Shown: one piece after another, positions 1-62,028 of the stretch
Layout of the letters: each line of letters opens with the position of its first letter
Numbering within the stretch: position 1 is the stretch's first letter
Source of the DNA: Emticicia aquatilis
Lineage (GTDB): Bacteria > Bacteroidota > Bacteroidia > Cytophagales > Spirosomataceae
DNA length: 62,028 bases
Reading direction: 5' to 3'
Assembly (NCBI RefSeq): GCF_014644295.1
Contig: NZ_BMKK01000018.1
Coordinates: 1 to 62,028 of the forward strand
Notes under the pieces: generated by a model
What the model was told of the DNA's origin: nothing
What the model saw: only the letters and a program-made list of their open reading frames with translations
The model's database searches: none
Made by a program: the position numbers and the translations under genes

Positions 1-40
1 AGGCACAATCAAGTTTCGCTTTTTACAGGTATAACCCTAC

Positions 41-68
41 TTCGCTCGGCACATTGCAACGTCTCTAC
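41..68. repeat. partial palindromic intergenic repeat
   Basis: This stretch ends in a right arm reading GCAACGTCTCTAC, preceded by TTCGCTCGGCA. The same CGCTCGGCA and TCTCTACG pieces occur in the complete palindrome at 52957-52996. The matching left arm would lie outside the window or is lost, so this is read as a truncated copy of that repeat type. It is non-coding and lies 45 bases upstream of the DUF4062 gene. Confidence 0.4.
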
Positions 69-112
69 GGTGCGTAACAAATATATTTATTATTAATAAA
101 CATAATTATACA

Positions 113-1033
113 ATGGCAAACAGAAATCGCAAATTACAGGTCTTTGTATCTTCAACTTTTATTGATTTACAAGAAGAAAGACAAGCGGCTGTACAATCGA
201 TTTTGAATGCTGGACATATTCCTGCGGGAATGGAGTTATTTACAGCAGGGGATGAAAGTCAATGGACTATTATAAAACGTTGGATTGAAGATTCGGATGT
301 TTATATGCTTTTATTGGGAGGGAGGTATGGTTCGATTGAACCAAAATCAGGCAAAAGTTATACTCATTTGGAATATGAATATGCTGTTAACCTTAAAAAG
401 CCTCTTTTTGCAATCGTAATGCAAGAACAAGCCCTTGATGAAAAAGTAAAAGAGAAAGGAAAATTTATACTTGAATTGGATAATCCACAAGGTTTAAAAG
501 AGTTTAGGCGAGTAGTAACAGGAAATATATGCTCTTTTTGGAGTGATTTGAAAGACATAAAATTAAGTATAAATGATTCCATAAGAGATATAGAATATCG
601 CTATGAAGGTTCTTTAAAGGGTTGGATAAAAGATGAAGGTATAAATTTTAGTTCAACGTTGGACGAATTAACACGGTTAAGTAAAGAAAACAGTGAGTTA
701 AAACTGGAGTTAGCGAACTACCAAAATAGCGGAGAAAAGATTAATGGTGTTGAGATAGAGAAATTTGCTGAATTACTTAAAAACAAAAAATTGAACCTTT
801 CTCTTTCTTTAGGATTTGATGCTGAAACTCTCTTGATAACCAATGTTTTATCACTTTTTTACCACTATATGAATCAAAGAGATGTGTATTTTACAATCTA
901 TAATGCCATAGGCTACGAGATTGAAAGGAATGAGTTGGAAAAATATAATTTAATTATAAATGGAAAACCATCAGAGATAGGTACAAAGCTATTTGTCTAT
1001 CTGGAAATGAATAAACATCTTTTGGAAATTTAA
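113..1033 (+). CDS. DUF4062 domain protein
   Basis: A 306-residue cytoplasmic protein with no signal peptide. Residues about 7-110 match the DUF4062 pattern: the opening strand with SSTF at 13-16 followed by a DLQEER helix, GGRYG at 69-73, and the SYTHLEYEYA stretch soon after. DUF4062 is a TIR/nucleotide-hydrolase-like alpha/beta fold often found at the N-terminus of NTPase or defence-type proteins. Here the domain is followed only by a charged coiled-coil-like segment (about 185-225) and an unrecognised C-terminal region of about 80 residues, so no effector domain is visible. The ATG at 113 lies just before the conserved first strand and is a good start. It stands alone in front of the leucine operon on the same strand. 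The biochemical activity is unknown; a defence role is only inference. Confidence 0.75.
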   Translation: MANRNRKLQVFVSSTFIDLQEERQAAVQSILNAGHIPAGMELFTAGDESQWTIIKRWIEDSDVYMLLLGGRYGSIEPKSGKSYTHLEYEYAVNLKKPLFAIVMQEQALDEKVKEKGKFILELDNPQGLKEFRRVVTGNICSFWSDLKDIKLSINDSIRDIEYRYEGSLKGWIKDEGINFSSTLDELTRLSKENSELKLELANYQNSGEKINGVEIEKFAELLKNKKLNLSLSLGFDAETLLITNVLSLFYHYMNQRDVYFTIYNAIGYEIERNELEKYNLIINGKPSEIGTKLFVYLEMNKHLLEI

Positions 1034-1119
1034 AATGAAGTCTCATAGTCACTCAGCGAGTAAAGACTGTCAAAAGACTTTATGTCGAAAACAAAACGCA
1101 TTAAAACAATTAAAAAAAT

Positions 1120-2520
1120 ATGTCAGCACCAAAATCATTATTTGACAAAGTATGGGATGCCCACGTTGTTCGTAACATCGAAGACGGGCCCGACGTTTTA
1201 TTCATCGACCGCCACTTCATTCACGAAGTAACGAGTCCAGTTGCCTTTTTGGGTCTCGAAAGTCGTGGTTTGGGTGTACTTTTCCCAAATCGTACATTCG
1301 CAACTGCCGACCATAATACACCAACAATCAACCAACATTTACCAGTTCAAGACCCACTTTCGGCCAATCAGTTGAAAGCTTTGGAAACAAACTCGGCTAA
1401 ATATGGCATTTCTCACTGGGGATTAGGCCACGCAAAGAATGGTATCGTTCACGTAGTTGGGCCTGAAAATGGTATCACACTTCCAGGAATGACCATCGTT
1501 TGTGGCGACTCTCATACTTCTACGCACGGTGCTTTTGGTGCAATTGCCTTCGGAATTGGTACTTCTGAGGTAGAAATGGTACTTTCTTCGCAATGTATCA
1601 TGCAGCCAAAACCAAAGAAAATGCGTGTAACAATCAATGGTAAATTGGGCAAAGGCGTACTACCAAAAGACGTAACACTCTTTATTATTTCAAAGCTTTC
1701 GGCAGCAGGTGCAACGGGTTATTTCTGCGAATATGCAGGCGAAGTTTTTGAAAATATGAGCATGGAAGGACGTATGACGGTTTGTAATATGTCAATCGAA
1801 ATGGGTGCGAGAGGTGGCATGATTGCTCCTGACGAAACTACTTTCGCTTACTTGAAAGGCCGTGAGCAAGCTCCAAAAGGCGAAGCTTGGGAAAAAGCCT
1901 TAGCTTACTGGAAAACCCTCAAAACCGACGAAGGAACAGTTTTCGATATTGAATATACTTTCGATGCTGCTGAAATTGAGCCACAAATCACTTACGGAAC
2001 AAACCCAGGTCTCGGAACAGGTATTTCTCAAAATATCCCACAAGCTGCCAATGTATTGGATGGTGCTGCTTCTTATGCAAAATCATTGAATTACATGGGC
2101 TTTGCAGAAAACGACCAAATCATTGGTAAACCAATTGATTATGTTTTCTTGGGAAGCTGCACAAACGGTCGTATCGAAGACTTCCGTGCTTTTGCTTCAA
2201 TCGTGAAAGGACGCAAAAAAGCGGATAACGTAACGGCATGGTTAGTACCAGGTTCGCACATCGTAGAATCTCAAATCAAAGAAGAAGGGATTTTGGATAT
2301 TTTGACTGAAGCTGGTTTTGCTCTTCGTCAGCCAGGTTGCTCGGCGTGTTTGGCGATGAACGATGATAAAATTCCTGCTGGAAAATACGCAGTTTCAACA
2401 TCAAACCGAAACTTTGAAGGCCGCCAAGGACCAGGTGCAAGAACGCTTTTGGCCTCTCCGTTAGTGGCAGCAGCCGCCGCGGTTACAGGAAAAGTTACTG
2501 ACCCAAGAGAGTTTTTATAA
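1120..2520 (+). CDS. leuC: 3-isopropylmalate dehydratase large subunit
   Basis: LeuC isomerises 2-isopropylmalate to 3-isopropylmalate with LeuD, the second step of leucine synthesis, in the cytoplasm. The 466-residue length is typical for the bacterial enzyme. The three cysteines that hold the 4Fe-4S cluster are visible: Cys347 in GSCTNGR and Cys407/Cys410 in PGCSAC. The substrate-site stretch [20 protein letters not shown] is also intact. It is the first gene of leuC-leuD-leuA-(insert)-leuB. The 86-base leader shows no clear attenuator or leader peptide. It is separated from leuD by a repeat-bearing spacer of about 100 bases. Confidence 0.97.
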
Positions 2521-2535
2521 TCAATTTTAAAATTC

Positions 2536-2603
2536 ACCACGAAAGATACTTAAAATACTAAGTTCACCTCTGTGAAACTACGTGTTCTCCGTGCTTCCGT
2601 GGT
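2536..2603. repeat. CACNNAG-type inverted repeat in the leuC-leuD spacer
   Basis: The spacer is bounded by imperfect inverted arms of 10 bases, ACCACGAAAG at 2536-2545 and CTTCCGTGGT at 2594-2603 (9 of 10 pair). Read on the minus strand the right half is a run of CACGGAAG, CACGGAG, CACGTAG and CACAGAG units. These units match the repeats that flank the GxxExxY gene at 4827-5286. The element is transcribed within the operon and could fold in RNA. No open frame is present. Confidence 0.75.
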
Positions 2604-2621
2604 AAAAAATATTCTAAAAAA

Positions 2622-3218
2622 ATGGCTTACGATAAGTTCACTATATTAAAAAGCACCGCAGTTCCGATGCCAATCGAAAATGTGGATACTGACCAAATTA
2701 TTCCTGCACGCTTCTTGAAAGCAACAAGCAGAGTAGATTTCGACAAAAACCTATTCAGAGACTGGCGTTATAACGCTGACGATACTCCGAAAGCAGATTT
2801 CGTATTAAATAACCCTATCTACTCTGGAAAAATCCTTGTAGGTGGCCGTAACTTCGGTAGTGGTTCAAGCCGTGAACACGCCGCTTGGGCAATCTACGAC
2901 TACGGTTTCCGTTGTGTAGTGTCGAGTTTCTTTGCTGATATCTTCAAAGGAAATGCCCTAAACATCGGTATTCTTCCAGTACAAGTTAGTCCAGAGTTTT
3001 TGCATAAAATCTTCACGGCTATCGAGGCAGACCCAAATACTGAACTTGAAGTAAACCTTCCTGCCCAAACTATTACGATTTTGGCAACGGGTGAGTCGGA
3101 GAGTTTCGGCATAAACGGCTATAAAAAGAACAACATGATTAACGGCTACGATGATATTGATTATCTCCAGTCTATGAAGTCAGAGATTGCTACTTTTGCT
3201 GATAAGAGTCTTTATTAA
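2622..3218 (+). CDS. leuD: 3-isopropylmalate dehydratase small subunit
   Basis: Small subunit that completes the active site of the LeuCD isomerase. The 198-residue length is normal. The swivelling-domain signature is seen as [14 protein letters not shown] near the N-terminus and [16 protein letters not shown] around residues 75-90. The start at 2622 follows an A-rich tract and gives the expected N-terminus. It follows leuC on the same strand and its stop overlaps the left arm of the dyad that precedes leuA, so it is expected to be co-transcribed with both. Confidence 0.96.
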
Positions 3219-3302
3219 TTTTGAATGATTAAATGAATGAATGAGTGAATGGGTTAAACCATTTTATTATTCTATCATTCTATCATTCGCACATTCAAAA
3301 TT
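3217..3302. repeat. dyad of tandem GAATGA-type words between leuD and leuA
   Basis: Perfect 11-base outer arms AATTTTGAATG (3217-3227) and CATTCAAAATT (3292-3302) enclose tandem GAATGA words on the left and repeated CTATCATT words on the right, which are roughly each other's complement. The left arm overlaps the leuD stop codon. An upstream in-frame ATG of leuA at 3241 falls inside this dyad and is not expected to be the real start. Confidence 0.65.
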
Positions 3303-3306
3303 GAAG

Positions 3307-4818
3307 ATGCGACACATTGAAATAATGGATACAACGCTCCGTGATGGTGAACAAACCAGCGGAGTATCTTTTTCAGCTACCGAAAAACTGGCAATTGCCC
3401 AGATGCTACTCACCGAAGTAAAGGTGGATAGAATCGAGGTGGCTTCGGCTCGTGTTTCGGAAGGCGAATTATTGGCAGTACAAAAAATCACAAATTGGGC
3501 AAAAGAACACGGTTTACTTGATAAAGTAGAGGTTTTGACTTTTGTTGATGGCGAAGCTTCAATCAACTGGATGCAACAAGCAGGGGCGAAAGTAATGAAT
3601 TTATTGACCAAAGGCTCGATGAATCATCTGACGCACCAGTTGAAAAAAACTCCCGAACAACACTTTGGCGAAATTGCCCAAGTTATTTCTTTGGCAAAAT
3701 CAAGAGGTATCGAAGCAAATGTTTATCTCGAAGATTGGAGTAATGGAATGCGAAATTCACAAGAATACGTTTTCCAATTTCTCGATTTTCTGAGTACACA
3801 GCCAATCAAACGGGTGCTTTTGCCCGATACATTGGGGGTTTTGACACCTTACGAAACCTACGATTTTATCAAGGCTATTGTAGAGCGTTATCCAAATCAG
3901 CATTTCGATTTTCATGCTCATAATGACTATGATTTAAGCGTAGCCAACGTCATGGAGTCCATTCGTGCGGGTGTACAAGGTTTGCATTTGACCGTAAATG
4001 GTATGGGCGAACGCACGGGAAATGCTCCATTATCGAGTGTTATTGCGGTTATCAACGATTTCATTCCCGATGTAACTACTTCGGTTGTTGAGCAGTCGCT
4101 TTACACGGTCAGTAAGATTGTAGAAACCTTTTCGGGTTTTGGAATCCCTGTTAATAAACCTGTTATCGGTGAAAACGTATTTACGCAAACGGCGGGTATC
4201 CATGCCGACGGCGATAATAAAAATAATCTCTATTTCAATGATTTGATGCCTGAGCGTTTCGGACGTACTCGAAAATATGCTCTCGGCAAAACATCAGGCA
4301 AGGCCAATATTGAGAAAAATCTCCAAGAAATTGGTATTTCTCTTTCGCCCGAAGAAATCAAGAAAGTTACGCAAAGAATCATCGAACTCGGCGACCGCAA
4401 GGAAGTTGTTACGAAAGAAGATTTGCCATACATTATCTCCGATGTGCTTGATAGTGAGGCAGTTGCCGAGCGTGTGCATGTGCTTAATTATGTGATGACT
4501 CACTCGAAAAATCTTCGCCCTTCGGCCACTTTAATGGTAAAAATCGACGAGGATATTTTTGAAGAAAACGCCCAAGGCGATGGACAATACGATGCGTTTA
4601 TGAATGCCTTGAAGAAGATTTATGTGAAGAAAAAACAAAGTCTTCCAACGCTGACAGACTATGCCGTAAGGATTCCACCGGGAGGAAAAACCGATGCACT
4701 TTGTGAAACCATCATTAGTTGGGAATACAACGGAAAAAGTTTCAAAACTCGTGGTTTAGATTCAGACCAAACTGTTTCAGCAATCAAAGCTACTCAGAAG
4801 ATGCTGAATTTGATATAG
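3307..4818 (+). CDS. leuA: 2-isopropylmalate synthase-like (LeuA/CimA family)
   Basis: Condenses acetyl-CoA with 2-oxoisovalerate to open leucine synthesis. I place the start at 3307, giving MRHIEIMDTTLRDGEQ, the conserved TIM-barrel opening; the longer in-frame start at 3241 adds 22 residues encoded by an intergenic repeat. The 503-residue product has the HMGL-like barrel with metal-binding HAHNDYD and the NGMGERTGNAPL motif, then a C-terminal LeuA-type regulatory domain from about residue 370 onward, consistent with feedback control. The family also includes (R)-citramalate synthases, and substrate choice cannot be settled by eye. Its place among leuC, leuD and leuB favours the leucine role. 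Confidence 0.88.
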   Translation: MRHIEIMDTTLRDGEQTSGVSFSATEKLAIAQMLLTEVKVDRIEVASARVSEGELLAVQKITNWAKEHGLLDKVEVLTFVDGEASINWMQQAGAKVMNLLTKGSMNHLTHQLKKTPEQHFGEIAQVISLAKSRGIEANVYLEDWSNGMRNSQEYVFQFLDFLSTQPIKRVLLPDTLGVLTPYETYDFIKAIVERYPNQHFDFHAHNDYDLSVANVMESIRAGVQGLHLTVNGMGERTGNAPLSSVIAVINDFIPDVTTSVVEQSLYTVSKIVETFSGFGIPVNKPVIGENVFTQTAGIHADGDNKNNLYFNDLMPERFGRTRKYALGKTSGKANIEKNLQEIGISLSPEEIKKVTQRIIELGDRKEVVTKEDLPYIISDVLDSEAVAERVHVLNYVMTHSKNLRPSATLMVKIDEDIFEENAQGDGQYDAFMNALKKIYVKKKQSLPTLTDYAVRIPPGGKTDALCETIISWEYNGKSFKTRGLDSDQTVSAIKATQKMLNLI

Positions 4819-4826
4819 TTTTTATT

Positions 4827-4873
4827 TTTTAACCACGGAGATTCACGGAGTTATGGCACTGAGTTACACTGAG
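4827..4873. repeat. left flanking repeat of the GxxExxY cassette
   Basis: A 14-base arm TTTTAACCACGGAG (4827-4840) is the exact reverse complement of 5273-5286. Four heptamer units follow one another: CACGGAG at 4834 and 4844, CACTGAG at 4857 and 4867. The start codon of the GxxExxY gene (4853) lies inside this array, so its last two units are coding. Confidence 0.85.
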
Positions 4874-5239
4874 AATAATGAGTTAACAGGAGTAATATTG
4901 AGAGAAGCATATTCTGTTCATACTGCTTTGGGAGCTGGTTTGCTTGAAAGTGCGTATAAAGAGTGCCTATTTTATAAACTTCAAAAAGCTGGGTTATTTG
5001 TTGAAAAAGAAAAAGCAATGCCATTGGTTTTTGAAGATGTAAAGCTCGACTGTGGTTATAGAATTGACTTATTGGTCGAAAATAAAATTGTTTTAGAATT
5101 AAAATCAGTTGAGGCGTTGAATGATGTTCATTCTGCTCAGGTACTGACTTATATGAGGCTTGGAAAGTTTAAAATTGGGTATTTGATGAATTTTAATGTA
5201 ACAAGCCTTAAAAATGGAATAAAAAGATTCGTATTATAA
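4853..5239 (+). CDS. GxxExxY protein, PD-(D/E)XK nuclease-like
   Basis: A 128-residue cytoplasmic protein of the GxxExxY family (PDDEXK_3-like). The naming motif is Gly29-Glu32-Tyr35 in GAGLLESAY, and a nuclease-like core follows with Asp72 in YRIDLL and Glu82-Leu-Lys84 in VLELKS. Those residues match the D-ExK metal site of the PD-(D/E)XK fold, but cleavage activity in this family is not established as far as I know. The only ATG that includes the conserved N-terminal helix is at 4853, so residues 2-7 are encoded by CACTGAG repeat units. The gene sits between leuA and leuB, which are otherwise in a single operon, and is bracketed by 14-base inverted repeats. This looks like an insertion that kept the operon's orientation and reading direction. 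Confidence 0.88.
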   Translation: MALSYTENNELTGVILREAYSVHTALGAGLLESAYKECLFYKLQKAGLFVEKEKAMPLVFEDVKLDCGYRIDLLVENKIVLELKSVEALNDVHSAQVLTYMRLGKFKIGYLMNFNVTSLKNGIKRFVL

Positions 5240-5243
5240 ACCC

Positions 5244-5286
5244 CGTGAAACTCTGTGTTTAACTCAGTGTAACTCCGTGGTTAAAA
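5244..5286. repeat. right flanking repeat of the GxxExxY cassette
   Basis: Heptamers CTCTGTG (5251-5257), CTCAGTG (5263-5269) and CTCCGTG (5273-5279) are reverse complements of CACNGAG. The outer 14 bases 5273-5286 pair perfectly with 4827-4840. The array begins a few bases after the GxxExxY stop codon and ends 9 bases before the leuB start codon. Confidence 0.85.
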
Positions 5287-5295
5287 CAATAAAAA

Positions 5296-6366
5296 ATGAA
5301 AAAACATATTCTAATCGTCCCAGGTGACGGAATTGGGCAGGAAGTAACTGCCGTAGGTAAAAAAGTAGTAGAGAAAATCGCTGCAAAATTTGGTCATGAA
5401 TTTACTTATGACGAAGCACTCATCGGTCATGCTGCCATCGAAGCAACTGGCGACCCGCTTCCAGAAGAAACACTCGTAAAAATGAAAGCCTCTGATGCCG
5501 TTTTATTCGGTGCAGTTGGTCATCCAAAATACGACAATGACCCTTCGGCAAAAGTTCGTCCAGAACAAGGTTTATTGAAAATGCGTAAAGAATTAGGTCT
5601 TTATGCCAACCTTCGACCAATCAAACTTTTTGATGAATTATTAGAAGCATCGAGCATCAAACCAGAGCTATTGAAAGGTGCAGATATTTTGTTCTTCCGT
5701 GAATTAACAGGTGATGTTTATTTTGGAAAACGTGAGCGTATCGACGAAGGAAATACCGCTTACGACACAATGATTTATTCAAAATACGAAGTTGAGCGTA
5801 TCGCCCGCAAGGCATTTGATGCGGCAATGACTCGTGGCAAAAAATTGATGTCGGTTGATAAAGCAAACGTACTCGAAAGTAGCCGTTTATGGCGTGAAGT
5901 GGTGCTTGAAGTAGCAAAAGATTACCCAGAAGTACAACTCGAACACCAATTTGTTGACGCAGCTGCCATGCTTTTAATCAAAGACCCTCGTAAATTTGAT
6001 GTAGTTGTAACAGGAAATCTTTTCGGAGATATTTTGACTGACGAAGCCTCTCAAATCGCTGGTTCGATGGGAATGTTGGCTTCAGCTTCAATCGGTGATA
6101 GCACGGGCGTTTACGAGCCAATTCACGGTTCTGCTCACGATATTACTGGAAAAGGAGTTGCGAATCCATTGGCGTCGATTCTATCGGCAGCTTTAATGTT
6201 GGATATTTCGTTTGGCTTAAAAGCTGAATCAGAGGCGATTATTGCAGCCGTTGATGCCACTTTGAAAGCTGGTTACCGCACAGGTGATATTGCTGATGCT
6301 TCTACTCCGAAAAATATGATTTTGGGAACAGATGCAATGGGCGAGCAAATCTTGTCAAGAATATAA
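5296..6366 (+). CDS. leuB: 3-isopropylmalate dehydrogenase
   Basis: Oxidatively decarboxylates 3-isopropylmalate to 2-oxoisocaproate using NAD+, the third leucine step. At 356 residues it is full length for the family. Visible motifs are the opening IVPGDGIGQEV, the substrate-loop LLKMRKELGLYANLRP, the catalytic-Lys region SVDKANVLESSRLWR, the GNLFGDILTDEASQ metal-ligand stretch, and the nucleotide-site EPIHGSAHDITGKGVANP. It closes the leu cluster and is followed within 20 bases by a strong hairpin. The start codon lies 9 bases after the right-hand repeat of the GxxExxY cassette, so the cassette supplies its whole leader. Confidence 0.97.
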   Translation: MKKHILIVPGDGIGQEVTAVGKKVVEKIAAKFGHEFTYDEALIGHAAIEATGDPLPEETLVKMKASDAVLFGAVGHPKYDNDPSAKVRPEQGLLKMRKELGLYANLRPIKLFDELLEASSIKPELLKGADILFFRELTGDVYFGKRERIDEGNTAYDTMIYSKYEVERIARKAFDAAMTRGKKLMSVDKANVLESSRLWREVVLEVAKDYPEVQLEHQFVDAAAMLLIKDPRKFDVVVTGNLFGDILTDEASQIAGSMGMLASASIGDSTGVYEPIHGSAHDITGKGVANPLASILSAALMLDISFGLKAESEAIIAAVDATLKAGYRTGDIADASTPKNMILGTDAMGEQILSRI

Positions 6367-6384
6367 GTAGTCTATAAATAGAAC

Positions 6385-6417
6385 ATGTGTGGCATACCTC
6401 GAAGGTATGCCACACAT
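6385..6417 (+). terminator. hairpin after leuB
   Basis: A 15-base-pair perfect stem (6385-6399 with 6403-6417, core GGCATACCT/AGGTATGCC) with a 3-base loop starts 18 bases after the leuB stop. There is no T-run directly behind it; a T-rich stretch comes about 30 bases later. It may end leu transcription or be a small palindromic repeat. Confidence 0.55.
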
Positions 6418-6453
6418 CGTTTCACAAAGAGAGGCGGGTTTTTACTCGTCTTT

Positions 6454-6486
6454 TTTGTTTTTGGCAAAAAATATTCCGTAATTTTG
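6454..6486 (+). promoter_or_regulatory. promoter of the OmpH-like gene
   Basis: A -7 box TAATTTTG at 6479-6486 fits the Bacteroidota TAnnTTTG consensus, with TTTG at 6454-6457 spaced 21 bases upstream as a -33 element. It lies 26 bases before the start codon at 6513. Confidence 0.55.
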
Positions 6487-6512
6487 ATTAAAAAATCACC
6501 AAAACCAAACTA

Positions 6513-7088
6513 ATGAAAAAATCAGTTTTTATCGCTATTATATTATTAATCAGTCAATTAGGGTTTTCTCAAACAGCCAAGCCAGCCACACAAGGACTAA
6601 AACTTGCTTATGTTTATGAAGATTATATCCTTCAAAACCTTAATGAAATAAAGAATTTACAGGCCGAAATCGCCTCAAAAAAGGTAAGTCTTGAGACAAA
6701 ATTGGAGCAAAAAGCCAAAAAATATCAAGAAGAATATGTCGAATATCAAGCAATGATGAAGGATATTACTGGCCTGACGACTGATTCTTTGAATGCAAAA
6801 TTGAAACGAGTGCAAAACATCAAGAAAGATGCTGATGATTTTCAAGCAAATTCAGAGGCCGAACTTCAAAAAATGATTCAAGATAAGTTTTTGGCAATTC
6901 GTGAGAAAGTAAACGCTACTATCAAAACCGTAGCTGCCGAAAAGGGTTATAAGATTGTGTTCAGAAGAAATGCCGATGCATCTAACAACGAATCAAATAC
7001 CGTAATGCTCTATTCTGCCGATAATGGAAAAGACGACCTTACTGATGCTGTTTTAATCAAGATGGGAACAGTTCCGCCGAAAAAATAA
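6513..7088 (+). CDS. OmpH/Skp-family periplasmic chaperone
   Basis: A 191-residue secreted protein. An N-terminal signal peptide (KKSVFIAIILLISQLGFSQ) is followed by LAYVYEDYILQN, the usual first strand of Skp/OmpH, then a long charged coiled-coil helix pair (about residues 40-135) and a closing strand near KGYKIVFRR. Skp-type proteins hold unfolded outer-membrane proteins in the periplasm; I infer that role here from the family. It has its own promoter box and is closed by a terminator, so it seems to be a single-gene unit. Confidence 0.85.
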   Translation: MKKSVFIAIILLISQLGFSQTAKPATQGLKLAYVYEDYILQNLNEIKNLQAEIASKKVSLETKLEQKAKKYQEEYVEYQAMMKDITGLTTDSLNAKLKRVQNIKKDADDFQANSEAELQKMIQDKFLAIREKVNATIKTVAAEKGYKIVFRRNADASNNESNTVMLYSADNGKDDLTDAVLIKMGTVPPKK

Positions 7089-7102
7089 CATTCAGTTAAG
7101 CT

Positions 7103-7140
7103 AAAAAATCCTCAAATGCTACATCATTTGGGGATTTTTT
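7103..7140 (+). terminator. intrinsic terminator after the OmpH-like gene
   Basis: A stem with arms AAATCCTCAAATG and CATTTGGGGATTT (one G-T pair) is followed by a run of Ts ending at 7140, 15 bases after the stop codon. This is a classical intrinsic terminator. Confidence 0.85.
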
Positions 7141-7183
7141 TGTTGAACAATTCTCACTAAAGCTAAATCTCAAATGTTTTATT

Positions 7184-7191
7184 TATATTTG
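7184..7191 (+). promoter_or_regulatory. -7 box of the amidohydrolase gene
   Basis: TATATTTG matches TAnnTTTG and lies 26 bases before the start codon at 7218. No clear -33 partner was seen. Confidence 0.45.
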
Positions 7192-7217
7192 ATTATCAAC
7201 TAAAAACACTTCTATCA

Positions 7218-10200
7218 ATGAACAAAAAGTTTACTAATTATTCACTTTTATCGCTCTTCACTGCAAGTACCTTAGCAATACTTTCTTTTACATTAGTAGT
7301 AGGAGCTGTTAATGGGAAAAACTCTTTTGATAAACATTTTCTGAGCGACTCTCTAAAAAAAGACACCACTCAATATGTTCGTTACAAAGATTTACCTTTG
7401 AAAGCAACTCGAAAATTCAAATACACCACCTCTGAAGGTACGTGGCTCTCGGTGGATGTGAGTCCCGATGCAAAAAACATTGCTTTTGACTTGGTTGGAG
7501 ATATTTACACAATCCCATTCGGTGGTGGAAAAGCAACAACTATTACCAAAGGCTTGGCATACGATACGCACCCAAGATATAGTCCAGATGGCAAAAAGTT
7601 ATTATTTATCTCCGACAGAAGTGGTTCTGATAATATCTGGTACATTGATTTTGATAAAAAAGACACCATTCAAGTAACAAAAGACCGTGACCAAAACTAT
7701 GCTTCTGCTGATTGGACTCCCGACGGAAATTATATTGTTTTCTCAAAGGGTCGAATGAATGTGCAACTTTGGATGGTACATCAAGATGGCGGAGGAGGCG
7801 TACAACTCATCGACCAGCCTGAAAAGTTAAAAACAATTGACCCTGCTGTTAGCCACGACGGTCGATATATTTATTTTTCGCAACGAACAGGGGCTTGGAA
7901 TTACAATGCCATGATGCCCCAATACCAAATTGGTATTTATGACCGTGAAAATGCCAAACGTACCACAATTACATCAAGATATGGCTCTGCATTTACGCCT
8001 ACACTTTCGAGCGATGGTAAATGGCTGGTTTATGGCTCACGCTTTGAAGATAAAACAGGTTTGGTTTTAAGAAACTTACAGTCCGGTGATGAAAAATGGC
8101 TGGCTTATCCAGTTCAAAGAGATGAACAAGAGTCAATCGCAACTATGGGTGTTTTACCTGCTATGTCTTTCACGCCAGATAATCAAAACCTTATCGTTTC
8201 TTATGGTGGTAAAATTTACAAAGTTGCCATTAATGGTGGTAGCTCTACCGAAATTCCATTTGATGTAAACATGGAACTTGAAATGGGGCCTCAGCTCGAA
8301 TTTAAGTATCCAATCTCTGATACAACCCACGCACTTGTTACCCAAATTCGTGACGCCGTTCCTTCTCCCGATGGCCGTAAATTAGCTTTTACAGCACTCA
8401 ATCGAGCTTATGTGATGGATTTTCCGAATGGTACTCCTCGACGTCTTAGCAACAATGACTTTACAGAAGCCAATCTTGCTTGGTCGCCAGATGGAACACA
8501 ATTAGTATTTACAACTTGGACACCAGAAGGTGGAAATCTTTACAAAGCCAATGCAATCGGAGCGGCGAATTTACAAAAACTAACATCAGTTCCTGCCCTT
8601 TACAGCCAACCTGTTTGGACACTTAAAGGTGACAGAATTGTATTTATTCGCAGTAAATTACAAAGTTATCGTGAATCTATCGGGCCAGTAGCTAATAATG
8701 CCGAAGATGAAATTTGCTGGATTGATGCCAATGGCGGAAATATCACTATCATTGATAAAGCTCGTGACCGCAGTAATCCACACTTTGTAAAAAATGAAGA
8801 CCGTATTTATTTAAGTGGCAACGAAGGTGCTATTCAATCTATCAAATGGGATGGAACTGATGAAAAAATTCACGCCAAAATTACAGGAATCACTACCTAC
8901 GGTATGAGTATCGAAGGAGAAGAATTTGTGCATAATTGTATGCTTTCGGAAAAAACTGCCGAAGCAATGGAAGTTAATAAACCTTCGCCCGCTTCGCAAA
9001 CTTTGATGTCACCAGATGGCGAAAAAGCCTTGGCTCAAATCAATAATGAAATTTATGTAGTGAATATTCCTAAAACAGGTAAAACCGTTAACATCTCTGT
9101 TTCTGAGCCTTCGGCTTCGCAGTTTCCTGCAAAAAAGTTAACCGAATTAGGAGGGGAGTTTCCTGCATGGTCGAGCAATGCTCAAAAAGTACATTGGTCT
9201 TTGGGGCGTTTTCATTTTGTATATGATTTAGAGAAGTCAAAAGCATTTGATGATAGTTTGAAAACTGCCAAAAAACTGCAAGAAAAACAAAAATCCGATT
9301 CACTCAATAAAGCCAAAACCGATTCAGTGAAGCTAAAATCCGATAGCTCGAATGTAAGTAAAAAAGCTACTCCAAAGAAAGAAGACCCTAAATACAAAAT
9401 TCAAGAAGTAGAAATCAAAATTTTCTATGCAAAAGATGCTCCGACTGGAAATGTTTTATTGAAAGGAGCAAGAATCATCACAATGAAAGGCGATGAAATA
9501 ATTGAAAATGGAGATATTTTGATAGAGAATAATCGAATCAAAAGCTACGGAAAAAGCGGAACACTCAAGAATACTAATGGGGCAAAAGTAATTGATACTA
9601 AAGGGAAAACTATTATTCCAGGTTTTGTCGATACGCACGCTCACATGTGGCCGCAATGGGGCATTCAAAAAAATCAGGCGTGGGTATATTCTGCCAATCT
9701 TGCCTATGGAGTTACAACTACTCGTGACCCTCAGACCGCTACCACAGACGTGCTTACCTATTCGGATATGGTAGAGGCTGGCAAAATGGTTGGTCCAAGA
9801 GTTTACTCAACAGGCCCAGGAGTTGGGTATTGGTCATATAATATCAAAGATTCAACGCAGGCTATCAATGCTTTACGTCAATACAGCAAATACTATAATA
9901 CTAAATACATAAAAATGTATTTGACTGGAAACCGCCAAATTCGTCAATGGATTATAAAAGCGGCCAAAGGACAACAATTGATGCCAACAACGGAGGGAGG
10001 TTTGAACTATAAGCTAAACATGACCAATATGCTTGATGGATACCCTGGCCATGAACATGCCATTCCTGTTTATCCACTTTATAATGATGTAGTAAAAGCG
10101 ATTTCTTTTTCAAAAATGTGCGTTACGCCTACGCTTTTAGTTGCTTATGGTGGACCTTTTGCTGAGATTTTTTATTTTGAAACCGAAAATCCTTACCACG

Positions 10201-10703
10201 ATAAAAAGATGCAAAACTTCATGCCTTATGAAGAATTGGCCGAAAAAACTCGTCGTGTGCCAGCTTGGTTTATGCCAGAAGAGCATGTATTCCAAAAACA
10301 TGCCAAATCAATGAAATCAATGGTTGAAAGTGGAGCTTTAGCAGGAATTGGTAGTCACGGAGAATTCCAAGGCCTGGGCTATCATTGGGAGTTGTGGTCG
10401 ATGCAAAGTGGAGGAATGAAAAACCATGATGCACTTCGTACTGCCACGATTTTGGGAGCAACAGCTCTTGGACTTGACAAAGATTTAGGAAGTATCGAAA
10501 ACGGCAAGTTGGCTGATTTACTAATTTTAGATAAAAACCCCTTAGAAAATATTCGTAATTCTAATTCGGTTAAAATGGTTATCAAAAATGGCCGAATTTA
10601 TGATGGAAATACCCTTGACGAAATTTATCCGACACAAAGAAAACTCGAACGTAGTGAATGGAGTTTTGAAAAACCAGCCCTTAATACTGGTTTGAAAGAA
10701 TAA
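7218..10703 (+). CDS. TolB-like beta-propeller + amidohydrolase fusion
   Basis: A 1161-residue exported protein. After a hydrophobic signal segment (about residues 9-30), residues about 60-560 hold repeated PD40/TolB propeller blades such as PRYSPDGKKLLFISDRSGS and PVWTLKGDRIVFIRS. A Lys/Ser-rich linker near 675-725 leads to an amidohydrolase domain beginning at VLLKGARIITMKGD. The metal motif is seen as GFVDTHAHMWP, with a later His pair in GYPGHEHAIP, and the domain closes with GSIENGKLADLLILDKNP. The late metal Asp that many amidohydrolases carry in a TD motif is not obvious; GIGSHGEF stands there. The substrate is unknown, perhaps a peptide or cyclic amide in the periplasm. It converges on the S9 peptidase gene with a shared terminator. 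Confidence 0.88.
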   Translation: MNKKFTNYSLLSLFTASTLAILSFTLVVGAVNGKNSFDKHFLSDSLKKDTTQYVRYKDLPLKATRKFKYTTSEGTWLSVDVSPDAKNIAFDLVGDIYTIPFGGGKATTITKGLAYDTHPRYSPDGKKLLFISDRSGSDNIWYIDFDKKDTIQVTKDRDQNYASADWTPDGNYIVFSKGRMNVQLWMVHQDGGGGVQLIDQPEKLKTIDPAVSHDGRYIYFSQRTGAWNYNAMMPQYQIGIYDRENAKRTTITSRYGSAFTPTLSSDGKWLVYGSRFEDKTGLVLRNLQSGDEKWLAYPVQRDEQESIATMGVLPAMSFTPDNQNLIVSYGGKIYKVAINGGSSTEIPFDVNMELEMGPQLEFKYPISDTTHALVTQIRDAVPSPDGRKLAFTALNRAYVMDFPNGTPRRLSNNDFTEANLAWSPDGTQLVFTTWTPEGGNLYKANAIGAANLQKLTSVPALYSQPVWTLKGDRIVFIRSKLQSYRESIGPVANNAEDEICWIDANGGNITIIDKARDRSNPHFVKNEDRIYLSGNEGAIQSIKWDGTDEKIHAKITGITTYGMSIEGEEFVHNCMLSEKTAEAMEVNKPSPASQTLMSPDGEKALAQINNEIYVVNIPKTGKTVNISVSEPSASQFPAKKLTELGGEFPAWSSNAQKVHWSLGRFHFVYDLEKSKAFDDSLKTAKKLQEKQKSDSLNKAKTDSVKLKSDSSNVSKKATPKKEDPKYKIQEVEIKIFYAKDAPTGNVLLKGARIITMKGDEIIENGDILIENNRIKSYGKSGTLKNTNGAKVIDTKGKTIIPGFVDTHAHMWPQWGIQKNQAWVYSANLAYGVTTTRDPQTATTDVLTYSDMVEAGKMVGPRVYSTGPGVGYWSYNIKDSTQAINALRQYSKYYNTKYIKMYLTGNRQIRQWIIKAAKGQQLMPTTEGGLNYKLNMTNMLDGYPGHEHAIPVYPLYNDVVKAISFSKMCVTPTLLVAYGGPFAEIFYFETENPYHDKKMQNFMPYEELAEKTRRVPAWFMPEEHVFQKHAKSMKSMVESGALAGIGSHGEFQGLGYHWELWSMQSGGMKNHDALRTATILGATALGLDKDLGSIENGKLADLLILDKNPLENIRNSNSVKMVIKNGRIYDGNTLDEIYPTQRKLERSEWSFEKPALNTGLKE

Positions 10704-10711
10704 AAAATCAA

Positions 10712-10747
10712 AAAACGCCCAGTTATTTTTCAATAGCTGGGCGTTTT
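10712..10747. terminator. bidirectional terminator between convergent genes
   Basis: A 16-base stem (10712-10727 with 10732-10747, core AAAACGCCCAG/CTGGGCGTTTT, one G-T pair) with A-run and T-run edges lies between the converging amidohydrolase and S9 peptidase genes. It can serve both strands. Confidence 0.88.
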
Positions 10748-10777
10748 ACTAACGACTGCTGTCAGTGGACTATCGAC

Positions 10778-13186
10778 TTATTTAGCTTCTTTCACATATT
10801 TCTTCAACCATTCATTTTGCTCCCAAAGCATGTGAAGTAGGTTTTCTTTACCTCGGTAGCCGTGAGCTTCGTAAGGTAAAAACACAAAACGTACCGTTCC
10901 GCCGTGCCCTTTGATAGCCGCAAACATACGCTCACTATTAATTGGGAATGTACCAGGATTATCATCAGAGTCGCCATGAATCAATAAAAGTGGTGTTTTG
11001 ATTTTATCGGCGTAGCTAAACGGACTCATTTTGTAATACAAATCAGGGGCTTCCCAGTAAGTTCTGTCTTCGGCCTGAAAACCGAATGGTGTCAATGTTC
11101 TATTGTATGCTCCGCTTCGTGCAATTCCTGCTTTAAATAACTTTGTGTGGCTCAATAAATGGGCAGTCATAAAAGCACCGTAGCTGTGTCCGCCAACTGC
11201 CATACGATTTCTATCACCTACACCCATTTCTGCCAAATGATTAACCGCCGCTTCGGCATTTAGTGTGAGTTGCTCAATAAAATTATCGTTTGGTTTGGTA
11301 TCGCCACCTTTGCTCACGATTGGCATTTCGGCATTATCAAGCACTGCAAAACCTTGCGTTACATAGTAAATCGGGCTTCCCCAAGCAATTGTTATAAACT
11401 TATTCTCACTTCCACGCACTTGTGCGGCATCAGCCGCATTATTGAACTCTCTCGGATACGCCCACATATATACTGGCAATGGGCCATCTTTCTCTTTGTT
11501 ATAACCTTTTGGCAGATACAAATCTCCAGTAAGTTCGATACCATCCTTGCGGGTATATTTTACTTTTTGTTTCGTTACACCCACCAATGCAGGATAAGGG
11601 TTTGTAAATGCCGTTATTGGCATATCAGCAATGCGTAATTTCAAGTTTTTGATATAAAAATTAGGCACATCAGTTTTTGATTCTTTACGAGTGATAAACG
11701 TCAAGTTTTTAGCATCTAAAACATCTACTATAAACTCATACGTACCTTCGCTGCAACGCCAAAGTTGTTCGGTTTTCTTGGTGTCAATATCAAAAAGGCT
11801 CAAAAATGGTAAATCTCCTTTTGGCGAAGAACCAACCACATTATTCAAGAAAATTTTGCTTCCCTCTACCAAAATCACCTGTTTACCAAAACTATTTTTT
11901 TCCATTAATGGCGTACCGGGATTACCGTAAGCATCAGTAGTATTTCTTTCAAAAAGTGTAGAAATACTCTTTGTGCTACTATTATATCTACTAACCTTAA
12001 CTGTTTGTTTGCCTGCAAGACCTTCTGAAACCCACGCAAAGCTTTCATTTCCCCAAGTTATGCCACGGAAACGCATTTTGGTTTTGAATAATTCTTGTTT
12101 TTCGGCTTTGAAAGGAGCTGCTTGTGCATAAACTACATCGTGAAACTCTACATTTTTTTTAATCAAACCACTATCAAGCGGCATTGCCCAAACTAAAGTT
12201 GCGGCCTCGTCGGCTCTCCATTCAAAACCTCTTGGAATATTCTGCACATTATCATTGCCCGAAGGTCGTGTTTCGGCACTTGGCAAATCTGCTATTTCTT
12301 TTACCAATTTCCCAGTAACATCAACTACCGAAACTGATGTTGGAAAACCACTGGCAGTAACCAAATATGAAAATGGTTTCTTCAAAACCTCTAACAAGTA
12401 ATATTTTTTATCGGGAGATAGCGTATAAGATTCGTAAATGGCAGGTTTACCTATCGGCGTTTCAACACCTCCACGATTAATCACCATTTGAGCGGTTGCC
12501 ATAAACTCAAAAAGTTGTTCATCGTAAGGAGTTTTAATTAAATCTTGGTAAGTGCGGCCTGGTGCTGCTTTTCCGATATTTTGCTGTACGGTTGGTCCTT
12601 TTGGCGTTATTGGCTTTGCAGGTGCGGCACTTGGCAAGCTAATTGCGGTTTTATAGACAATCGAATTATCGTCGAACCAAGTCAAATCAGCACCTAAAAC
12701 TACGTTTAAGGCCTTTTTATTGACTTTAGTCGCTACTTTGGTAGCTATGTCAACAATGTACAAATCAACTCGGTTGTTGGTGGTATTTGTAAAAGCAATC
12801 TTCTTTTCATTCGGACTCCATCTTACATTTCCTGCTAACATATTTGCTGGTAAGCCACTGATTTTAAATTCTTTGCCAGTTTTGATGTTTTTCAGTGTAA
12901 AATTATTGATAAAAGTTTGTCGGCTTGGCGAGAAATTATTTGGGTTTAATCTCAAACCTGCAATTCTGATTTCGGGTTGACCTAATTCCTCGACGGTCGG
13001 ATAAGAATTGCGTTCGCTTTGGAGCATCCATTCGCCTTGACTGTCGATGCTCACATCGGGCGTAGGTTTTGCCAAAAGCAAATCAGCAACTTCTTTAGGT
13101 GGGAGTTGGTAGCTTACAGCATCTTGGGCGAAAGCTCCAAAACACATCGCAAAAGCTGCCAATAAAATGACAATTTTCTTGTTCAT
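10778..13186 (-). CDS. prolyl oligopeptidase-family serine peptidase (S9D-like)
   Basis: An 802-residue secreted peptidase with a signal peptide ending near AFAQ (residue about 20). The N-terminal two-thirds form a beta-propeller-like region, and the C-terminal third is an alpha/beta-hydrolase. The nucleophile is Ser668 in GGHSYGAFMT, the acid lies in LLIHGDSDDNPGTFP, and the His in PYEAHGYRGKEN. The acid-loop sequence resembles the S9D group that includes plant chloroplast glutamyl endopeptidase, so cleavage after Glu is a family-based inference. Related Bacteroidota enzymes act in the periplasm or on the outer surface. It stands alone on the minus strand. Confidence 0.9.
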   Translation of the reverse strand: MNKKIVILLAAFAMCFGAFAQDAVSYQLPPKEVADLLLAKPTPDVSIDSQGEWMLQSERNSYPTVEELGQPEIRIAGLRLNPNNFSPSRQTFINNFTLKNIKTGKEFKISGLPANMLAGNVRWSPNEKKIAFTNTTNNRVDLYIVDIATKVATKVNKKALNVVLGADLTWFDDNSIVYKTAISLPSAAPAKPITPKGPTVQQNIGKAAPGRTYQDLIKTPYDEQLFEFMATAQMVINRGGVETPIGKPAIYESYTLSPDKKYYLLEVLKKPFSYLVTASGFPTSVSVVDVTGKLVKEIADLPSAETRPSGNDNVQNIPRGFEWRADEAATLVWAMPLDSGLIKKNVEFHDVVYAQAAPFKAEKQELFKTKMRFRGITWGNESFAWVSEGLAGKQTVKVSRYNSSTKSISTLFERNTTDAYGNPGTPLMEKNSFGKQVILVEGSKIFLNNVVGSSPKGDLPFLSLFDIDTKKTEQLWRCSEGTYEFIVDVLDAKNLTFITRKESKTDVPNFYIKNLKLRIADMPITAFTNPYPALVGVTKQKVKYTRKDGIELTGDLYLPKGYNKEKDGPLPVYMWAYPREFNNAADAAQVRGSENKFITIAWGSPIYYVTQGFAVLDNAEMPIVSKGGDTKPNDNFIEQLTLNAEAAVNHLAEMGVGDRNRMAVGGHSYGAFMTAHLLSHTKLFKAGIARSGAYNRTLTPFGFQAEDRTYWEAPDLYYKMSPFSYADKIKTPLLLIHGDSDDNPGTFPINSERMFAAIKGHGGTVRFVFLPYEAHGYRGKENLLHMLWEQNEWLKKYVKEAK

Positions 13187-13504
13187 GGTTAGTAATTTAG
13201 TGAATTTGATGAAGGGATGATTTAACGAAGTGAAATTAACGATTAAAAATTATCGACGAATACTTTGGAGACTTAAACTACAAAAAGATAGACGTTTCAG
13301 CGGATTTATTCCTTAAAAGTGTTATGCAAGTAGCCTTAAAAGTTTAATTATGGAATTGTTTTTTAAAGAAGAGGGGAACAAAACTAAAATTATAATTGAG
13401 GGAGTGAGTTAGTGTGAAAGAAGATTTTTATGTAGCATTTCAAACATGGAATATTATTTAGCACTCCTTGAGACACTTAGAGTGCTAAATAATGTTTCGA
13501 ACTT
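13187..13504. other. 318-base spacer, non-coding
   Basis: The spacer holds the upstream region of the S9 peptidase gene and the downstream region of tolC. No open frame worth calling was found. The only structure seen is the hairpin at 13453-13493. No TAnnTTTG box was found on the minus strand. Confidence 0.6.
13453..13493 (-). terminator. hairpin after tolC
   Basis: Perfect 14-base arms ATTATTTAGCACTC (13453-13466) and GAGTGCTAAATAAT (13480-13493) with a 13-base loop lie 12 bases past the tolC stop. The minus-strand tail is not T-rich, so termination efficiency is uncertain. Confidence 0.55.
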
Positions 13505-14845
13505 CTACTCAATCCGCCACTCGCCGTTTTTATAAAAATCTAAGATTTTTTTCTGTAACAAAAATTCGTATTTGGCTTGTACGAGATTAGATTTTGCTCG
13601 GTCGAAATTGGTTTTGGCGAGCATATATTCTAAATAATTGACCGTTCCTGCATTGATTCTGCTCTCTACGGCTTTGATGTTTTGGTCTAAAATAGTTACT
13701 TGATTACTTGCTACTTTATAGCGGTCGGCGGCAGCTGTGAGTAATTGATAATTCTGCTCTATGGCTTGGCGGAGCTGAAGTTTTGCCACATTCAACTGAT
13801 TTTGACTGAGTTGTTGTTGAATTTTTACGGCCGATACTCTCGGAGCATTTTGCAGACGCCCTAAAATCGGAATGCTAATATCTAAACTCAATGACCCACT
13901 GCGAGTACCGTTGATTTGCGTAAAGTAATTTTCTGATTTATTCGATGAAGAATAAAACGTACCGTAATTCCCTGATAGACTTATCTGTGGCAAATTAAAA
14001 GCCTGCGTAGCTTTAAGCTGGCTATCAAAACTTTTTAGGCGGAGTTCGCCTGCTTTTATTTCGGGGAAATTATTGGCGGCTTGCTCAAAAATACCGTCAA
14101 TTGTCTGATTATCAATTGTATATTGAAGTGCGTCATCTTTCAAAGTCTCAAAACTTGTTGAATTATTACTTGATTGGTTCATTAACTGAAACAATGCAAG
14201 GCGAGCAGCTTTGTTGTTGTTTTGGGCGGTGACGAGCGAAAATTCATCATTGACCAACTGCGATTGGACTTGGAAAAGCTCCGTTTGGCCAACTACGCCC
14301 GCTGCCACTTGTTTGTTTACTCTTTCAACTTGAGATTTGGCAGTTTCGACTTGTTGTTTGCTTACTTCGAGTAATTCTTGCGAAGCCAAAACTTGTAGAT
14401 ACGCCTGAATGATTCCGATAATAGTGCGGTTTTTTACGGCTTCGATATTTTTAGCTCCAGCATCACGCAGAAACTCGTTTTGACGAATTTGGTTTTTTAT
14501 CTGAAAACCATTAAAAACGGGCATCGATGCTTGCAAACCAAAGTAATTGGTGGTATAAACCTGCTCAATATATGCGTTTGTGAAGCGGTCAATGCTTCGG
14601 CCTACTCGTACATCCTGCCCTGTGCCAAACCCAATGCGTGGATAAATTTGAGATTTTGCTCTTGATAATTCAATATTGGCACTTTCGCCCATTATCTGAC
14701 TTTCTCGGTAAGTCAAGTTGTTTTTTATGGCAATATCAACACATTCTTTTAGGGAAAGGCCTTGCCCGAAAACAAAGCCCCCTATCCCCCGATGGGGGAA
14801 CAAAATGATGATTGTAAGTGAGATTTTTAGTAATATATTTTTCAT
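13505..14845 (-). CDS. TolC-family outer-membrane efflux channel
   Basis: A 446-residue outer membrane efflux protein with the TolC internal duplication: GLSLKECVDIAIKNNLTYRES opens the first repeat, and coiled helices with RVNKQVAAGVVGQTELFQV and RINAGTVNYLEYMLAKTNF mark the two halves. It forms the exit duct of tripartite pumps. The signal peptide is odd: the hydrophobic core ILLKISLTIIILF is followed by PHRGIGGFV, which is encoded by a 26-base repeat also found, inverted, just upstream of the start codon. The gene follows the ABC ATPase by 68 bases on the same strand; no permease or membrane-fusion partner is present here, so those must be elsewhere or the pairing is loose. Confidence 0.88.
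   Translation of the reverse strand: MKNILLKISLTIIILFPHRGIGGFVFGQGLSLKECVDIAIKNNLTYRESQIMGESANIELSRAKSQIYPRIGFGTGQDVRVGRSIDRFTNAYIEQVYTTNYFGLQASMPVFNGFQIKNQIRQNEFLRDAGAKNIEAVKNRTIIGIIQAYLQVLASQELLEVSKQQVETAKSQVERVNKQVAAGVVGQTELFQVQSQLVNDEFSLVTAQNNNKAARLALFQLMNQSSNNSTSFETLKDDALQYTIDNQTIDGIFEQAANNFPEIKAGELRLKSFDSQLKATQAFNLPQISLSGNYGTFYSSSNKSENYFTQINGTRSGSLSLDISIPILGRLQNAPRVSAVKIQQQLSQNQLNVAKLQLRQAIEQNYQLLTAAADRYKVASNQVTILDQNIKAVESRINAGTVNYLEYMLAKTNFDRAKSNLVQAKYEFLLQKKILDFYKNGEWRIE
14776..14801 (-). repeat. 26-nt repeat inside the tolC signal-peptide coding region
   Basis: The plus-strand sequence starts AGCCCCCTATCCCCCGAT and ends GGGGGAAC. It matches the reverse complement of 14887-14912 at 24 of 26 positions. 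In the tolC frame it encodes the PHRGIGGF stretch. Each copy also has a short self-complementary CCCCC/GGGGG core. Confidence 0.85.
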
Positions 14846-14886
14846 AGGATATTAGAAATTATAAGAGTTCATCGAAAAAGAATAAA

Positions 14887-14912
14887 GTTCCCACATCGGG
14901 GGTTAGGGGGCT
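14887..14912 (+). repeat. inverted partner repeat upstream of tolC
   Basis: This copy starts GTTCCCACATCGGGGG and ends one base before the ABC ATPase stop codon. Together with 14776-14801 it can form a long stem in the polycistronic mRNA, with the tolC start codon (14845) in an 85-base loop. Confidence 0.8.
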
Positions 14913-14913
14913 G

Positions 14914-15576
14914 CTATGCTATCCAACCATCTTTCAATCTTATAATTCTATTACCATATTCGGCGTTGGCTTCGGAGTGAGTTACCTGCACGATAGTTAC
15001 GCCATCTTTTTGGTTGAGTTCCTTGAAAAGCTCCATGATTTGCTGGGCGTGTTCGGAGTGAAGATTGCCCGTTGGCTCATCAGCAAAGATAATTTTTGGC
15101 TCGGCTACAATCGCTCGGGCAATGCCGACGAGTTGTTGCTGTCCACCCGAAAGTTGAGAGGGAAAAAGGTCTTTCTTGGCTACAATATTGAAGCGGTCGA
15201 GAACATCTGCCACACGACTTTTTCGTTCGGCTGATGACTGTCCTTTATAAAGAAGTGGGGTCTCGATATTTTCGTAAACCGTCAATTCATCAATCAAATG
15301 ATAAGCCTGAAAAACAAAACCAATGCTTGTGCGATGCAGTTCGGTGCGTTTTTTTTCTGAAAGTTTCTGAACCGAAATTCCATCTAATAAATATTCTCCT
15401 TCGGAAGCCTCTTCGAGTAAGCCTAAAATATGAAGAAGTGTTGATTTTCCCGAACCTGATGGACCCATGATTGATACAAATTCGCCCTCTTTTATTTCGA
15501 GGTTGATGTTGCGTAAAACATAGGTTTTGCCGAATCCTGCGGGATAATATTTGGAGATATTTTTTAGTTCAATCAT
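14914..15576 (-). CDS. ABC transporter ATP-binding protein (LolD/MacB-like)
   Basis: A 220-residue ATPase of the type that pairs with FtsX-like permeases (LolD, MacB, FtsE). Walker A is GPSGSGKST at about 39-47, Walker B is [11 protein letters not shown], and the switch His is in [11 protein letters not shown]. The signature reads [14 protein letters not shown]; the usual residue after the last Gln is Arg, here Leu, an unusual change in an otherwise intact motif. No permease gene is adjacent. It lies 26 bases after the DUF5916 gene and 68 bases before tolC, so the three may be one transcript. Confidence 0.9.
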
Positions 15577-15602
15577 TGGTTTTGTTTTCTGAATATCGCT
15601 AT

Positions 15603-18083
15603 CTAAATCTTTCGTTTGAGTTGCAAATAATCCAAGAAATAGATGACTTTGAGTGATAAATTATTATTTTGACTGCTTTGTATGGTATTCTGGAAATTAT
15701 CAAAGTAACGAGTATTGGCAATATCAGAGTTCGTAAATCCTGCATCTTTCCAAACAATATTTAAGAAACTACCAGGAGCAAATTGCCAAGTATAAACCAT
15801 ATCAATGTTAAAGTAATTGACATTGCGGTTATATTTTTCGGCTAATCCTGTTTTTGTATTCAAAGAACCGTCGGTATTGAGGGTATAAAACTCTTTGTTA
15901 TCAACCACACTCACGTAGTGTCTGGCTCTGAATGTTAGCCCCATTTTATTGGTAAAGCTATATTTTAGGTTCAAAACATTATCAACTGTACTTACTTTTC
16001 TGACCGCAAACAATATGTTGTTGTCGTCGAGCGTAGTAGTATAACCCAAACTTCTTGGACGTGGCATAAAACCAATCTGATGCTCAATCGAAAACTTACT
16101 ATTAAAACGGTATTTCTGACTTAACGAAATATCGGTTCCGCTAAGATTATAAAAGTTCAAGAAAATACGCTCAAAAACTTCGGCACTAACCGAGTATTTT
16201 TTAGCAGCATTTGTTTCTATCCAACCGCCCATTGCAACGCTTTTTCCACGTTTGAAAACATGACCCATATTGCGTGGCTCGTAGAAATCATTTTGGGCTG
16301 GATTGAAGTTGGCAAACAAACCAAACCAAATCAACTTCTTTGTTTGTGCATTTAGGTTGAAGTTGATACGAGAGTTTTGATATTTACTTTTTATATCACC
16401 TATCGGGGCATATAAATTACTCAAACCACCATTGAGATTAAAGAAAAGTCGATTGTACCAACCTTTAGGCTCGGTGTATCGGTAGCCGACATAAAAGTTA
16501 TGATTGATAAAGTTATTGTTCGTAAAATAACCCAAATCATTACTGTTATACTTGGTGTCGGTCAGAGCTTGCGAAAGACTAAAATTGAATCTTCCACTGT
16601 TTTTTCCGAAACTCACCGTATGGCTGTATCCGAGAGAGTTTTCGCTGTCGGGTGTTTTATATTTCAAATGACTAACTGACGCATTGCCCGACAAATTATA
16701 AGTATTTTTCTTGTCGCTGAAACTAAATAATGCTGCACTTACATTGGCATTATAATCGTTTCCGCCTCTTAGTACACTGGTGTTGATAAAACTTACGCTC
16801 GAATTATGCTTAAAAGTTTGGTCAAGCACAAAAAGGTTATAATTGGTCGTTGGGTTGGTTTCAAACTTTCTAATCTCGCCAGTTTCTATGTTTTCGATGG
16901 TAGCAAACTGTGCTTGCGTAACGGCATTTAAAACCCCAATTCCAAGACCATTTTTGGTGCGTCCCGAAATCTTAGAAGCATTAATTAACTTTGCTTCGGT
17001 TGGGTTTTTCAACATCCTTTCACCTGATTTTACGTCGTCATAAGCATCGTACAAATGAATAGGCGTTCCACCGATTCGGCGTGAATAAAACAAATTTCCC
17101 TTGTTGAAAAGCTCAGTACCTTCCGTAAAAAAAGAACGATATTCGTTGAATTTGACTTCAAAAGGTGTCAGATTCAACACTTTGTTGTCGCTTTGCACCT
17201 GTCCAAAGTCAGGAATCAAGGTGGCATCGAGTGTAAATGCCTGACTTAATCCCAGTTTTAAATCCAGCCCTCCCGAAACTTGATTTGTCCAATTTTTCTG
17301 TTCGGCCACATCGCTCGGAAAATGATTGGCATAAACCGAAAAATACGGAAAAAGTTGGAGACGCAAGGGCGGTTTAATATCCGAAATACCAGTCCATTGT
17401 CCTTCTTGAGTCAAGAATCCATTGACATTCGGATTGATGGCATTCCATGTATATTGCTGCTCGGTTTTTCGTCGTCGTCGGGTGATATTCAAGCCCCAAT
17501 TCTGCACTTTGTCTTTACTAAAACGAATGGCCGAGTAAGGCAAAAACATCTCGAAACTCCAGCCTTTGTCATGAATCACAACGGCACTTTTCCAAACGGC
17601 ATTCCAACTAAAATCTTCGCCGCCATTATTATCATTTTGGTTAGGAGTCATTTTGGCGTCCCATTGCTCGCCAAGTGGCGTCACAAAATACTCAAAACCA
17701 TTCAATTTGTCATTGTAAGTATCGAAAATCAAACCGATGTAGTCGTTCATTCCGAAACCGTCACGACCAGCGAGTTCTTTGGCAATACTATCAACATTTC
17801 GCTCGAAACAAGTTCCACCGAAATAGATTCCCGCATCATCATACATCAAATAAGATTCGGTATGATTGCCTTTTTCTTCTTTTCGACCAATTACGGGTCG
17901 GAACTCGGTGTAATCATCAGCTTTGGCGGCATCTTGCCAAGCCAAATCATTCAGTTTGCCATCAATAATTACGGGTTTGTTAGTGCGTTTAGCTTCAAGT
18001 GAGCGAGGCGTTGTTGTTTGGGCAAACGCCAAGCTAAAGCCAATGCACAAGTGCATCAGAGTTAGTAAAAAGAGCTTTTTCAT
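15603..18083 (-). CDS. CBM9-like + DUF5916 outer-membrane protein
   Basis: An 826-residue exported protein with signal peptide MKKLFLLTLMHLCIGFSLAFAQ. Residues about 30-235 look like a carbohydrate-binding family 9-type sandwich (KPVIIDGKLNDLAWQDA at the start, GLNITRRRRKTEQQYTW later). The rest, about 240-826, has alternating amphipathic strands typical of the DUF5916 beta-barrel and ends in aromatic/charged residues. The family is common in Bacteroidota; its ligand is unknown. The upstream promoter is well formed. The gene leads the DUF5916-ABC-tolC series on the minus strand. Confidence 0.85.
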   Translation of the reverse strand: MKKLFLLTLMHLCIGFSLAFAQTTTPRSLEAKRTNKPVIIDGKLNDLAWQDAAKADDYTEFRPVIGRKEEKGNHTESYLMYDDAGIYFGGTCFERNVDSIAKELAGRDGFGMNDYIGLIFDTYNDKLNGFEYFVTPLGEQWDAKMTPNQNDNNGGEDFSWNAVWKSAVVIHDKGWSFEMFLPYSAIRFSKDKVQNWGLNITRRRRKTEQQYTWNAINPNVNGFLTQEGQWTGISDIKPPLRLQLFPYFSVYANHFPSDVAEQKNWTNQVSGGLDLKLGLSQAFTLDATLIPDFGQVQSDNKVLNLTPFEVKFNEYRSFFTEGTELFNKGNLFYSRRIGGTPIHLYDAYDDVKSGERMLKNPTEAKLINASKISGRTKNGLGIGVLNAVTQAQFATIENIETGEIRKFETNPTTNYNLFVLDQTFKHNSSVSFINTSVLRGGNDYNANVSAALFSFSDKKNTYNLSGNASVSHLKYKTPDSENSLGYSHTVSFGKNSGRFNFSLSQALTDTKYNSNDLGYFTNNNFINHNFYVGYRYTEPKGWYNRLFFNLNGGLSNLYAPIGDIKSKYQNSRINFNLNAQTKKLIWFGLFANFNPAQNDFYEPRNMGHVFKRGKSVAMGGWIETNAAKKYSVSAEVFERIFLNFYNLSGTDISLSQKYRFNSKFSIEHQIGFMPRPRSLGYTTTLDDNNILFAVRKVSTVDNVLNLKYSFTNKMGLTFRARHYVSVVDNKEFYTLNTDGSLNTKTGLAEKYNRNVNYFNIDMVYTWQFAPGSFLNIVWKDAGFTNSDIANTRYFDNFQNTIQSSQNNNLSLKVIYFLDYLQLKRKI

Positions 18084-18138
18084 AATTGTTGTTTGTAAGT
18101 TCAGTTTGTGTCGTAAAAGCTGAGGGCTTTTGCAGTCA

Positions 18139-18167
18139 CAAATTTATTTTTGTTTGGCTTTCGACAA
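18139..18167 (-). promoter_or_regulatory. promoter of the DUF5916 gene
   Basis: On the minus strand TTG (18165-18167) is followed after 18 bases by TAAATTTG (18139-18146), a good match to the Bacteroidota -33/-7 layout. It lies 55 bases upstream of the start codon. Confidence 0.6.
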
Positions 18168-18473
18168 GCATTAATAAATGTTAAGAGGTGTGTTTTTAAC
18201 AATTATTAATCAATTTGATGTGAATACTTGTCTGGTAAAAAAAGGTTACAAAAAGTAATTATGACAACGACACTCTTTTTACATAAAAGTTGCATGGATT
18301 CAAGTTTTGTTTTGAAATAATTTTACTTGTTTAATGTGATAATAGCTTTTTCATAATTTTGTGTATCTGATGCCCTAAACCCTAATTTAGACAGCAATCA
18401 TATAATGCCAAAAGCTGTGCCATTGTTGTAAGTATTTAATTATCAGCAGTTTGTGTATTTTATATATAAAATA

Positions 18474-18514
18474 ATTGTCCGAAAACGGACATTTTGAGTA
18501 CGTCTTCGGACAAT
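18474..18514 (-). terminator. hairpin ending the sigma/envelope operon
   Basis: Arms ATTGTCCGAA (18474-18483) and TTCGGACAAT (18505-18514) pair perfectly 18 bases past the last gene's stop codon. An alternative smaller hairpin GTCCG-AAAA-CGGAC (18477-18490) overlaps the left arm. Confidence 0.6.
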
Positions 18515-18532
18515 GCAAAAGGGCTTTTAAAC

Positions 18533-19864
18533 TTATTTTACGAAGCCTATTTTTAGGTATGGATTGAGAGAAATGTTTCTACCGTATTTTGTTGTTAAGC
18601 TTTGAATTTGAGTATTTTTATTAGTTGCTAATAATGAAATACCAAAATCGAAAAAAATACGGTTTCTAAATTGATTTTGAATCCCTAAAACGCCACCACC
18701 ACCATAAACACTACCTGTTTTAATGTTCGTAAAAATGTACTTCCCATCATCATCAGATAATTGATTATTAAAAGCTGTATTAGAAAACATTACCATTAAT
18801 CCAAGATAAACCCCATTGAAATTTTTTCCAGAACGCCCTTTTTTTACTTCTTTGCCTTTGGTAAAATAATATCTTAGTTGTTCTGATAATTGAATATTTG
18901 TATAAACATTGCTTACTTTCTGAGCATTCCAAATAGGAAATTTCTTTCCAAATAGATTACTATTCAGTGTAGTATCAATGAAACCTTTAAAAGAAAAAAA
19001 CTTAAAGTGATTGAAAATGCCCGTGAATGATGTATTACTTGAAAAATAAGTATTTCCGATTCGATGCTCATAATCAACATCAGCTTTGATAAACTGGGAA
19101 TATTTATCAATAGAGAATAAATCAGATGCGTTGATTTTTAACAGCTTGTTTTTCTCGAAGTTGTTGTCGGTTATCAGTAACTTTCCAAACTTATCAGTTT
19201 TGGTTTTTGGGTAAGAATTACCAAAACTCAATTTTAGATTAGATGCTAAAAACCATGTCTGATTGCTCGGACTTTGGGAGTTATGGATTAGCCTACCTTT
19301 GGTATCAGTTGAAACTTCGCTTACGTTTTTCACTCCTGCCGAAACAGATAAGTCTAAAATATTTCCAGCTTGATAACCATATTTTATAGCAAATACGGAG
19401 GTTTCGGAGTATGGATTATAAGAGAAAAAATAATATGGTTCATCTTTTAAAATTCCATGATAATATCTAAAACTAATATATTTTCCATATAAATTATAGG
19501 CTTGTAAGCCTGCTTTTACTCTTTTTGTCATTTGGAAATACCATCGAGGTTCAATTTCATAGGAAAATGGTTGGTATTCAACAGAATGCTTTAAACTCAA
19601 TAGAAGAGAAAACTCTTTAAGTATTTTTTGCTCATATGTGAAATTTAAGAAAGAGATATAGTTTTGTATCACAAAAGGACTTGACTCTATTCCTCCTCTT
19701 AGTCCAGCTTTAGCAGCACGCATAACACCCAGCTTTTGTGATACACTGATTACTTCAGTTCGGGCAAAAGTATCCACTTTTTCCTCCGAAAAACTAACTT
19801 TTACGCTATCGGTTTGAGCGAAACTGAATAGCGGAAAAAATATGAAAATGAGTAGCTTTTTCAT
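18533..19864 (-). CDS. predicted outer-membrane beta-barrel protein, copy 2
   Basis: A 443-residue exported protein of no family I recognise. The signal peptide MKKLLIFIFFPLFSFAQ and the following 13 residues are identical to those of the next gene upstream (copy 1). The body alternates polar and aromatic residues in strands separated by turns, for example RYYFTKGKEVKKGRSGKNFN and GVYLGLMVMFSN, consistent with an outer-membrane barrel, and it ends YLKIGFVK. Copy 1 has comparable motifs (RYYIYMKQRISKGKTANNLN, GIYTGLHFSY, and LNLKLGFAK at the end). The two are therefore diverged tandem duplicates, separated by 8 bases. It is the last gene of the sigma-factor operon. Confidence 0.65.
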   Translation of the reverse strand: MKKLLIFIFFPLFSFAQTDSVKVSFSEEKVDTFARTEVISVSQKLGVMRAAKAGLRGGIESSPFVIQNYISFLNFTYEQKILKEFSLLLSLKHSVEYQPFSYEIEPRWYFQMTKRVKAGLQAYNLYGKYISFRYYHGILKDEPYYFFSYNPYSETSVFAIKYGYQAGNILDLSVSAGVKNVSEVSTDTKGRLIHNSQSPSNQTWFLASNLKLSFGNSYPKTKTDKFGKLLITDNNFEKNKLLKINASDLFSIDKYSQFIKADVDYEHRIGNTYFSSNTSFTGIFNHFKFFSFKGFIDTTLNSNLFGKKFPIWNAQKVSNVYTNIQLSEQLRYYFTKGKEVKKGRSGKNFNGVYLGLMVMFSNTAFNNQLSDDDGKYIFTNIKTGSVYGGGGVLGIQNQFRNRIFFDFGISLLATNKNTQIQSLTTKYGRNISLNPYLKIGFVK

Positions 19865-19871
19865 GGTTGTG
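19773..19871 (-). repeat. 99-nt near-identical 5' segment, copy 2
   Basis: This segment covers the leader and first 30 or so codons of the gene at 18533-19864. It differs from 21086-21184 at about 3 of 99 positions, while the rest of the two genes is strongly diverged. Recent gene conversion or selection on the export/translation start would explain this. Confidence 0.85.
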
Positions 19872-19872
19872 A

Positions 19873-21177
19873 TTATTTAGCGAATCCAAGTTTTAGGTTG
19901 AGGTCTATAATAAGTGGTGCCGAATGCTTAGGCAAAAAAGAAATAGCATATTTCCCAATAACCAAACCAATATCCAGAAAAGATTTTTTATTGGTTTGAG
20001 TCTGGTATCCATAAGTTATTCCCAAACTTGTTTTTGGCGAATAATAGAGGTTTCCATAAGCATGTGAACTTATATTATCTCTATAACTAAAGTGCAACCC
20101 CGTATATATTCCATTTAAGTTATTGGCTGTTTTGCCTTTGCTAATACGTTGTTTCATATAAATGTAGTAGCGAACTTGCTCATGTATTTCAACTATAAAA
20201 ATGCTGGTGTTTTGTTTCAAAGAAGAATAAACAGGTATAAAAAATCCGCCATTACCAAATTCATTTTTGGTAACAGAGTCTCTTCGTCCTATTTGTTGAA
20301 AGGTTCTTTTATTAGTAAATGATAGTACAAGGTTTGAGTTGATAGAAAAGGCAGAGGAGGCAATTTTATGCTCATACGAAATATCCCCTCTGATACTTTG
20401 GTTGTATTTATCGGCATAAATGGCATTGTTTATATTTACTTTTAAGAGCTTTTTTACCTCATAATTGCAATGTAAAAACTCGCAGTAGTTATTCGGTAGT
20501 TGTTTTTTATGTGGAAAATAAAGCCCCAAACCCATGCGAGAAGTAGTAGATACAAACCACGTATTTGATGTAGGCGAGGAATCATTATTCACTAAATCAC
20601 CCCTTGAACTAATATAAGTTTCTTTGCCTTGTTTTACTCCAGCCGAAAGTCCAAAATCAAGGTTATTACCAAATTGCTTTCCCCAATTTACACTAAATGC
20701 CGCATTCGGTTCAATCATATTATATATATATCCTCCCCCATTTTTATAATAGTTTGGTTCTGAATAAGGACTATAAACCGCTCTAAGACTTAAATAGTTG
20801 CCCGTGAGGTTAGCATTTTGAATTTTCCTTTTAACTCTGTTTTTCATTTCATAAAACCATCGTGATTCTAAACCTATATTTAAATTAGAAGATGAAGAAG
20901 CAATGCCTTGGCCGCACCAAATTGTAATTGATTTATCATTCCATACTTTTGTTTCAACTTGTAAAGAAAGTATTGGTTTTTCGTCTATGCCTGACTGTAG
21001 ATTTAATCTAATTGCACTTTTCACAATCCGATTTCCTCCAAAAGCTTTATCATATTCATCCAGTAGCGTGGTTTTTTCAAATTGCTCCACTTTTTCCTCC
21101 GAAAAACTAACTTTTACGCTATCGGTTTGGGCGAAGCTGAATAGCGGGAAAAATATGAAAATGAGTAGCTTTTTCAT
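19873..21177 (-). CDS. predicted outer-membrane beta-barrel protein, copy 1
   Basis: A 434-residue exported protein paralogous to the downstream neighbour. The first 30 residues are shared exactly (through SEEKV); after that identity falls and is limited to short strand and turn motifs. Features seen are the signal peptide, alternating-hydrophobic strands, several Tyr/Trp-rich turns and a C-terminal strand ending LKLGFAK. No enzymatic motif is present. It follows the DUF4097-like gene by 8 bases on the same strand, so it is expected to be under the ECF sigma factor at the head of the operon. Confidence 0.65.
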   Translation of the reverse strand: MKKLLIFIFFPLFSFAQTDSVKVSFSEEKVEQFEKTTLLDEYDKAFGGNRIVKSAIRLNLQSGIDEKPILSLQVETKVWNDKSITIWCGQGIASSSSNLNIGLESRWFYEMKNRVKRKIQNANLTGNYLSLRAVYSPYSEPNYYKNGGGYIYNMIEPNAAFSVNWGKQFGNNLDFGLSAGVKQGKETYISSRGDLVNNDSSPTSNTWFVSTTSRMGLGLYFPHKKQLPNNYCEFLHCNYEVKKLLKVNINNAIYADKYNQSIRGDISYEHKIASSAFSINSNLVLSFTNKRTFQQIGRRDSVTKNEFGNGGFFIPVYSSLKQNTSIFIVEIHEQVRYYIYMKQRISKGKTANNLNGIYTGLHFSYRDNISSHAYGNLYYSPKTSLGITYGYQTQTNKKSFLDIGLVIGKYAISFLPKHSAPLIIDLNLKLGFAK

Positions 21178-21184
21178 GGTTGTG
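21086..21184 (-). repeat. 99-nt near-identical 5' segment, copy 1
   Basis: Leader and signal-peptide coding segment of the gene at 19873-21177, nearly identical to 19773-19871 (about 3 differences). Confidence 0.85.
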
Positions 21185-21185
21185 T

Positions 21186-22073
21186 TTAGTTTTTAATAGT
21201 AATCGAGCCGAACGAGTTATTAATGATGATTTTTGAAGAAAGGGTACTGTTGAGTATGGCCGAACGCTCAGTTTTATCGTTTTGAATCCAGCTAAAATCT
21301 GAGGTTAAGGTCATTTTACCAAACCTTGAACTTACATCAAAATAGAAACTTTTGAGCGGAGCTTTTTCAAAATTTATATCAGCTTTTTCGGCATTAATAT
21401 TCAGCGATTTAAGCCCATCAACCGACTCTATTCGTAGTTTGCCATACTGAGCGTTGATAGTATTTTGTCCGCCCAAGTTACTAAAAATTAAATCTGACCT
21501 TTCGGAATTTATTACCGCAACGCCATTGAAAGACTTGCTGATAATTTCACCATAATGCGTGTCGAGTTTGATGTTTCCATTTAAATCATCAAGTTCGATG
21601 ATACTAAAGTCAGCCTTAATGTTTAGGTTTTTTAAATTACCTTTTACCAAAACTTTTCCAAAACTGTTCTGAATTATTACTTTCATTCCTTCGGGAATTC
21701 TGACAGCATACTTTACTTTTAGATTAGAGCTTGGTTTTGTTTTTTCGTTCGGAATCACGAGGTAATTTCTTAGGAAAACCTCTCGACTGGTTTTCTCGGC
21801 TACGTATTTAAGCATTTCTAAATCGCTGCTGGCAGTTTTTCGGTCTGGGTGTTTGGCAATTAGGTCGATAGTTGCCTTTATCTCAGATTTTTCCCACGTA
21901 AGTATCTCAATATCAGCTTTTTCGGCTTCGATAGTCAATACGCTACTGCCACTAAAAGTCTTTTCGATGCTTTTAGTTACAACCTGAAGAGTCGTTTGGG
22001 CTGTCGATGCGTGTGCCAAAATAAACATCATGGCCAGACACATTAGCTTTATTTTGAACAGATAATTCTTCAT
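21186..22073 (-). CDS. DUF4097-like exported beta-helix protein
   Basis: A 295-residue protein with an N-terminal signal segment (about residues 5-25, ending ASTAQ). From about residue 120 it shows repeating short strands of the DUF4097 adhesin-like type: VIIQNSFGKVLVKGN, IKLDTHYGEIISKSF, TINAQYGKLRIESV and KIIINNSFGSITIKN at the end. DUF4097 proteins are frequent partners of ECF sigma/anti-sigma pairs in Bacteroidota, and this gene has that position, 19 bases after the probable anti-sigma gene. The function is unknown; an envelope-surface or stress-sensing role is inference. Confidence 0.7.
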   Translation of the reverse strand: MKNYLFKIKLMCLAMMFILAHASTAQTTLQVVTKSIEKTFSGSSVLTIEAEKADIEILTWEKSEIKATIDLIAKHPDRKTASSDLEMLKYVAEKTSREVFLRNYLVIPNEKTKPSSNLKVKYAVRIPEGMKVIIQNSFGKVLVKGNLKNLNIKADFSIIELDDLNGNIKLDTHYGEIISKSFNGVAVINSERSDLIFSNLGGQNTINAQYGKLRIESVDGLKSLNINAEKADINFEKAPLKSFYFDVSSRFGKMTLTSDFSWIQNDKTERSAILNSTLSSKIIINNSFGSITIKN

Positions 22074-22092
22074 GTCGGATTAATGAATAAAT

Positions 22093-22635
22093 CTAAATTT
22101 GAGCGGCCATTTTTCTGATAATTTCTGATTTTTGCTGCTCAATCGAGGTCAACTGAGCCATCAATTCGGGTTCGGTGTTATACTGCCCAACTACTTCTTT
22201 TAGTTGTTTACTTGCCGAGTTCAACTCCTCTAATTCGGTTTTGAGCGATACAAACTCGGGGTTCTGACACACGTAAGTTTGTTGTTTGCAATAAGCCACA
22301 ATCATTTCATATTGTTGTTGGCTATCATCCACTGGATTGAGTAGTAGGTCTTTATCAATGCGTTCTTCCGAATATCTAATCTGCTGTTTATCAGTGCTTA
22401 ACCAATAAAAAGTGCCCATAATTATCGCAATCGAAGCCGCTACTGAAACCCACTTCCAAGCTGGGAATTTTATTGTTTTCGGACTTAACTTATCATTAAT
22501 TTGGCTCCAAATTGCGTCGGTTGGTTCGTAGCTTGGAAGTCTTTCGAGGGCGTTTTGCAAAGCACCTTCACTAAGCTTGGACGCTATGCTGTTCCAAACT
22601 TCTTCATTCGGCTCATATTCTGGTAAATTATACAT
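22093..22635 (-). CDS. probable anti-sigma factor, single-pass membrane
   Basis: A 180-residue protein lying 14 bases after the ECF sigma gene. One membrane helix is visible at about 72-89 (WVSVAASIAIIMGTFYWLS), with the N-terminus predicted cytoplasmic and about 90 residues outside. The N-terminal part holds a tandem motif, LPEYEPNEEVWNSIASKLS and LPSYEPTDAIWSQINDKLS, about 28 residues apart. No zinc-finger HxxxCxxC motif is present, so it is not the ZAS type. The outer part is helical and Glu/Gln-rich. The anti-sigma assignment comes from position, topology and size rather than from a recognised domain. Confidence 0.65.
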   Translation of the reverse strand: MYNLPEYEPNEEVWNSIASKLSEGALQNALERLPSYEPTDAIWSQINDKLSPKTIKFPAWKWVSVAASIAIIMGTFYWLSTDKQQIRYSEERIDKDLLLNPVDDSQQQYEMIVAYCKQQTYVCQNPEFVSLKTELEELNSASKQLKEVVGQYNTEPELMAQLTSIEQQKSEIIRKMAAQI

Positions 22636-22649
22636 TGCTTTGCTGATAT

Positions 22650-23156
22650 TTAATTGCTTAAAATTTCTCGTAGTCGTTTCTTGGCATAAAAGAGTTGCGA
22701 CTTCGACGTCCCCTCCGAAATTCCTAAGATTTCGGCTGTTTCTCGGTGTGTATAACCCTCTATTTCTATCAAAATAAAAACCGTTCGGAAGCCTTCGGGC
22801 AGCGATAAAATGGCTTTTTCGAGATATTCGGCATCAATACTGTTGCCCCACTCAATCAGGCTGTTTTCATCAAAACTTTCTACGACTTCCCAAATTTTTG
22901 GTTTTTCGAGTTTTCGGTAGGCTTTTCTGACTACGATTGTCTTTATCCAAGCCCCGAGCGTGGACTCTCCCCTAAAATTTTCTAATTTTCTGAAAACATC
23001 CAAAAAAGCATCTTGTAGCACATCGTTGGCATCATCAAAATCGCTCGTCAGCCGATACGCCAACGTAAACATGGCTCGCTTGTAGCGGTCATAGAGTATG
23101 CGTTGAGCAGAACGGTTGTTTTGTATGCAAGCTGAAATGAGTTCGACCTCGGTCAT
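22650..23156 (-). CDS. ECF RNA polymerase sigma factor
   Basis: A sigma-70 family ECF factor of 168 residues when started at MTEVELISACIQ (23156); a longer frame to 23198 adds 14 residues not seen in the family. Region 2 is visible as AMFTLAYRLTSDFDDANDVLQDAFLDVFRKL, region 4 as LPEGFRTVFILIEIEGYTHRETAEILGISEGTSKSQLFYAKKRLRE (quoted here in pieces: LPEGFRTVFILIEIEG, YTHRETAEILGIS, GTSKSQLFYAKKRL). It probably drives its own five-gene operon: sigma, anti-sigma, DUF4097-like protein and two barrels, all within 0-20 base gaps. Confidence 0.92.
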   Translation of the reverse strand: MTEVELISACIQNNRSAQRILYDRYKRAMFTLAYRLTSDFDDANDVLQDAFLDVFRKLENFRGESTLGAWIKTIVVRKAYRKLEKPKIWEVVESFDENSLIEWGNSIDAEYLEKAILSLPEGFRTVFILIEIEGYTHRETAEILGISEGTSKSQLFYAKKRLREILSN

Positions 23157-23308
23157 GCAAAGAGTGTTTTTTAGCTTTCTATTATTAAAGTGCCACAATA
23201 TTTGTAGAATGGTTGTATAGAAAAATATTTTTTGCAGAAAATTTTCTGAACGATATTGTTAAAAGGGTATTTATGAAATCTGAAATTGTATCTTTTCTGA
23301 ATCTAACG

Positions 23309-23316
23309 TATATTTG
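23309..23316 (+). promoter_or_regulatory. -7 box of the WYL regulator gene
   Basis: TATATTTG fits TAnnTTTG and lies 38 bases before the start codon at 23355. Confidence 0.45.
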
Positions 23317-23354
23317 AATGAGTTAGAAAAATTATGAAAAAGATAAACTAAAAA

Positions 23355-24044
23355 ATGAACCGCATAGATAGACTTTTCGGGATTCTTACCTTTTTACAAT
23401 CAAGGAAATACGTTTCGGCCGAAAAAATTGCCGAGAAATTTAAAATCAGTGTCCGTACCGTTTATCGAGATTTGAAGGCTTTGAGCGAATCGGGTATTCC
23501 GCTGAGTTTTGAGCCAAATAAAGGGTATTTTGTGGTGCAAGGGTATTTCCTTCCGCCAATTTCGCTATCAACCGAAGAGGCCAACGCCCTTCTTCTGACC
23601 GAATCTTTGGTCTATGGTTTTACTGATAAATCTATTCAGAAACATTATTCCAATGCTCTCAATAAAATAAAGTCGATTTTACCTACGCAGCAAAAAGAAA
23701 AAGCCGAGTTTCTAACCAATAATATAAAATATCAAGTCCCAGAACGCCTTACACAAGACTACGAGCATCTCTCAATCTTGCAGCAAACCATTGCCGCCAA
23801 AACCATCATTGCGTTTTCGTATCGAAATAATAAAGAAGAACACAGCCGCCGACAAGCCGAGCCAATCGGATTGATTTTCTACGCTTTTGGTTGGCATTTA
23901 ATTGCGTGGTGTCATACAAGAAACGAATATCGTGATTTTAATGTATCAAGAATGTCTAAAATTGAAGATACGCATCAAGCCTTCAAAAAGACCGACCACA
24001 TAGAAGTAGGCGAATACATGCCGCAGATTCCTGTAAATTATTAA
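23355..24044 (+). CDS. HTH-WYL transcriptional regulator (YafY family)
   Basis: A 229-residue DNA-binding protein. The N-terminal HTH_11-type winged helix is seen as YVSAEKIAEKFKISVRTVYRDLKALSESG split around residues 18-46, and a WYL domain follows at about 135-210 with AEPIGLIFYAFGWHLIAWCH and the Arg-rich RDFNVSRMSKIE. WYL domains bind ligands, often nucleic acids or nucleotides, and make these proteins either repressors or activators. It is followed directly by a large palindrome and then by dinB on the same strand; a 20-base dyad before dinB is a plausible target site. Confidence 0.9.
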   Translation: MNRIDRLFGILTFLQSRKYVSAEKIAEKFKISVRTVYRDLKALSESGIPLSFEPNKGYFVVQGYFLPPISLSTEEANALLLTESLVYGFTDKSIQKHYSNALNKIKSILPTQQKEKAEFLTNNIKYQVPERLTQDYEHLSILQQTIAAKTIIAFSYRNNKEEHSRRQAEPIGLIFYAFGWHLIAWCHTRNEYRDFNVSRMSKIEDTHQAFKKTDHIEVGEYMPQIPVNY

Positions 24045-24045
24045 A

Positions 24046-24132
24046 TGTGGAGCGAACTGGGCGACGGTCGCATCCTGTTCGCTTTGTTGATAAAGTTTTA
24101 TTTTTTAATGCGAACAGGATGTTCGCTCCACA
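24046..24132. repeat. palindromic element with an arm-interrupting 14-nt insert
   Basis: The right arm 24110-24132 (GCGAACAGGATG then TTCGCTCCACA) pairs perfectly over 23 bases with the left arm, once 14 bases (24057-24070, containing GGGCGACGGTCG) are removed from the left arm between TGTGGAGCGAA and CATCCTGTTCGC. The loop is 27 bases and AT-rich. The insert contains GCGACGGTCGC-type dyad sequence related, in opposite orientation, to the insert in the palindrome at 52957-52996. The element starts 2 bases past the WYL gene stop codon. Confidence 0.85.
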
Positions 24133-24151
24133 GAAAAAACTTTTAAAAAGC

Positions 24152-24171
24152 ACTGACATAGGGTTGTCAGT
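24152..24171. promoter_or_regulatory. operator-like dyad before dinB
   Basis: Arms ACTGACA and TGTCAGT are separated by TAGGGT. The same 20 bases with one change occur at 29584-29603. In both places a CTTTG box ends exactly 17 bases after the dyad, so it sits over the -33 region of a promoter. The adjacent WYL regulator is the obvious candidate to bind it. Confidence 0.65.
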
Positions 24172-24216
24172 GAGGCATAGTTTCTTTGTGTCATTAACCA
24201 AAAATAACACAAAATT

Positions 24217-24714
24217 ATGTCAATGATTACAGCGTTCCTCAAAGAATTAGAACAAGAATCCCTCGTCACTCGTAAGATGTTATCTCTCATTCCCGATGAC
24301 CAATTCGACTGGCAGCCACACCCAAGAAGCATGAGTTTTCGCCAATTGGGTACGCACATTGCCGAATTACCAACATGGATAACTTTGGGACTCTCAACCG
24401 ATGAATTAGATTTTGCAAAAACGCCCTATCAACCAAAACAAATCAATAATACGGCCGAATTAGTGGCGTATTTTGAAGAAACATTGGCCGATGGACGCAC
24501 GCAACTTATTCCAGAAAATGAAGAAAAATTAGCAGAATCGTGGAAATTACGTGCAGGTGACCAAATCTACATGGATGTAAGCAAGGCCGAAGCCATACGT
24601 AATGCTTTGAGCCAAACAATTCATCACAGAGCTCAATTAGGTGTTTTCTTGCGTCTCATGGATATTCCGATACCTGGTTCTTATGGGCCAAGTGCCGACG
24701 AGACAAATTTCTAA
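24217..24714 (+). CDS. DinB family protein
   Basis: A 165-residue four-helix protein of the DinB/YfiT-like superfamily. The three metal-ligand histidines can be seen as H in RQLGTHIAELP and the pair in SQTIHHRAQLGVFLR. DinB-like proteins are often thiol-dependent enzymes or stress proteins; the substrate cannot be predicted here. The start MSMITAFLKELEQE at 24217 fits the first helix. It has an operator-like dyad upstream and an intrinsic terminator downstream, so it seems to be transcribed alone. Confidence 0.88.
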   Translation: MSMITAFLKELEQESLVTRKMLSLIPDDQFDWQPHPRSMSFRQLGTHIAELPTWITLGLSTDELDFAKTPYQPKQINNTAELVAYFEETLADGRTQLIPENEEKLAESWKLRAGDQIYMDVSKAEAIRNALSQTIHHRAQLGVFLRLMDIPIPGSYGPSADETNF

Positions 24715-24824
24715 ATGAGGGGTTTTCTAAAGACTTTAAGCCAATGAAAATTCATGAAAGGCATATAGCCTACACAAAATTATGAAAAATGCTTTTTTAG
24801 GGTAAACGCAATCCACATAACTGA

Positions 24825-24860
24825 AGAGAGGTCAGAACTTGACCTCTCTTTATTTTTTTG
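24825..24860 (+). terminator. terminator after dinB, overlapping a convergent gene
   Basis: Stem AGAGAGGTCA (24825-24834) with TGACCTCTCT (24840-24849) is followed by a T-run. The T-run falls inside the last codons and stop of the minus-strand small gene at 24850-25098, so the two transcription units share these bases. Confidence 0.85.
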
Positions 24861-25098
24861 TGCTATCCATTGTTGCTACATTAGCTGTTGCAATTGAATC
24901 TTTTTTAAAATAAGCCTTTTTGTCGGCATCGGTTGCTTGTTCGGGCGTGCCAAAAGTAATAAAACCAGCAAAATAAGCTATCGCCATAAGGCCTATTAGT
25001 AGGCCAAATCCCCAACCCAAAAGACGTTTGTAGTCAAGTTTGGTTTCTTCTTTTATCTCAGTTTTGTTTTCTAATGCTTTTTTTTGATTAATGTTCAT
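24850..25098 (-). CDS. small single-pass membrane protein, unknown
   Basis: An 82-residue protein that I cannot assign to a family. It has a charged Lys/Glu-rich N-terminus, one clear membrane helix at about 28-49 (GWGFGLLIGLMAIAYFAGFIT), and a polar Lys/Asp/Ala-rich C-terminal tail. The ATG at 25098 follows an A-rich leader on its strand. The downstream end overlaps the T-run of the dinB terminator. Confidence 0.6.
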   Translation of the reverse strand: MNINQKKALENKTEIKEETKLDYKRLLGWGFGLLIGLMAIAYFAGFITFGTPEQATDADKKAYFKKDSIATANVATMDSTKK

Positions 25099-25245
25099 GA
25101 CAGTAAGGATTTAGTTATACAGTTATTCAGAAAAAATAATACCACAGATTTTCTTATGAATAATGCAACAAATGGAGGAAATTTGGGGATAAACATCAGC
25201 ATTTGATGATTATTCCACAGAGAAAAACTTAAAAATGAGTATAAA

Positions 25246-25836
25246 ATGACTGAAATTGAGATTTTAGAAAGAAACCTGAATAAGTTTTCGGGAATGAGTA
25301 GCGAAGCATTTCAGCTTTCGGCGAAGTATTGGCAAGTGAAAACCTACAAAAAAGGTGATTTTTATAACGATTTTCAACAAGTTTGTAAGCATTTAGGGGT
25401 TGTTTTAGAGGGTGTTTTTCGTACTTATTACCTCGACGAAAAATCAGCCGACGAAAAAAATATTTTCTTCTACACCGATAATCAACTGGTGGTTTCCTAC
25501 GCAAGTTTTATCAATCAAGTGCCGTGTCATTTTTATACCCAGTCAATGGTTACATCAAAGGTTATCTACATTCACTTCGATAATCTGATGTCGCTTTATC
25601 GGCAGTCGCACGAGTGGGAGCGACTGGGCAGACTAATTGCCGAACAAGCCTCTAATGTGGCATTGAATCGCACCGAAAGTTTGCTTTTTCAAACTCCCGA
25701 ACAACGATATTTAGATTTGATTACATTCCACCCCGATATCATGAATAGCATTCCGCTGTATCATATTTCGTCGTATCTCGGCATTCAAGGGCCATCGCTG
25801 AGCAGAATCAGAAAAAGACTTTCTGAAAAAAAATAA
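25246..25836 (+). CDS. Crp/Fnr-family transcriptional regulator
   Basis: A 196-residue regulator with a cyclic-nucleotide-binding-type barrel over residues about 25-115 (YKKGDFYNDFQQVCKHLGVV onward) and a C-terminal helix-turn-helix near YHISSYLGIQGPSLSRIRKR. The phosphate-binding RxS cassette of true cAMP receptors is not evident, so the ligand is unknown. This is the short Bacteroidota group often annotated Crp/Fnr. It precedes osmC on the same strand by about 100 bases and may control it. Confidence 0.85.
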   Translation: MTEIEILERNLNKFSGMSSEAFQLSAKYWQVKTYKKGDFYNDFQQVCKHLGVVLEGVFRTYYLDEKSADEKNIFFYTDNQLVVSYASFINQVPCHFYTQSMVTSKVIYIHFDNLMSLYRQSHEWERLGRLIAEQASNVALNRTESLLFQTPEQRYLDLITFHPDIMNSIPLYHISSYLGIQGPSLSRIRKRLSEKK

Positions 25837-25937
25837 TCTAATTTTTTACGATTTTAACTTGGGTTAAAGTTTTTGTTGTGACTGGTGCCGACCTTTGTAT
25901 CATCAAATTCAAAATAACAATTTAAACAATAAAGACA

Positions 25938-26354
25938 ATGAAATTTACAAGACAAGCATCGGCAAATTGGAAAGGTACAGGAATGGAAGGCGTAGGAACA
26001 GTTTCTACTCAAAGTACAACACTCGATAAGGCTCAATTATCATTCAAAACTCGCTTTGCAGATGGCGTAGGTACAAACCCAGAAGAACTTATCGGAGCAG
26101 CTCACGCAGGTTGTTTCTCGATGAAATTTAGTTTCGTTCTGAACGAATTAGGTTTCACAGCCGATAATATCGACACAAATGCAAAAGTTGTGTTTGAAGA
26201 TGGAAAAATCACGCATATCCATTTAGATATGACTGCTTCGATTCCAAACATCACCGAAGAGCAATTCCAAGAAGCAGCCCTAAACGCAAAAGCAAATTGT
26301 CCGATTTCGCAATTATTCAATGCCGAAATCACGCTTACTGCAACTTTGGCTTAA
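25938..26354 (+). CDS. osmC: OsmC family peroxiredoxin
   Basis: A 138-residue hydroperoxide reductase-like protein. The two active-site cysteines of OsmC are present, one in GAAHAGCFSMKFS and one in KANCPISQLFN, with the usual spacing of about 64 residues. OsmC reduces organic hydroperoxides during osmotic or oxidative stress. It is full length and closed by an intrinsic terminator. The Crp-like regulator lies directly upstream. Confidence 0.93.
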   Translation: MKFTRQASANWKGTGMEGVGTVSTQSTTLDKAQLSFKTRFADGVGTNPEELIGAAHAGCFSMKFSFVLNELGFTADNIDTNAKVVFEDGKITHIHLDMTASIPNITEEQFQEAALNAKANCPISQLFNAEITLTATLA

Positions 26355-26388
26355 GATTAAATCTCATCAAAACGTATATAAATGTATC

Positions 26389-26420
26389 GAACACAGGAAG
26401 CAATTCCTGTGTTCTTTTTT
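26389..26420 (+). terminator. intrinsic terminator after osmC
   Basis: An 11-base perfect stem GAACACAGGAA (26389-26399) with TTCCTGTGTTC (26404-26414), 4-base loop and a following T-run. Confidence 0.88.
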
Positions 26421-26428
26421 ATTAATGA

Positions 26429-27580
26429 CTATAAATACCGCAACCAAGTTTTTTCGGGGTGTTGGCTTTTATAATTGCTGTACCACTTACAAAGCGGATA
26501 CATAATCAGAATAACGGCAAACCAAGCCAAATAAACCTGCGAAAGCGTAAGGCCATCGGCAGTTTTAGGTCGACCGAAGGTTTGTTCGGCAAACACAAAA
26601 TCTGCCCAAGAAAAGCCCTTCGCCAAGAAAACTACTATCAGAATAGCATGAATTAAGTACCAGTGAATGAGGTAATAAAAGAGAGGTACACTACCAAAAA
26701 CCTTAAAAAAAGCCAGTTTTTCTTCTCCAATTTTTTCAGAAAACCACAAAAGCAAGAAACACATACCGAGCATACAAAGTGTGAAATCGAGCGATGGAGG
26801 GTATTTATTGATATTCAGAAAAGAAAGAAGCGTAAAAAATGGTTTCGGATTTTCCGCCCACGGCACAGGGTCGCCGTAGATATTGATAAATCTTAAAATG
26901 ACGAAACCCACCAGAAATCCTCCAGCCATTTTTATAAAAAATGTCATTCGGGTGTTTTTTTCTGATAAAAAGTATTCGCCCAATCCATAGCCAAAAAGCA
27001 TAATCGACCACCACGGGATAATAGGATAACCCAAAATTACTAATCTCGAACCGAGCGGAAATACACTAACCGAAAACAGCGGATTTAAGGCAGATTTTGC
27101 AGATGATTCAGGCAATAGCACTAATAAACCATAAAAAATCATGATTACGCTACCCACACTTAGTGCAATTTTGGGCGATTTGCCGATAAAAAATGTAAGT
27201 AAAATAAACCCTACACCAATGGCCGCAATAACTTGGAATAAGAAAGTATGAAATCCAATGTCGAACCAAATGCCGAGCGTGATGATGGTAAATTCTAAGA
27301 ATATCAACCAAAGCCCACGAGTGAGTAAAAATCGCTTACTTTCTTTATTGTTTTGTTGTTTTTTTGCTGAAATATAAACCGAAACCCCCGATAAAAACAC
27401 AAATGTTGGGGCACATAAATGCGTAATCCAACGGCTAAAAAACAGTGCAGGGTAGGTAGTGGCCAAATCGGTTGGATTTTCGGCAAGAGCATTTTGAAGC
27501 AATAAATCTCGCAGGTGGTCGAGAGCCATAATAATCATAACAATGCCACGAACGACATCAATCGAAGTAATTCTTTTCAT
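26429..27580 (-). CDS. DUF1624/acyltransferase-like membrane protein
   Basis: A multi-pass inner-membrane protein of about 383 residues, started at MKRITSIDVVRGIVMIIMALDH (27580); a longer frame to 27610 adds a polar extension. The opening motif SIDVVRGIVMIIMALDHLRD is the hallmark of DUF1624, related to heparan-alpha-glucosaminide N-acetyltransferases, which move acetyl groups across membranes. About ten hydrophobic helices are visible. Substrate unknown. It is divergent from the TetR-MFS pair. Confidence 0.82.
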   Translation of the reverse strand: MKRITSIDVVRGIVMIIMALDHLRDLLLQNALAENPTDLATTYPALFFSRWITHLCAPTFVFLSGVSVYISAKKQQNNKESKRFLLTRGLWLIFLEFTIITLGIWFDIGFHTFLFQVIAAIGVGFILLTFFIGKSPKIALSVGSVIMIFYGLLVLLPESSAKSALNPLFSVSVFPLGSRLVILGYPIIPWWSIMLFGYGLGEYFLSEKNTRMTFFIKMAGGFLVGFVILRFINIYGDPVPWAENPKPFFTLLSFLNINKYPPSLDFTLCMLGMCFLLLWFSEKIGEEKLAFFKVFGSVPLFYYLIHWYLIHAILIVVFLAKGFSWADFVFAEQTFGRPKTADGLTLSQVYLAWFAVILIMYPLCKWYSNYKSQHPEKTWLRYL

Positions 27581-27683
27581 AATTTGTAAGGAAGGTTTTT
27601 GTGCTTCCAAATATAATAAAATCGCTATTTTTTTGAAAGCGAATAGTCTTTTTGCGAAAAAATATAATATTTCTTTTTAAAAG

Positions 27684-27699
27684 AACGAACATTCATTTA
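27684..27699. promoter_or_regulatory. candidate TetR operator 1
   Basis: AACGAACATTCATTTA recurs with one change at 28324-28339 before the MFS gene. It contains a GAA-CA-TTC dyad and overlaps the -7 box at 27698-27705, so binding would block transcription of the tetR gene. Confidence 0.55.
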
Positions 27700-27705
27700 T
27701 ATTTG
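27698..27705 (+). promoter_or_regulatory. -7 box of the tetR gene
   Basis: TATATTTG fits the consensus. It lies only 8 bases before the start codon, implying a very short leader. Confidence 0.45.
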
Positions 27706-27713
27706 CAACTGAT

Positions 27714-28304
27714 ATGAGAATTCGTGACGAACATAAAGAACAGATTGTCAAACAAAAGGCCCTTGAGTTGCTCGTGAGCCAAGGTTTTGAGGGTTTTAGT
27801 ATGCAGAAACTGGCACGAGCCGCCAATGTTTCACCTGCTACGCTTTACATTTATTACCGAGACAAAGAAGACCTTGTGATGAGTATTGGCCGTGAAATTG
27901 GCAAACAACTTAACCAAGCGATATTCAAGGGTTTTAACCCAGAGGCGGCTTTTGAGGAAGGAATGAGAGTACAATGGCGAAACAGAGCCAATTTTATGTT
28001 GAGCCATGAACTTGAAATGACATTTTATGAGCAAATCAAAAACTCGACTTTTAGGGAAGCGGTTTCGGCTGATATTGTAGCTGAGTTTAAAGAAAAAATG
28101 AGCATTTTCATGAAAAATGCTATCGAAAAGAATGAAGTAAAAGCCATGCCGATAGAAGTTTTTTGGTCGGTGGCGTATGCTCCGTTGTATAATCTACTGC
28201 GTTTTCATAGCGAAGGAAAAAGCATTGGTGGACGACCATTTGTTTTTTCTGAAGAAATTATGTGGCAAACGTTCGATTTAGTGATGAAAGCTCTTAAAAA
28301 TTAA
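27714..28304 (+). CDS. TetR/AcrR-family regulator
   Basis: A 196-residue repressor-type protein. The N-terminal TetR HTH is clear: KALELLVSQGFEGFSMQKLARAANVSPATLYIYY at about 15-48 (quoted core: MQKLARAANVSPATLYIYY). The remaining 145 residues are the helical ligand-binding domain, without recognisable specificity. It is followed after 38 bases by an MFS transporter, the usual arrangement for a drug- or metabolite-responsive efflux pair. Two near-identical 16-base sites, one before each gene, are the probable operators. Confidence 0.92.
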   Translation: MRIRDEHKEQIVKQKALELLVSQGFEGFSMQKLARAANVSPATLYIYYRDKEDLVMSIGREIGKQLNQAIFKGFNPEAAFEEGMRVQWRNRANFMLSHELEMTFYEQIKNSTFREAVSADIVAEFKEKMSIFMKNAIEKNEVKAMPIEVFWSVAYAPLYNLLRFHSEGKSIGGRPFVFSEEIMWQTFDLVMKALKN

Positions 28305-28323
28305 AAAATTTACCCGAATAATA

Positions 28324-28339
28324 AACGAACATTTATTTA
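28324..28339. promoter_or_regulatory. candidate TetR operator 2
   Basis: AACGAACATTTATTTA matches 27684-27699 at 15 of 16 bases and ends 3 bases before the MFS start codon. Confidence 0.5.
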
Positions 28340-28342
28340 ATA

Positions 28343-29572
28343 ATGGATAATAAAGCAACTTCGACTTTTACAAGATACCAGATATTTATTATTGCGATTC
28401 TGGCAATCTTACAATTTACACTGATTTTAGATTTTATGGTTTTGTCGCCTTTGGGTGCGATTTTGATGAAAGAATTGAGCCTTCAACCAAAACAATTTGG
28501 ACTTGTAGTTTCGGCTTATGCCTTTAGTGCGGGTGCCTCAGGACTTTTGGCTGCTGGATTTGCGGATAGATTCGACCGTAAAAAACTACTACTTTTCTTT
28601 TATGTGGGTTTTATTTTCGGCACAACGCTTTGTGCGATGGCAGATAGCTATGAGTTTTTGTTGATAGCTCGAATCGTGACTGGGATTTTTGGTGGCGTAA
28701 TTGGCTCAATTAGCTTTGCAATTATTTCAGATTTATTCAAACTCGAAATGCGTGGGCGTGTGATGGGTTTTGTGCAAATGGCGTTTTCGGCAAGTCAGAT
28801 TTTGGGTTTACCGATTGGTTTATATTTGGCCAATGCTTTTGGGTGGCATTCTCCGTTTTGGATGATTGTGGGTGTTTCGATAATCGTCGGAATTGCGATT
28901 GTTATTTATATGCAACCCGTTACTGAGCATTTGAAGGTTCAAAATGACCGCAATCCTTTTGAACACCTCTGGAAAACGCTATCAAAACCAGATTATTTTA
29001 AAGCATTTTTGGCTACAATTTTATTGGCTACGGGTGGTTTTATGCTCATGCCTTTTGGTAGTGCATTTAGTATCAATAACCTAAAAATTGACATCAAAGA
29101 TTTGCCGATGTTGTATTTGGTAACTGGCGTGTTTTCTATTGCCTTTGGGCCACTTTCGGGTAGATTGAGCGATAGTCTTGGAAAATATAAAGTGTTTTTT
29201 GTGGGAACAATCATTACGATTATCATGGTTTTGATTTATACTAATTTAGGTCAAACGCCGCTGTGGTTAGTGATTATTCTGAATGTGTTGATGTTTGCGG
29301 GTATTACGGCCCGAATGATTTCGGCTTCTTCGCTCATGACGGCTGTGCCGCAAATGCAAGACCGTGGAGCTTTTATGAGTATCAACTCATCGATTCAGCA
29401 GATTTCGGGTGGTGTTGCGGCTGCATTGGCAGGGGTGATAGTTTCGCAAGGAAGCGATGGTAAAATGCAGAATTACCCAATTTTAGGGCTGGTAGTGGTA
29501 GCCTCGATGGTGATAGCACTCGTGATGCTTTATATACTTAATGCACATATTAATAAAAAAATAAGCAAATAA
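28343..29572 (+). CDS. MFS transporter
   Basis: A 409-residue inner-membrane transporter with about 12 hydrophobic helices. The loop 2-3 signature is seen as GFADRFDRKKLLLF, and SGRLSDSLGKYK is the corresponding loop in the second half. The opening QIFIIAILAILQFTLILDFMVLS (shown in part) and PLGAILMKELSLQPKQFG are like the Bacteroidota AraJ/drug:H+ antiporter group. The substrate is unknown; the TetR neighbour suggests inducible export. Confidence 0.9.
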   Translation: MDNKATSTFTRYQIFIIAILAILQFTLILDFMVLSPLGAILMKELSLQPKQFGLVVSAYAFSAGASGLLAAGFADRFDRKKLLLFFYVGFIFGTTLCAMADSYEFLLIARIVTGIFGGVIGSISFAIISDLFKLEMRGRVMGFVQMAFSASQILGLPIGLYLANAFGWHSPFWMIVGVSIIVGIAIVIYMQPVTEHLKVQNDRNPFEHLWKTLSKPDYFKAFLATILLATGGFMLMPFGSAFSINNLKIDIKDLPMLYLVTGVFSIAFGPLSGRLSDSLGKYKVFFVGTIITIIMVLIYTNLGQTPLWLVIILNVLMFAGITARMISASSLMTAVPQMQDRGAFMSINSSIQQISGGVAAALAGVIVSQGSDGKMQNYPILGLVVVASMVIALVMLYILNAHINKKISK

Positions 29573-29583
29573 TTTTGGGATTG

Positions 29584-29603
29584 ACTGACATAGGGCTGTC
29601 AGT
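29584..29603. promoter_or_regulatory. second copy of the operator-like dyad
   Basis: ACTGACA-TAGGGC-TGTCAGT, one base different from 24152-24171. A TA-TT-CTTTG box ends 17 bases downstream, exactly as before dinB, and the HMA-like gene starts about 34 bases further on. Confidence 0.65.
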
Positions 29604-29653
29604 AGCTTGTATTTACTTTGTTTATCCTTCCAAATTCAAACCTAAGAATAGTC

Positions 29654-29872
29654 ATGATTTGGGTATTCAAAACTACGATTAAAAATAAAATACAGGTACG
29701 GAAAGTAGCTCCATTGCTCAACGAACTTGTTTTGCCGCACGGAAAATGGAACTTTGATTTAGAAGATTGTGATAAAATCTTGCGAATCGAAAACCAAAAA
29801 ATGGAGATTTGCGAAAGCTACATTGTGGAGCAATTAAGTGCTTCGGGATACGGAGTTGAGGTTTTAGAGTAA
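29654..29872 (+). CDS. HMA-like microprotein lacking the metal cysteines
   Basis: A 72-residue protein when started at MIWVFKTTIKNKIQ (29654); an upstream in-frame ATG at 29618 adds 12 residues but lies at the promoter box. The pattern beta-alpha-beta-beta-alpha-beta fits the ferredoxin-like heavy-metal-associated fold: VFKTTI, helix VRKVAPLLNELV, KWNFDLEDCDKILRIE, helix IVEQLSASGY, VEVLE. The CxxC metal loop of HMA proteins is replaced by NKIQ. A paralogue lies at 59911-60120 and shares KWNFDLEDCDKILR. The function is unknown. It has the same upstream dyad as dinB and its own terminator. Confidence 0.7.
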   Translation: MIWVFKTTIKNKIQVRKVAPLLNELVLPHGKWNFDLEDCDKILRIENQKMEICESYIVEQLSASGYGVEVLE

Positions 29873-29875
29873 AAC

Positions 29876-29910
29876 AAAAAGCCATCAGTGTTTAAATCTG
29901 ATGGCTTTTT
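29876..29910. terminator. bidirectional terminator
   Basis: Perfect 13-base stem AAAAAGCCATCAG (29876-29888) with CTGATGGCTTTTT (29898-29910) between the convergent HMA-like and pentapeptide-repeat genes. Confidence 0.9.
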
Positions 29911-29930
29911 TAGTGGAAAAGGTAAGGGTT

Positions 29931-30710
29931 TTATTTATTCATATACTTCTTGCCGTTTGAGTATTTCATATCAATACCAGCCTTGAATTTGGTATTATCG
30001 AAATTGGCATCATTACGAAACTCGGCATATTTGAAATCTGCTTGGTTGCTGAAAGCCGTGCTTTTGAAAGTTACACGTTCGCCGAAATTGGCGTACTTAA
30101 AGTCAGCGTAATTTTTGAATCGTACATCAAAGAAATCAGCATCTTGCTTGAATGAGGTATATTTGAAATTGGCGTATTCGTCAAAATCTGACTTAGCAAA
30201 AATTACTTCTTGTTTAAAATCGGCATATTTGAAATTGGCATCTTTCGAGAATTTCGCTCCACCAAACGAGGCTTTTTCGGCAAAATCAGAATATTTAAAC
30301 TCAGTTTTTCCTGCGAAAGAACAGTTTTCAAAAACCACTGCTTTTTCAAAATCAGTTGTGTAGGTTGTTCCATCACCAATATTCCAGTTTACGCTACCAT
30401 TGCCAATTTTACGACTCTTTTCTTCTTCTAAGTTTTTGTAGGCAATAATATCACCTTTGAACGTACAGTTTCTGAACGATATAGGCACTTCTACGTAGCT
30501 TTTATATTCTTCGTAATTGCCTTTGTTTTTGATGCGTTTACGATTTGAAAGTTCGGTTAAATCCAAGTCTCCAACAATTGTAGCATCTTGATAGTCAACA
30601 GTTTGTCCTTTGTCGATTGCTTCAAAAATAGTTTTTGCCGAAACCTCTTTTTGAGCTGAAGCCGTCGTGCCGACGAAAGCAAAAAGCATTAAAATTAGTA
30701 TCTTTTTCAT
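29931..30710 (-). CDS. exported pentapeptide-repeat protein
   Basis: A 259-residue protein started at MKKILILMLFAFVGTTASAQ (30710), a clear signal peptide; the longer frame to 30761 would bury this signal. From about residue 105 to 245 it consists of pentapeptide-like repeats with a central Phe, e.g. ANFKYTSFKQDADFFDVRF and ADFKYANFGERVTFKSTAF, which fold as a right-handed quadrilateral helix. No partner-binding specificity can be read from this. It is 53 bases downstream of the TSGGG-repeat gene and probably co-transcribed with it. Confidence 0.82.
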   Translation of the reverse strand: MKKILILMLFAFVGTTASAQKEVSAKTIFEAIDKGQTVDYQDATIVGDLDLTELSNRKRIKNKGNYEEYKSYVEVPISFRNCTFKGDIIAYKNLEEEKSRKIGNGSVNWNIGDGTTYTTDFEKAVVFENCSFAGKTEFKYSDFAEKASFGGAKFSKDANFKYADFKQEVIFAKSDFDEYANFKYTSFKQDADFFDVRFKNYADFKYANFGERVTFKSTAFSNQADFKYAEFRNDANFDNTKFKAGIDMKYSNGKKYMNK

Positions 30711-30763
30711 AAAATAATTTTGATTGATAGTATGATTGAATGATAGAATATCAATACACAAAT

Positions 30764-31801
30764 TTATTCATTGATATAAACACCGCCAGAGTTTGCATCC
30801 ATTCTTACGGCAATTCCACCACCGTTGAGCGAGCCTTTCACACGGTCTTTTTCAACAGTTCCGCTGAATTTAGATAATGTTGGTACTTTTACTCTTTGTC
30901 CATCAAGGTCTAAATCCATGCCTTTATCCATTGGCATTCTTACGTGAATGCTCCCTGCACTGGTCGAAAGCGAAAGGTATTTGCCAAGTGATTTAATATC
31001 GGCACTAATTCCACCGCCCGAAGTTGAGGCTTTTACGCTGGCTGTAATATCTTCTAATTTGATTGAACCACCCGAAGTCGAAGTTACGAAATCACCACTG
31101 ATTTCCTCGGCTCTGATTCCACCACCACTTGTTGTTGCTTTGATTGTACCGTCGAGTTTTTTGAGCGTTAAACCCCCACCCGAAGTACTTAGTCTGATGT
31201 CACCTTTGCAACCCTCAGCATCAATTCCCCCACCACTGGTTGCCACATCAATATTATCACGGCAACCGCTGATATTGATTCCACCGCCCGAAGTGCGACC
31301 TTTTACATTTCCGCCCAAGTTTTGGAGTTTCAAGCCACCACCACTGGTTGTGAAAACTAAATTTCCTGTAAGATTTTTGAGAGAGATTCCACCGCCACTG
31401 GTTACTAAATCGGTAGAGATTTTTTCGGGAGTGTAGATTTTGAAAGAAATACTGAGGCCATTTTTCCAGTTGTTCCAACCGCCTTCGCTTTTGCGTTTGG
31501 CAACACACGAAATGGTTTCACCTTCTTTTTTTACGCTTAATTCGTATTCTTTCAAACGGTCTTCGATTTCTTCTTTGCTGAGGTTACTTCCGCCGTTGTT
31601 TCCTCTTACATAAACCTCTACACGAGCTTCGTCGCCCGCACCACCTGTTACCGAAATTCCGCCACCCGAAGTGCGTACATTAAGGTTTTTTACTTCTGAT
31701 GATTTGTAGGTTTTTACGAAGTAAGGCGTTTCTTTATCTTGAGCCAAAGAAACCGTTGAAATGGATAATCCTAAAATAAATAATGAGAGTAGCTTTTTCA
31801 T
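30764..31801 (-). CDS. DUF4097-type TSGGG-repeat protein
   Basis: A 345-residue exported protein with signal peptide ending VSLAQ (about residue 20). From about residue 45 to the C-terminus a strand-turn unit built on TSGGGI repeats about ten times, spaced 17-20 residues (TSGGGISVTGG, TSGGGISLKNL, TSGGGLKLQNL, TSGGGINISGC, TSGGGIDAEGC and so on), ending NSGGVYINE. This is the DUF4097 adhesin-like beta-helix in an unusually regular form. Two repeats carry Cys at the same phase (ISGC, AEGC), which could pair. The role is unknown; periplasm or surface is inferred from the signal peptide. Confidence 0.85.
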   Translation of the reverse strand: MKKLLSLFILGLSISTVSLAQDKETPYFVKTYKSSEVKNLNVRTSGGGISVTGGAGDEARVEVYVRGNNGGSNLSKEEIEDRLKEYELSVKKEGETISCVAKRKSEGGWNNWKNGLSISFKIYTPEKISTDLVTSGGGISLKNLTGNLVFTTSGGGLKLQNLGGNVKGRTSGGGINISGCRDNIDVATSGGGIDAEGCKGDIRLSTSGGGLTLKKLDGTIKATTSGGGIRAEEISGDFVTSTSGGSIKLEDITASVKASTSGGGISADIKSLGKYLSLSTSAGSIHVRMPMDKGMDLDLDGQRVKVPTLSKFSGTVEKDRVKGSLNGGGIAVRMDANSGGVYINE

Positions 31802-31892
31802 AAATTGCGTAATGTTAAGATTTCATAATTATTGTTGTCTGAACATAAGATGCAAAACATGAAACGAGCGTTGCAGAAAATAGGAATTATTT

Positions 31893-32711
31893 TCAAAATA
31901 AATCCATTGGGTCTTCGACGACTCTTAGGTTTTCGTTGAAAGTATCAATAAAATTCATGTCTGTTTGACTAATTTCAAAGTCGAAAACATCAAAATTTTC
32001 TTTGATTCGCTGCAAATTGGCCGATTTTGGAATACTCGAAACGCCATGCTGCAAAGCCCAACGCAAAATAATTTGGGCGGGAGTTTTATTGTATTTTTGA
32101 GCAAGACCTTGAAGTTTTGGGTCATTCATACGCATCCCACGCACAAGTGGGGTATAGGCTTGCAGTTGGATTTTCTTTTGTTTACAAACTTCTGCCAAAT
32201 CTTTCAAATATAAATACGGACTAAATTCAACTTGATTAACGGCAGGAATAATACTGGCGTAGGTCTCGAGTTCAGTCAGAAAAGGCACGAGATAATTTGC
32301 CACGCCGATTGCCTTAACTCGACCGTCAGTGTAGAGTTTTTCGAGAGCCAGCCAAGTGTCTTTTCTGGTTGCTTTGATTGGCCAATGTATCAAATAAAGG
32401 TCAATGTAGTCGATGTTGAGTTTTTTTAGACTTTCATCAAAAGCTTTTAATGTTTTATCAAAACCTTGGTCGCCGTTGTTTACTTTGGTTGTTACGAAAA
32501 GTTCGGTTCTATTAATACCACTTTCACGCACTGCATTGCCAATTTCGGCTTCGTTTTTATACATTTCGGCAGTATCAATGAGCCGATAGCCAGTTTCTAA
32601 AGCCCATAAAACTGCCTGTTCGGCTTCACGGTTATACATATCATAAACGCCCAAGCCGAGCAGTGGCATTTGATGGCCGTTGTTGAGAGTAGTATAGAGT
32701 TGGGTTGACAT
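31893..32711 (-). CDS. aldo/keto reductase
   Basis: A 272-residue NAD(P)H-dependent oxidoreductase of the AKR superfamily. Catalytic elements visible are Asp in GYRLIDTAEMYKNE with the Tyr a few residues on, Lys in FVTTKVNNG, and His in DLYLIHWPI. The cofactor-binding C-terminal part has SIPKSANLQRIKENFDVFDF. It resembles the 2,5-diketo-gluconate reductase/glyoxal reductase branch. It follows the PhyH gene, with a hairpin between them. Confidence 0.93.
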   Translation of the reverse strand: MSTQLYTTLNNGHQMPLLGLGVYDMYNREAEQAVLWALETGYRLIDTAEMYKNEAEIGNAVRESGINRTELFVTTKVNNGDQGFDKTLKAFDESLKKLNIDYIDLYLIHWPIKATRKDTWLALEKLYTDGRVKAIGVANYLVPFLTELETYASIIPAVNQVEFSPYLYLKDLAEVCKQKKIQLQAYTPLVRGMRMNDPKLQGLAQKYNKTPAQIILRWALQHGVSSIPKSANLQRIKENFDVFDFEISQTDMNFIDTFNENLRVVEDPMDLF

Positions 32712-32732
32712 ATTTATTTTAGATTTTTCTAC

Positions 32733-32768
32733 GCAGAAATACAGAGTTTAAAGACTCTGTATTTCTGC
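32733..32768 (-). terminator. hairpin between PhyH and AKR genes
   Basis: A perfect 15-base stem GCAGAAATACAGAGT (32733-32747) with ACTCTGTATTTCTGC (32754-32768) lies 25 bases past the PhyH stop and 22 bases before the AKR start. It probably ends or attenuates PhyH transcription. Confidence 0.7.
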
Positions 32769-32793
32769 TTTCTTGAGTGAAGATAGAATTAAA

Positions 32794-33792
32794 TCACCAT
32801 TTTTCTAAACCCAAAAGTTTTTTTCCTAAATCATTTAACTCAGCTGTATCATACTTTGTCTTTTCCCAATTACGAGGGTCGCCAGGGAAAGCGTAGCCTT
32901 CGGGTGAAATACGATTTTTCCAAGAATTTACTCGCCAATCACGCAAGTCGTCGTTGTCTTCTTCGGCTGGCATCATCGAGATATATTGAGCGATTCTGAC
33001 CTTATCTGTCGAATTATTTGGACGAATACCATGCGGTTGACTGCTATTGAAAATCAATAAATCACCTGCTTCGAGTTTTACCTTTACGAGATGTTCTTCA
33101 AAACCACTTACATCGGGTTTGAAACGATTGCGGTCTTCGGGTTGGGTTAATTTCCAAGTATCATAAGTGCGAAATAACTCTGGAATACACTGAAAACCGC
33201 CCATGTTTTCGTCGGTTTGGTCGGCCAAAGCCAATACTCCTTGTACATTTTGTGGTTTTGTTTCGGGGTCATAGTCCCAGTGGATAAATCCTTTATATTC
33301 AAACCCAGGGCGTAGCGGAAAGTTGAGATTCGCACGGTCAATGGTTACCCAAAGTTTTTCGGTTCCCCAAATATCAACAAAAGCATCATAAACTCGTTGC
33401 ATTTGGCGGTTATTCCAAAGGTGTTGGTTGTTATAGACTTCAACCATTCCCGTGCCAGTGAGTTCCTTCATTTGCATTTCGGCACGTGGGGCTGTGTACC
33501 AAGTGCTTGGGTCGTTGGGAGATTTTTCTTCAAATTCCCAAATGAAATCGGCTGTTTGAAGTGCTTGTTCTCTCGGCACCGCATTCTTTATAATTACGTA
33601 GCCGTTTTCTATCCAAAACTTCCAATCGTCTTCGCTCAAAACCTTGAGTTGACCACCTTCTGCAAGGCTTGTGCGTAATTTAACTTGACTGCTCGTAGCA
33701 GTTGAAGGATTACCGGGCTTATCAGTATGGTTTTTATTGGGCATCATGGTTGGTGCTGCCATTGTTGGTGCCATTGTCGGTATCATTTGCAT
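32794..33792 (-). CDS. phytanoyl-CoA dioxygenase-family oxygenase
   Basis: A protein of up to 332 residues of the PhyH Fe(II)/2-oxoglutarate dioxygenase family. The metal triad is visible: His and Asp in FIHWDYDPE and the distal His in SQPHGIRPN, followed by the 2-oxoglutarate Arg in KVRIAQY. The first 17 residues are a low-complexity PTMAPTMAAPTM stretch, so the true start may be one of the two Met codons near 33742-33747. The substrate is unknown. It is divergent from an AraC regulator, which may control it. Confidence 0.85.
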   Translation of the reverse strand: MQMIPTMAPTMAAPTMMPNKNHTDKPGNPSTATSSQVKLRTSLAEGGQLKVLSEDDWKFWIENGYVIIKNAVPREQALQTADFIWEFEEKSPNDPSTWYTAPRAEMQMKELTGTGMVEVYNNQHLWNNRQMQRVYDAFVDIWGTEKLWVTIDRANLNFPLRPGFEYKGFIHWDYDPETKPQNVQGVLALADQTDENMGGFQCIPELFRTYDTWKLTQPEDRNRFKPDVSGFEEHLVKVKLEAGDLLIFNSSQPHGIRPNNSTDKVRIAQYISMMPAEEDNDDLRDWRVNSWKNRISPEGYAFPGDPRNWEKTKYDTAELNDLGKKLLGLEKW

Positions 33793-33978
33793 AGCCTATA
33801 TTTATTTAATGATATTAAAGATTGAAATAATGATACAAATTTAGATGCTAAAATATCGCTATACTTTACCTATAATTGCTATTTTTTGAACAGTATTGAT
33901 TTTATGTGGATAATTATGTGGATGATATATGAAAAATGTGCAAATTTGATAGAAGTAGGTTTTTGGAATACGGCAAAA

Positions 33979-34824
33979 ATGAAAATTGTTTTAGAAGAGT
34001 TTACGATTGACTCCGAAAGCTCGTTTCGGGTTTTTAGGCCACGATTGAGTCAGATTTTTTATTGGCATTTTCACCCCGAGTTTGAATTGGTTTTTATCGA
34101 AGGAACTGACGGAACTCGGCACGTTGGCGAACATATTTCTCGCTTCGTGGACAGCGATTTGGTTTTCATTGGCTCAAATATTCCGCACCTCAATTTTGAT
34201 TATTTGGTAAAGAAGGATTACGAAAAAGTGGTACTGCAAGTGCGGCAAGATTTTCTGCAAAACGCCATGCTCGAAACTCCCGAATTGGCGGCTATTCAGC
34301 AACTTTTTCAACGCTCACAATATGGAATTGCCTTTGGAGAAAAAACAAAGAAAATGATTGGTGAACGAATAAAACAACTTGAAGGCTTGAGCTATTTCGG
34401 ACAATTTTTGGAGATATTGAGTATTTTTCAGCTTTTGGCAACTACTCAAGATTATGTGTTGCTACACGAGCAACCTGTTGAAAATCAATACAATAAAAAA
34501 GACCAAGAACGCATCAAACGCTTGTATCAGTTTATTGATGAAAATTATCAAAGAAAAATTGATTTACAGGAAGTAGCTGATTTGAGTAATTTGAGCGAAG
34601 CCGCTTTTTGTAGGTATTTTAAGAAAATGACGAAAGTAACGTTCACCGAATTTCTGAATCATTACCGAGTCAATCAGGCCAAAAACTTACTTTTATTGGA
34701 TAAAAATGTAACCGAAACTTGCTTTGATTGTGGTTTTGAAAGTATGTCGTATTTCAACAGGACTTTCAAAAAACTGACTGGAGAAAATCCTTTGGCTTTT
34801 AAGAAACGGTATTTTACGAAATAA
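33979..34824 (+). CDS. AraC-family regulator
   Basis: A 281-residue regulator started at MKIVLEEFTIDSESSFRVF (33979); the frame runs back to 33886 but the added residues look unrelated to the family. The N-terminal cupin-like region has HFHPEFELVFIEG, and the C-terminal double HTH is seen at KIDLQEVADLSNLSEAAFCR and CFDCGFESMSYFNRTFKKLTG (in part). The ligand is unknown. It is divergent from the PhyH-AKR genes, a likely local target. Confidence 0.9.
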   Translation: MKIVLEEFTIDSESSFRVFRPRLSQIFYWHFHPEFELVFIEGTDGTRHVGEHISRFVDSDLVFIGSNIPHLNFDYLVKKDYEKVVLQVRQDFLQNAMLETPELAAIQQLFQRSQYGIAFGEKTKKMIGERIKQLEGLSYFGQFLEILSIFQLLATTQDYVLLHEQPVENQYNKKDQERIKRLYQFIDENYQRKIDLQEVADLSNLSEAAFCRYFKKMTKVTFTEFLNHYRVNQAKNLLLLDKNVTETCFDCGFESMSYFNRTFKKLTGENPLAFKKRYFTK

Positions 34825-34849
34825 AAATATAATGATTTAATAAGAGTTT

Positions 34850-34985
34850 TTCATTGCCGTGAGTTTTAACTGACGGGTACTTTTAAATGTAATCAGATTC
34901 GACTTTAGTCTAAATAAATGGTTAGACTAAAGTCAAACTTGTTCTTTTTTACAGTTGTCCGTCAGTTAAAACTCACGGCAATGAA
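34850..34985. repeat. nested palindromic element
   Basis: Outer arms of 27 bases (34850-34876 beginning TTCATTGCCGTGAG, and 34959-34985) pair perfectly. Inside, 13-base arms GACTTTAGTCTAA (34901-34913) and TTAGACTAAAGTC (34922-34934) pair perfectly around an 8-base loop. The whole is 136 bases with no coding capacity and sits between convergent genes. It resembles a small non-autonomous palindromic element more than a terminator. Confidence 0.85.
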
Positions 34986-35027
34986 TTCTTTTTATAATAA
35001 AATTCGGGATAACTAATGTGTCCGCAT

Positions 35028-36257
35028 TCATTTCCCCAAAACAATCCAACGATTGAGGTTATTATACGGCATTTCGATGACGATTTTATAAAACTGCGAA
35101 GGCAATTTACTGACATCAATCGTAGCTTTTTCGGCATCAACGGCTACTTCTTTGATTAATTGGTAAGTATCTTTTCCGCCCGTTTCAAAATTATTGGTAG
35201 TAGCCAGCCAAATCTTTGCTTTGCCTTTTTTGTCGATGGCTTTCCAAGTTAGTTCGATATTGCCACCTTTCAATGTTGCTTCGGGCGAAATGGCTGAAAT
35301 TTTGCCAGTTAATGGTATTCCATCAATTTCAAAATGCTGCTCACGAGGAAATTTGACTCCCAAAAATGTCCCAATCGAAGGCATAATGTCAACAATAGCA
35401 GGTTGATTTTGCTTGAAATATTGATTTAGATTCTTGGCGTTGGTCACAATCCATGTGGCACGCTCTCGGTCTGATTGTCCACCGTGACCTCGACCCGTTT
35501 TGGCATCTCGGCCGTGGTCGGTCGTAATGTAAATCACCCAATCTTCTTTAAAATTTGCTTGACGATATTTGATAGCCTGCCAGATTTTTCCCACTTGCTT
35601 ATCCATCGTTTCGATAGCCGCATAAAACTCTGGACTATCGCCGTGTTTATGACCCATATCGTCCGTAAATTCTAAATATACCCAACTCAAATCGGGGGCA
35701 TCGGTTTTGATAGATTTTGCCGCAGCGGCAGTTACTTCTTCATCAATTCGATTGATGTATTTACTCTGTTTATCGTGCGGATAGCGAGCGGTATCCAGTT
35801 CTAAGCCATCGAAATGGAAATCGGTTGTGAGTTTACCAGTTTGTGGTAAATTATCGCCTACGAGTTTGGTTCTGTTATCAAGCCAAGTCGAAAATACGGC
35901 GGTTTTCTTTTCTGGATATTGTTGTTTGAAGAATCGAAAGATTGTCCAATAATTATAATTCGGTGCTTTGATGTCGTTGTCCCAAACGTTGTGTTTATTT
36001 ACCCAAGTTCCTGTGAGTAAACTATTGTATCCAACTGCCGAAATCGTAGGTGTTTGTGAATAACTTTTGCGTTCGCCACCCACATACGCACGAGCGTAGC
36101 CACCCACTTGGGCAATTGAATCAAGGTTAGGTTTTTTGAGTTTTTCAATCACATCGGCAGGAATGCCATCGACAATGATAAAAACTGCTTTTTTCTTGGT
36201 TTGGGCTGAAAGATTTAGTGTAGAGAGGAAACAAATTAAAAGAAATACCTTTTTCAT
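35028..36257 (-). CDS. type I phosphodiesterase/alkaline phosphatase-like enzyme
   Basis: A 409-residue exported hydrolase with signal peptide ending LNLSAQ (residue about 19). It has the alkaline-phosphatase-superfamily metal motifs: FIIVDGIPADV at the first strand, a probable Thr nucleophile in SQTPTISAVGYNSL, DDMGHKHGDSPEF, and TTDHGRDAKTGRGHGG. This matches the nucleotide pyrophosphatase/phosphodiesterase branch. The C-terminal 90 residues form a separate Ig-like beta domain. A TAnnTTTG box precedes it. Confidence 0.9.
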   Translation of the reverse strand: MKKVFLLICFLSTLNLSAQTKKKAVFIIVDGIPADVIEKLKKPNLDSIAQVGGYARAYVGGERKSYSQTPTISAVGYNSLLTGTWVNKHNVWDNDIKAPNYNYWTIFRFFKQQYPEKKTAVFSTWLDNRTKLVGDNLPQTGKLTTDFHFDGLELDTARYPHDKQSKYINRIDEEVTAAAAKSIKTDAPDLSWVYLEFTDDMGHKHGDSPEFYAAIETMDKQVGKIWQAIKYRQANFKEDWVIYITTDHGRDAKTGRGHGGQSDRERATWIVTNAKNLNQYFKQNQPAIVDIMPSIGTFLGVKFPREQHFEIDGIPLTGKISAISPEATLKGGNIELTWKAIDKKGKAKIWLATTNNFETGGKDTYQLIKEVAVDAEKATIDVSKLPSQFYKIVIEMPYNNLNRWIVLGK

Positions 36258-36295
36258 GCGGAAGGATTATAGAGGTTGAGATGATTTATTGTTCA

Positions 36296-36303
36296 CAAAT
36301 ATA
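36296..36303 (-). promoter_or_regulatory. -7 box of the phosphodiesterase gene
   Basis: On the minus strand TATATTTG, 38 bases before the start codon at 36257. Confidence 0.45.
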
Positions 36304-36437
36304 GGCAGACACTTTTGATTTTGAGATGAAGGATTTGTTAAATAAAAAGTTTTTGAAGACTAACTTTAGAAATTAATATCACGTATTTAGCTTAATTTTT
36401 AGTGGTTTTTAATATTTTTATCAAAAATAACCGTCCC

Positions 36438-37094
36438 ATGTATCGTCCGATGCGAATTTTGATTGTGGATGACCACGAAATTTTCTTGGATAGCCTCTCG
36501 CTTTTAGTGGCTACTTTTGCTGATGTGGAGGTATTAGGGAATTGTAAAAATGCGTCAGAAGCCATCAGTTTTATCGAAAAAAATGAGATTGATTTGCTGA
36601 TAACCGACTACAAAATGCCACAAATGACAGGCATTGAGTTGACCATTTTTGTGCGTCAACATTTTCCTAATATTAAGGTTTTGATGCTTTCGGTTTCAGA
36701 AGAAGCCGAGATGATTCGTGAGGCTTTTCAGGCGGGAGTTTGGGGCTATATGATGAAGCGAGCGGGTAAGGCCGAACTTCAAAAGGCGATTCAGACAATA
36801 GCCAACGGACAAAAGTATTTTAGCGAATCGGTGGTTTTTGAGTTGATGCGTTTGGGGCTAACCGATAATGTGCCGAAAGAGGAAATTTCGCAAGAGTTTA
36901 CACAATTAACCGAACGAGAAATTGAGATTATTCGACTGATTACCAAAGAGTTGTCGTCGCAAGCGATAGCCGAAAAATTATTTATAGCCCCCAAAACCGT
37001 AGAAACCCATCGACACAATATTTTGAAGAAATTAGGTGTGAAAAATACCGTAGGAATTATTAAATATGCCATTAAAAATGGCCTTGCAGAGTGA
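36438..37094 (+). CDS. NarL/LuxR-type response regulator
   Basis: A two-component response regulator of 218 residues started at MYRPMRILIVDDHE (36438). The receiver has the acidic pair in VDDHE, the phospho-acceptor Asp in DLLITDYKMPQMTG, and Lys in MMKRAGKAE. The C-terminal LuxR HTH is LTEREIEIIRLITKELSSQ through KTVETHRHNILKKLG. The probable partner is the HisKA_3 kinase encoded convergently at 37725-39542. Target genes are not identified. Confidence 0.93.
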   Translation: MYRPMRILIVDDHEIFLDSLSLLVATFADVEVLGNCKNASEAISFIEKNEIDLLITDYKMPQMTGIELTIFVRQHFPNIKVLMLSVSEEAEMIREAFQAGVWGYMMKRAGKAELQKAIQTIANGQKYFSESVVFELMRLGLTDNVPKEEISQEFTQLTEREIEIIRLITKELSSQAIAEKLFIAPKTVETHRHNILKKLGVKNTVGIIKYAIKNGLAE

Positions 37095-37143
37095 ATTTTG
37101 TATCAAAAACTATTGTTGTTATATTTGTAAAAACGAAAGTATC

Positions 37144-37302
37144 ATGACAGAGCAAGAAAAATATGAAAAGTGGAAAAAAATAGCAGAGAAAATGCTAAAT
37201 GAAAAGCAGATTATTCAGGAAGTAGGAGTAGAACTTGCCCAAAAAGAGTATGGAATTGAATTTAACGAACTTAGACCACCACGAATTCGAGAAAAAAAAT
37301 AA
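37144..37302 (+). CDS. small acidic/basic helical protein, unknown
   Basis: A 52-residue protein starting MTEQEKYEKWKKIAEKMLNE at 37144; the frame extends upstream to 37066 across the end of the response regulator but the extra part looks like leader. It is highly charged and mostly helical, ending PPRIREKK. No family recognised. It overlaps the next gene by 53 bases in another frame, so the two are probably translationally coupled. Confidence 0.5.
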   Translation: MTEQEKYEKWKKIAEKMLNEKQIIQEVGVELAQKEYGIEFNELRPPRIREKK

Positions 37303-37723
37303 TATTTATCAGTTCGTTAACGATTTCGGTGTTATATATCAGGTTTATTTTACAATAGGGGCAGATTATTTTCCTGATACTTATTTTAAAAATTATCTTA
37401 AAACTTTCGGTTTTCTCCCCATTTCCTCAACTGATTTTTCTTTCGACAAAAAAACTTCAGAAACGATTATCTACATTTTGGCAGATTTTTTGAGCCAAGG
37501 TGATTACATTGTAATGTTTGTTTGTGATGAAAAAGACAACAAACAGTCAGTCCGAAATCGCCTTTTTAATACTTGGTTTAAAAAATACAATGATGGAAGT
37601 TTTGATAAGTTTGACTTAGTTTTTGAGAAAACAACGTTTGTTTCTGCCATTATTTCAAAAAATAATCCCTTCTATATAGACTTCAAAAATTCATTTCCTA
37701 ACTTGGGTAATGAGTACAAATAA
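37250..37723 (+). CDS. DUF6169-like small protein
   Basis: A 157-residue protein when started at MELNLTNLDHHEF (37250); an ATG at 37235 adds five residues. It looks like the DUF6169 family of Bacteroidota: a first strand pair NNIYQFVNDFGVIYQVYFTIG, an acidic/aromatic middle and a conserved-looking YIVMFVCDEKDNKQSVRNRLF, where the RxRLF stretch is characteristic. The function is unknown. It overlaps the upstream 52-residue gene and ends one base before the convergent kinase stop codon. Confidence 0.55.
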   Translation: MELNLTNLDHHEFEKKNNIYQFVNDFGVIYQVYFTIGADYFPDTYFKNYLKTFGFLPISSTDFSFDKKTSETIIYILADFLSQGDYIVMFVCDEKDNKQSVRNRLFNTWFKKYNDGSFDKFDLVFEKTTFVSAIISKNNPFYIDFKNSFPNLGNEYK

Positions 37724-37724
37724 A

Positions 37725-39542
37725 TCAAACAGGTATTTCAATCTGAACAGCCGTACCTTCATTACTTTCAATTTTTATCTCTCCTCGCAAAGATTCGATT
37801 CTTGAATGAATATTCTTCAAACCCAAACTTTCAAAGTTAATAGCTTGATTATCAAATCCTTTTCCGTTGTCAACTACTAAAACTTTTAAGTGCTTTTCTT
37901 CTTCGATAATCGAAATCATGGCATTTTTGGCTTCGGCGTGTTTCAGAATATTATTTACCAATTCGAGAATGATACTATAAATCTCGTATTCTAATCTTGG
38001 CGAAAAACGAGCATGATTTATTTGAATTTGAGCCTCAAAATGCGTTTTTCCAATCAAATTCAGTTTTTTTATTAAATTTTCAATGGCAATTTTTAAACCT
38101 TGTTTTTCTAATTCATCAGGCAGAAGATTGTGCGAAACCAGCCTAATATCAGAATAAACTTCATCAATAAAACCCAAAGTAGCATCGAAATTTGTGCGTT
38201 CTTTGGCTGTGAAGTTCTCGTTTTCGAGTAATTCAACTCGCATTTTTACCCCCAAAATCTTGTTTGAAATATTATCATGTAGCTCTGATGCCATACGTTT
38301 ACGCTCCATCGTTTGGCCTTGTAGGAGAGCTTCTTGTATTTCTTGGTTTTTCTTTTTGAGCTTGCGGTTGCTCCAAAATACGTAGGCAATGACGCCTAAT
38401 CCTAAAATTCCAGCCAGTAAAAGGAAGTTTTTTGTTTGTATAAGTTGTTGGTTTTCAAGTGTTTGTATTTGATTTTTTTGTTTTTCATCTTCATATTTCA
38501 GTTGCCATTCTAAATACTGTCCCATTACTTCCTTGTGGTGTTCTTCTTCTTCGTATGCTCGCATTTTTTCAAAGTATTCCAGTGCTTCTTTGGGTTTATC
38601 AAGGTTTTTATACGCTTCATAGAAAATCTTATTTACCGCATAATCAAAGGTAGATAGTTTCATACTTTTAAGGGCCGATTCTGCTATTTTTGCTTCGTTT
38701 ACGGCATTCTGATAAGCCTTTTTCTCAAGAAAATAGTTGCCAAGTGTTAGCCCATTATTTAACTGAAAAAACTTCTCCATGCCATCTTTTCGGGGCTTTT
38801 GTGCAATAGCCTTGATTTGGTTCATTATAGCAAAACCTTCATTGGTTTTACCCAAATATGCCAAGCAGAGTCCTTCGGTCCATTTGCCGCCGTAGTGTTG
38901 ATAATAGTATTTTTCGGTGTCTGCTTGGGTTACTTCAAAAGCGTTAATTCCATGTTTTTTTGCTTCTTCATAATTTTTATGTCGAAGAAAATAAACCACT
39001 AAACTCAAATTCATATTGGCTATCAATAGCGGGTCGCCTTGTTTTTTGGTTAGGTCCAAGCCTTCTAATAAATAGCTGAGATATTTCTTTTCGGTTGCTT
39101 CGTCGGCTACGGGTTTACTGTAAAAAAAATTTGCTATGATTACCGAAAGGTTTGAATAAGCCAGCGAATACATTTTTGTGTTCTGAAACTGCTTGAACAG
39201 CTTTGTGGCCGTTTCCATTTCTTTAAAAGCAAGTGTAGTGAAACCCTTAAAATGAAAATTTCGGGCATTGGCAAAGTGGCTATATGCCTCACTTTGTCTC
39301 CATTTTGAGTTTTTGCTAAAATGTATCAATGAATCTGTCCAAGTTTGGCGAAGTTCAGGCTCGGTCAAAGAGACATTACTGCAAATAGAAGCCATCGTGA
39401 TGGTCAGAATCGAATCTCTCTGAACAGAAATCGGCTTGCCAAATTGCAGTTGTACGACATTTTTAAGACTATCTAATTTGGGCGTTTGAGCCAAAATGAT
39501 AGTTGGGAGTATCAAGAGCAGTATGAGGGTTATTCTTCTCAT
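37725..39542 (-). CDS. TPR-containing HisKA_3 sensor histidine kinase
   Basis: A 605-residue kinase started at MRRITLILLLILPTIILAQ (39542), which gives a clean signal peptide. The periplasmic part, about 25-360, is helical with TPR-like pairs (YLSYLLEGLDLTKKQ, ALEYFEKMRAYEEEE). A membrane helix follows near NFLLLAGILGLGVIAYVFW, then a HisKA_3 dimerisation region with the phospho-His in RKRMASELHDNISNKILG, and an HATPase domain with N-box ELVNNILKHAEAKNA, G-box VVDNGKGFD and GLKNIHSRIESLRGE. The type pairs with LuxR/NarL response regulators, as at 36438-37094. Confidence 0.92.
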   Translation of the reverse strand: MRRITLILLLILPTIILAQTPKLDSLKNVVQLQFGKPISVQRDSILTITMASICSNVSLTEPELRQTWTDSLIHFSKNSKWRQSEAYSHFANARNFHFKGFTTLAFKEMETATKLFKQFQNTKMYSLAYSNLSVIIANFFYSKPVADEATEKKYLSYLLEGLDLTKKQGDPLLIANMNLSLVVYFLRHKNYEEAKKHGINAFEVTQADTEKYYYQHYGGKWTEGLCLAYLGKTNEGFAIMNQIKAIAQKPRKDGMEKFFQLNNGLTLGNYFLEKKAYQNAVNEAKIAESALKSMKLSTFDYAVNKIFYEAYKNLDKPKEALEYFEKMRAYEEEEHHKEVMGQYLEWQLKYEDEKQKNQIQTLENQQLIQTKNFLLLAGILGLGVIAYVFWSNRKLKKKNQEIQEALLQGQTMERKRMASELHDNISNKILGVKMRVELLENENFTAKERTNFDATLGFIDEVYSDIRLVSHNLLPDELEKQGLKIAIENLIKKLNLIGKTHFEAQIQINHARFSPRLEYEIYSIILELVNNILKHAEAKNAMISIIEEEKHLKVLVVDNGKGFDNQAINFESLGLKNIHSRIESLRGEIKIESNEGTAVQIEIPV

Positions 39543-39612
39543 TTTTATACAAAATAATAGTCGAATGTAGTGGTATTTTGTAGGATTTGCCAAATTTTCG
39601 ACAAAAATACAG

Positions 39613-39690
39613 ATTTACCACTAAGCCCACTAAGGGTTTTTACTTAGATAAAATACAGACTTCCACCGATTTACTTAGGGTGTTTTTCTT
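39613..39690. repeat. CACTAAG tandem pair in a spacer
   Basis: Two CACTAAG words (39619-39625 and 39628-39634) are followed about 45 bases later by CTTAGGGTG, a near complement. It fits the CACNNAG word type of the leu operon spacers, but with weaker symmetry. Confidence 0.4.
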
Positions 39691-39721
39691 GGGAATTTTG
39701 TAGTGCAAAAAACGATTTCCC

Positions 39722-41323
39722 ATGAAAAAACTATTCTCGATTTTCATATTGCTTTTCTACCAAAATGTTTGTTCTCAAACCTTAAATTGGGTGAAACAAA
39801 TTGGCTCGCCAACAAGAGCCAATTATGGTTATGCAATTGTAGCAGATGCTTCGGGTAATACCTATGTAACTGGCAATTTCACAGGTACTGCCGACTTTGG
39901 CGGAACAGTTCTGACTGCATTCTTTCAAGATATTTTCGTTGCTAAATACAACAGTAGTGGTACCCTACAGTGGGTAAGACAAGCTGGCAGAGCAGGTGCT
40001 TTTAATACAGGCAAGGGTATTGCAATTGATGGCTCTGGTAATGTTTATGTAACGGGTTACATTACGGCCGATACTGACTTTATAGCACCCAATATAACCA
40101 TTACGCTTAATAGAATAGGGTCAAACGATTTATTTATAGCTAAATATGCCAACGATGGCTCTCTTCAATGGGTTAAACAAGCAGGTGCCACAAGTAAATA
40201 TGTTAATGGAAATGCTATTGCTGTGAATGGCTCTGGAAATATCTATGTGACGGGTTATTTTGAAGGAACAGTTGATTTTGGTGGAACATCGCTTACTGCC
40301 AGTACAAACAGAAAAGATATTTTTGTGGCAAGCTATAATAGTTCTGGAACACTCGTATGGGTTAAACAGGGCGGTTCAACATCAAGTGGCAATAATTCCT
40401 TTGGTATTACGGCTGATGCTTCGGGAAATATTTTTGTTACTGGGGTAGTGACAGGCACTGGCAATTTTGCGGGAACAAATTTCAGTTTTGTGGGTAGTGA
40501 CTATATGTTTATGGCCAATTTTAATACGATTGGTTCGCTGCAATGGGTAAAGTTTTACGGGAAACCTGCGGTTTTTATTAATGGGATTTACTATGGCTAT
40601 TCGGTTGAAGGGAGGGCAATAAGCACAGATAATAATGGCAATTTCTTCGTTGCAGGACGGTTCGCTACCGATATTAATTTTGATGGAATCACCCTGACTC
40701 CAACCACAACAAGTTCAAATAATATTTTCATACTCAAATATAATAGTCTTGGAAATATTTCATGGGCAAATCAGATGTGTGCTACAGGTACTATTAATTT
40801 GGGCGTAGGTATTGCATCTGATGCTTCAAGCAACTGCTACGTAACGGGTACTTTTGGTGGTTCAGGCAATTTTAGTGGGTCAACCTACACTTCGGTTGGT
40901 ACTCAAGATGCTTTTGTTAGTAAGTATGACAATGCCGGTACACTAAAGTGGGTAAAGACGGCAGGAGCTACAAACAAATTTGCAAGCGGATACGGAATAA
41001 GCATTGCCAACGCCAATGTTTATACAACGGGATTTTTCTCAGGTACTACAAATTTTGGCGGAACAACACTGGGCCTCATAGGTAATCAAGATGCTTATGT
41101 TTGGGTTTTACAACAGACAACTTGCCAATCTACACTCTCACCCACTGGTACAATCACGAGTAATCAGAAAGCCGCTGCTTCAGTAACGTCATTAGGAACG
41201 AATACCATTCCAAATGCTTCAAATGTAATTTATCAAGGCGGAAATTTCGTGCAACTCAATGCTGGTTTTTCGGCTGTAAGTGGCAGTGTTTTTACAGCAA
41301 AAATATTAGGTGGGTGTTTGTAG
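39722..41323 (+). CDS. secreted SBBP-repeat beta-propeller protein
   Basis: A 533-residue exported protein with signal peptide ending NVCSQ. From about residue 25 to 465 it repeats an SBBP-type unit about eight times: DASGNTYVTGNFTGTADFGG, then DIFVAKYNSSGTLQWVKQAG. The last 68 residues, from TCQSTLSPTGTITSNQKAA to AKILGGCL, form a separate C-terminal module shared with the next gene and, more distantly, with the ELWxxDGT gene; it resembles the 3-coathanger stack/GCX_COOH domain seen in Cytophagales secreted proteins. The function of the propeller is unknown, probably surface binding. Confidence 0.85.
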   Translation: MKKLFSIFILLFYQNVCSQTLNWVKQIGSPTRANYGYAIVADASGNTYVTGNFTGTADFGGTVLTAFFQDIFVAKYNSSGTLQWVRQAGRAGAFNTGKGIAIDGSGNVYVTGYITADTDFIAPNITITLNRIGSNDLFIAKYANDGSLQWVKQAGATSKYVNGNAIAVNGSGNIYVTGYFEGTVDFGGTSLTASTNRKDIFVASYNSSGTLVWVKQGGSTSSGNNSFGITADASGNIFVTGVVTGTGNFAGTNFSFVGSDYMFMANFNTIGSLQWVKFYGKPAVFINGIYYGYSVEGRAISTDNNGNFFVAGRFATDINFDGITLTPTTTSSNNIFILKYNSLGNISWANQMCATGTINLGVGIASDASSNCYVTGTFGGSGNFSGSTYTSVGTQDAFVSKYDNAGTLKWVKTAGATNKFASGYGISIANANVYTTGFFSGTTNFGGTTLGLIGNQDAYVWVLQQTTCQSTLSPTGTITSNQKAAASVTSLGTNTIPNASNVIYQGGNFVQLNAGFSAVSGSVFTAKILGGCL

Positions 41324-41358
41324 AATCTATATTATCAATGATTTAATGAAAATACTCC

Positions 41359-43443
41359 ATGAAAAAGACACTAATTATATTCATTTTATTTCTCTTTCAA
41401 TACAATTTGTTTGCTCAAACGGCTACGTGGCAAAATCCACTACCGCAGGGAAATAAACTAAATGATGTTTATTTTATTGACACAAACGTTGGCTGGGCGG
41501 TTGGCGATGGTGGCGTGATTATGAAAACCACCAATGGCGGAACGACTTGGACGGTTTCCTATCATTCTACCTGTATAGGTTTGAACAAAGTGTTTTTTAT
41601 CAGTAATTTGGTAGGCTGGGCAGTTGGATTATATGGTACAATTATAAAAACTACTGATGGCGGACAAACTTGGGTAGCACAAAATTCGGGCATACAAACC
41701 AATCTTTTTGCTATACATTTTACTAACACTTCTGACGGAATAGCTGTTGGCGACCTTGGCGTTACGTTACGCACCAGTAACGGCGGAGCAACTTGGACGC
41801 TTGGCGGGTCGGTTAGCCTTAACCCAATATTGAATGATTTATATTCGGATAATGCTGGAAATTCGTGGGTGGTAGGTACTGCTGGTCGAATTGCCAAATC
41901 TACCGATGGCGGAACAACTTGGGAGGATATGGTGAGTGGTACTAACACAACTCTGAGAACCATCCAATTTAAAACTTCATTGATAGGCTGGACAGCAGGA
42001 AATTTGGGGGTGATTTTGAAAAGTGTCGATGGTGGAGCAACTTGGACAAACTCAAATGGTAGCCTTTCAAATGCGTATAATTTTGTTGATATTGCTTTTT
42101 TAGACCAAAGCAATGGTTTTGCGTTAGATACAAAGGGGTTTATCTTCAAAACCACCAATGGAGGAGCTAATTGGAGTATAGTTTTAAACGGAAATCTCTC
42201 ATCTACGATTACGATTTTAAGTGCAATTTCTCTGCAAAGTATCACTAATATTATTGCAGTAGGTAATAAGGGGAATATTCAAAAAAGCACTGATTCAGGT
42301 GTTTCGTGGACATCTATTTCATCGGGAGTATCAACCAACAATACCAGTAGCTCAGTTTTTTTTACCGATGCTAACAATGGGTGGGTTGTAAGTAGAGGCT
42401 CAACCAACGAAAAGTTATTGAAAACCACTAATGGCGGAAGCACATGGACGGCTAAATTAAGTAATGCGAATCTCCAACTTAATAAAGTATTCTTTATTAA
42501 TACCACGATAGGTTGGGTTGCAGGCGATAATGGCATTTCGGCCAATGGTAAAATTTTTAAAACCATTGATGGAGGCGAAAATTGGGCTGAACAAGTACTT
42601 ACGGGTTCAACAGTTATAACCTTATATGATGTTCAATTTATCAATACCACTACTGGTCTGACAGTTGGGGCTGGTGGTAAAATATTTCTCACTACTGATG
42701 GCGGAGCTACTTGGAATAGCCAATCAAGTGGTATTACGGAAAGTATTTATTCAGTCTTTTTCTTAAATACCAATACTGCTTGGTGTGCTGGGGCAAACGG
42801 CAAAATTCTGAAATCTACAAATGGTGGCATCAATTGGTCGGAACAAACAAGTGGGCTTACTTCTAACATTCGAGATATATTCTTTTTAGATGCCAATAAT
42901 GGGTATGCCGTTACCGAAAACGGGAGCTTTTTGAAAACAACCAATGGCGGAACTTCTTGGACATCACAAAATTTAGGCCCAAGTAGTATTGGGGGCTCAG
43001 TTACACTAATTTCTGTCAAATTTTTTGATTTAAACAACGGTATTACCTTTGGTTTCGATTCGCTGAGGGGTATTTATTATACAACTACTAACGGCGGAAT
43101 AACTTGGACACCCAACTACATACCAATGCTTGGTGGTTTGACGCCACTTAATTCATTTATTAAAGACTATTTTGTGTTGAATCAAAATACGTTTTTCATG
43201 ACAGGAAATTTTAGTTCGATACTAAAATTCGGTATGACAACTTGCCAATCCACACTCATACCCACAGGTACAATCACCAGTAATCAGAAGGCCGCCAATA
43301 GTGTCAGTACGACGGGTATAAATACCATTCCGAATGCTTCCAATATAATTTATCAAGCAGGAAATTTTGTGCAGCTCAATGCTGGTTTTTCGGCAGCGAG
43401 TGGTAGTGTTTTTACAGCACGAATCTTAGGGAATTGCCAGTAA
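41359..43443 (+). CDS. secreted YCF48-like/BNR-repeat protein
   Basis: A 694-residue exported protein (signal peptide ending YNLFAQ). It is built of about 14 repeats of roughly 44 residues with the pattern GWAVGDGGVIMKTTNGGTTWT, typical of YCF48/BNR-type seven-bladed propellers, probably forming two propellers. The C-terminal about 68 residues (TCQSTLIPTGTITSNQKAA to RILGNCQ) are nearly the same as in the upstream SBBP gene. Stop-to-start distance from the SBBP gene is 35 bases; LytTR follows after 19. The three are likely one operon. Confidence 0.88.
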   Translation: MKKTLIIFILFLFQYNLFAQTATWQNPLPQGNKLNDVYFIDTNVGWAVGDGGVIMKTTNGGTTWTVSYHSTCIGLNKVFFISNLVGWAVGLYGTIIKTTDGGQTWVAQNSGIQTNLFAIHFTNTSDGIAVGDLGVTLRTSNGGATWTLGGSVSLNPILNDLYSDNAGNSWVVGTAGRIAKSTDGGTTWEDMVSGTNTTLRTIQFKTSLIGWTAGNLGVILKSVDGGATWTNSNGSLSNAYNFVDIAFLDQSNGFALDTKGFIFKTTNGGANWSIVLNGNLSSTITILSAISLQSITNIIAVGNKGNIQKSTDSGVSWTSISSGVSTNNTSSSVFFTDANNGWVVSRGSTNEKLLKTTNGGSTWTAKLSNANLQLNKVFFINTTIGWVAGDNGISANGKIFKTIDGGENWAEQVLTGSTVITLYDVQFINTTTGLTVGAGGKIFLTTDGGATWNSQSSGITESIYSVFFLNTNTAWCAGANGKILKSTNGGINWSEQTSGLTSNIRDIFFLDANNGYAVTENGSFLKTTNGGTSWTSQNLGPSSIGGSVTLISVKFFDLNNGITFGFDSLRGIYYTTTNGGITWTPNYIPMLGGLTPLNSFIKDYFVLNQNTFFMTGNFSSILKFGMTTCQSTLIPTGTITSNQKAANSVSTTGINTIPNASNIIYQAGNFVQLNAGFSAASGSVFTARILGNCQ

Positions 43444-43462
43444 CTCAAAACAACTTTTATCT

Positions 43463-43795
43463 ATGAAAACAACCGAAATTGCTATCGGAGGACGAAAAAA
43501 AGTTTTGCCTCATGATGTAGTTCTATTGGTAGCCAATCAAAACTACACAACTCTTTTTCTTGAAAATGGAGATAGGGTTTTAGTGGCCACTACACTCAAA
43601 AAATTAGAGAAACGATTCTCAGAAATAGAATATTTCTTTCGAGCCCACAAGTCGTTTTTGATTAACCTTAATTATATTGAAAGTTTTACTGAAAAGACAT
43701 CTTTAAAAATGATAAATCAACAAACCGTAACGGTGTCTCGACGTAAGCAATATTTGCTCAAAAAAGCACTTGCAAGCGGAATTTCTTACAGTTGA
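43463..43795 (+). CDS. stand-alone LytTR DNA-binding protein
   Basis: A 110-residue protein consisting almost entirely of a LytTR DNA-binding domain: VVLLVANQNYTTLFLENGD, the central LEKRF and FFRAHKSFLINLNYI core, and VTVSRRKQYLLKKAL near the end. No receiver or membrane domain is attached. It lies 19 bases after the YCF48-like gene and is probably co-transcribed, so it may autoregulate the surface-protein operon. Stand-alone LytTR proteins often act as simple transcription factors. Confidence 0.9.
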   Translation: MKTTEIAIGGRKKVLPHDVVLLVANQNYTTLFLENGDRVLVATTLKKLEKRFSEIEYFFRAHKSFLINLNYIESFTEKTSLKMINQQTVTVSRRKQYLLKKALASGISYS

Positions 43796-43864
43796 CCAAC
43801 GATGACATATTTTTTAGTTTCATTAATAATGTTCATTTTCAATCCCAAAGAAACTGAACGTACT

Positions 43865-46800
43865 TTATGGAGTTGTAGTACTATATACACACCCGCCGAT
43901 TTTAGCTGAAAAGATTGTATTGGTAGAGGTTCTAAACCCTGGATTGAGTTGGATGTATTTTTTAGCCAATAGATTTTGGGTTATCGAAGAATTTACAATT
44001 GCACTTGTTTTAACAGCATCAATGGCTTCTGTGGTTGAATTGCTGGTAATTGTACCACTTAAAACCTCTTCATTTTTGCACATTTTAAAAACATGGATAA
44101 ACTCTCTGAAACTTGCATCATAGGTTTTCATATAAATCAAACCATTAGATGCTACCATATTTATTGGATTAGAATTTGAACTACCAGCAATAACATCGCC
44201 TACATTTCTAACCGATGCCCCATCTGTTTCAACTTTATAAGGTTCATTTCCTGTACTTGGAAAAGAGGTTGTAAAATAAACTCCTGTATTGGTTGCTAAC
44301 GCATCGAACGTGCTGATACTCGTTACAGAGTCAGTTCCTGCGGCAGTTAAATCTGATTTGAAAAGGCCTCTACCACTTCCTTTATTTGCCGTAAACAAAA
44401 CATTACCATTATAAAAACTAAACTGACCTCTATTTGTATTATTTATGGGTGAACTTGAGTCATTTCCAGGAAAAATATCTTTTACCATTACAGTGCCAAC
44501 AGCTGTGCCATCAGATTTCCATAGCTCTTCACCAGTTGTTAAATCGCCTCCACTAAATACTAAATGGGTATCATTAAAATTTGAAAGATACGAAGGGGCA
44601 TAACTATCAAAACCAAAGGTTTTTAGAAGCGTTGTATTGACGGATGTTCCATCAGATTTATAAAGTTCAAAACCCGTTGAGTTATTGTATAAAACATAAT
44701 AAAGATTATTGCCTACTCGCCTAATTTTATTTAAATCTGATGCCGAATTATTGCCCGTTTGGGCATCTTTTACTAAACTTATCGTTGCCCCATCGCTCAC
44801 AAATAATTCTTGCCCGTAGGTATAATGATACCCCAAGAAATATAATTTGTTATTGACCAATTCGAGGCCTACAATAGAGTTATAATCACCTTCGTAGAGT
44901 GGGTCAACAACCCCAATGCGTGTTGTTCCTGCAACTGTTCCGTCTGTTTTCCAAAGTTCATTAACCACTGTAAAATATACTAATCCACCCATTACGTTAA
45001 AGAAATTTGTAGCTGCATTAGTCAGTTTATAATTAGTGATGAGTTTTGTTGGAGGATTAATACCATCAGTAACCCATACACCATCTGACGTAACAATGTA
45101 AATTTTGTCATTGTAAGCATACATATTGACGAAAACCGTTGAAGTCGTATAATAATCGTAGGAAGTATTAGGAGCACTCAGTCCTTCAGGTGTTGGATAT
45201 TTATTGAATTCAAAGAAAAGTGAAGTACCAGTCTGCTTACCATTTGTTTTCCATAATTCTAAACCATTTTTCCCATCATTCGAAATAAAAAATAAACCTT
45301 GAGAATTGGTAGCATTGATTGTAGGATGAAAGTTTGAATTATTCGTATTAAATACTGAAGTTTCAATATCTTTTACCAACGAATTTGTTGTTCCATCTGT
45401 CCGATAAAGCTCATAGCCACTGGTGGCATTATATGCCGAGAAGTAGAGATAACTACCCACTTTAGCAATCGGATAGAGATTCGAAATATTTAAGGCGGGT
45501 GTATAGTTTTTAACTAACGTAGGTGTTGCACCATCATTGGTTTGGTAACAATCGTATTGATTTGAAGCATTATTGACAACAAAAAACAAACGACTTCCTA
45601 CGGTTTTCAGATAAGAATAATCGCCACCATTACTTCCCGAAACAGCATCTGTTACCCTATTCGTAGAAACATAATCCCCTCCCGAAATCCATAATTCAGT
45701 GCCGCTGGTTCCATCATTCGCAAAAAAATATACCTTGTCGTTATCTGTCGGAGTCAATTTTCGTTTTGAAGCATCGATTGGAAAAGGGTCAGCAGTTCCT
45801 GTGTTTATATCTCTTGTATCTCTTGCAAGCGAAGGAGCGTAGGATTCAATGCAATAAAGACGAGCTTCTCCATTCAACCACTTTGAAATTAGGTAAAGTC
45901 TATTTGCAGTTGGCGTGAGTTGTTCAGCATTCAAAACATTGGTTCCTCCTGTATAATAATTCACGAAAATCGGAAAACCTGTACCATCATCAACATACAA
46001 CAAATTAGTATAGCTTCCATAGTTATTTGTAAAAAACAATTTATTGTTGAAAGCCGTAAGATTCGCAGGGTTCGGATAAGAAGGCCCTAATGTTTGGGTT
46101 CCAGCCGTGGTTCCGTCAGTTCTGTAAAGTGCAAAGTTCACGCCATTTGTACCGTCTTTTACATTCAAAAAGGCGTACGTTCCCAATGCTATAATTTTGC
46201 TAATGCCTTGGTCAACCGAATTAGTAATACCCGAATATATATCTTTCAATAATACTGTTCCTGCTGTAGTTCCATCTGTTTTCCAGAGTTCAATTCCATT
46301 TGTTCCGTCATTGGCAAAAAACAACACATTCGTACCCAATTGTTCAAAACCAAACGGATTTGAACTTGCCGAACTGCTGTTTATATTCTTTAGCAGCTGT
46401 GTACCAGCGATTGTCCCATCAGTAATCCAAAGTTCTTGACCATCAGTTGGACTATATGCCGAAAAAAGAGCTTTTGTAACTCCGCCGAATGTAACAACTT
46501 TTATATTGCTAATATTTGAGCCGCTCGAACCAGGGTAGATGTCTGCTAATCGGAATGTTCCTGCTGAAGTACCATCAGAAACCCACAATTCTTGGTCGAA
46601 ACTGGCAGCGGTTGGGGCAGCAATTAGTAGTGCTTTGGTTCCGAATGGGAAAATAGTTTTTATGTTATTAAACTGTGGAGAAGGTCCTGTGCCTGAAGCC
46701 GCCGCAATGACCGTTGTTCCTACACTTGTACCATCTGATTTCCAAAAGCTTTGTTGATACGTTTTTCCTGAAACGAAGAAAAGTTTATTGTTTATATCAA

Positions 46801-46915
46801 CACCATATCTTGGGTGAGAGTTATTATTGGCAGCTTGAATTTGTAGGAGCTGAGAAGTTTGTGAAAACACTATAAAACAACACCCAGTGAGTATAAAAGT
46901 TAATATTGTTTTCAT
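43865..46915 (-). CDS. secreted ELWxxDGT-repeat protein
   Basis: A 1016-residue exported protein with signal peptide ending IVFSQ. It carries about fifteen copies of the ELWxxDGT repeat, e.g. ELWVSDGTSAGTFRLADI, ELWKTDGTTAGTVLLKDI and ELWKSDGTAVGTVMVKDI, each near 48-60 residues, expected to form several beta-propellers. The C-terminus (SGTITSNSTTEAIDAVKTS to FSAKIGGCVYSTTTP) is a diverged version of the module ending the two genes on the opposite strand at 39722-43443, extended by seven residues after the Gly-Cys. The gene is convergent with LytTR. Confidence 0.9.
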   Translation of the reverse strand: MKTILTFILTGCCFIVFSQTSQLLQIQAANNNSHPRYGVDINNKLFFVSGKTYQQSFWKSDGTSVGTTVIAAASGTGPSPQFNNIKTIFPFGTKALLIAAPTAASFDQELWVSDGTSAGTFRLADIYPGSSGSNISNIKVVTFGGVTKALFSAYSPTDGQELWITDGTIAGTQLLKNINSSSASSNPFGFEQLGTNVLFFANDGTNGIELWKTDGTTAGTVLLKDIYSGITNSVDQGISKIIALGTYAFLNVKDGTNGVNFALYRTDGTTAGTQTLGPSYPNPANLTAFNNKLFFTNNYGSYTNLLYVDDGTGFPIFVNYYTGGTNVLNAEQLTPTANRLYLISKWLNGEARLYCIESYAPSLARDTRDINTGTADPFPIDASKRKLTPTDNDKVYFFANDGTSGTELWISGGDYVSTNRVTDAVSGSNGGDYSYLKTVGSRLFFVVNNASNQYDCYQTNDGATPTLVKNYTPALNISNLYPIAKVGSYLYFSAYNATSGYELYRTDGTTNSLVKDIETSVFNTNNSNFHPTINATNSQGLFFISNDGKNGLELWKTNGKQTGTSLFFEFNKYPTPEGLSAPNTSYDYYTTSTVFVNMYAYNDKIYIVTSDGVWVTDGINPPTKLITNYKLTNAATNFFNVMGGLVYFTVVNELWKTDGTVAGTTRIGVVDPLYEGDYNSIVGLELVNNKLYFLGYHYTYGQELFVSDGATISLVKDAQTGNNSASDLNKIRRVGNNLYYVLYNNSTGFELYKSDGTSVNTTLLKTFGFDSYAPSYLSNFNDTHLVFSGGDLTTGEELWKSDGTAVGTVMVKDIFPGNDSSSPINNTNRGQFSFYNGNVLFTANKGSGRGLFKSDLTAAGTDSVTSISTFDALATNTGVYFTTSFPSTGNEPYKVETDGASVRNVGDVIAGSSNSNPINMVASNGLIYMKTYDASFREFIHVFKMCKNEEVLSGTITSNSTTEAIDAVKTSAIVNSSITQNLLAKKYIQLNPGFRTSTNTIFSAKIGGCVYSTTTP

Positions 46916-46942
46916 AACAAATTAGTGATTTTGGCTGAATAA

Positions 46943-47007
46943 TATTCCGTTTTAAAATTAAACGGAATAGGCTATTCTAACAATTCAAAATCTAAAATTG
47001 TTAGAAT
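46943..47007. other. two adjacent small hairpins upstream of the ELWxxDGT gene
   Basis: Arms TATTCCGTTT/AAACGGAATA (46943-46952, 46960-46969) and ATTCTAACAATT/AATTGTTAGAAT (46974-46985, 46996-47007) form two perfect short dyads side by side. They could be regulatory sites or stems in the leader of the ELWxxDGT gene. Confidence 0.4.
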
Positions 47008-47080
47008 CTATTTACTGAGCGGTTTTTTATATCTAATTTGTCCAAAAATAAATTGATTTTTAGACTCACGAATTGAATTA

Positions 47081-47117
47081 AAACAAAAATAGAGGCTCGA
47101 AGCCTCTATTTTTGTTT
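47081..47117 (-). terminator. terminator after the serine hydrolase gene
   Basis: A perfect 17-base stem (47081-47097 with 47101-47117, core ATAGAGGCT/AGCCTCTAT) with a CGA loop and A/T-run edges, 15 bases past the stop codon. Confidence 0.88.
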
Positions 47118-47132
47118 GTTAAAATATTTATC

Positions 47133-48338
47133 TTACTCATCCAAAATACTCTCTTCCATTGTAGAGTTACCGCCGTGCATGATTTCAATCAGTTGTTTGA
47201 TGTTATACACCGTACGGTTATATTTATTACTGAGTAGAATTATCACAAAATCTTCACGAGGGTCAAAAAACATAATAGTATTGTAGCCTTTCCACCAACC
47301 CGTATGATACACGTAGTCGGTTTGTTGTTTGGCGTTTACCCAAAGTCTGAATCCGTAGCCATAATTTCTTAGTCCTGGAAATTCAAAGCTACGAGGCATA
47401 ATCATTTCACGGAAAGATTCCTTACTGATGATTGTATTGTTTTTGAGAGCTTCGTACCATTTCAGAAGGTCGTGTAGGGTAGAGTAAACGCCTTTATCGC
47501 CCGAAATATCATCGTAATAATCTTTTGGTAATTTACGCCCAAACTGATACCCAACCGTGCGATTGATATTGATAGAATCGTTTTTGGTAGTTACGATATA
47601 CGAATCTTTCATGCCAATCGGGCCGAAGATGTTTTCTCGCATATATGTATCAAAATCTTTACCCGTAACTTTCTCAACCAAAGCGGCTAAGATGGCAAAA
47701 TTGGTATTATTATAGCCAAAATAATGGTCGGGTTGATTAAACATTTTTGGTGTTGGCTGCACGGTTGCAAACCATTCCATAATTTGTTGATTAGTAGGGT
47801 AAATCTTAGTTTCTCTGACCGTCTTATCAAAAGTATATTGGTAGAAAGGCAAACCCGAGCGGTGGCAAAGCAAACTACGAATCGTGATGCCATCGTACGG
47901 AAAATTTGGATAATAATCTTTTACGGTATAGTCAAGGCCGAGTTTACCTTGTTCGGCCAATTTCATGACTGCTACCGCCGTAAATGTCTTAGAGAGCGAA
48001 GCGAGCTGAAACTTCGATTGAAGATTATTCTTAACCGAGTCATTGGCAAAACCAAAAGCATTTTGATACACAATTACTCCTTTTTGAGCAACCAAAACGT
48101 TTCCATTGAAACCCTGAGTTAATTTTTGCTGAATAACTTGTTCAATCAAAGCTGCTTTTTTATCAGCATTAATTTCTTTTCTGATACGAGCTTCTTCTTT
48201 TTTTAAAGCAGCACTATCCACTTTTTTCTCGCTCTTACTTGAGCCAACATTCTGACACGAAAAAACACTTGTAGCGAGTAAACAAACAACAATATAGTAG
48301 TAACTACTGAAAGGAAAGCTTTTAGTCAATTTCATCAT
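47133..48338 (-). CDS. beta-lactamase-family serine hydrolase, lipoprotein
   Basis: A 401-residue protein of the class C beta-lactamase/DD-peptidase fold. A lipobox (ATSVFSCQN) puts the mature protein on a membrane anchor. The catalytic Ser-x-x-Lys is SLSK in QLASLSKTFTAVAVMKL, the Tyr-x-Asn is YNN in YFGYNNTNFAIL, and HTGWWKG stands at the KTG position. It may be a peptidase or esterase acting on wall or small ester substrates. It is downstream of mreD on the same strand with a 143-base gap, the place where pbp2 often stands. Confidence 0.87.
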   Translation of the reverse strand: MMKLTKSFPFSSYYYIVVCLLATSVFSCQNVGSSKSEKKVDSAALKKEEARIRKEINADKKAALIEQVIQQKLTQGFNGNVLVAQKGVIVYQNAFGFANDSVKNNLQSKFQLASLSKTFTAVAVMKLAEQGKLGLDYTVKDYYPNFPYDGITIRSLLCHRSGLPFYQYTFDKTVRETKIYPTNQQIMEWFATVQPTPKMFNQPDHYFGYNNTNFAILAALVEKVTGKDFDTYMRENIFGPIGMKDSYIVTTKNDSININRTVGYQFGRKLPKDYYDDISGDKGVYSTLHDLLKWYEALKNNTIISKESFREMIMPRSFEFPGLRNYGYGFRLWVNAKQQTDYVYHTGWWKGYNTIMFFDPREDFVIILLSNKYNRTVYNIKQLIEIMHGGNSTMEESILDE

Positions 48339-48481
48339 AATATCTCACAAATCCGAATCAAACAAACGAAGTAAAAAGGCTATAATTTAAGTAGGACAGA
48401 AACTAAAATCTGTCAAATCGTGTCGAAAAATAATAGGTGATGTTGTAAATTAAGTAGTGTAGAAAAATTGTGCATGGAAAC

Positions 48482-48988
48482 TTAATTTCCACGCACATAT
48501 TGCAAAATGATAATCAAAAACGTAGTAAAAATAACGCTGCAAATAATTTTCAGAACCGTAATCAAGAAAAACTGAAAACCGCCTGCTTCTACAAAAAACA
48601 ACATTGAGTGGTGAATTATTGTAAGTATAGCCACGTATCTTACAAAACGCTCGCCACCCATATCTTTCAACGAAATCGTGATTTCATTTTCAACGCCTTT
48701 GGTAGGGAATAAAAACTTAATGATATAGCCTCTCAAATACCCAATCATTACACTGGCAGAGGCGTGAACACCTGCGGTATTATAGAAAATATCGACCAAC
48801 AAACCTATCAGAAAACTTATCAAAATCACCCAAATTGGGTCAACTTCGTCAGGTAAGAGTAAAATACACGCAATATAAACAAAGCAAAACGCCACATCGA
48901 AGAATACAAAATTGCGGAGAACCACAATTTGTAGCACTAAGTAGATGACGAATGTAAGGACTAATTTTATGACCGTTTGAGAATTCAT
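48482..48988 (-). CDS. mreD: rod-shape protein MreD
   Basis: A 168-residue inner-membrane protein with five or six hydrophobic helices; the conserved-looking ISFLIGLLVDIFYNTAGVHASA corresponds to the MreD central motif (quoted in part: GLLVDIFYNTAGVHA). It couples MreC to the elongasome. The ATG overlaps the mreC stop by four bases, so translation is coupled. Confidence 0.88.
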   Translation of the reverse strand: MNSQTVIKLVLTFVIYLVLQIVVLRNFVFFDVAFCFVYIACILLLPDEVDPIWVILISFLIGLLVDIFYNTAGVHASASVMIGYLRGYIIKFLFPTKGVENEITISLKDMGGERFVRYVAILTIIHHSMLFFVEAGGFQFFLITVLKIICSVIFTTFLIIILQYVRGN

Positions 48989-49845
48989 TTCTTTTCTTCG
49001 GTGGTTGATTGCTCTAATAAATCTTGTTCTTTTTTCAGCTTATTGTTTACGATGTAAACATAAGATAAATTGCGGAAGTCAGTTGCCAACTCCACTTCAA
49101 TATCAAAAAACGCTTGGTCTTGCTTGGCACTCAGCTTACGAATTTTACCAATCATTGTTCCTGACGGATAAATTACGTTTTGCTCAGAAGTAACCACCGA
49201 GTCGCCTTGTTTGATTGGCTTAAAGCGGTCAATCGTATTCAAATTAATGATTTTCGGATTCAGACCACCCCACTCGGCAATACCCAAGGCTTTATCGTTT
49301 TTAGTACGAAGCGTCAAGTTTTTGATTTCCGACGAAACTTTCGACTCTGAGTGTAGAATCGAATATACACGAGAGAAATGCTCAGAGCATTGCATCACCG
49401 TTCCGACAACTCCTTGTGGGCAAATTACGCCCATTCCAGGCTCAATGCCATCGAGCGTTCCTTTATCAATCGTTAGGTAGTTTTTCGATAAACCAACTGT
49501 GTTATTAACAACTTTCGCTACTTTAAACTCAAAACGACGAGCAAAGGCCGAATCAACTTTATAGTAATCTCCTTCTCTTGGCTTAAACGATTGCATGGCC
49601 GACACTGCTTTTTTGAGTTGAGCATTTTCGGCAATCAATTGGTCGTTTACGTTACCAAGATTCATGTAGTTTTTTACATAATTCGAGCTTTCGAGGGTCT
49701 TGGCTGCGTAGTAGTTGGAAGTATTAAAAAACGAAACATCCCAGTAGTGATTGTTCTTCACGAGCAACCAAAAACTGACGAGTTCGAGAATAGCAAACAA
49801 AAGAAAATTTCGTATGCGAAATATAAGTCGGAAGAGTTGCGACAT
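48985..49845 (-). CDS. mreC: rod-shape protein MreC
   Basis: A 286-residue protein with one N-terminal membrane anchor (IRNFLLFAILELVSFWLLV) and a periplasmic beta-rich MreC core; YLTIDKGTLDGIEPGMGVIC and GVVGTVMQCSEHFSRVYSIL match the family. The C-terminal tail is Gln/Glu/Lys-rich. It connects the MreB filament to cell wall enzymes. It lies in mreB-mreC-mreD order; a 185-base repeat-bearing spacer separates it from mreB. Confidence 0.92.
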   Translation of the reverse strand: MSQLFRLIFRIRNFLLFAILELVSFWLLVKNNHYWDVSFFNTSNYYAAKTLESSNYVKNYMNLGNVNDQLIAENAQLKKAVSAMQSFKPREGDYYKVDSAFARRFEFKVAKVVNNTVGLSKNYLTIDKGTLDGIEPGMGVICPQGVVGTVMQCSEHFSRVYSILHSESKVSSEIKNLTLRTKNDKALGIAEWGGLNPKIINLNTIDRFKPIKQGDSVVTSEQNVIYPSGTMIGKIRKLSAKQDQAFFDIEVELATDFRNLSYVYIVNNKLKKEQDLLEQSTTEEKK

Positions 49846-49853
49846 GTTTTTAA

Positions 49854-50021
49854 GTTCTGAGTTCTGGGTTCTGAGTTCTGAGTTGTTAAAACTAAGTTGT
49901 AATCACAATTAAAGTGAAAGCAGTTGAATGGTTTATACATTCAACTGCTTTGTGGAATTTATACTTAGAAGAATCTGAGTGATAGATTTAATTACTCAGA
50001 ACTCAGCACTCAGAATTCAGA
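49854..50021. repeat. inverted heptamer arrays in the mreB-mreC spacer
   Basis: Four GTTCTGA-type heptamers in phase (49854-49881) face four ACTCAGA-type heptamers (49994-50021), which are their approximate reverse complements. Between them lies a perfect 14-base hairpin (49917-49930 with 49938-49951, AAAGCAGTTGAATG). The arrangement resembles the CACNNAG arrays in the leu operon but with a different word. Confidence 0.85.
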
Positions 50022-50030
50022 ATTAGTGAA

Positions 50031-51062
50031 TTACTGAACTATAACTGCTCTATATTTTTCTATATTTTTCAAAATCTCGCCAGTTCCACGCACAACCGCA
50101 CGAAGTGGGTCGTCAGCTACGTGAATCGGAAGTTTTGTTTTAATAGCCAAACGCTTATCTAAGCCATGAAGCAATGCTCCACCACCTGTCAAATAAATAC
50201 CGTTTTCGTAAATGTCGGCCGAAAGTTCTGGTGGCGACATCTCCAATGCACGCATAATTGCTTCCTCAATTTTTGAAATTGATTTATCAAGAGCGTAAGC
50301 AATCTCGCTGTATGTTACCTTGATTTCTTTCGGAATACCAGTCATTAAGTCACGACCACGAATTTCGATGTCAGCAGGTGGATTATCCAAATCTGGTAAA
50401 GCCGCACCAACCTGAATCTTGATAAACTCGGCCGAACGCTCGCCAATAAGCAAGTTATGCTCACGACGCATATAATCAACAATATCTCTCGTAAATAAAT
50501 CACCCGCAATACGTACCGAAGCCTCGCAAACGATACCCGAAAGAGCAATAACCGCAATCTCAGTTGTACCACCACCGATGTCAGCAATCATCGAACCGTT
50601 TGGTTGCTCAATGTCGATACCGATACCGATAGCCGCAGCGATTGGCTCGTGTACCATGTAAACTTCTTTCGCACCAGCGTGTTCGGCTGAATCTTTTACG
50701 GCACGTTTCTCAACCTCGGTGATACCTGATGGAATACAGATAACCATGCGGTGAGAAGGCGAGAAAAACCAACTACGACCCGTCTCAATCATCTTAATCA
50801 TACCACGAATCATTAATTCAGCGGCAGTAAAGTCGGCAATTACACCATCTTTGAGTGGACGAATAGTTTTTATATTTTCATTGGTTTTTTCGTGCATTTG
50901 CATTGCTTTATGACCTATCGCCAACACTTTTCCAGTAATTTTGTCTAAAGCAATAATAGAAGGTTCATCTACAACGATTTGGTCTTTGTAGATAATGAGG
51001 GTATTTGCCGTACCCAAGTCAATCGCGATGTCACTCGTGAGGAAGTTAAACAGTCCAGCCAT
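50031..51062 (-). CDS. mreB: rod-shape determining protein MreB
   Basis: A 343-residue actin-like ATPase that forms the filament guiding cell-wall elongation. The nucleotide-site motifs are seen as AIDLGTANTLIIYKDQ (phosphate 1), IADIGGGTTEIAVIAL (phosphate 2) and YLTGGGALLHGLDKRL (adenosine). Length and sequence are typical. The gene is divergent from the GH3 gene, with a -7 box 37 bases upstream. Confidence 0.97.
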   Translation of the reverse strand: MAGLFNFLTSDIAIDLGTANTLIIYKDQIVVDEPSIIALDKITGKVLAIGHKAMQMHEKTNENIKTIRPLKDGVIADFTAAELMIRGMIKMIETGRSWFFSPSHRMVICIPSGITEVEKRAVKDSAEHAGAKEVYMVHEPIAAAIGIGIDIEQPNGSMIADIGGGTTEIAVIALSGIVCEASVRIAGDLFTRDIVDYMRREHNLLIGERSAEFIKIQVGAALPDLDNPPADIEIRGRDLMTGIPKEIKVTYSEIAYALDKSISKIEEAIMRALEMSPPELSADIYENGIYLTGGGALLHGLDKRLAIKTKLPIHVADDPLRAVVRGTGEILKNIEKYRAVIVQ

Positions 51063-51099
51063 TTTGAGCTTTATGGGTTAATTTTTTTTAAATTGTCCG

Positions 51100-51107
51100 C
51101 AAATTTA
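51100..51107 (-). promoter_or_regulatory. -7 box of mreB
   Basis: TAAATTTG on the minus strand, fitting TAnnTTTG, 37 bases before the mreB start codon. Confidence 0.5.
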
Positions 51108-51372
51108 CAACTATTATTTACAAAATATTTCTAAAAAGTTGAAAAAGTATTGAAAAAGAGAAAAGTATAATCGCTATTAGTTAGCTTTCAAGGGTAATGT
51201 GTCGCTTTTTCAATAAAAAACTTGTGTTTTGAGCATATTTACTCATAAAATCAGGTATTTAACTCGAAAAACTACTTTTGTTGATATAGTTCAAAAAATA
51301 CTTGTTTTCGTAATATTATGAGTTTTTGGCTCACCAAAACCCTCAATAAATAGCGAAACAAAAAAAACTATT

Positions 51373-51380
51373 ATCTTTGC
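51373..51380 (+). promoter_or_regulatory. -7 box of the GH3 gene
   Basis: TATCTTTG fits TAnnTTTG, 48 bases before the start codon at 51429. Confidence 0.5.
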
Positions 51381-51428
51381 CTCGTTGCAAATTATCTAAC
51401 CAAAGAACTGAAATATAAATCATTAAAA

Positions 51429-52919
51429 ATGGGAGTTCGTTCGATACTCAGTAAACCCATAGCAGCTTATGTGGTTGCACAGCAGAAAAAGTGGATGGCT
51501 CGCTCGGCAGAAGTACAGGCCGAGTGGCGACAAAAGTTGGTAAGCCAAGCTGCTCAGACGGTTTTCGGTCGTGACCATCATTTCAATGATATTCGCTCTT
51601 ACGATGACTTCAAGCAGGCTGTTCCTATCCGTGACTACGAAGACCTAAAACCTTATGTAAACCGAGTAGTTGAGGGCGAAGAAAATATTCTTTGGGCAGG
51701 AAAACCACTTTATTTTGCCAAAACTTCGGGTACGACTTCAGGTACAAAATATATTCCTATCTCAAAGGATTCGATTCATAATCACATTGATTCGGCTCGA
51801 AATGCCTTACTCAATTATGTAAACGAAACAGGTAAATCGAAGTTTTTAGACAATAAACTCATCTTTTTGTCAGGAAGCCCCGAAATGACCGAAAAAGCTG
51901 GCATCAAAACTGGCCGACTTTCGGGCATTTCTACGCATCATGTTCCTGCCTATTTGCAAGCGAATCGCTTACCATCTTACGAAACAAACTGTATTGAAGA
52001 TTGGGAAACCAAACTCGAAAAAATCATTGATGAAACCATCAATCAACCCATGAGTTTGATTTCGGGAATTCCGCCGTGGGTGCAAATGTATTTTGATAGA
52101 ATTCAGGCTCGCACGGGCAAGAAAATAAAAGATGTTTTTCCCGAATTTGACTTATTTGTTTACGGTGGCGTAAACTTCGAGCCTTACCGAGCAAAACTTT
52201 TTGAATCCATAGGCAAAAAAGTTGACTCTATTGAGTTTTTTCCTGCGTCTGAAGGCTTCTTTGCTTACCAAGATAAGCAAAACAACGAAGGAATGTTGCT
52301 ACTCCTTGATACTGGTATTTTCTACGAATTTATTCCTGCCGAAGAGTTTTTCAACGAAAACCCGACTCGTTTGAGCATCGAACAAGTCGAATTGGGCAAA
52401 AATTATGCACTCGTTATCAATAATAATGCTGGACTTTGGGGCTATTCGATTGGCGATACTGTAAAGTTTGTTTCGCTCGACCCTTATCGTGTGATTGTTT
52501 CAGGAAGAATCAAGCATTACATTTCGGCTTTCGGCGAACACGTCATTGGCGAAGAGGTAGAAAAAGCCATGAAATATGCTTGTGAACGTCAACCCGAAGT
52601 TGAGATTGTAGAATTTACGGTTGCCCCGATGGTTACACCCAATGAAGGATTGCCTTACCACGAATGGCTCATTGAGTTTGCTGTTCCGCCCAAAAATGTG
52701 GAGCAGTTCAACAATGATTTAGACCAAAAGATGACCCAACTAAATGTCTATTACGATGACTTAATTACGGGTAGCATTCTGCGGAAATTGGTTATTACAC
52801 CATTGCAAAAAAATGCCTTCATCGACTATATGCGTTCGCAAGGAAAACTTGGCGGACAAAATAAAGTTCCTCGTTTATCAAACGACCGTAAGATTGCCGA
52901 TGCCTTGAAAAAGGTATAA
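51429..52919 (+). CDS. GH3-family acyl-adenylate ligase-like protein
   Basis: A 496-residue protein of the GH3 auxin-responsive promoter family, members of the adenylating superfamily that join acids to amino acids. The ATP-binding P-loop-like stretch is FAKTSGTTSGTKYIPIS, with YGGVNFEPY and EFFPASEGFFAYQD following, and a C-terminal lid containing VSGRIKHYISAFGEHV. Bacteroidota GH3 proteins have no settled substrate. It has its own promoter and is divergent from mreB. Confidence 0.9.
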   Translation: MGVRSILSKPIAAYVVAQQKKWMARSAEVQAEWRQKLVSQAAQTVFGRDHHFNDIRSYDDFKQAVPIRDYEDLKPYVNRVVEGEENILWAGKPLYFAKTSGTTSGTKYIPISKDSIHNHIDSARNALLNYVNETGKSKFLDNKLIFLSGSPEMTEKAGIKTGRLSGISTHHVPAYLQANRLPSYETNCIEDWETKLEKIIDETINQPMSLISGIPPWVQMYFDRIQARTGKKIKDVFPEFDLFVYGGVNFEPYRAKLFESIGKKVDSIEFFPASEGFFAYQDKQNNEGMLLLLDTGIFYEFIPAEEFFNENPTRLSIEQVELGKNYALVINNNAGLWGYSIGDTVKFVSLDPYRVIVSGRIKHYISAFGEHVIGEEVEKAMKYACERQPEVEIVEFTVAPMVTPNEGLPYHEWLIEFAVPPKNVEQFNNDLDQKMTQLNVYYDDLITGSILRKLVITPLQKNAFIDYMRSQGKLGGQNKVPRLSNDRKIADALKKV

Positions 52920-52956
52920 TTTATTAGGCATTGGTGTGGTTTGATAGATAAATTGA

Positions 52957-52996
52957 TAGAGACAAGGCGACCGTCGCTCGGCATGCCTTGTCTCTA
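52957..52996. repeat. palindromic repeat with a 14-nt arm-interrupting insert
   Basis: If 14 bases (52967-52980, beginning GCGACCGTCG) are removed, TAGAGACAAG joins GCATGCCTTGTCTCTA to make a perfect 26-base palindrome. The insert is nearly the reverse complement of the insert in the element at 24046-24132. The element lies between the GH3 gene and sppA. Confidence 0.8.
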
Positions 52997-53023
52997 CGTC
53001 GTAAATGACAACACAATCTTTAA

Positions 53024-53044
53024 TACATCATATATCATACATCA
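53024..53044. repeat. short heptamer array before sppA
   Basis: Three in-phase heptamers, TACATCA, TATATCA and TACATCA. No inverted partner was seen nearby. Confidence 0.5.
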
Positions 53045-53097
53045 CACATAAAAATCCCCATCTATCAAAAACTAAGATAAATTTCTGTATATACATA

Positions 53098-53105
53098 TAT
53101 TTTTG
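53098..53105 (+). promoter_or_regulatory. -7 box of sppA
   Basis: TATTTTTG fits TAnnTTTG and lies 36 bases before the sppA start codon. Confidence 0.5.
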
Positions 53106-53141
53106 TAGTCAGAAAAAAAGAACTAAACTATAAGCCGTATT

Positions 53142-54911
53142 ATGTTACAATTTTTGAAGTATGTTTTCGCTACTATTGTCGGGATTTTCCTGTTCACAAT
53201 TTTGAGTTTTTTTGTGTTGATAGGAATCGGAAGTTTAATGTCGAGTTCGGAAACTAAAACCGAAGTTGCGTCTAACTCGGTTCTTAAACTTGATTTAAAC
53301 CAAGTTATCAGAGAGAATGCAGCTGAAGAAGACCCTTTCACCGAAATTCTATCGGGTGGAAATAGCCCAGGTCAAGTGAGTTTACCACAAATCAAAGAAG
53401 CATTGGCAAATGCTAAAATCGACCCAAATATAAAAGGGATTTATCTCAAAGCCGAAAATCCAATGGCTGGAATGGCAACTTTGAAAGAGGTGAGAGAATA
53501 TTTATTAGATTTTAAAAAATCGAAAAAGTTTATCTATTCTTATGGCGAAACCATGACCGAAGGCTCAATTTACCTTTGTTCGGTGGCCGATAAAAGTTAT
53601 TTAACACCTGCTGGTGGCTTAGATTTCAATGGTTTGAGTGCCAATTATTCGTTCATGAAAGGCTTATTTGAGAAAATCGGTGTAAAACCCGAAATTTTCA
53701 GAGTCGGTGAATATAAAAGTGCCGTTGAGCCATTCTTCTTGACAAAAATGAGCGATGCCAACCGTGAGCAAACACAATCGTTTATTTCTGACATCGCTAA
53801 CAGTTTTTACGGAGATATTGCGGCTTCTCGCAAAATTCCGATGGAAGAATTAAATAATATTCTGAATAATGCCTTGATTCAAGAACCAACCGATGCCGTA
53901 AAATATAAGTTGATTACAAATACTGGTTATTGGGATGAATTCGAGACTGCTCTTCGCCACGAATTAGGTTTCAGTGCCGATAAAAAAATCGAATACATTG
54001 GCTTAAATAAATATTTGAAAGCCGATAAATTGGTAGAAGAGGGCAGTAACTCAAATCGAATTGCGGTAATTGTGGGTGAAGGTGATATTCTTTCGGGCGA
54101 AAGTCAAGACGGAACAATTGGTTCGGAAACCATCGTAAAAGAATTACAAAAAGCTCGCAAGGATTCAAAAATCAAAGCTATTGTATTGCGTATCAATTCG
54201 GGTGGTGGAAGTGCCTTAGCCTCTGATGTAATGTGGAGAGAAGTTGAATTGACCAAGAAAGTAAAGCCAGTTATTGCATCAATGGGAGACTACGCCGCTT
54301 CGGGTGGCTATTATATGGCTATGGGTTGCGATACGATTGTGGCTCAACCAACAACCTTGACAGGCTCAATTGGTATTTTTGGAGTATTGTTCAACGTAGA
54401 AAAACTCATGAACGAAAAACTCGGAGTTACATTTGATGGTGTAAATTCACACAAATATGCCAACTTCCCATCGGCAACTCGTACAATGACCGATGCTGAG
54501 AAAAACATGATTCAGAATGGTGTAAATAAAGGCTATGAAAGCTTTACATCTAAAGCTGCCAAAGGCCGCCACATGAGTATTGAAAAACTTAAAAGTATTG
54601 CCAGCGGTAGAGTCTGGACGGGTACTCAAGCCAAAGCAAACGGGTTGGTTGATGTTTTGGGTGGTGTAGATGATGCTATCAGAATTGCAGCTAAGAAAGC
54701 TAAATTAAAAGATGGCGACTACCGTGTAAAATATTTACCAATTAAAAAATCGAGCGTTGAAACCATATTAGAGAAATTTGGTAATGACCAAGAAGACGCA
54801 AAATTAAAAGCATATTTAGGCGATTTCGCACCGTATGCTAAGCAGTTGAAAAATCTTCAAAGCATGGATAAAGTTCAGGCAAGAATGCCTTTTGAATTGG
54901 AAATAAAATAA
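53142..54911 (+). CDS. sppA: signal peptide peptidase SppA, long form
   Basis: A 589-residue membrane-anchored serine protease of the 67K SppA type with two ClpP-like domains. A membrane helix spans about residues 8-30 (YVFATIVGIFLFTILSFFVL). The catalytic Lys is about Lys192 in GEYKSAVEPF in the first domain, and the nucleophile is about Ser387 in GDYAASGGYYMA in the second. SppA degrades leftover signal peptides in the membrane. It is followed by a hairpin and engB. Confidence 0.93.
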   Translation: MLQFLKYVFATIVGIFLFTILSFFVLIGIGSLMSSSETKTEVASNSVLKLDLNQVIRENAAEEDPFTEILSGGNSPGQVSLPQIKEALANAKIDPNIKGIYLKAENPMAGMATLKEVREYLLDFKKSKKFIYSYGETMTEGSIYLCSVADKSYLTPAGGLDFNGLSANYSFMKGLFEKIGVKPEIFRVGEYKSAVEPFFLTKMSDANREQTQSFISDIANSFYGDIAASRKIPMEELNNILNNALIQEPTDAVKYKLITNTGYWDEFETALRHELGFSADKKIEYIGLNKYLKADKLVEEGSNSNRIAVIVGEGDILSGESQDGTIGSETIVKELQKARKDSKIKAIVLRINSGGGSALASDVMWREVELTKKVKPVIASMGDYAASGGYYMAMGCDTIVAQPTTLTGSIGIFGVLFNVEKLMNEKLGVTFDGVNSHKYANFPSATRTMTDAEKNMIQNGVNKGYESFTSKAAKGRHMSIEKLKSIASGRVWTGTQAKANGLVDVLGGVDDAIRIAAKKAKLKDGDYRVKYLPIKKSSVETILEKFGNDQEDAKLKAYLGDFAPYAKQLKNLQSMDKVQARMPFELEIK

Positions 54912-54957
54912 TGCTGAAAAGGCATTTAACTAAAGCCTAAATCAAACTTTATCATCA

Positions 54958-55005
54958 AAAGGAGAAAGAAATTAGTACCTTTGTACGAAATTCTTTCTCC
55001 TTTTT
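54958..55005 (+). terminator. terminator after sppA
   Basis: Stem AAAGGAGAAAGAA (54958-54970) with TTCTTTCTCCTTT (54991-55003), then T-rich. The loop holds a TACCTTTG box (54976-54983), so the same segment may also carry the engB promoter. Confidence 0.75.
54976..54983 (+). promoter_or_regulatory. possible -7 box of engB
   Basis: TACCTTTG fits TAnnTTTG but lies in the loop of the sppA terminator and 109 bases before the engB start codon; the assignment is weak. Confidence 0.35.
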
Positions 55006-55092
55006 GACTTTCGTAGGACAAGTTTCTATCGGAGTTGCGTACAACCTTGTCACAGAGCGAGAACAAGAAATAAAAGGTGATACGTTAGCAAT

Positions 55093-55704
55093 ATGAAAAA
55101 TACAAAATTAATAGAAGCAAAATTTGTCACGAGTGCGGCAGATTATCGCAAATGTCCGCCACCCGAAAAACCAGAATATGCCTTTATTGGCCGTTCAAAC
55201 GTAGGTAAATCGTCGTTGATAAATATGTTGGTGGGCAATAAAAACTTAGCAAAAACCTCTCAAACCCCTGGAAAAACACAATTAATCAACCATTTTGAAG
55301 TAAACAAAAAATGGTACATTGTCGATTTACCTGGCTACGGTTTTGCCAAAGCACCAAAAGGCGAGCGAGACAAATGGGGCGAAATGATTGGAAATTATTT
55401 GGTCAATCGTGAAAACCTTATGTGTGTTTTTGTATTGATTGATATTCGCCATGAGCCACAAAGAGTTGACTTAGAGTTTCTTGACTTTTTGGGGGAAAAA
55501 GATGTGCCGTTTTATCTGATTTTTACGAAAGCTGATAAAGTTGGAAGTGTAACCGCCGAACAAAATGTTGAGTCATTTAAGAAAACGATGCTTTTAAGTT
55601 GGACGAAAGTTCCGCAATATTTTATCACTTCTTCGGAGCGACGAACTGGCCGTGAGGAATTATTGAAAGCAATCGAAGAGTTGAATCTGTCTTTTACGAA
55701 ATAA
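55093..55704 (+). CDS. engB: ribosome biogenesis GTPase EngB/YsxC
   Basis: A 203-residue TRAFAC GTPase needed for large-subunit assembly. G1 is GRSNVGKSSLI (about 33-43), the switch region KTSQTPGKTQLI carries G2, G3 is DLPGYGFAK, and G4 is TKADK. All family marks are intact. It follows sppA and precedes a DUF5606 gene on the same strand, though a terminator and a new promoter box separate the units. Confidence 0.96.
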   Translation: MKNTKLIEAKFVTSAADYRKCPPPEKPEYAFIGRSNVGKSSLINMLVGNKNLAKTSQTPGKTQLINHFEVNKKWYIVDLPGYGFAKAPKGERDKWGEMIGNYLVNRENLMCVFVLIDIRHEPQRVDLEFLDFLGEKDVPFYLIFTKADKVGSVTAEQNVESFKKTMLLSWTKVPQYFITSSERRTGREELLKAIEELNLSFTK

Positions 55705-55708
55705 TTTG

Positions 55709-55716
55709 TACTTTTG
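55709..55716 (+). promoter_or_regulatory. -7 box of the DUF5606 gene
   Basis: TACTTTTG fits TAnnTTTG, 103 bases before the start codon, giving a long leader that contains tandem TCGTCTA words (55768-55781) and GTCTAT-TGACC-ATAGAC. Confidence 0.5.
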
Positions 55717-55767
55717 CAGCGTTATTTCGTAGGTCTAAAAACTTTGATATAAAATTATTTAAAATTG

Positions 55768-55793
55768 TCGTCTATCGTCTATTGACCATAGAC
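55768..55793. repeat. short TCGTCTA tandem/dyad in the DUF5606 leader
   Basis: Two in-phase TCGTCTA heptamers are followed by a GTCTAT/ATAGAC dyad. A related GACCATGGTCAATGGTCTATCGAC-type stretch occurs in the gldA-like leader near 57670-57703 (words ACTATCGACC and GGTCTATCGAC). Confidence 0.45.
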
Positions 55794-55819
55794 TAAATAA
55801 AAAACAATATATTTTTCAA

Positions 55820-56287
55820 ATGGAATTATTAAGAGATATTGCCCACATTTCTGGAAAAAGTGGTTTGTATAGAATTTTGAAGCCAGGGCGTGGTGGCGTA
55901 ATCGTTGAAACACTTGACGAGAAAAAACAAAAAGAAATGGTTAGTTCAAATGCCCGTGTATCGGTTTTGAAAGACATTTCGATTTATACAGAAGACCCAA
56001 ACAAATCAACTCCACTGGGAGATATTTTCTTGAAAACTCGTGAACTTCATGGCGAAAAAGTAGAGTTTGATTTCAAAACAGCATCAAACAATCAAATATT
56101 TGATTTATTTGCTACTGTTATGCCTGATTTTGACCGTGAGCGTGTGTATGCTTCCGACATCAAGAAAATCGTAAATTGGTATAATATTCTTTCGGCTACA
56201 ATGCCAGAACTTTTTGTTCCTGCTTCAGAAGAAACTACTGAGGAAGTTGCCGCAGTGGACGCTGCTACCGAAGAAGCAAAAGCGTAA
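55820..56287 (+). CDS. DUF5606 domain protein
   Basis: A 155-residue cytoplasmic protein of the Bacteroidota DUF5606 family: MELLRDIAHISGKSGLYRI, the SNARVSVLKDISIYTED strand, and the strongly conserved ERVYASDIKKIVNWYNIL near residue 110-127, ending in an acidic Glu/Ala-rich tail. It looks like a nucleic-acid-binding beta-barrel followed by helices, but no function is established. It has its own promoter box and a strong terminator. Confidence 0.85.
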   Translation: MELLRDIAHISGKSGLYRILKPGRGGVIVETLDEKKQKEMVSSNARVSVLKDISIYTEDPNKSTPLGDIFLKTRELHGEKVEFDFKTASNNQIFDLFATVMPDFDRERVYASDIKKIVNWYNILSATMPELFVPASEETTEEVAAVDAATEEAKA

Positions 56288-56307
56288 TTCTTGAAATAAG
56301 ATATTTT

Positions 56308-56345
56308 AGAAAGCCCATCGGAAACGATGGGCTTTCTTTTTATAG
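56308..56345 (+). terminator. intrinsic terminator after the DUF5606 gene
   Basis: Perfect 13-base stem AGAAAGCCCATCG (56308-56320) with CGATGGGCTTTCT (56325-56337), GAAA tetraloop, then Ts. Confidence 0.92.
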
Positions 56346-56372
56346 AAAATACCAGTTTTTTTTAATTGTTAT

Positions 56373-56438
56373 TGTCATGCTGAAAGCATCTGTTATTGTG
56401 TTACAAGTTCAACGTTAACGGATGCTTACAGCATGACA
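56373..56438. repeat. imperfect palindromic intergenic repeat
   Basis: Arms of 23 bases (56373-56395 beginning TGTCATGCTGAAAGCATC, and 56416-56438) pair at 21 positions around a 20-base loop. It lies between the DUF5606 terminator and the convergent oxidoreductase gene and has no coding capacity. Confidence 0.8.
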
Positions 56439-56464
56439 GAAATTTAATCATAAATGCTTCATAC

Positions 56465-57556
56465 TTACTTCAACACAACCGTCTTCCCAGTTTTTGAAGA
56501 TTTCACGGCAGCATCTAAAATCTCCATTGCCACCATATTGATTTTCAGCGACCCTAAATCATTTTCTGACTTTACTTTACCTCGTGCTACTGCCGCAAAA
56601 TAAGTAAACGCATCATTCATGGGACTTTCAAGTGGCTTTACCGCAATTTTCTCTTCGGGCAAAGCATTTCTATCTCCTTTTCTGACAGTCATCTGTGCCG
56701 ATTTATCAGCAAAAATATAGCCTGTTTTGCCATAAACTTCAATATCTTTTCTATCAAAAGGCCAATTCCACGAGCCCTGAAAAATACCTTGTGCTTTTGG
56801 ATAAGTTACTACGATAGTTGCTTCATCATCAACGTTTGGATAAATTTCTGGCTTGATAGTCTGCGTAATGGCCGTTACCGAAGTTGGTCGTTCGCCTTTC
56901 ATCAACCACGCCATAATATCTGCTCCATAGCAACCAAAATCAATGATTGCACCACCGCCATTTTTCACGGGGTCAGTTAACCAACTCAAAAACTCTTTGC
57001 TCACACCAATTTCTTTCGGCCCACGGTGTCCGTCATGAATTACTACTTTTCTAATATCGCCAATAGTATTTTCGGCATGAATCATTTCGTAGGCTTGATG
57101 GTTACTCGCATACCACGTGGTTTCGTAATTAGTCAAGAGTTGAATATTGTGCTTTTTTGCTAAGGCTGCCATTTGTGTAGCATGAGAAAAATTCACCGCC
57201 AAAGGTTTTTCAACCATGACGTGAACGCCTTTTGGGGCACATTTCTGCACAGTTTCGAGATGCTCGATGATGCTTCTGAAATCACAAATGGCTTCGGGCT
57301 TGGCTTTTTCGAGCATTTCGTCGAGGCTGGCGTACCAAAGGCTTTCGGGTAGATTATATTTTTTCAATAATCTTAGAGCCAATTCTTTATTTGGCTCGGC
57401 AAAACCAATGATTTCTACACCCGCACGGTTGGGATTATTCAAAATCTGATAAACGTGGTCGTGCGTCATGCCCGCAATGCCCATTCTGACGGGTTTTTCT
57501 TGAGCAAATACAAATGTTAGGCTTAGGAATAAGCCCAAAAAGAGGAGTTTTTTCAT
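56465..57556 (-). CDS. Gfo/Idh/MocA-family oxidoreductase, exported
   Basis: A 363-residue NAD(P)-dependent oxidoreductase with an N-terminal signal peptide (KLLFLGLFLSLTFVFAQ), so it acts in the periplasm. The Rossmann fold begins RMGIAGMTHDHVYQIL, where the usual GxGxxG is loosely kept, and the family's catalytic Lys motif is MVEKPLAVNFSHA. The second domain has KNGGGAIIDFGCYGAD and EATIVVTYPKAQG. Sugar or polyol derivatives are the usual substrates; this one is unknown. Confidence 0.88.
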   Translation of the reverse strand: MKKLLFLGLFLSLTFVFAQEKPVRMGIAGMTHDHVYQILNNPNRAGVEIIGFAEPNKELALRLLKKYNLPESLWYASLDEMLEKAKPEAICDFRSIIEHLETVQKCAPKGVHVMVEKPLAVNFSHATQMAALAKKHNIQLLTNYETTWYASNHQAYEMIHAENTIGDIRKVVIHDGHRGPKEIGVSKEFLSWLTDPVKNGGGAIIDFGCYGADIMAWLMKGERPTSVTAITQTIKPEIYPNVDDEATIVVTYPKAQGIFQGSWNWPFDRKDIEVYGKTGYIFADKSAQMTVRKGDRNALPEEKIAVKPLESPMNDAFTYFAAVARGKVKSENDLGSLKINMVAMEILDAAVKSSKTGKTVVLK

Positions 57557-57640
57557 GTTAGATAGAAGGTTGAATCAATCAAATTTAGCCAAAAACCATC
57601 ATTAAGACTATTTTTTAAGAAAAGTTTTCATCAGAAAACC

Positions 57641-57648
57641 TATTTTTG
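57641..57648 (+). promoter_or_regulatory. -7 box of the gldA-like gene
   Basis: TATTTTTG fits TAnnTTTG, 59 bases before the start at 57708. Confidence 0.5.
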
Positions 57649-57707
57649 CGTTATAGTTGCAAATAATTACAAAACTATCGACCATGGTCAATGGTCTATC
57701 GACTAAA

Positions 57708-58415
57708 ATGTCAATAAAAATCCAAAATCTAAGCAAAGTTTATGGTACTCAACGTGCCGTTGATGATATATCTTTTGAAGTTGCCAAAGGCGAAATTGTA
57801 GGTTTTCTTGGCCCCAATGGTGCAGGAAAATCAACAACAATGAAAATCTTGACTGGCTATTTACCCGCCACCGATGGCTCGGCCGAAGTAAATGGTTTTG
57901 ATGTGAAAACGTTGCCGATGCAGGTCAAAAGTAGTATTGGATATTTGCCTGAGCATAATCCTTTGTACTTGGATATGTATGTGCGTGAGTTTCTCGAATT
58001 TGCGGGTTCGCTTTATGGTTTAAAGGGCAAAACCTTACAAATAAAAGTAGCCGAAACCATCGAAATGGTAGGTTTGGGCTTAGAAAAACACAAGAAAATC
58101 GGCCAGTTATCGAAAGGTTATCGCCAGCGTGTGGGACTTGCCCAAGCTTTGATTCATAACCCCGATGTGCTGATTTTGGATGAGCCAACCACAGGCCTTG
58201 ACCCGAATCAGTTGGTGGAAATCAGAGAATTGATAAAATCAGTTGGTCGAAATAAAACTGTTATTTTTAGTACACACATCATGCAGGAAGTAGAAGCTAT
58301 CTGCGACCGTGTGGTAATTATCAATAGAGGGAAAATCGTGGCGAATGGCACGCTTTCCGAACTTAAACAAGGGGGAAAAGGTATTGAAGATGTTTTCCGT
58401 GAATTAACTGCATAA
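57708..58415 (+). CDS. gldA: ABC transporter ATP-binding protein, GldA-like
   Basis: A 235-residue ATPase started at MSIKIQNLSKVYG (57708); the frame continues up to 57657 through a repeat-like leader that is not part of the family. Walker A GPNGAGKST, signature LSKGYRQRVGLAQAL and Walker B VLILDEPTTGLDPNQ are intact, and GYLPEHNPLYLDMYVREFL and STHIMQEVEAICDRV closely match Flavobacterium GldA, the ATPase of the gliding ABC transporter. No gldF or gldG follows; a racemase gene begins after 4 bases. The gliding assignment is therefore by sequence resemblance only. Confidence 0.75.
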   Translation: MSIKIQNLSKVYGTQRAVDDISFEVAKGEIVGFLGPNGAGKSTTMKILTGYLPATDGSAEVNGFDVKTLPMQVKSSIGYLPEHNPLYLDMYVREFLEFAGSLYGLKGKTLQIKVAETIEMVGLGLEKHKKIGQLSKGYRQRVGLAQALIHNPDVLILDEPTTGLDPNQLVEIRELIKSVGRNKTVIFSTHIMQEVEAICDRVVIINRGKIVANGTLSELKQGGKGIEDVFRELTA

Positions 58416-58419
58416 CTTT

Positions 58420-59112
58420 ATGAAGAAACTCGGACTTGTGGGAGGCATCAGTTGGGTGTCAACACTTGATTACTACAGGTTTATCAACGAAGGTATTAAC
58501 GAAAAACTGGGTGGTTTTAATTTTGCAGAATGTATCATTTACTCGCTCAACTTTGATGATTTTCAAAGAAATAATGTTGCAGGAAATTGGGACACTACGT
58601 TCAAATTAATTGCTGATGCCTGCGAGAACCTAAAGAAAGCAGGAGCAGAAGCCATTGTTTTGTGTGCAAATACGGCTCATGCCGTTGCTGAAAGAGTGGA
58701 ACAACAAGTGCAATTACCCATTATTCATATTGCTACTGTTACAGCCAATGAAATTAACCGACAAGGACTTAAAAAGGTAGGTTTGCTCGGCACTAAGTTT
58801 ACAATGGAAATGGATTTCTACAAAAATAAACTTCGTGAAAATAACATTGATTTTATTCTTCCAGAACCCCAAGAAACACGAGATTTTATTCAACAAACCC
58901 TCAGAGATGAACTCGGTAAAGGAATAATAAAGCCTGAAACCAAAGTTGCTTACATCAAGATTATCAACCAATTAATAGAAGAAGGGGCAGAGGGTATTAT
59001 ACTTGGATGTACCGAAATTCCGATGATAATCAGCCAAGCAGATGTTGCGGTGCCTGTTTTTGATACTACTCAAATTCATTCAAAAGCGGCTGTTGAATTT
59101 GCCGTTTCTTGA
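58420..59112 (+). CDS. aspartate/glutamate racemase family protein
   Basis: A 230-residue cofactor-independent racemase. Both catalytic cysteines are present, in LCANTAHAVAE and in LGCTEIPMIIS, with the opening GLVGGISWVSTLDYYR and VPVFDTTQIHSKAAVEF near the end. The family makes D-Asp or D-Glu, or acts on related amino acids. It lies 4 bases after the gldA-like gene and is probably co-transcribed with it. Confidence 0.92.
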   Translation: MKKLGLVGGISWVSTLDYYRFINEGINEKLGGFNFAECIIYSLNFDDFQRNNVAGNWDTTFKLIADACENLKKAGAEAIVLCANTAHAVAERVEQQVQLPIIHIATVTANEINRQGLKKVGLLGTKFTMEMDFYKNKLRENNIDFILPEPQETRDFIQQTLRDELGKGIIKPETKVAYIKIINQLIEEGAEGIILGCTEIPMIISQADVAVPVFDTTQIHSKAAVEFAVS

Positions 59113-59182
59113 GGGAATTTGAAATAGAATGTCCAGTTTGGACGTTTCTATGAATCCTAATTAATCTTTTTAATCTTACCGA

Positions 59183-59914
59183 ATGCTCGAAATTTGTAGT
59201 TTTTCTTTAGAATCTTGCCTGACTGCTCAAAAAGCAGGTGCTGGTCGTGTTGAATTGTGTGGTGGAATGTTTGAAGGTGGCACAACACCCTCTGCTGGTT
59301 TGATAAGTTTAGCTCGTCAGCATCTGACTATCAAATTATACGTCATGATTCGCCCTCGTGGTGGAGAATTTTGCTATTCTGATGCTGAATTTGAGGTAAT
59401 GAAAGCCGATATTCAGACCGCCAAAAATCTGGGTGCTGATGGCGTAGTTTTCGGAATTCTGAACCCCGATGGTAGTGTTGATAAAAAACGTACCACCGAA
59501 CTCGTAAATTTAGCCGCTCCGCTTAAAGTTACTTTTCACCGAGCCTTTGATGTAGCCAACGACCCCATTCAGGCCTTAGAAGAGATTATTGATTGCGGTT
59601 GCGAACGAATCCTTACTTCTGGACAAAAAAACATTGCCATCGAAGGAATTGATTTACTGAAAACTTTAGTAGAAAAATCTCAAAATCGCATCGAAATAAT
59701 GGCTGGAAGTGGCGTTTCGGCTCAAAATGCTCAACAGTTTCTAAATATCGGTATTCATGCCTTACACATGACAGGCAAGGGAATCCAAGAAAGCAAAATG
59801 ATTTTCCGCAAACCAGATGTGAGCATGGCAAGTGCAGCACTTACCAACGAATACGAAATTTATGAAGCTGATTTTGATAAATGCAAAGCGGTAGTTGAAA
59901 TCATAAGCCATTAA
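59183..59914 (+). CDS. cutC: CutC family protein
   Basis: A 243-residue TIM-barrel protein, once linked to copper homeostasis. The family opening LEICSFSLESCLTAQKAGAG is present, with VELCGGMFEGGTTPS and MIRPRGGEFCYS following and HRAFDVANDP and LTSGQKNIAIEG later. The metal role of CutC is disputed. Its stop codon overlaps by a few bases the end of a convergent HMA-like gene. Confidence 0.92.
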   Translation: MLEICSFSLESCLTAQKAGAGRVELCGGMFEGGTTPSAGLISLARQHLTIKLYVMIRPRGGEFCYSDAEFEVMKADIQTAKNLGADGVVFGILNPDGSVDKKRTTELVNLAAPLKVTFHRAFDVANDPIQALEEIIDCGCERILTSGQKNIAIEGIDLLKTLVEKSQNRIEIMAGSGVSAQNAQQFLNIGIHALHMTGKGIQESKMIFRKPDVSMASAALTNEYEIYEADFDKCKAVVEIISH

Positions 59915-60120
59915 TCTAATTCTTTGCACTCAAAACCATTTTTTGTCAGGGTAGAAACTACTTTTAAAGCAATATTTTCGGTGGTTTCTACTCTCAAAAT
60001 CTTATCACAATCTTCGAGGTCGAAATTCCATTTGGCATAACTCAAAGTTTGGTCGAGTAACGGTTTTATCTGCCTAATTTTTCGCTTCGAGCTAACTGAT
60101 ATTCTGAAAACAAGTACCAT
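59911..60120 (-). CDS. HMA-like microprotein lacking the metal cysteines, paralogue
   Basis: A 69-residue protein sharing KWNFDLEDCDKILR with the gene at 29654-29872 and the same strand-helix-strand-strand-helix order. At the HMA metal loop SSKRK replaces the CxxC, so metal binding by that route is unlikely; one Cys stands in EDCDK and another near the C-terminus. It is the last of three co-directional genes: its start codon shares a base with the DUF3817 stop codon. The function is unknown. Confidence 0.75.
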   Translation of the reverse strand: MVLVFRISVSSKRKIRQIKPLLDQTLSYAKWNFDLEDCDKILRVETTENIALKVVSTLTKNGFECKELD

Positions 60121-60437
60121 TATTTTTCTTCCATTGGTATTTTACTCAAAATCTTACTATCAATATAAAATGTACCGAAAGGCACAACGCACGCCAACAG
60201 CACTTTCCAAGTTGTGTCTTTGAAACGCCATTTTTGTTCTACGCCCACACTTAGCGTATTGAAAACAAAGAGCAAAAACAGAATACCATGAAGCTGACCC
60301 ACAATTTTTACGAGTGCGGGATTTCCATATAGGTATTTCATGGGCATAGCGATAAAAATCAGAATCAGTAACGAGATTCCTTCAAAAAATCCAATGATAC
60401 GAAGGCGACCGATATTGGTAGAAAAATATTTGTTCAT
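60120..60437 (-). CDS. DUF3817 membrane protein
   Basis: A 105-residue protein with three membrane helices and the DUF3817 pattern: GRLRIIGFFEGISLLILIF, a KIVGQLHGILFLLFVF helix with a conserved His, and WKVLLACVVPFGTFYIDSKIL at the end (quoted in part). The function is unknown. It is 2 bases downstream of the next gene and overlaps the HMA-like gene by one base. Confidence 0.85.
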   Translation of the reverse strand: MNKYFSTNIGRLRIIGFFEGISLLILIFIAMPMKYLYGNPALVKIVGQLHGILFLLFVFNTLSVGVEQKWRFKDTTWKVLLACVVPFGTFYIDSKILSKIPMEEK

Positions 60438-60439
60438 AA

Positions 60440-60913
60440 TCAGAATGTTCGGATATAAGGACGATTAGCAAGTGGTGAAAAAGGCCATGGAATGGCTATG
60501 GAAATGATAAATAATGCCAACGAAAACCATAGAAGCATAGTTCTAAACTTCTCTTTATCATTTGCTTTACGTTTGGCCATTGCTGAGCCAATTGTAAGCA
60601 AAATAATGGCTACCAACATCAAGAAAATGTGGATGATTCCGAAGAAAAGAACGTCTAATTGTTGGCTCATTTCTTTGAAATTTGCCCAAAAATATTTGAT
60701 GACTGGGTTCTGAATATAAAGCGTCATACCGACGACTAACTGGGCGTGTGCTATGGTTGCCGTCCAATGTCTAATTGAATTATCGATTTTTGTAAAAATC
60801 GTGTTTTTTGTAAAACCACGATACGCCCTAAAAATAGCTAAAATCAAACTGGCCAGCACGAGCCAACGGAGTATCGAATGGAGCGATACGAGGAAAATTG
60901 AACTTGAAAACAT
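60440..60913 (-). CDS. four-helix membrane protein, cytochrome-b-like
   Basis: A 157-residue inner-membrane protein with about four helices and His residues in or near them (LVSLHSILRWLVLAS, RHWTATIAHAQLVVG, FFGIIHIFLMLVAII). Such His positions recall small haem- or quinone-binding membrane proteins of Bacteroidota, but no domain is certain. It heads a three-gene operon with DUF3817 and the HMA-like gene. Confidence 0.65.
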   Translation of the reverse strand: MFSSSIFLVSLHSILRWLVLASLILAIFRAYRGFTKNTIFTKIDNSIRHWTATIAHAQLVVGMTLYIQNPVIKYFWANFKEMSQQLDVLFFGIIHIFLMLVAIILLTIGSAMAKRKANDKEKFRTMLLWFSLALFIISIAIPWPFSPLANRPYIRTF

Positions 60914-60987
60914 ACTTTTTTATTAATTTTGATGTTACAAAGTTCGGTATCGTATTGGTGGAATAGTTAGGACGAGTAAATCAAGTT

Positions 60988-61905
60988 TTAGGACTTTTCA
61001 ATCATTTTTCTAAAAGCTAACGGACTTATGCTCTCATGTTTTTTGAAAAGCCGACTAAAATAAGATTGGTCGAAAATACCAATTTCGGCAGCTACTTCGC
61101 TGATGGCATTGTTGGTTTGGAGTAATAAAACCTTTGCTTCGGTCACGATGGCTTCATCAATCCATCGTGATGGCGATTTCAGTGTAACATCTTTAATCAC
61201 TTTATTCAAATGATTAGGGCTTACATTGAGCAAGGCTGCGTAATCGCTTACTAAATGATGTGTTTTGATTTGTTTGTGAAGTAATTCTTTGAATTTATTG
61301 GCAAGAAGAATCGAAGTTTTGCTCGTTGTATTTGAGTTAGGCTCGTATGAATACCCAAGGTCACATAGGGCCGCAATAAAATTTGAGGTAATAATATTCT
61401 GATTCTTTATGCCATTGATAGCATATTCATCAAGTATTCGCTGAAATGTATGAGCCAAATATTTGGCAATTACTTTGGTGGGTTTGATGATTGGATTTGC
61501 CCAAATATTCAAGAAATCGAAATCTTTTAATAAATCTTTGTTGCCGATTTTTCCTACTAAAAAATTATCATCAAAATTGCAGATAAAGCCCGTGTTTACT
61601 TCATATTTTTCGTAGCAAAAGACTTGTCCTGCGGGTACGACCAAACATTCATCGGCATAGATTTCTACTTGGTGAAAGCCTATTTTCATGGTAGCGATGC
61701 CACTTGTCAGAAAAATTAACGTGTGAGTTGTGGCACGGGTAGGTGGAATCGGCAGCTTAGACAAACGCAACATTTCTTCGACCCGAACAATGAAAAAACG
61801 CCCATAATCTTGTCTGATTATTTCTTGCATTTTTAGGTCAGGCTCCATAAACCTGTCCACAAATTGTTCGGTATTGAATGTTTGTATTTGCTTGTCGTTG
61901 TTCAT
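60988..61905 (-). CDS. AraC-family regulator
   Basis: A 305-residue regulator. The N-terminal half is cupin-like (VVPAGQVFCYEKYEV), and the C-terminal AraC double HTH shows SDYAALLNVSPNHLNKVIKD and EVAAEIGIFDQSYFSRLFKKHE, with SPLAFRKM at the end. The ligand is unknown. A hairpin and the probable left end of an insertion element lie within 60 bases upstream, so its promoter may be displaced. Confidence 0.92.
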   Translation of the reverse strand: MNNDKQIQTFNTEQFVDRFMEPDLKMQEIIRQDYGRFFIVRVEEMLRLSKLPIPPTRATTHTLIFLTSGIATMKIGFHQVEIYADECLVVPAGQVFCYEKYEVNTGFICNFDDNFLVGKIGNKDLLKDFDFLNIWANPIIKPTKVIAKYLAHTFQRILDEYAINGIKNQNIITSNFIAALCDLGYSYEPNSNTTSKTSILLANKFKELLHKQIKTHHLVSDYAALLNVSPNHLNKVIKDVTLKSPSRWIDEAIVTEAKVLLLQTNNAISEVAAEIGIFDQSYFSRLFKKHESISPLAFRKMIEKS

Positions 61906-61918
61906 TCATTAAAAATAA

Positions 61919-61950
61919 AACGTCGGTAAAACTTAAGCTTTACCGACGTT
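61919..61950. terminator. hairpin upstream of the AraC gene
   Basis: A perfect 12-base stem AACGTCGGTAAA (61919-61930) with TTTACCGACGTT (61939-61950) and an 8-base loop. It sits 13 bases upstream of the AraC start codon, between that gene and the insertion-element end, and may terminate transcription entering from the right. Confidence 0.5.
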
Positions 61951-61961
61951 AAAACTAATGA

Positions 61962-62028
61962 TGTCTTGTCCTGAAATAGCGATACACAAAAAAAACATCG
62001 TTATGGAATTAAAGACAAATTATGTCAA
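61962..62028 (+). mobile_element. probable left end of an IS3-family element
   Basis: From 61962 the sequence reads TGTCTTGTCCTGAAATAG, which begins with TG as IS3 termini do. At 62003 an ATG opens a frame reading MELKTNYV to the window edge, the start I recognise for IS3-family OrfA proteins of Bacteroidota (usually continuing KRTQRDY). Only eight codons are visible, so the assignment rests on recall of the family. Confidence 0.5.
62003..62028 (+). CDS. partial transposase OrfA, truncated by window end
   Basis: Only the first eight codons (MELKTNYV) are inside the window. The leader has an A-run that would fit a Bacteroidota start. See the mobile-element entry for the family argument. Confidence 0.45.

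Follow-up and report, generated by a model that had tools for sequence, protein, structure and literature searches.

The leucine operon of Emticicia aquatilis carries, between leuA and leuB, a small gene of the GxxExxY family packaged in inverted arrays of a seven-base unit, and packages of this kind recur at roughly half of the GxxExxY loci that we examined. Together with the gene-less copies of the repeats that are dispersed alongside, this recurrence points to a very small mobile element of a kind not described before. Our best reading, to which we give a probability of about 0.6, is that it is a minimal selfish cassette, in which a Cas4/lambda-exonuclease-like PD-(D/E)XK nuclease is encoded between inverted arrays of putative cognate heptamers, and that the cassette spreads or replaces itself in a manner resembling REPtrons in its working yet unrelated to them.

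The stretch of DNA analysed (the window, 62,028 nucleotides) contains the following features around the cassette.

2536..2603, strand not assigned: degenerate palindrome without a gene, built of the cassette's type of unit, in the leuC–leuD spacer (motif and spacer comparison).
3307..4818, + strand: leuA/cimA-type synthase, left neighbour (open reading frame; no model above cut-off in the family scan; orthologous matches in 22 genomes including its own).
4827..4873, + strand: left array, TTTTAAC followed by CACGGAG at 4834 and 4844 and CACTGAG at 4857 and 4867, the units facing the cassette interior.
4853..5239, + strand: GxxExxY gene, 128 amino acids, PD-(D/E)XK nuclease family (open reading frame, family profiles, conserved active-site columns, AlphaFold2 model).
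5241..5286, − strand: right array, facing the opposite way to the left one, with units at 5251, 5263 and 5273 between a degenerate CCCCGTG (5241-5247) and the outer GTTAAAA.
5296..6366, + strand: leuB, right neighbour (TIGR00169, 459 bits; cut-off 353).

The gene lies between the halves of a perfect 14-base inverted repeat, TTTTAACCACGGAG (4827-4840) and CTCCGTGGTTAAAA (5273-5286), which agrees base for base in position and sequence with the one described in an earlier, sequence-only reading of this DNA. That reading had also described CACNGAG arrays pointing inward, which is what we find, with four units on the left (+) and three plus a degenerate one on the right (−), and it had placed the start codon within the left array: the ATG indeed lies there, and the two CACTGAG units with their intervening bases supply codons 2-7 (ALSYTE). 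The window has 21 occurrences of CACNGAG where 10.74 are expected, a count reached in none of 100 shuffles, and 7 of the 21 fall within the 450 bases of the cassette. The assignment of the flanks to leuA and leuB stands for leuB which, like leuC and leuD, scores above its family cut-off. The left neighbour is matched by both 2-isopropylmalate synthase and citramalate synthase models, CimA being the best and all of them under cut-off; we retained the name leuA for it nonetheless. A palindrome of GAATGA-like units in the leuD–leuA spacer (3221-3302) represents a further unit type in the leu operon, and the same spacer in relatives holds still other palindromes by eye.

Profile searches bore out the proposal that the gene encodes a PD-(D/E)XK-like GxxExxY protein of 128 residues, which scored 139.2 bits against the TIGR04256 'GxxExxY' profile (cut-off 35) and 135.5 bits against PF13366 (cut-off 22), the sole Pfam match at 0.001. 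In an alignment of 78 proteins G27, G29, E32, Y35, D72, K84, Q96, Y100, G109, N113 and F114 are invariant and E82 is nearly so (at least 90% of sequences), a pattern that has the look of an intact PD-(D/E)XK active site; within D...ExK...QxxxY, we take QxxxY to be the RecB-type motif. The AlphaFold2 model (pLDDT 93.8, pTM 0.87) was compared with the PDB using Foldseek, and the first 15 matches include Cas4 SSO0001, lambda exonuclease, LHK-Exo and RecE, with E values of 4e-3 to 2e-2 for Cas4 SSO0001 and lambda exonuclease, 4e-3 for the best match overall and none below 1e-3. The best match in the defence library was a weak one to the PADLOC Cas4 profile (E 0.003), and a profile search of PDB sequences returned a single, insignificant match. 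The predicted fold is nearest to Cas4 and lambda exonuclease and, together with the conserved D...ExK...QxxxY residues, would place the protein among the RecB/Cas4/lambda-exonuclease-type PD-(D/E)XK enzymes. It differs from these in being far smaller and encoded within repeats, and from Cas4 in having no invariant or near-invariant cysteine for an iron-sulphur cluster across the 78 sequences. Searched with the window protein, 50,697 phage records yielded nothing at 1e-5 and 72,556 plasmid records yielded eight matches, and the protein therefore looks mainly chromosomal.

Recurrence of the arrangement was determined across 198 Bacteroidota genomes, each at least 90% complete, 101 of which carry GxxExxY genes (99 with a match above the family cut-off), with a maximum of 12 copies per genome. 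Two sets of loci were used: 93 Bacteroidota loci, comprising the highest-scoring 90 of at least 150 plus the three of the E. aquatilis genome, the window locus among them, with two places near contig ends (G099:C1:126 and G041:C52:41) left out; and a second, named set drawn from the best 80 of 562 relatives, of which the 77 with full flanks were used. Defining a two-sided array as at least two clustered inward C[AG]CNNA[GT] units on each side of the gene, we found such arrays at 47 of the 93 loci and 37 of the 77, as against 0 of 66 and 0 of 401 shifted windows, respectively. Inverted-arm scores, obtained from alignments of the 220-base upstream flank to the reverse-complemented 220-base downstream flank, had a median of 33 at the 93 loci compared with a cross-genome null mean of 19.6; 64 loci were at or above the 95% point of the null and 36 above its 99% point, which none of the 66 shifted windows exceeded. 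In the named set 34 of 77 loci reached the 95% point, as did 1 of 401 shifted windows. A motif-free count of gapped 7-mers present in both arms yielded CNCAAAG at 58 of 168 loci, CACANAG at 55, CNCAGAG at 42 and CGCANAG at 41, each of them in 0 of 207 control windows. Since two-sided arrays are frequent at GxxExxY loci and absent from the control windows, the arrays can be taken to belong to the gene family. This disposes of a local or CACNGAG-only feature: CACNGAG, proposed as the repeat unit, is correct at the window locus, but the unit is broader across loci (C-R-C-N-N-A-G/T).

About half of the GxxExxY loci lack two-sided arrays of this definition, many having units of a different kind or an arm that has decayed, and some showing nothing. 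Outside the strict Bacteroidota two-sided arrays were found in Treponema (L181), Planctomycetota (L206), Melioribacter (L179) and Ignavibacteria (L235, L245), names that come mostly from titles of metagenome-assembled genomes (MAGs); at the Methylobacter locus L239 the inverted repeat is strong (score 76) and the unit count is below the threshold, and two-sided arrays were not found at the Acidobacteria (L226), Chlorobiaceae (L234) and Chloroherpeton (L222) loci. A further locus, L198, is titled as a Rhizobium MAG and is probably a misbinned Flavobacterium contig, because its flanks resemble Flavobacterium loci. The flanks of L191 and L241 are 100% identical to those of L105 and L085; both loci were kept in the 37-of-77 and 168-locus counts and dropped from the protein tree described below.

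We typed the units of every locus with at least three to four clustered units, leaving untyped loci outside the tree tests, and mapped the types onto a tree of 106 GxxExxY proteins. Unit position 2 (A/G) required 14 changes compared with 32.9 when shuffled, position 5 (G/A) 23 compared with 35.5, and position 7 (G/T) 5 compared with 9.7. When pairs more than 75% identical were removed (65 loci), the corresponding figures were 12 against 19.7, 15 against 21.6 and 5 against 7.7; the signal at position 5 was not significant in a smaller first locus set. Of 16 pairs of loci sharing a genome, 14 differed clearly in their units (distance of at least 0.67), and genome-wide base composition is therefore unlikely to be the cause of unit type. 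On these comparisons the unit type is inherited together with the GxxExxY protein, a signal equally expected from co-inheritance as one cassette or from recognition. The idea that gene and repeat form a single cassette is thus upheld both by its recurrence in the two locus sets and by the way in which unit type follows protein phylogeny.

The 6.75-Mb E. aquatilis genome has 29 matches to a two-unit CACNGAG array pattern and one to a reversed control pattern. It contains three GxxExxY genes including that of the window, and no CACNGAG was found within 1.5 kb of the other two, which lie in inverted arrays of different motifs, CGCAGAAA-like and ACGCTGAT-like: the gene on contig C6 has inverted CCCGCAAAAATCGCTGAAAAACGCAGA arrays (by eye; arm alignment score 42) and that on C12 inverted GGCACGCTGAT...AACGCTGAT arrays (by eye; score 33). 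All 15 CACNGAG array places beyond the window cassette were inspected. Eleven are gene-less palindromes of 65-104 bases located between open reading frames of at least 100 codons, one of which runs 7 bases into a palindrome at its end; their predicted folding energies range from −24.9 to −55.3 kcal/mol, as values without a shuffled comparison. Three are half arrays, one of them (L015) overlapping a 378-codon frame open from stop to stop, and the last (L008) lies inside a 433-codon open frame. The sequence-only reading had held that arrays equally common away from GxxExxY genes would speak against it. This is half the case, in that most array places in this genome are gene-free, but we do not count it as a refutation because gene-less copies are the expected look of a non-autonomous derivative.

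Gene-less arrays were then counted in all 198 genomes with a three-unit CRCNRAG pattern, the counts taking in the arms of gene-bearing cassettes. There were 1608 matches against 107 for the reversed control, and 1547 of them fall in the 101 genomes with GxxExxY genes (a mean of 15.3 per genome, compared with 0.63 in the others), the control being split 86 to 21; within-family permutation gave p = 0.0002 for the association. By subtraction, 1433 of 1494 arrays remain in GxxExxY genomes when genome G084 is omitted. The commonest array family of G084 is MITE-like, with terminal repeats around a one-directional array at the 19 places inspected; this family (L304-L323), whose terminal repeats are AGGGTRGTTCYAAAAAC, appears to have captured a one-directional CRC array and then spread copies of it. 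Against the association, three-unit CRCNRAG arrays are missing from 31 GxxExxY genomes, six genomes without the gene carry at least three, and eight GxxExxY genomes without IVP genes (a four-helix-bundle family, TIGR02436) average only 1.0 array. IVP gene counts correlate with arrays at 0.50, and the partial correlation is 0.19 as against 0.44 for GxxExxY; for RAYT counts, with GxxExxY and IVP included, it is 0.02 as against 0.43 for GxxExxY. The proposal of a repeat-spreading element thus holds to the extent that gene-less arrays are dispersed almost only in GxxExxY genomes, and falls short in that the abundant G084 family is carried by a MITE-like element.

A second pattern, CRCNGAT, has 240 of its 308 matches in GxxExxY genomes, and T-type arrays occur in 7 of the 9 genomes whose genes include a T-type one, compared with 10 of 34 others (p = 0.018), counts that include the genes' own flanks. 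Between CAC/CGC array type and the resident genes sampled, the Spearman correlation was 0.30 (p = 0.09, 32 genomes), and it was 0.07 in the 10 genomes in which at least half of the genes were sampled. Across the genomes compared, solo arrays match the unit type of the resident gene weakly.

IVP genes occur in 153 of the 198 genomes and are also found in inverted arms: 16 of 30 loci (L140-L169) were at or above the 95% point of the null and 8 above the 99% point, compared with 0 of 60 shifted windows above the latter. Their arrays consist of other short units, for example TTAGTGATTAGTG and GGTTCTGAG, and two such places, L024 and L031, are the leuC–leuD and leuA–leuB spacers of relatives. Two-sided CRC arrays were found at 1 of the 30 IVP loci as against 47 of 93 GxxExxY loci, and IVP genes were rejected as owners of the CRC arrays. 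RAYT genes were likewise rejected as movers of the arrays, given the partial correlation of 0.02 and two-sided CRC arrays at 0 of 24 loci inspected among all RAYT matches; several of the 24 have long repeats of a different sort. Among the RAYT-like genes (PF01797) of Bacteroidota, those at L259-L262 (G220, GCCCTTTAGGGCGACATATGGGTAG type), L254 (in E. aquatilis itself) and L269-L270 (G135) have their own repeats in long inverted arrays. In G092 a GxxExxY gene with CTGTGATT-type inverted units lies close to a RAYT-like gene, between genes that look by eye like type I restriction genes (L268/L138).

The leuA–leuB spacer was followed through the 22 genomes of the family, E. aquatilis (G000) included, that have a full-length leuA match, ten of them in the genus. 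Within the genus the CACNGAG GxxExxY cassette occupies the spacer in G000, G001, G002, G005 and G008, and an Emticicia MAG (L193) has a cassette at the same site. In G003 the spacer contains a different GxxExxY gene (44% identical) with CACAATG/CACAATT units, and in G009 an IVP gene (TIGR02436, 129 bits; cut-off 24) in arrays of yet other units. The nearest relative by LeuA (G010, 96%) has an IVP-like frame interrupted by a stop, G007 has an 82-base remnant of which 27 bases match the IVP gene at 96%, and no recognisable array was found in the spacer of G006. Outside the genus, nine of 11 readable spacers are at most 200 bases long, two of these nine having palindromes of other units, and the remaining two are 420 and 888 bases.

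A second site, upstream of trpS (TIGR00233), was analysed in the 30 closest of 121 Flavobacterium genomes. GxxExxY genes were present in 12 (seven one way round and five the other), 3 had paired arrays without a gene, and 14 had no paired arrays; the remaining one, L279, has the look of a gene-less hairpin with NN in its centre and was left unclassed and out of the trpS tree. Cassette orientation changes once on a tree of cassette proteins (20 entries, 18 different; support 83/76), which adds eight named loci, some possibly from the same genomes, and four times among the 12 gene-bearing loci on a partly resolved trpS DNA tree. This difference suggests that cassettes at a fixed site are swapped or rewritten without regard to the host gene beside them. 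Many cassettes are nevertheless kept vertically at orthologous places. At four of the trpS loci (L278, L282, L283, L294) we noticed nested palindromes, with a CACAGATT palindrome in the loop of CRCAAAG arms (by eye), and in the L294 spacer several different palindromes are apparently nested (by eye).

Comparison of leuA–leuB spacers for an empty site, as the sequence-only reading had advised, did reveal cassette-free spacers in relatives, but a clean insertion boundary was not among the results. No clean empty allele or target-site duplication was recognised in the leuA–leuB, trpS and solo-element comparisons, duplication being judged by eye; the cassette-free spacers (27 nucleotides in L041, 72 in L034, and G007 at one solo element) are too diverged to fix a junction.

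Of the known systems, the cassette most invites comparison with REPtrons, in which a small gene is likewise bracketed by inverted short repeats, with dispersed gene-less palindromes in the same genomes. It differs in that the GxxExxY gene encodes a PD-(D/E)XK nuclease matched only by PF13366 rather than a HUH/Y1 transposase (PF01797), in that each arm is a row of several heptamers instead of a single imperfect hairpin, and in that we recognised different repeats, or none, at the RAYT loci inspected in the same genomes. Moreover, the REPtron definition given in PMC3733652 includes a GTAG tetranucleotide at one repeat end, whereas the arms of the window cassette end in TTTTAACCACGGAG and CTCCGTGGTTAAAA, without this tag. 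Free-standing homing endonucleases, including the PD-(D/E)XK enzyme I-Bth0305I (rank 31 in the Foldseek search with the GxxExxY model), resemble the cassette as small nuclease genes that recurrently occupy or are replaced at fixed sites; they differ in that the GxxExxY gene here was not seen in an intron or intein and in that its repeats both accompany the gene and exist alone. The intervening sequences (IVSs) of 23S rRNA also contain a small open reading frame in an inverted-repeat element, and in Coxiella, according to PMC4990558, tandem heptamers (GACAGAT) lie upstream of the S23p start codon and RNase III excises the IVS. IVP sequences hold the leuA–leuB site in two relatives of E. aquatilis. 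The GxxExxY protein is nonetheless not S23/IVP, its units are different, its site lies between protein-coding genes rather than in rRNA, and Rfam gave no match at 2400-5500. Because the Coxiella heptamer layout, as PMC4990558 describes it, matches that of the cassette, the analogy hints that rRNA intervening sequences may belong to the same class of element. The open-access literature provided neither a function for TIGR04256/PF13366 nor a description of a GxxExxY repeat cassette, subscription papers and preprints being outside the scope of the search; none of the papers found to name the family or its models is apparently about the family, and PMC8934634 names GxxExxY as the neighbour of a reverse transcriptase.

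The main rival to the cassette reading is that the arrays are host palindromic repeats spread by another route (RAYT, an insertion sequence or slippage at palindromes), which shelter small genes, the GxxExxY genes being passengers that survive well within palindromes. We regard this as unlikely, although it is kept alive by the IVP genes, which occupy comparable inverted arrays made of other units, so that more than one kind of gene can sit there; the MITE-like family of G084 and the weak cognate match between arrays and resident genes also lend it weight. On the other side, unit type tracks the GxxExxY protein, the CRC arrays that bracket 47 of 93 GxxExxY loci are almost missing from IVP loci (1 of 30) and were found at none of the 24 RAYT loci, several of which have long REPs of other kinds, and RAYT counts have no residual correlation with arrays.

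Alternatively, the arrays might act as an RNA stem with the gene in its loop, as in the 23S IVS cut by RNase III, and so regulate or excise a message rather than serve as DNA sites. The predicted folding of the 11 gene-less palindromes (without a shuffled comparison), the Coxiella heptamers before the S23p start (PMC4990558) and the start codon within the left arm of the window cassette are in keeping with this idea. Yet among leuA–leuB orthologues the fourth base differs between units of facing arms while the rest is mostly kept (by eye, uncounted), which favours a kept motif over exact pairing, and this, together with the cassette's presence at trpS in either orientation relative to trpS and the lack of an Rfam match at 2400-5500, makes an RNA role improbable in our estimation. 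Less probable still is a defence or toxin-type nuclease with the arrays as operator or anti-toxin-like sites, to which we assign very little weight: the predicted fold is Cas4-like and the G092 gene (L268) sits between type I restriction genes as read by eye, but the defence library gives only weak Cas4 profile matches (best E = 0.003), the phage records hold no match to the window protein at 1e-5, and the gene is on its own in the leu operon, or in other places next to trpS.

Returning to the selfish cassette, we infer that the GxxExxY protein binds and cuts the repeats and is responsible for their movement. In the scheme that we propose, the cognate heptamer would be C-R-C-N-R-A-G, or C-R-C-N-G-A-T in some lineages; the nuclease would bind these heptamers, probably either several of them together or in the form of an extruded hairpin, and would cut or trim the DNA there. 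The break or end would be repaired from a cassette copy or a gene-less array, and this repair would copy arrays to new places or rewrite them. On this scheme the arrays without a gene would be non-autonomous derivatives, still responsive to the GxxExxY protein. A broader proposal, which we offer tentatively and would not yet favour, is that heptamer-like inverted arrays form a general bacterial 'gene-in-a-palindrome' class, in which the unrelated GxxExxY and IVP genes are independent partners with unit families of their own, 23S IVSs are members that landed in rRNA, and the GxxExxY nuclease copies or rewrites its own arrays by repair, without a transposase.

If the cassette reading is true, many genes annotated as 'hypothetical nuclease' and many unexplained intergenic palindromes would turn out to be one system, with a defined partner and a seven-base motif. 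It would constitute a second, unrelated solution to the REP/RAYT problem, with a nuclease keeping dispersed palindromes, and the origin of 23S rRNA intervening sequences would perhaps be explained as well.
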